A stretch of DNA of 5,957 nucleotides from JAMORN01 sp027063545 [NCBI: bacterium] (lineage in GTDB: Bacteria > JAMORN01). The notes under the pieces were generated by a model. That model was not told the DNA's origin, made no database searches, and saw nothing but the letters and a program-made list of their open reading frames with translations. The DNA lies in NCBI GenBank assembly GCA_027063545.1, contig JAMORN010000162.1, forward strand, positions 1 through 5,957. The letters are read 5' to 3'. Below, in pieces: positions 1-5,957 of this stretch (positions are counted from its first letter, which is position 1; each line of letters starts with the position of its first letter). The translations under genes and the position numbers were made by a program.

Positions 1-365
1 TTAAATCATATAAAAAAGAATACAAAGATGGAGAACAAAAAAGGGATTTTATTTATGTAAAAGATGTAGCAAAGGTTATTCTATTTTTTTTAGAAAATAT
101 AGAAAAAAATGGACTTTTTAATGTAGGTACATCCCAAGCAAGAAGCTGGAATGAATTAGCAAAGGTTATATTTGAAACTTTGAATATACCAATTAATATA
201 GAATATATAGATATGCCCGAAGACATCAAAAAAAATTATCAATATTTTACACAGGCAAATATCAATAAACTCAGAGAAGCTGGATATATAGACGAGTTTA
301 CTCCAATAGAAGAAGGTGTAAAAGAATATATAAATAATTATCTAGAAAAAAAAGAGTACATATAA
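1..365 (+). CDS. hldD: ADP-L-glycero-D-manno-heptose 6-epimerase, C-terminal part (5' end outside window)
   Basis: The open frame runs in from the left edge (first whole codon at base 3) and ends at TAA 363-365, giving about 120 C-terminal residues. HldD is an NADP-dependent short-chain dehydrogenase/reductase that epimerises ADP-D-glycero-D-manno-heptose to the L-glycero form, the precursor of LPS inner-core heptose, in the cytoplasm. The visible part carries the family's C-terminal signature as I recall it: DGEQKRDFIYVKDVA, then GLFNVGTSQARSW, then the segment with YIDMPEDIKKNYQYFTQA and N-LREAGY, ending with an E-GVKEYINNYL helix. This order matches E. coli HldD closely, especially the 'Y-QYFTQA' and 'LR-AGY' blocks, which ordinary UDP-glucose 4-epimerases lack. 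The N-terminal Rossmann glycine motif and the catalytic YxxxK lie outside the window. The gene sits 17 bases upstream of a glycosyltransferase on the same strand and probably shares its transcript. Confidence 0.85.
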   Translation, partial: KSYKKEYKDGEQKRDFIYVKDVAKVILFFLENIEKNGLFNVGTSQARSWNELAKVIFETLNIPINIEYIDMPEDIKKNYQYFTQANINKLREAGYIDEFTPIEEGVKEYINNYLEKKEYI

Positions 366-370
366 TAAAA

Positions 371-376
371 AGGAGG
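371..376 (+). promoter_or_regulatory. Ribosome binding site of the GT-A glycosyltransferase gene
   Basis: AGGAGG lies six bases before the ATG at 383 and is a full Shine-Dalgarno match. It favours this ATG over the in-frame ATG at 392, which would be 15 bases away. Confidence 0.8.
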
Positions 377-382
377 CTAAAA

Positions 383-1828
383 ATGTTAATAATGTATAAA
401 ATTGATGAAACCCCTAAAGAAGGAGAAATTAGTTTTATTATAAATAAAATTAAGGCTAATTTTATAATAGGGCATCCTACATATAATAATCAAGATAATA
501 TTGGATCCTTAATAGAGAAAGATATTAAAGGTATATTAAAATATATAAAAGAAAATTCTCTTATAATAATTAGTGATGGAACTAAAACTATAGAAAATGA
601 TGATAAAAGTGTTTTTGAGGCTATAGAGAAAATTTTTCCTATTTTAAAAGAAAAATATGAACAGAATTTAAATAATTTAAATATTGATGTGGCTATCTTG
701 GTTAGTATGTATGATGGATATATGGGGAATAGAATTCCGGGTAAAGGGTCTGCTTTAAAACTAATATACAGTGAAGTATACAACTCAAATTTCGGAGAAT
801 TTCTAACCCTTTTAGATGGAGATTTAAGAAATGATGTTAATGAATGGATTGGAGTTTATAAAAAGATCATAGAATATCATAAAGAGAATTTTGGTGATAA
901 GCCTTTATTTGTTACAGCAAAATATGCTCGTCATTTTGTTGATGCCTCTTTAACAAGATTTATTGTTTCTCCTTTAACAACTGGTTTTGGTATGTTTGTT
1001 CCTGGAGGAATATCAGGAGATATATTTTTAAATAAAAAGGCAGTGGAAAATGAAATAAAGGCTAAATGGTCTGAAAATAGATATAAATATGGGACTGATA
1101 TATCAACTACAATTGATAATATTGTAAATGGTACAATAATATATGAGGCTTATTTAGGTGCCAAACTACATGATATAACCGATGAAGCAAAACTTGCAAT
1201 AATGCCAAGAGAAGTAATTGGTGCAATTTTAGAAAAATTTATAGAAAAAGAAAAGGAAAATGGTATTATATCTAAGATAAAACAAGAAAAACTTGAGTTA
1301 AAATTTCCAATAATATTTGATTCTTCAAAAACAGGTATAGATTTTATTGATCCAGGTTATACAGATGTATTCAATATTGATGTAAAGACAACTAATTTAA
1401 TTGAAAAATTTATAGACTACAAAAACTCCATAGAAAAGGTATTTGGCACAAGCTTTGCAAAAGAAATAGAAAAAAGAGTTGAAAAGTTAAAAGAAAATTA
1501 TAAAAATGAAAATAACAAGATTTTATTCCTAGATATAAACAGAGATCTTTGGATAGATATATTAAATAAAGCTTTAAATTATATTTTATCTACAGAGGAC
1601 GTTGAAAATACAAAGACTGCTCTTAGTTATTTGTATACAGCAAGTTTTCTTGAATTTGTAAAAGAAAAACTTGAGTTTTTAAATATAAAAACATATAAAG
1701 AAATAAGAAAAAAACAAAAGAAGTTAGGTGTTCCTAAAGAGATTGCAAAAGAATTCTATGAAAAGGAAGTTGATGAAAAAATTAAAGATATGAGTATAAA
1801 ATTTTATAACCTCTTTATAGGAGGATAA
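383..1828 (+). CDS. GT-A glycosyltransferase, probable glucosyl-3-phosphoglycerate or glucosylglycerate synthase
   Basis: A 481-residue cytoplasmic protein without signal peptide or membrane segments. It has a GT-A layout: a first strand FIIGHPTYNN (27-36), an SDGT turn (64-67), a PGKGSAL donor loop (119-125), and LLDGDLRN with the metal-binding DxD at 145-147. PGGISGD (207-213), YGTDI (236-240) and a late histidine at 263 (LGAKLHD) follow. The same order (PGKG, DAD, GG-E, GID, then a histidine metal ligand) is what I recall of Rhodothermus mannosylglycerate synthase (GT78), and GpgS enzymes (GT81) share the same scheme. The family inference is therefore transfer of a sugar from a nucleotide sugar to D-glycerate or 3-phosphoglycerate. 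The protein is about 100 residues longer than MgS, with a Lys/Glu-rich helical C-terminal region from about 285. The HAD phosphatase two genes downstream argues for the phosphorylated acceptor, as in GpgS. Glucose as donor sugar, and the choice between GpgS and a direct synthase, are not proven. The last codons contain the next gene's ribosome binding site. Confidence 0.68.
   Translation: MLIMYKIDETPKEGEISFIINKIKANFIIGHPTYNNQDNIGSLIEKDIKGILKYIKENSLIIISDGTKTIENDDKSVFEAIEKIFPILKEKYEQNLNNLNIDVAILVSMYDGYMGNRIPGKGSALKLIYSEVYNSNFGEFLTLLDGDLRNDVNEWIGVYKKIIEYHKENFGDKPLFVTAKYARHFVDASLTRFIVSPLTTGFGMFVPGGISGDIFLNKKAVENEIKAKWSENRYKYGTDISTTIDNIVNGTIIYEAYLGAKLHDITDEAKLAIMPREVIGAILEKFIEKEKENGIISKIKQEKLELKFPIIFDSSKTGIDFIDPGYTDVFNIDVKTTNLIEKFIDYKNSIEKVFGTSFAKEIEKRVEKLKENYKNENNKILFLDINRDLWIDILNKALNYILSTEDVENTKTALSYLYTASFLEFVKEKLEFLNIKTYKEIRKKQKKLGVPKEIAKEFYEKEVDEKIKDMSIKFYNLFIGG
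1819..1824 (+). promoter_or_regulatory. Ribosome binding site of the GT4 gene, inside the preceding coding sequence
   Basis: AGGAGG spans the final Ile-Gly-Gly codons of the upstream glycosyltransferase and sits six bases before the ATG at 1831. The stop codon (1826-1828) and the start are only two bases apart, so the two genes are likely translationally coupled. Confidence 0.8.
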
Positions 1829-1830
1829 AA

Positions 1831-3108
1831 ATGTGTTTAAGAATAGGATTTATAAGCACTAGAATTTCTGGTCTTGATGGTGTAAGTTTAGAAACAAAAA
1901 AATGGGTGAAAGTATTGGAAGAATGGGGACATAAGATATTCTATTTTGCAGGTGAGTTGGATACACCTGAAGATGTAAGCTATCTTGTTCCTGAAGCACA
2001 CTTTAAATATCAGGTAAATGAAGAGATTAATCAAGAGATTTTTAATATTCAAAAAAGGCCTAAAAAAACCACAAAAAAAATAGAAGAATTAAAGCAACAT
2101 CTTAAAGAACATCTTGAAAAATTTGTCAAAAAATTTGATATTCAAATGTTAATTGTCGAAAATGCTCTGGCAATTCCGATGCATATACCTTTAGGGCTTG
2201 CTATCACAGAACTTATTGCTGAGACTGGAATACCTACTATTGGGCATCATCATGACTTCTTCTGGGAAAGATCAAGATTTTTAATTAATGCAGTAAATGA
2301 GTACATAGAAATGGCTTTCCCTCCTAATTTACCTTTTATAAGACATGTGGTTATAAACTCTATTGCCCAGCAGGAGCTTGCCGCGAGAAAAGGGGTATCA
2401 TCATTTTTAATTCCTAATGTGATAGATTTTTCTAAGGAACCTCAAGAACCAACACCTGCAGAGAAACAGAGATTCTTAGAATATTTTGGGTTTGAAGAAG
2501 ATGCTATTATATTCTTACAACCAACAAGGGTTGTTGCAAGAAAAGGAATAGAGCATGCAATTCAACTTGTAAGGAAGTTAAATAATCCTAAAATAAAACT
2601 TGTTATTACTCACTCAAAAGGAGATGAAGGGCTTGATTATTATAATTGGTTAATAGAGTATGCAAGAAGTGAGAATATTAATATATACTTTGTTGATGAT
2701 AAATTAAATGTATCTGATAGTGAAAAAGAAAAAGGATATACCTTATGGGATGTCTATCCTTATGCTGACTTTGTTACCTATCCTTCAAGTTTTGAAGGTT
2801 TTGGTAATGCGTTTTTAGAAGCAATTTATTATAAAAAACCTTTATTAGTTAATAGATATCCTATTTACATTACTGATATAGAACCTAAAGGATTTAAAAC
2901 AATAACAATGAATGGATTTTTAACAGAAGACAATATTAAGGAGGTAAAAAGGGTTTTAGAAGATAGTCATTATAAAAAACTTATGGTTGATGAAAACTTT
3001 AAATTAGGAAAGAAATATTTCTCTTTTGATGTTTTAAGAAAAAAATTATTATCTATTTTTATTTCATTCTATGGAGTAATTAATGAAAATGATTTTAAAA
3101 TAGGGTAA
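1831..3108 (+). CDS. GT4-family retaining glycosyltransferase, probable mannosylglucosyl(phospho)glycerate synthase
   Basis: A 425-residue soluble GT-B enzyme. The N-terminal half has IGFISTRISGLDGVSLE (5-21), the glycine-containing first loop of GT4 enzymes, then FYFAGELD (37-44) and an unusual histidine cluster HHHDFFWER (139-147) expected near the acceptor site. The C-terminal nucleotide-sugar domain begins after PNVID (195-199). It has QPTRVVARKGIE (230-241), whose Arg233 and Lys238 are the usual phosphate-binding pair, and an E-x7-E motif (Glu322, Glu330) within PSSFEGFGNAFLEA. The DGVSLE, FYFAGELD and HHHDFFWER blocks resemble GT4 proteins that I associate with mannosylglucosylglycerate synthesis (MggA/MggS), recalled rather than searched. 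The enzyme probably moves mannose from GDP-mannose onto glucosyl-3-phosphoglycerate or glucosylglycerate made by the preceding gene product. Donor and acceptor are inferred from context. A general GT4 sugar transferase for envelope polysaccharide remains possible. The stretch around residues 72-100 is Lys/Glu-rich and probably helical, with A7 and A8 tracts in its codons. Confidence 0.7.
   Translation: MCLRIGFISTRISGLDGVSLETKKWVKVLEEWGHKIFYFAGELDTPEDVSYLVPEAHFKYQVNEEINQEIFNIQKRPKKTTKKIEELKQHLKEHLEKFVKKFDIQMLIVENALAIPMHIPLGLAITELIAETGIPTIGHHHDFFWERSRFLINAVNEYIEMAFPPNLPFIRHVVINSIAQQELAARKGVSSFLIPNVIDFSKEPQEPTPAEKQRFLEYFGFEEDAIIFLQPTRVVARKGIEHAIQLVRKLNNPKIKLVITHSKGDEGLDYYNWLIEYARSENINIYFVDDKLNVSDSEKEKGYTLWDVYPYADFVTYPSSFEGFGNAFLEAIYYKKPLLVNRYPIYITDIEPKGFKTITMNGFLTEDNIKEVKRVLEDSHYKKLMVDENFKLGKKYFSFDVLRKKLLSIFISFYGVINENDFKIG
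3102..3105 (+). promoter_or_regulatory. Weak ribosome binding site of the HAD phosphatase gene
   Basis: AGGG lies just before the TAA of the GT4 gene and eight bases before the ATG at 3114. It is weaker than the AGGAGG sites of the two genes before it, which fits lower expression or translation by coupling across the 5-base gap. Confidence 0.45.
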
Positions 3109-3113
3109 AATAA

Positions 3114-3956
3114 ATGAGGATAAAAGCGCTAATATTTGATATATATGGAACAATACTAATACCCTTTGATCCAAAGGCTAAGACAATCTCTGATCCTGGA
3201 AAAACTAAAAATATAGATAATGGATTAAAAAAATTATTAGAAATTCTAAAAGAAGAGTTTAAGATACATTTGAATGATTCTGAACAATACATTAGCTATC
3301 TTAAAGAAAAATATTTTAAACTAATAGAGTTTCTTCAAAACAAATCTAAAGAAAAGAAAAAAGAGATTGTATCTCCAGAGATTATAATTGAAGAGTTATG
3401 GAAAATATTATTAAAAGAAGAGTTCAATCTTAATATTAGTTTAGATAAACTTTCTGAAATTGCTCTTTTGGTTGAAAAAGAGGCAAATCCTACTATTATT
3501 GAGAGAGACACATATAAAACTCTAATATGGTTAAAAAATGATTTAAAAAATAAAGGAGTAAAAATTGGAGTGTTATCAAATGCCCAAAGTTATACTCCTA
3601 AAATAATTGAAGAAAATCTTTTTAAATATTCCTCTAAAAAAATTAATTTTTTTGACATATTTGATAAGGATATTTGTCTTTTCTCATATAAACTACTCTG
3701 TTCAAAACCAGATCCTATAGTTTATCATACACTAATAGATAAACTTTCTGAATATAATATTCCTCCAGAAAATACTCTTTTTATTGGCAATGATGGAATA
3801 AATGATATAAAAATACCTAAAGAATTTGGCTTTAAAACCTTATTTATAAATAAAGTTCCTGCAAATATTGATGAAGCCAAAAAATATATGGATTTTGAAG
3901 GAGAGGATATATCTATTTTACTCTCTCTTTATGAGAAAGGTAGCATCACCATATGA
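3114..3956 (+). CDS. HAD-superfamily hydrolase, probable mannosylglucosyl-3-phosphoglycerate phosphatase
   Basis: A 280-residue soluble protein of the haloacid-dehalogenase superfamily. Motif I is FDIYGT with the nucleophile Asp9. Motif II is LSNAQ (Ser155), motif III is SKPDP (Lys198), and motif IV is GNDGIND with Asp227 and Asp231. Residues about 20-130 between motifs I and II form a large mainly helical segment, as expected for a C1-type cap over the active site. Position 11, normally the second Asp of DxD that acts as acid/base in phosphatases, is Tyr. DxYGT variants are common in the superfamily and occur in 2-haloacid dehalogenases. Placed last in a glycosyltransferase cassette, the enzyme most simply removes the phosphate from (mannosyl)glucosyl-3-phosphoglycerate, the role of MggB in Petrotoga. 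That substrate is an inference from context. The last 39 bases overlap the 3' end of the convergent queA, encoding roughly the final dozen residues after LLSL. Confidence 0.7.
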   Translation: MRIKALIFDIYGTILIPFDPKAKTISDPGKTKNIDNGLKKLLEILKEEFKIHLNDSEQYISYLKEKYFKLIEFLQNKSKEKKKEIVSPEIIIEELWKILLKEEFNLNISLDKLSEIALLVEKEANPTIIERDTYKTLIWLKNDLKNKGVKIGVLSNAQSYTPKIIEENLFKYSSKKINFFDIFDKDICLFSYKLLCSKPDPIVYHTLIDKLSEYNIPPENTLFIGNDGINDIKIPKEFGFKTLFINKVPANIDEAKKYMDFEGEDISILLSLYEKGSITI

Positions 3957-4982
3957 ATAGAATCTATATTTTTTTTCTATAGCATGGCTATAAATCTTAT
4001 ACCAATGAGTTTTTTCTTTTGGTATATCAATAGAATCGTCTAAAAAAGCTGCTATAAGCATTAACAAAGTTGATTTAGGAAGATGGAAATTTGTTATAAG
4101 GGCATCTATAGATTCTATTTTATAAGGTGGATATATATAAAGATTTGTATGACCATGGCCATATGAAAAGGTTTTATTTTCCTTATCATATATCGTTTCT
4201 AATGTCCTTACAACTGTTGTCCCTGTTGCTATGATTCTTCTATTTTCCATTTTTGCTTTAGTTAATTTTTTAGCAACATCTTTTGATACAAAATACTCCT
4301 CATAATGCATTCTATGTTTTGTAACATCAGATGTTTTTACTGGTCTAAAAGTTCCAACACCTACATGAAGGGTAATATATAAAATATCTACTCCTTTTTC
4401 TCTTAATCTATGAAGAAGGTCTTCTGTAAAATGGAGCCCTGCTGTTGGAGCAGCTACAGATCCTTCTTTTTGGGCAAAAACTGTTTGATAAAGTATTTTA
4501 TCTTCGTCTTTATCCTTTCTTTTAATATAAGGAGGTAGAGGAACATGGCCTTTTGAATATAGAAGTTCTCTTATATCAAATTCACTATAACATAGCCTTG
4601 TTGCACCTATTGGAGAATCTTTTATTATATTTTTAAAAATAATCTCCTCTCCTGTTTCTAAAATAAACTTTTCTCCAATTTTCATTTTTTTTGTAGGTTT
4701 TCCCATTATCTCAAAATGGTGAGAATCAATGATCTTTAAAACAACAATCTCTGCATCTTTACCATTAATTTTACCTAAAAGCCTTGCTGGATAAACTTTT
4801 GTATTATTCAAAACTAAAATATCACCTTTTTTGAAATAATCTATAATCTCATAAAAAAATCTATCCTCAATAAGATCTTTCTGATAATGATATACTAAAA
4901 GCCTAGAATCTTTTCTCTTTTTTGATGGTTCTTGAGCTATTAAATCCTCTGGTAGATTATAATCAAATAATGAGATCTCCAT
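3918..4982 (-). CDS. queA: S-adenosylmethionine:tRNA ribosyltransferase-isomerase (epoxyqueuosine synthesis)
   Basis: A full-length 354-residue protein. QueA transfers and isomerises the ribosyl moiety of S-adenosylmethionine onto preQ1 at the wobble position (34) of GUN-anticodon tRNAs (Asp, Asn, His, Tyr), giving epoxyqueuosine. The family blocks appear in order: FDYNLPEDLIAQEP (6-19), SRLLV, GDILVLNNTKVYPARLLG (53-70), AAPTAGLHFT (177-186), TLHVGVGTFRPV (204-215), the MHYEEYF segment (225-231), ATGTTVVRTLE (252-262), TNFHLPKSTLLML (297-309) and the closing YRFYSYGDA (339-347). The start fits the family's usual N-terminus (ME-S-FDY-LP), although no Shine-Dalgarno precedes it. The stop is TAA, read on the minus strand at 3920-3918. 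The gene follows a DNA glycosylase gene by 35 bases on the same strand, and its tail overlaps the convergent HAD gene by 39 bases. No missing key residues were noticed. Confidence 0.96.
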   Translation of the reverse strand: MEISLFDYNLPEDLIAQEPSKKRKDSRLLVYHYQKDLIEDRFFYEIIDYFKKGDILVLNNTKVYPARLLGKINGKDAEIVVLKIIDSHHFEIMGKPTKKMKIGEKFILETGEEIIFKNIIKDSPIGATRLCYSEFDIRELLYSKGHVPLPPYIKRKDKDEDKILYQTVFAQKEGSVAAPTAGLHFTEDLLHRLREKGVDILYITLHVGVGTFRPVKTSDVTKHRMHYEEYFVSKDVAKKLTKAKMENRRIIATGTTVVRTLETIYDKENKTFSYGHGHTNLYIYPPYKIESIDALITNFHLPKSTLLMLIAAFLDDSIDIPKEKTHWYKIYSHAIEKKYRFYSYGDATFLIKRE

Positions 4983-4989
4983 AACGCAT

Positions 4990-5011
4990 ATGAAAATAGA
5001 TATATTTTCAT
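4990..5011 (-). repeat. Perfect 9-bp inverted repeat in the glycosylase-queA spacer
   Basis: ATGAAAATA and its exact complement TATTTTCAT are separated by four bases, making a possible hairpin eight bases or so upstream of the queA start. It has only two G-C pairs and is not followed by a T-run in either direction, so it is not a classical terminator. It could be a weak mRNA structure, an operator-like site, or chance in AT-rich DNA. Confidence 0.35.
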
Positions 5012-5021
5012 TCTATTTCAA
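4993..5021 (-). promoter_or_regulatory. Possible internal promoter for queA
   Basis: On the minus strand, TTGAAA (5021-5016, five of six to the -35 consensus) is followed after exactly 17 bases by TATTTT (4998-4993, four of six to the -10 consensus). Transcription would begin around 4986, giving a leader of only a few bases before the ATG. That would agree with the missing Shine-Dalgarno sequence. AT-rich DNA yields such matches easily, so support is weak. Confidence 0.22.
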
Positions 5022-5704
5022 TCTTTTATTAATTTTTTTATCGGGCATTCATTACATTTTGGAGTTCTCTTGGAGCAATAATTTTTCCCAATATTTACAA
5101 ATAGAGCATGATACTCATTATATATTTTCACATCCTCTGGTATACTTAAATAAAATAATTTTGCTATCTCATCATATTCAATTTTATCACTCTCAATCAC
5201 CCCATGTCTTAAAAGAATCCTTTTTGTATAAGCATCTACAACAAAAATAGGTTTTTCAAATGCATATAAAATAATAGAATCTGCTGTTTCTTTTCCTACT
5301 CCCTTTACTGATAAAAGTTTTTCTCTTAAACTCCATTTATCAATACTAACATCAAATTTTCCACCAAACTCTTTTAACATAAATTCAGCAAAATTTTTTA
5401 ACTTCTGAGCTTTTTGATTATAATAACCAGATGGCTTAATAAGTTGCGCAAGATAATCTTTATCTAATTCTAAAATCTTTTTAAAATCTAATAAACCTTC
5501 TCTTTTTAAATTTTCAATCGCCTTTTCAACATTTTTCCATGTAGTATTTTGAGTTAAAATTGCCCCTATAGAAATCTCTTCTTTTGTCTCACCGGGCCAC
5601 CAATATTGAGGCCCTAAATAATCGTATAAGTGTTTATATAATAAAAAAAGATCTTTGGAAGAAAGTTGAGGCTCAACTTTTAAATCCATTTTGCTCATGT
5701 CCAA
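5018..5704 (-). CDS. Endonuclease III-related HhH-GPD DNA glycosylase (COG2231/MagIII type)
   Basis: A 228-residue base-excision-repair protein. GPQYWWPGETKEE (31-43) and GAILTQNTTWKNVEKAIENL (47-66) are the signature of the COG2231 branch that includes Helicobacter MagIII, a 3-methyladenine DNA glycosylase. A helix-hairpin-helix follows, LSVKGVGKETA (131-141), and then the catalytic aspartate Asp157 in FVVDAYTKRIL. The residue that is the lyase lysine (Lys120) in E. coli Nth is Glu139 here, so a monofunctional glycosylase without beta-lyase activity is expected. The C-terminus has Cys210, Cys217 and Cys220 spaced like the first three iron-sulfur ligands of endonuclease III, but no fourth cysteine, so a standard [4Fe-4S] cluster is doubtful. 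The start is taken as TTG because AGGG sits six bases upstream. ATG at 5698 is the alternative, losing two residues. The gene begins eight bases after the upstream outer-membrane-like gene. Target base is inferred only from the subfamily. Confidence 0.85.
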   Translation of the reverse strand: MDMSKMDLKVEPQLSSKDLFLLYKHLYDYLGPQYWWPGETKEEISIGAILTQNTTWKNVEKAIENLKREGLLDFKKILELDKDYLAQLIKPSGYYNQKAQKLKNFAEFMLKEFGGKFDVSIDKWSLREKLLSVKGVGKETADSIILYAFEKPIFVVDAYTKRILLRHGVIESDKIEYDEIAKLFYLSIPEDVKIYNEYHALFVNIGKNYCSKRTPKCNECPIKKLIKD

Positions 5705-5710
5705 CTAAAA

Positions 5711-5716
5711 CCCTAA
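5711..5716 (-). promoter_or_regulatory. Probable ribosome binding site deciding the TTG start of the glycosylase gene
   Basis: TTAGGG on the minus strand overlaps the TAG stop of the upstream gene and ends six bases before the TTG at 5704. The ATG at 5698 would be 12 bases away, which makes TTG the better-placed start. Confidence 0.4.
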
Positions 5717-5957
5717 TATCCTACCATTATACCAAACCTATATGTCCTAAGTTCATTCACACCCGGATAATCTCCCTCTTCCTCCGCATAAGAAGCAAAA
5801 CTCACCTTTACGCCTACATATCTAACAAAAAATCCCCATGTAGGATATCCTTGAGAAATCCCTACCATAAAGCCTATAGGAATCCAAGAGACCTCCATAC
5901 CTGTATTTATCTTTTTCCCTAACGCATAATCTCCTGTTAAATAACTTATAGAGAAGG
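5713..5957 (-). CDS. Putative outer-membrane beta-barrel protein, C-terminal part (5' end outside window)
   Basis: The frame is open from the right edge to TAG (minus strand, 5715-5713), giving about 81 C-terminal residues. An in-frame ATG at 5898 is internal: the frame continues upstream of it with the same kind of sequence (FSISYLTGDYALGKKINTG), so it should not be taken as the start. The residues alternate polar and hydrophobic in short strands (MEVSWIPIGFMVGI, WGFFVRYVGVKVSFASYA, TYRFGIMVGY) separated by Gly/Pro/Asp/Asn turns. The chain ends in an aromatic residue after a strand, as BAM-assembled outer-membrane barrels do. The pattern with SQGYPTWG and YAEEEGDYPG recalls uncharacterised outer-membrane proteins of Gram-negative thermophiles and spirochaetes, but I cannot name the family. 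It is followed after eight bases by the DNA glycosylase gene and probably heads or belongs to the same transcript. Confidence 0.6.
   Translation of the reverse strand, partial: FSISYLTGDYALGKKINTGMEVSWIPIGFMVGISQGYPTWGFFVRYVGVKVSFASYAEEEGDYPGVNELRTYRFGIMVGY

What the first reader, a model, noticed from the sequence alone, without database searches (positions are those of the whole stretch)
383..3956. Three-gene cassette consistent with mannosylglucosylglycerate synthesis
A GT-A glycosyltransferase with glycerate-glycoside synthase features, a GT4 transferase and a HAD phosphatase are packed with 2- and 5-base spacings. This is the enzyme set expected for making a phosphorylated glucosylglycerate, extending it with mannose and dephosphorylating it, as established for GpgS/MggA/MggB in Petrotoga mobilis. 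The motifs are seen directly; the pathway assignment is inference. If correct, it predicts a rare compatible solute in this organism, or a lipid or polysaccharide built on glucosylglycerate.
Basis: partly seen in the sequence, partly recalled or inferred. Interest (0 to 1): 0.6.

Follow-up and report, generated by a model that had tools for sequence, protein, structure and literature searches.

The report
Genes for a glycerate-sugar stress solute
Three neighbouring genes in an uncultured bacterium probably build a sugar attached to glycerate, of the kind some heat- and salt-tolerant bacteria use to protect their cells, and the first of the three is a distant, never-tested type of the enzyme that starts such molecules.

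Summary
In detail: three + strand ORFs (383-1828, 1831-3108, 3114-3956), 2 and 5 bases apart, encode a GT-A transferase, a GT4 transferase and a HAD hydrolase. The glycerate-glycoside reading holds at class level. Gene 1's family matches mannosylglycerate synthase (GT78) and GpgS (GT81) best in the PDB, and its model matches mannosylglycerate synthase over nearly the whole chain (Z 26). Gene 2 is MggS-like (250 bits, cut-off 640). The same trio, in another order, recurs on one deltaproteobacterial contig. Gene 1 is not a GpgS: it lacks the Arg present in all 38 GpgS-type sequences aligned. Gene 2 is outside the MggA-type clade. Gene 3 is a DxYGT HAD, probably not MggB. A GpgS over the curated cut-off sits elsewhere in the genome near a GDP-mannose synthesis gene; no MggA-type gene was found (assembly 83% complete). 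Best reading, inferred: gene 1 makes glucosylglycerate, gene 2 adds mannose, gene 3 dephosphorylates glucosyl-3-phosphoglycerate or its mannosylated form. Gene 1 belongs to an uncharacterised long subfamily (9 members found). No activity has been shown.

The parts
383..1828 (+). Gene 1: GT-A transferase, 481 aa, member of a long, divergent subfamily of mannosylglycerate-synthase-like enzymes; proposed D-glycerate glucosyltransferase
1831..3108 (+). Gene 2: GT4 transferase, 425 aa, MggS-like (mannosylglucosylglycerate synthase-like); proposed transfer of mannose to glucosylglycerate
   Evidence: NF041101 3.8e-74, 250 bits, cut-off 640; 12 places stand apart at 193-702 bits in 145 genomes, next 98; tree
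3114..3956 (+). Gene 3: HAD-IA hydrolase with helical cap, 280 aa, motif I DxYGT; proposed phosphatase for glucosyl-3-phosphoglycerate or the mannosylated form
   Evidence: PF00702 4.6e-11; model pLDDT 90.7; co-clustering with GpgS/GT4 genes; alignment
370..376 (+). Ribosome-binding site AAGGAGG, 6 bases before gene 1
   Evidence: sequence
1819..1824 (+). Ribosome-binding site AGGAGG at the end of gene 1, 6 bases before gene 2
   Evidence: sequence
3..365 (+). C-terminal part of an ADP-heptose epimerase (HldD-like), 17 bases before gene 1; the contig starts inside it; may share the transcript but is not part of the proposed pathway
   Evidence: TIGR02197 6.7e-42, 143.8 bits, cut-off 274.6 for the whole protein

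Best explanation
The three genes form an operon for a glycerate-based disaccharide glycoside of the mannosylglucosylglycerate (MGG) type. Gene 1 transfers a hexose, most likely glucose from an NDP-glucose, to O-2 of free D-glycerate (inferred). Gene 2 adds a second hexose, most likely mannose from GDP-mannose (inferred). Gene 3 removes phosphate from glucosyl-3-phosphoglycerate made by the GpgS encoded elsewhere in the same genome, or from its mannosylated form, so that the phosphorylating and the direct route meet (inferred). Shown here: the families, the layout, the predicted fold, the conserved active-site residues, the recurrence of the three families together on one other contig and of parts of the set with GpgS-type genes in other bacteria, the GpgS gene and a GDP-mannose synthesis gene elsewhere in this genome, and no detectable MggA-type gene in the incomplete assembly. 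This resembles the direct Ggs/MggS route with an added phosphatase more than the GpgS/MggA/MggB route.
For: Gene 1 family profile against PDB sequences: mannosylglycerate synthase 3e-13, GpgS 3e-12, then R. xylanophilus MpgS 3e-5. Gene 1 model: mannosylglycerate synthase Z 26.3, rmsd 3.4, 356 residues; next GT81 enzymes Z 16. Residues given in PMC2581804 for GpgS/MgS (Lys114/76, Asp134/100, Asp136/102, Thr187/139, Glu232/Asp192, His258/217, Met269/229) correspond by motif to K121, D145, D147, T191, D239, H263, M274, kept in 9 of 9 long members. Gene 2: NF041101 3.8e-74. In the presumed Thermotogota 60 of 103 genomes hold both relatives (65 and 76 singly), and in 31 of the 60 they lie within 5 kb. 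Trio on L189. Long gene-1 relatives lie beside HAD and GT4 genes in 5 of 8 genomes. Of 80 named gene-2 loci, recounted without ORF filter, 21 carry the HAD, 24 the MggA-type GT4, 22 a GpgS-type gene, 1 a long gene-1 relative. Of 43 stretches around short gene-1 relatives 13 hold a GpgS-type gene; in 3 genomes the two are one fused protein. Own genome: GpgS 374.7 bits, cut-off 262, ManC about 1 kb away; no MggA-type gene.
Against: No activity, solute or expression data. Gene 1 alone, or with its relative L189 only, finds no convincing PDB sequence; the link runs through the short family and a model of moderate confidence (pLDDT 68). The long subfamily sits on a very long branch (3.7 changes per column) and has PGG where 37 of 37 short members have RQP before the donor loop, so donor and acceptor may have changed. 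Gene 2 is far below the equivalog cut-off (250 against 640). Motif I of gene 3 is DxYGT, as in L-2-haloacid dehalogenases (recalled), not DxD as in most HAD phosphatases; 29 of 31 distinct family sequences, gene 3 included, have Tyr there. The trio in one direction was seen only in L189, in another order (HAD, gene 1, gene 2); in L263, L264, L265 and L267 the gene-1 relative is on the strand opposite to the HAD, and in 3 of 8 genomes it has no such neighbours. 29 of 43 stretches around short gene-1 relatives show none of the partner genes (some stretches end at contig ends). If gene 1 uses free glycerate, that route needs no phosphatase. A heptose gene lies directly upstream. The assembly is 83% complete, so an MggA gene could be missing from it.
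Confidence: 0.55

Rival explanations
1. The phosphorylating MGG route: gene 1 makes glucosyl-3-phosphoglycerate, gene 2 mannosylates the phosphorylated intermediate, gene 3 dephosphorylates it.
For: A phosphatase-type gene sits in the operon; gene-3 relatives accompany GpgS-type and MggA-type genes (L043, L048, L057, L130, L263-L265, L267); the closest gene-2 relatives L043/L130 lie in a GpgS-GT4a-GT4b-HAD cluster; gene 1 has S211 and Y236 as in GT81-type GpgS.
Against: Gene 1 is outside both GpgS clades, has Ser189 where GpgS-type enzymes have Arg in 38 of 38, and Asp187 where GT81-type GpgS have Gly in 19 of 19; the genome has a GpgS elsewhere; gene 2 is not of the MggA type.
Confidence: 0.2
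2. A different glycerate glycoside: for example diglucosylglycerate, mannosylglycerate or a mannosyl-mannosylglycerate, or a longer chain built on glucosylglycerate as in mycobacterial methylglucose lipopolysaccharide.
For: Mannosylglycerate synthase is the best fold match; gene 2 is far below the MggS cut-off; clusters in other genomes hold up to four transferases (L263, L264, L265, L267).
Against: Gene 2 is nearest to MggS among named families; a GDP-mannose synthesis gene lies near GpgS; only two transferases lie in this operon.
Confidence: 0.15
3. Envelope glycan or LPS core assembly: the transferases act on heptose or lipid-linked acceptors, with the upstream HldD making the donor.
For: HldD-like gene ends 17 bases before gene 1 on the same strand; weak polysaccharide-type hits of gene 2 (EPS_HpsP 3e-4; a mannosyltransferase in the PDB at 0.41); polyprenyl-phosphate transferases such as GtrB and ArnC among the lower fold matches of gene 1 (Z about 14).
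Against: The best named matches of both proteins are glycerate-glycoside enzymes by a wide margin; L189 has the trio without HldD on its 4.7 kb contig; short gene-1 relatives are tied to GpgS, MggS and, in one cluster, glycerate kinase.
Confidence: 0.07

Closest known systems
Mannosylglycerate synthase of Rhodothermus marinus (GT78; PDB 2bo4, 2y4j)
   Same: Same predicted fold over nearly the whole chain; same metal, donor and glycerate-binding residues as far as aligned
   Different: 14-15% identity; gene 1 is longer (481 against 397 residues) and has Ser instead of Gly in the donor loop, which argues for glucose
Short mannosylglycerate-synthase-like family beside MggS in the presumed Thermotogota (presumed glucosylglycerate synthase, Ggs)
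   Same: Same acceptor-loop pattern (R, D, T; no GpgS Arg), same partner gene
Glucosyl-3-phosphoglycerate synthase GpgS (GT81, NF010496)
   Same: Common GT-A superfamily, Ser in donor loop, Tyr at 236
   Different: Gene 1 gets no NF010496 hit and lacks the conserved Arg of the acceptor loop; the genome's GpgS is on contig C180
Mannosylglucosylglycerate synthase MggS (NF041101, GT4)
   Same: Gene 2 matches the model over positions 2-426 of 431, 250 bits
   Different: Below the 640-bit cut-off; belongs to the large clade beside, not inside, the Thermotogota clade
MggA-type GT4 (gene after GpgS in the putative P. mobilis genome)
   Same: GT4, weakly similar
   Different: Gene 2 lies in a different clade, 100/100 support
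HAD-IA phosphatases and L-2-haloacid dehalogenases
   Same: Gene 3 has the HAD core, helical cap, nucleophile Asp, Ser, Lys and acidic motif IV
   Different: DxYGT replaces DxDGT; probably not the family whose name MggB is used in print

Membership tests
GpgS (GT81) for gene 1 | Match to the curated GpgS model NF010496 (cut-off 262 bits) | tested here: not met
   No hit, while C180 GpgS scores 374.7
GpgS (GT81) for gene 1 | Arg in the G-R-V-T acceptor loop (conserved in all GpgS-type sequences aligned; its role in phosphate binding is recalled) | tested here: not met
   Ser189 in 9 of 9 long members; Arg in 19 of 19 GT81-type and 19 of 19 methanogen-type GpgS
GT78 mannosylglycerate synthase for gene 1 | Whole-chain fold | tested here: met
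   Z 26.3, rmsd 3.4, 356 aligned of 377, on a predicted model of pLDDT 68
GT78 mannosylglycerate synthase for gene 1 | Match to Pfam MGS_GT (PF21969) | tested here: not met
   No hit for gene 1 or its long relatives L189 and L261; three short-family proteins 16.8-26.5 bits, cut-off 27
GT78 mannosylglycerate synthase for gene 1 | Metal, donor and glycerate-carboxylate residues | tested here: met
   K121, D145, D147, T191, D239, H263, M274 in 9 of 9; equivalences by motif from PMC2581804; the synthase itself was not in that alignment
Glucosylglycerate synthase (Ggs) for gene 1 | NDP-glucose:D-glycerate activity | not testable with these tools
   Needs enzyme assay
MggS (NF041101) for gene 2 | Score over the curated cut-off of 640 bits | tested here: not met
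   250 bits; only 1 of 145 genomes is over the cut-off
MggS (NF041101) for gene 2 | Same clade as the Thermotogota proteins, apart from other GT4 | tested here: inconclusive
   Lies beside the Thermotogota clade (94/96 support); both apart from GT4a/GT4c with 100/100
MggA for gene 2 | Membership of the GT4a clade holding the gene after GpgS in G432 | tested here: not met
MggB for gene 3 | Homology to characterised R. baltica MggB | tested here: inconclusive
   Reference sequence not at hand (papers not held); name used for AdsA/SasH-type proteins; but a gene-3 relative exists in the putative R. baltica genome, next to a gene-2 relative
HAD phosphatase for gene 3 | Two aspartates in motif I (DxDx[TV]) | tested here: not met
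   DIYGT; Tyr in 9 of 9 aligned and 29 of 31 distinct family sequences, two unread by the pattern
HAD phosphatase for gene 3 | HAD fold with nucleophile Asp, motif II Ser, motif III Lys, motif IV acids | tested here: met
   D9, S155, K198, D227, D231 invariant; model pLDDT 90.7, Z up to 19

The most novel reading that the evidence does not exclude
Gene 1 is a member of a new glycosyltransferase family with its own donor or acceptor, so that this operon and related clusters in several genomes of another phylum make a glycerate glycoside that has not been described, finished by a HAD enzyme with unusual chemistry (DxYGT).
Probability: 0.2. Interest if true: 0.65.

Novelty: new variant of a known kind. 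Interest (0 to 1): 0.45.

Why it matters
MGG was called a rare solute, reported from Petrotoga and Rhodopirellula (PMC3694870, passages). If the trio works as proposed, glycerate glycosides are more widespread than the records say, and an uncharacterised transferase subfamily and a HAD family can be assigned by simple assays. It would also show a route in which a free-glycerate enzyme and a separate GpgS feed one mannosyltransferase.

Tried and rejected
GpgS identity of gene 1: rejected. MggA identity of gene 2: rejected. O-antigen/EPS transferases: only far weaker hits (EPS_HpsP 3e-4, a mannosyltransferase at 0.41, polyprenyl-phosphate transferases at Z about 14). Dead ends: a scan of genome contigs with gene 1 alone found no relative; gene 1 alone gave only unrelated PDB hits (best E 0.28) and the gene 1 + L189 profile none at 0.01; the gene-2 profile found none at 1e-6, gene 2 alone only weak hits, best 0.016 to a methionine-tRNA ligase domain; gene 3 alone gave as first hits designed repeat proteins and a ribofuranosyl transferase with a HAD-like part; promoter- and terminator-like sites in the window are at shuffled level (38 against 37.3; 2 against 2.1); the glucosylglycerate review PMC11009771 has none of the names searched in it. 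Counts use mechanical ORFs with overlaps removed by length, so they are lower bounds: the gene-2 relative itself was recovered in 76 of 80 loci. I recounted without that filter (7 long-gene-1 loci plus L189, L286, L287; 80 named loci: gene-2 relative 80, MggA-type 24, HAD 21, GT81-type GpgS 13, methanogen-type GpgS 9, M20 13, long gene-1 relative 1; 43 stretches around short gene-1 relatives: GpgS-type in 13, any partner in 14, none in 29; some of the 43 come from the same genome or end at a contig end). For the residue table and tree rows were dropped before counting: identical sequences, family scores under 250 bits (150 for the methanogen type), lengths outside 280-600 aa (so the fusions); 84 rows remained. 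The GT4 tree used a hand-picked subset of loci (55 rows). In the HAD motif count only sequences over 100 bits were taken.
Full report
Observation. The window holds three + strand genes at 383-1828, 1831-3108 and 3114-3956 with 2 and 5 bases between them and clear ribosome-binding sites 6 bases before genes 1 and 2. Upstream, 17 bases away, ends an ADP-heptose epimerase cut by the contig start; downstream, on the other strand, lie queA and an endonuclease III-like gene. The window is a whole contig (C162, 5957 bases) of a 1.57 Mb assembly, 83% complete, whose held relatives are only 'same domain'.

Gene 1. Alone it hits no curated family. A protein search of 41 genomes found relatives in six others (7 of 41 with its own), best 2.4e-17. 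A profile of seven family members matches, among PDB sequences, mannosylglycerate synthase (3e-13), GpgS (3e-12) and R. xylanophilus MpgS (3e-5) before anything else. The AlphaFold model (pLDDT 68, no templates) gives mannosylglycerate synthase at Z 26.3 over 356 residues, with GT81 enzymes next at Z 16 over about 225-245. A search with gene 1 and L189 only finds nothing in the PDB at 0.01, so the link depends on the wider family and the model.

What gene 1 is not. In an alignment of 84 sequences (9 long relatives, 37 short, 19 GT81-type GpgS, 19 methanogen-type GpgS) the positions that correspond by motif to residues which PMC2581804 (passages, and sections 13 and 14) gives as shared by GpgS and mannosylglycerate synthase are kept in all nine long members: K121, D145, D147, T191, D239, H263, M274. 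The Arg of the GpgS loop (38 of 38 GpgS-type) is Ser in 9 of 9 long and Thr in 36 of 37 short members; D187, found in 9 of 9 long and 37 of 37 short members, is Gly in 19 of 19 GT81-type GpgS. So the acceptor pocket looks like that of the free-glycerate enzymes. That the Arg binds the phosphate is recalled; the paper found that loop disordered. This favours glucose as donor, on modelling arguments only. The tree puts the nine long members in one fully supported clade on the side of the short family, apart from both GpgS groups, but on a branch of 3.7 changes per column.

Gene 2. It matches NF041101 (MggS) over its length at 250 bits, cut-off 640. In 145 genomes 12 places score 193-702 bits and the next best 98, so this is a distinct family and not GT4 background. 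In a tree of 55 GT4 proteins it groups with L043 and L130, inside a large clade beside the presumed Thermotogota MggS proteins; the MggA-type GT4 form a separate clade. L043 and L130 carry M20 peptidase-GpgS-GT4a-GT4b-HAD, i.e. gene-2 and gene-3 relatives directly after GpgS and the MggA-type gene.

Gene 3. It is a HAD-IA protein with a helical cap (model pLDDT 90.7); structural neighbours are both phosphatases and dehalogenases, Z 16.7-19.0. Motif I is DIYGT; of 31 distinct family sequences over 100 bits, gene 3 included, 29 have Tyr in place of the second Asp and two were not read by the pattern. The name MggB is used in print for AdsA/SasH-type surface proteins (PMC7137321 and PMC7244159, passages), which I recall as 5'-nucleotidases; this suggests that characterised MggB is of another superfamily. 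I could not compare sequences directly, and a gene-3 relative does exist in the putative R. baltica genome. Its cluster partners make (mannosyl)glucosyl-3-phosphoglycerate the likeliest substrate; the chemistry is open.

Neighbourhoods. In the phylum of G192 (presumed Thermotogota, 103 genomes) the short gene-1 family occurs in 65, the gene-2 family in 76, both in 60 (Fisher p 4e-8, though related genomes are not independent), and in 31 of the 60 the two genes lie within 5 kb. In a genome whose contig length (2,169,548) equals the size I recall for Petrotoga mobilis, GpgS is followed by a GT4a gene, while the short gene-1 relative and the MggS gene lie apart; this fits the two routes that I recall from Fernandes et al. 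2010 (paper not held). Of 80 named gene-2 loci (the best 80 of 573 confirmed), 24 hold GT4a, 21 the HAD, 13 the GT81-type GpgS, 9 the methanogen-type GpgS and 1 a gene-1 relative (filtered counts were lower). That one, L189 (Deltaproteobacteria bacterium B119_G9), has HAD, a long gene-1 relative (44% identity), a gene-2 relative and a partial GpgS-type gene in a row on one strand, in an order unlike the window's. A search of 345 genomes of its phylum, drawn evenly from a larger group, found 8 long members, its own included. 5 of the 8 lie beside HAD and GT4 genes, but in four of these five (L263, L264, L265, L267) on the opposite strand from the HAD; 3 of 8 do not, though one of those three genomes (G674) holds the cluster elsewhere (L287). 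Of 43 stretches around short gene-1 relatives, 13 hold a GpgS-type gene and 29 none of the partners. Three genomes encode GpgS and a short gene-1 relative as one fused protein, and one cluster includes a glycerate kinase.

Own genome. A GpgS over the curated cut-off (374.7, cut-off 262) lies on contig C180, with a GDP-mannose synthesis gene (TIGR01479, 484 bits, cut-off 373) about 1 kb away. C180 has the base make-up of the window (GC 0.27 and 0.28; tetranucleotide correlation 0.99), but an AT-rich locus of another genome also reaches 0.96, so this is weak support for common origin. A search for the MggA type found only the cross-hit of gene 2 and a 15-bit match.

Mechanism and standing. The direct route (gene 1 to glucosylglycerate, gene 2 to MGG) fits best, with gene 3 taking phosphate off the product of GpgS or its mannosylated form so that both routes meet. 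Families, layout, predicted fold and residues are shown; substrates, order and product are inferred. The presence of a phosphatase-type gene beside a free-glycerate enzyme is the least explained point. PMC3694870 (passages) reports MGG in Petrotoga and in R. baltica as a solute; PMC13342039 (passages) says the biosynthesis was characterised in R. baltica. My paper searches were by compound and enzyme names, I saw mostly listings, and the library lacks the two key papers, so I make no claim that this trio is absent from print.

Verdict. Observation confirmed, interpretation partly supported: right class of product, probably the wrong sub-pathway. It is a new variant of a known kind with an uncharacterised transferase subfamily.

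Noticed in passing
window 3-365: C-terminal part of an ADP-heptose epimerase 17 bases before gene 1, same strand; the contig begins inside it, so the operon's start is unseen.
   Followed up: partly
window 3918-4982 (-): queA overlaps the 3' end of gene 3 by 39 bases, convergent.
   Followed up: no
window 5018-5704 (-): Endonuclease III / 3-methyladenine glycosylase-like protein below the cut-offs of the named families (NF010494 136.5 bits, cut-off 192).
   Followed up: no
window 5713-5955 (-): Open-ended ORF without any Pfam or NCBIfam match; looks to me like the end of an outer-membrane beta-barrel protein.
   Followed up: no
L043:1378-2607, L048:6426-7637, L130:4342-5517, L243:4688-5830: An M20-type peptidase-like gene stands before GpgS in several of these clusters (M20 in 13 of 80 named gene-2 loci) with no obvious role in solute synthesis.
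   Followed up: partly
L054, L086, L088: Natural fusions of GpgS with a mannosylglycerate-synthase-like enzyme in one 733-755 aa protein.
   Followed up: partly
L269:3733-6722: In the putative R. baltica genome the gene-2 relative lies between the HAD and a sucrose-phosphorylase-like GH13 enzyme (TIGR03852 211 bits, cut-off 334), perhaps a glucosylglycerate phosphorylase.
   Followed up: partly
L245:3306-8223: In a presumed Thermotoga genome a GH38 enzyme (mannosylglycerate hydrolase-like, NF007331 212 bits, cut-off 1138) precedes the MggS and short gene-1 relatives, suggesting breakdown of the same solute.
   Followed up: no
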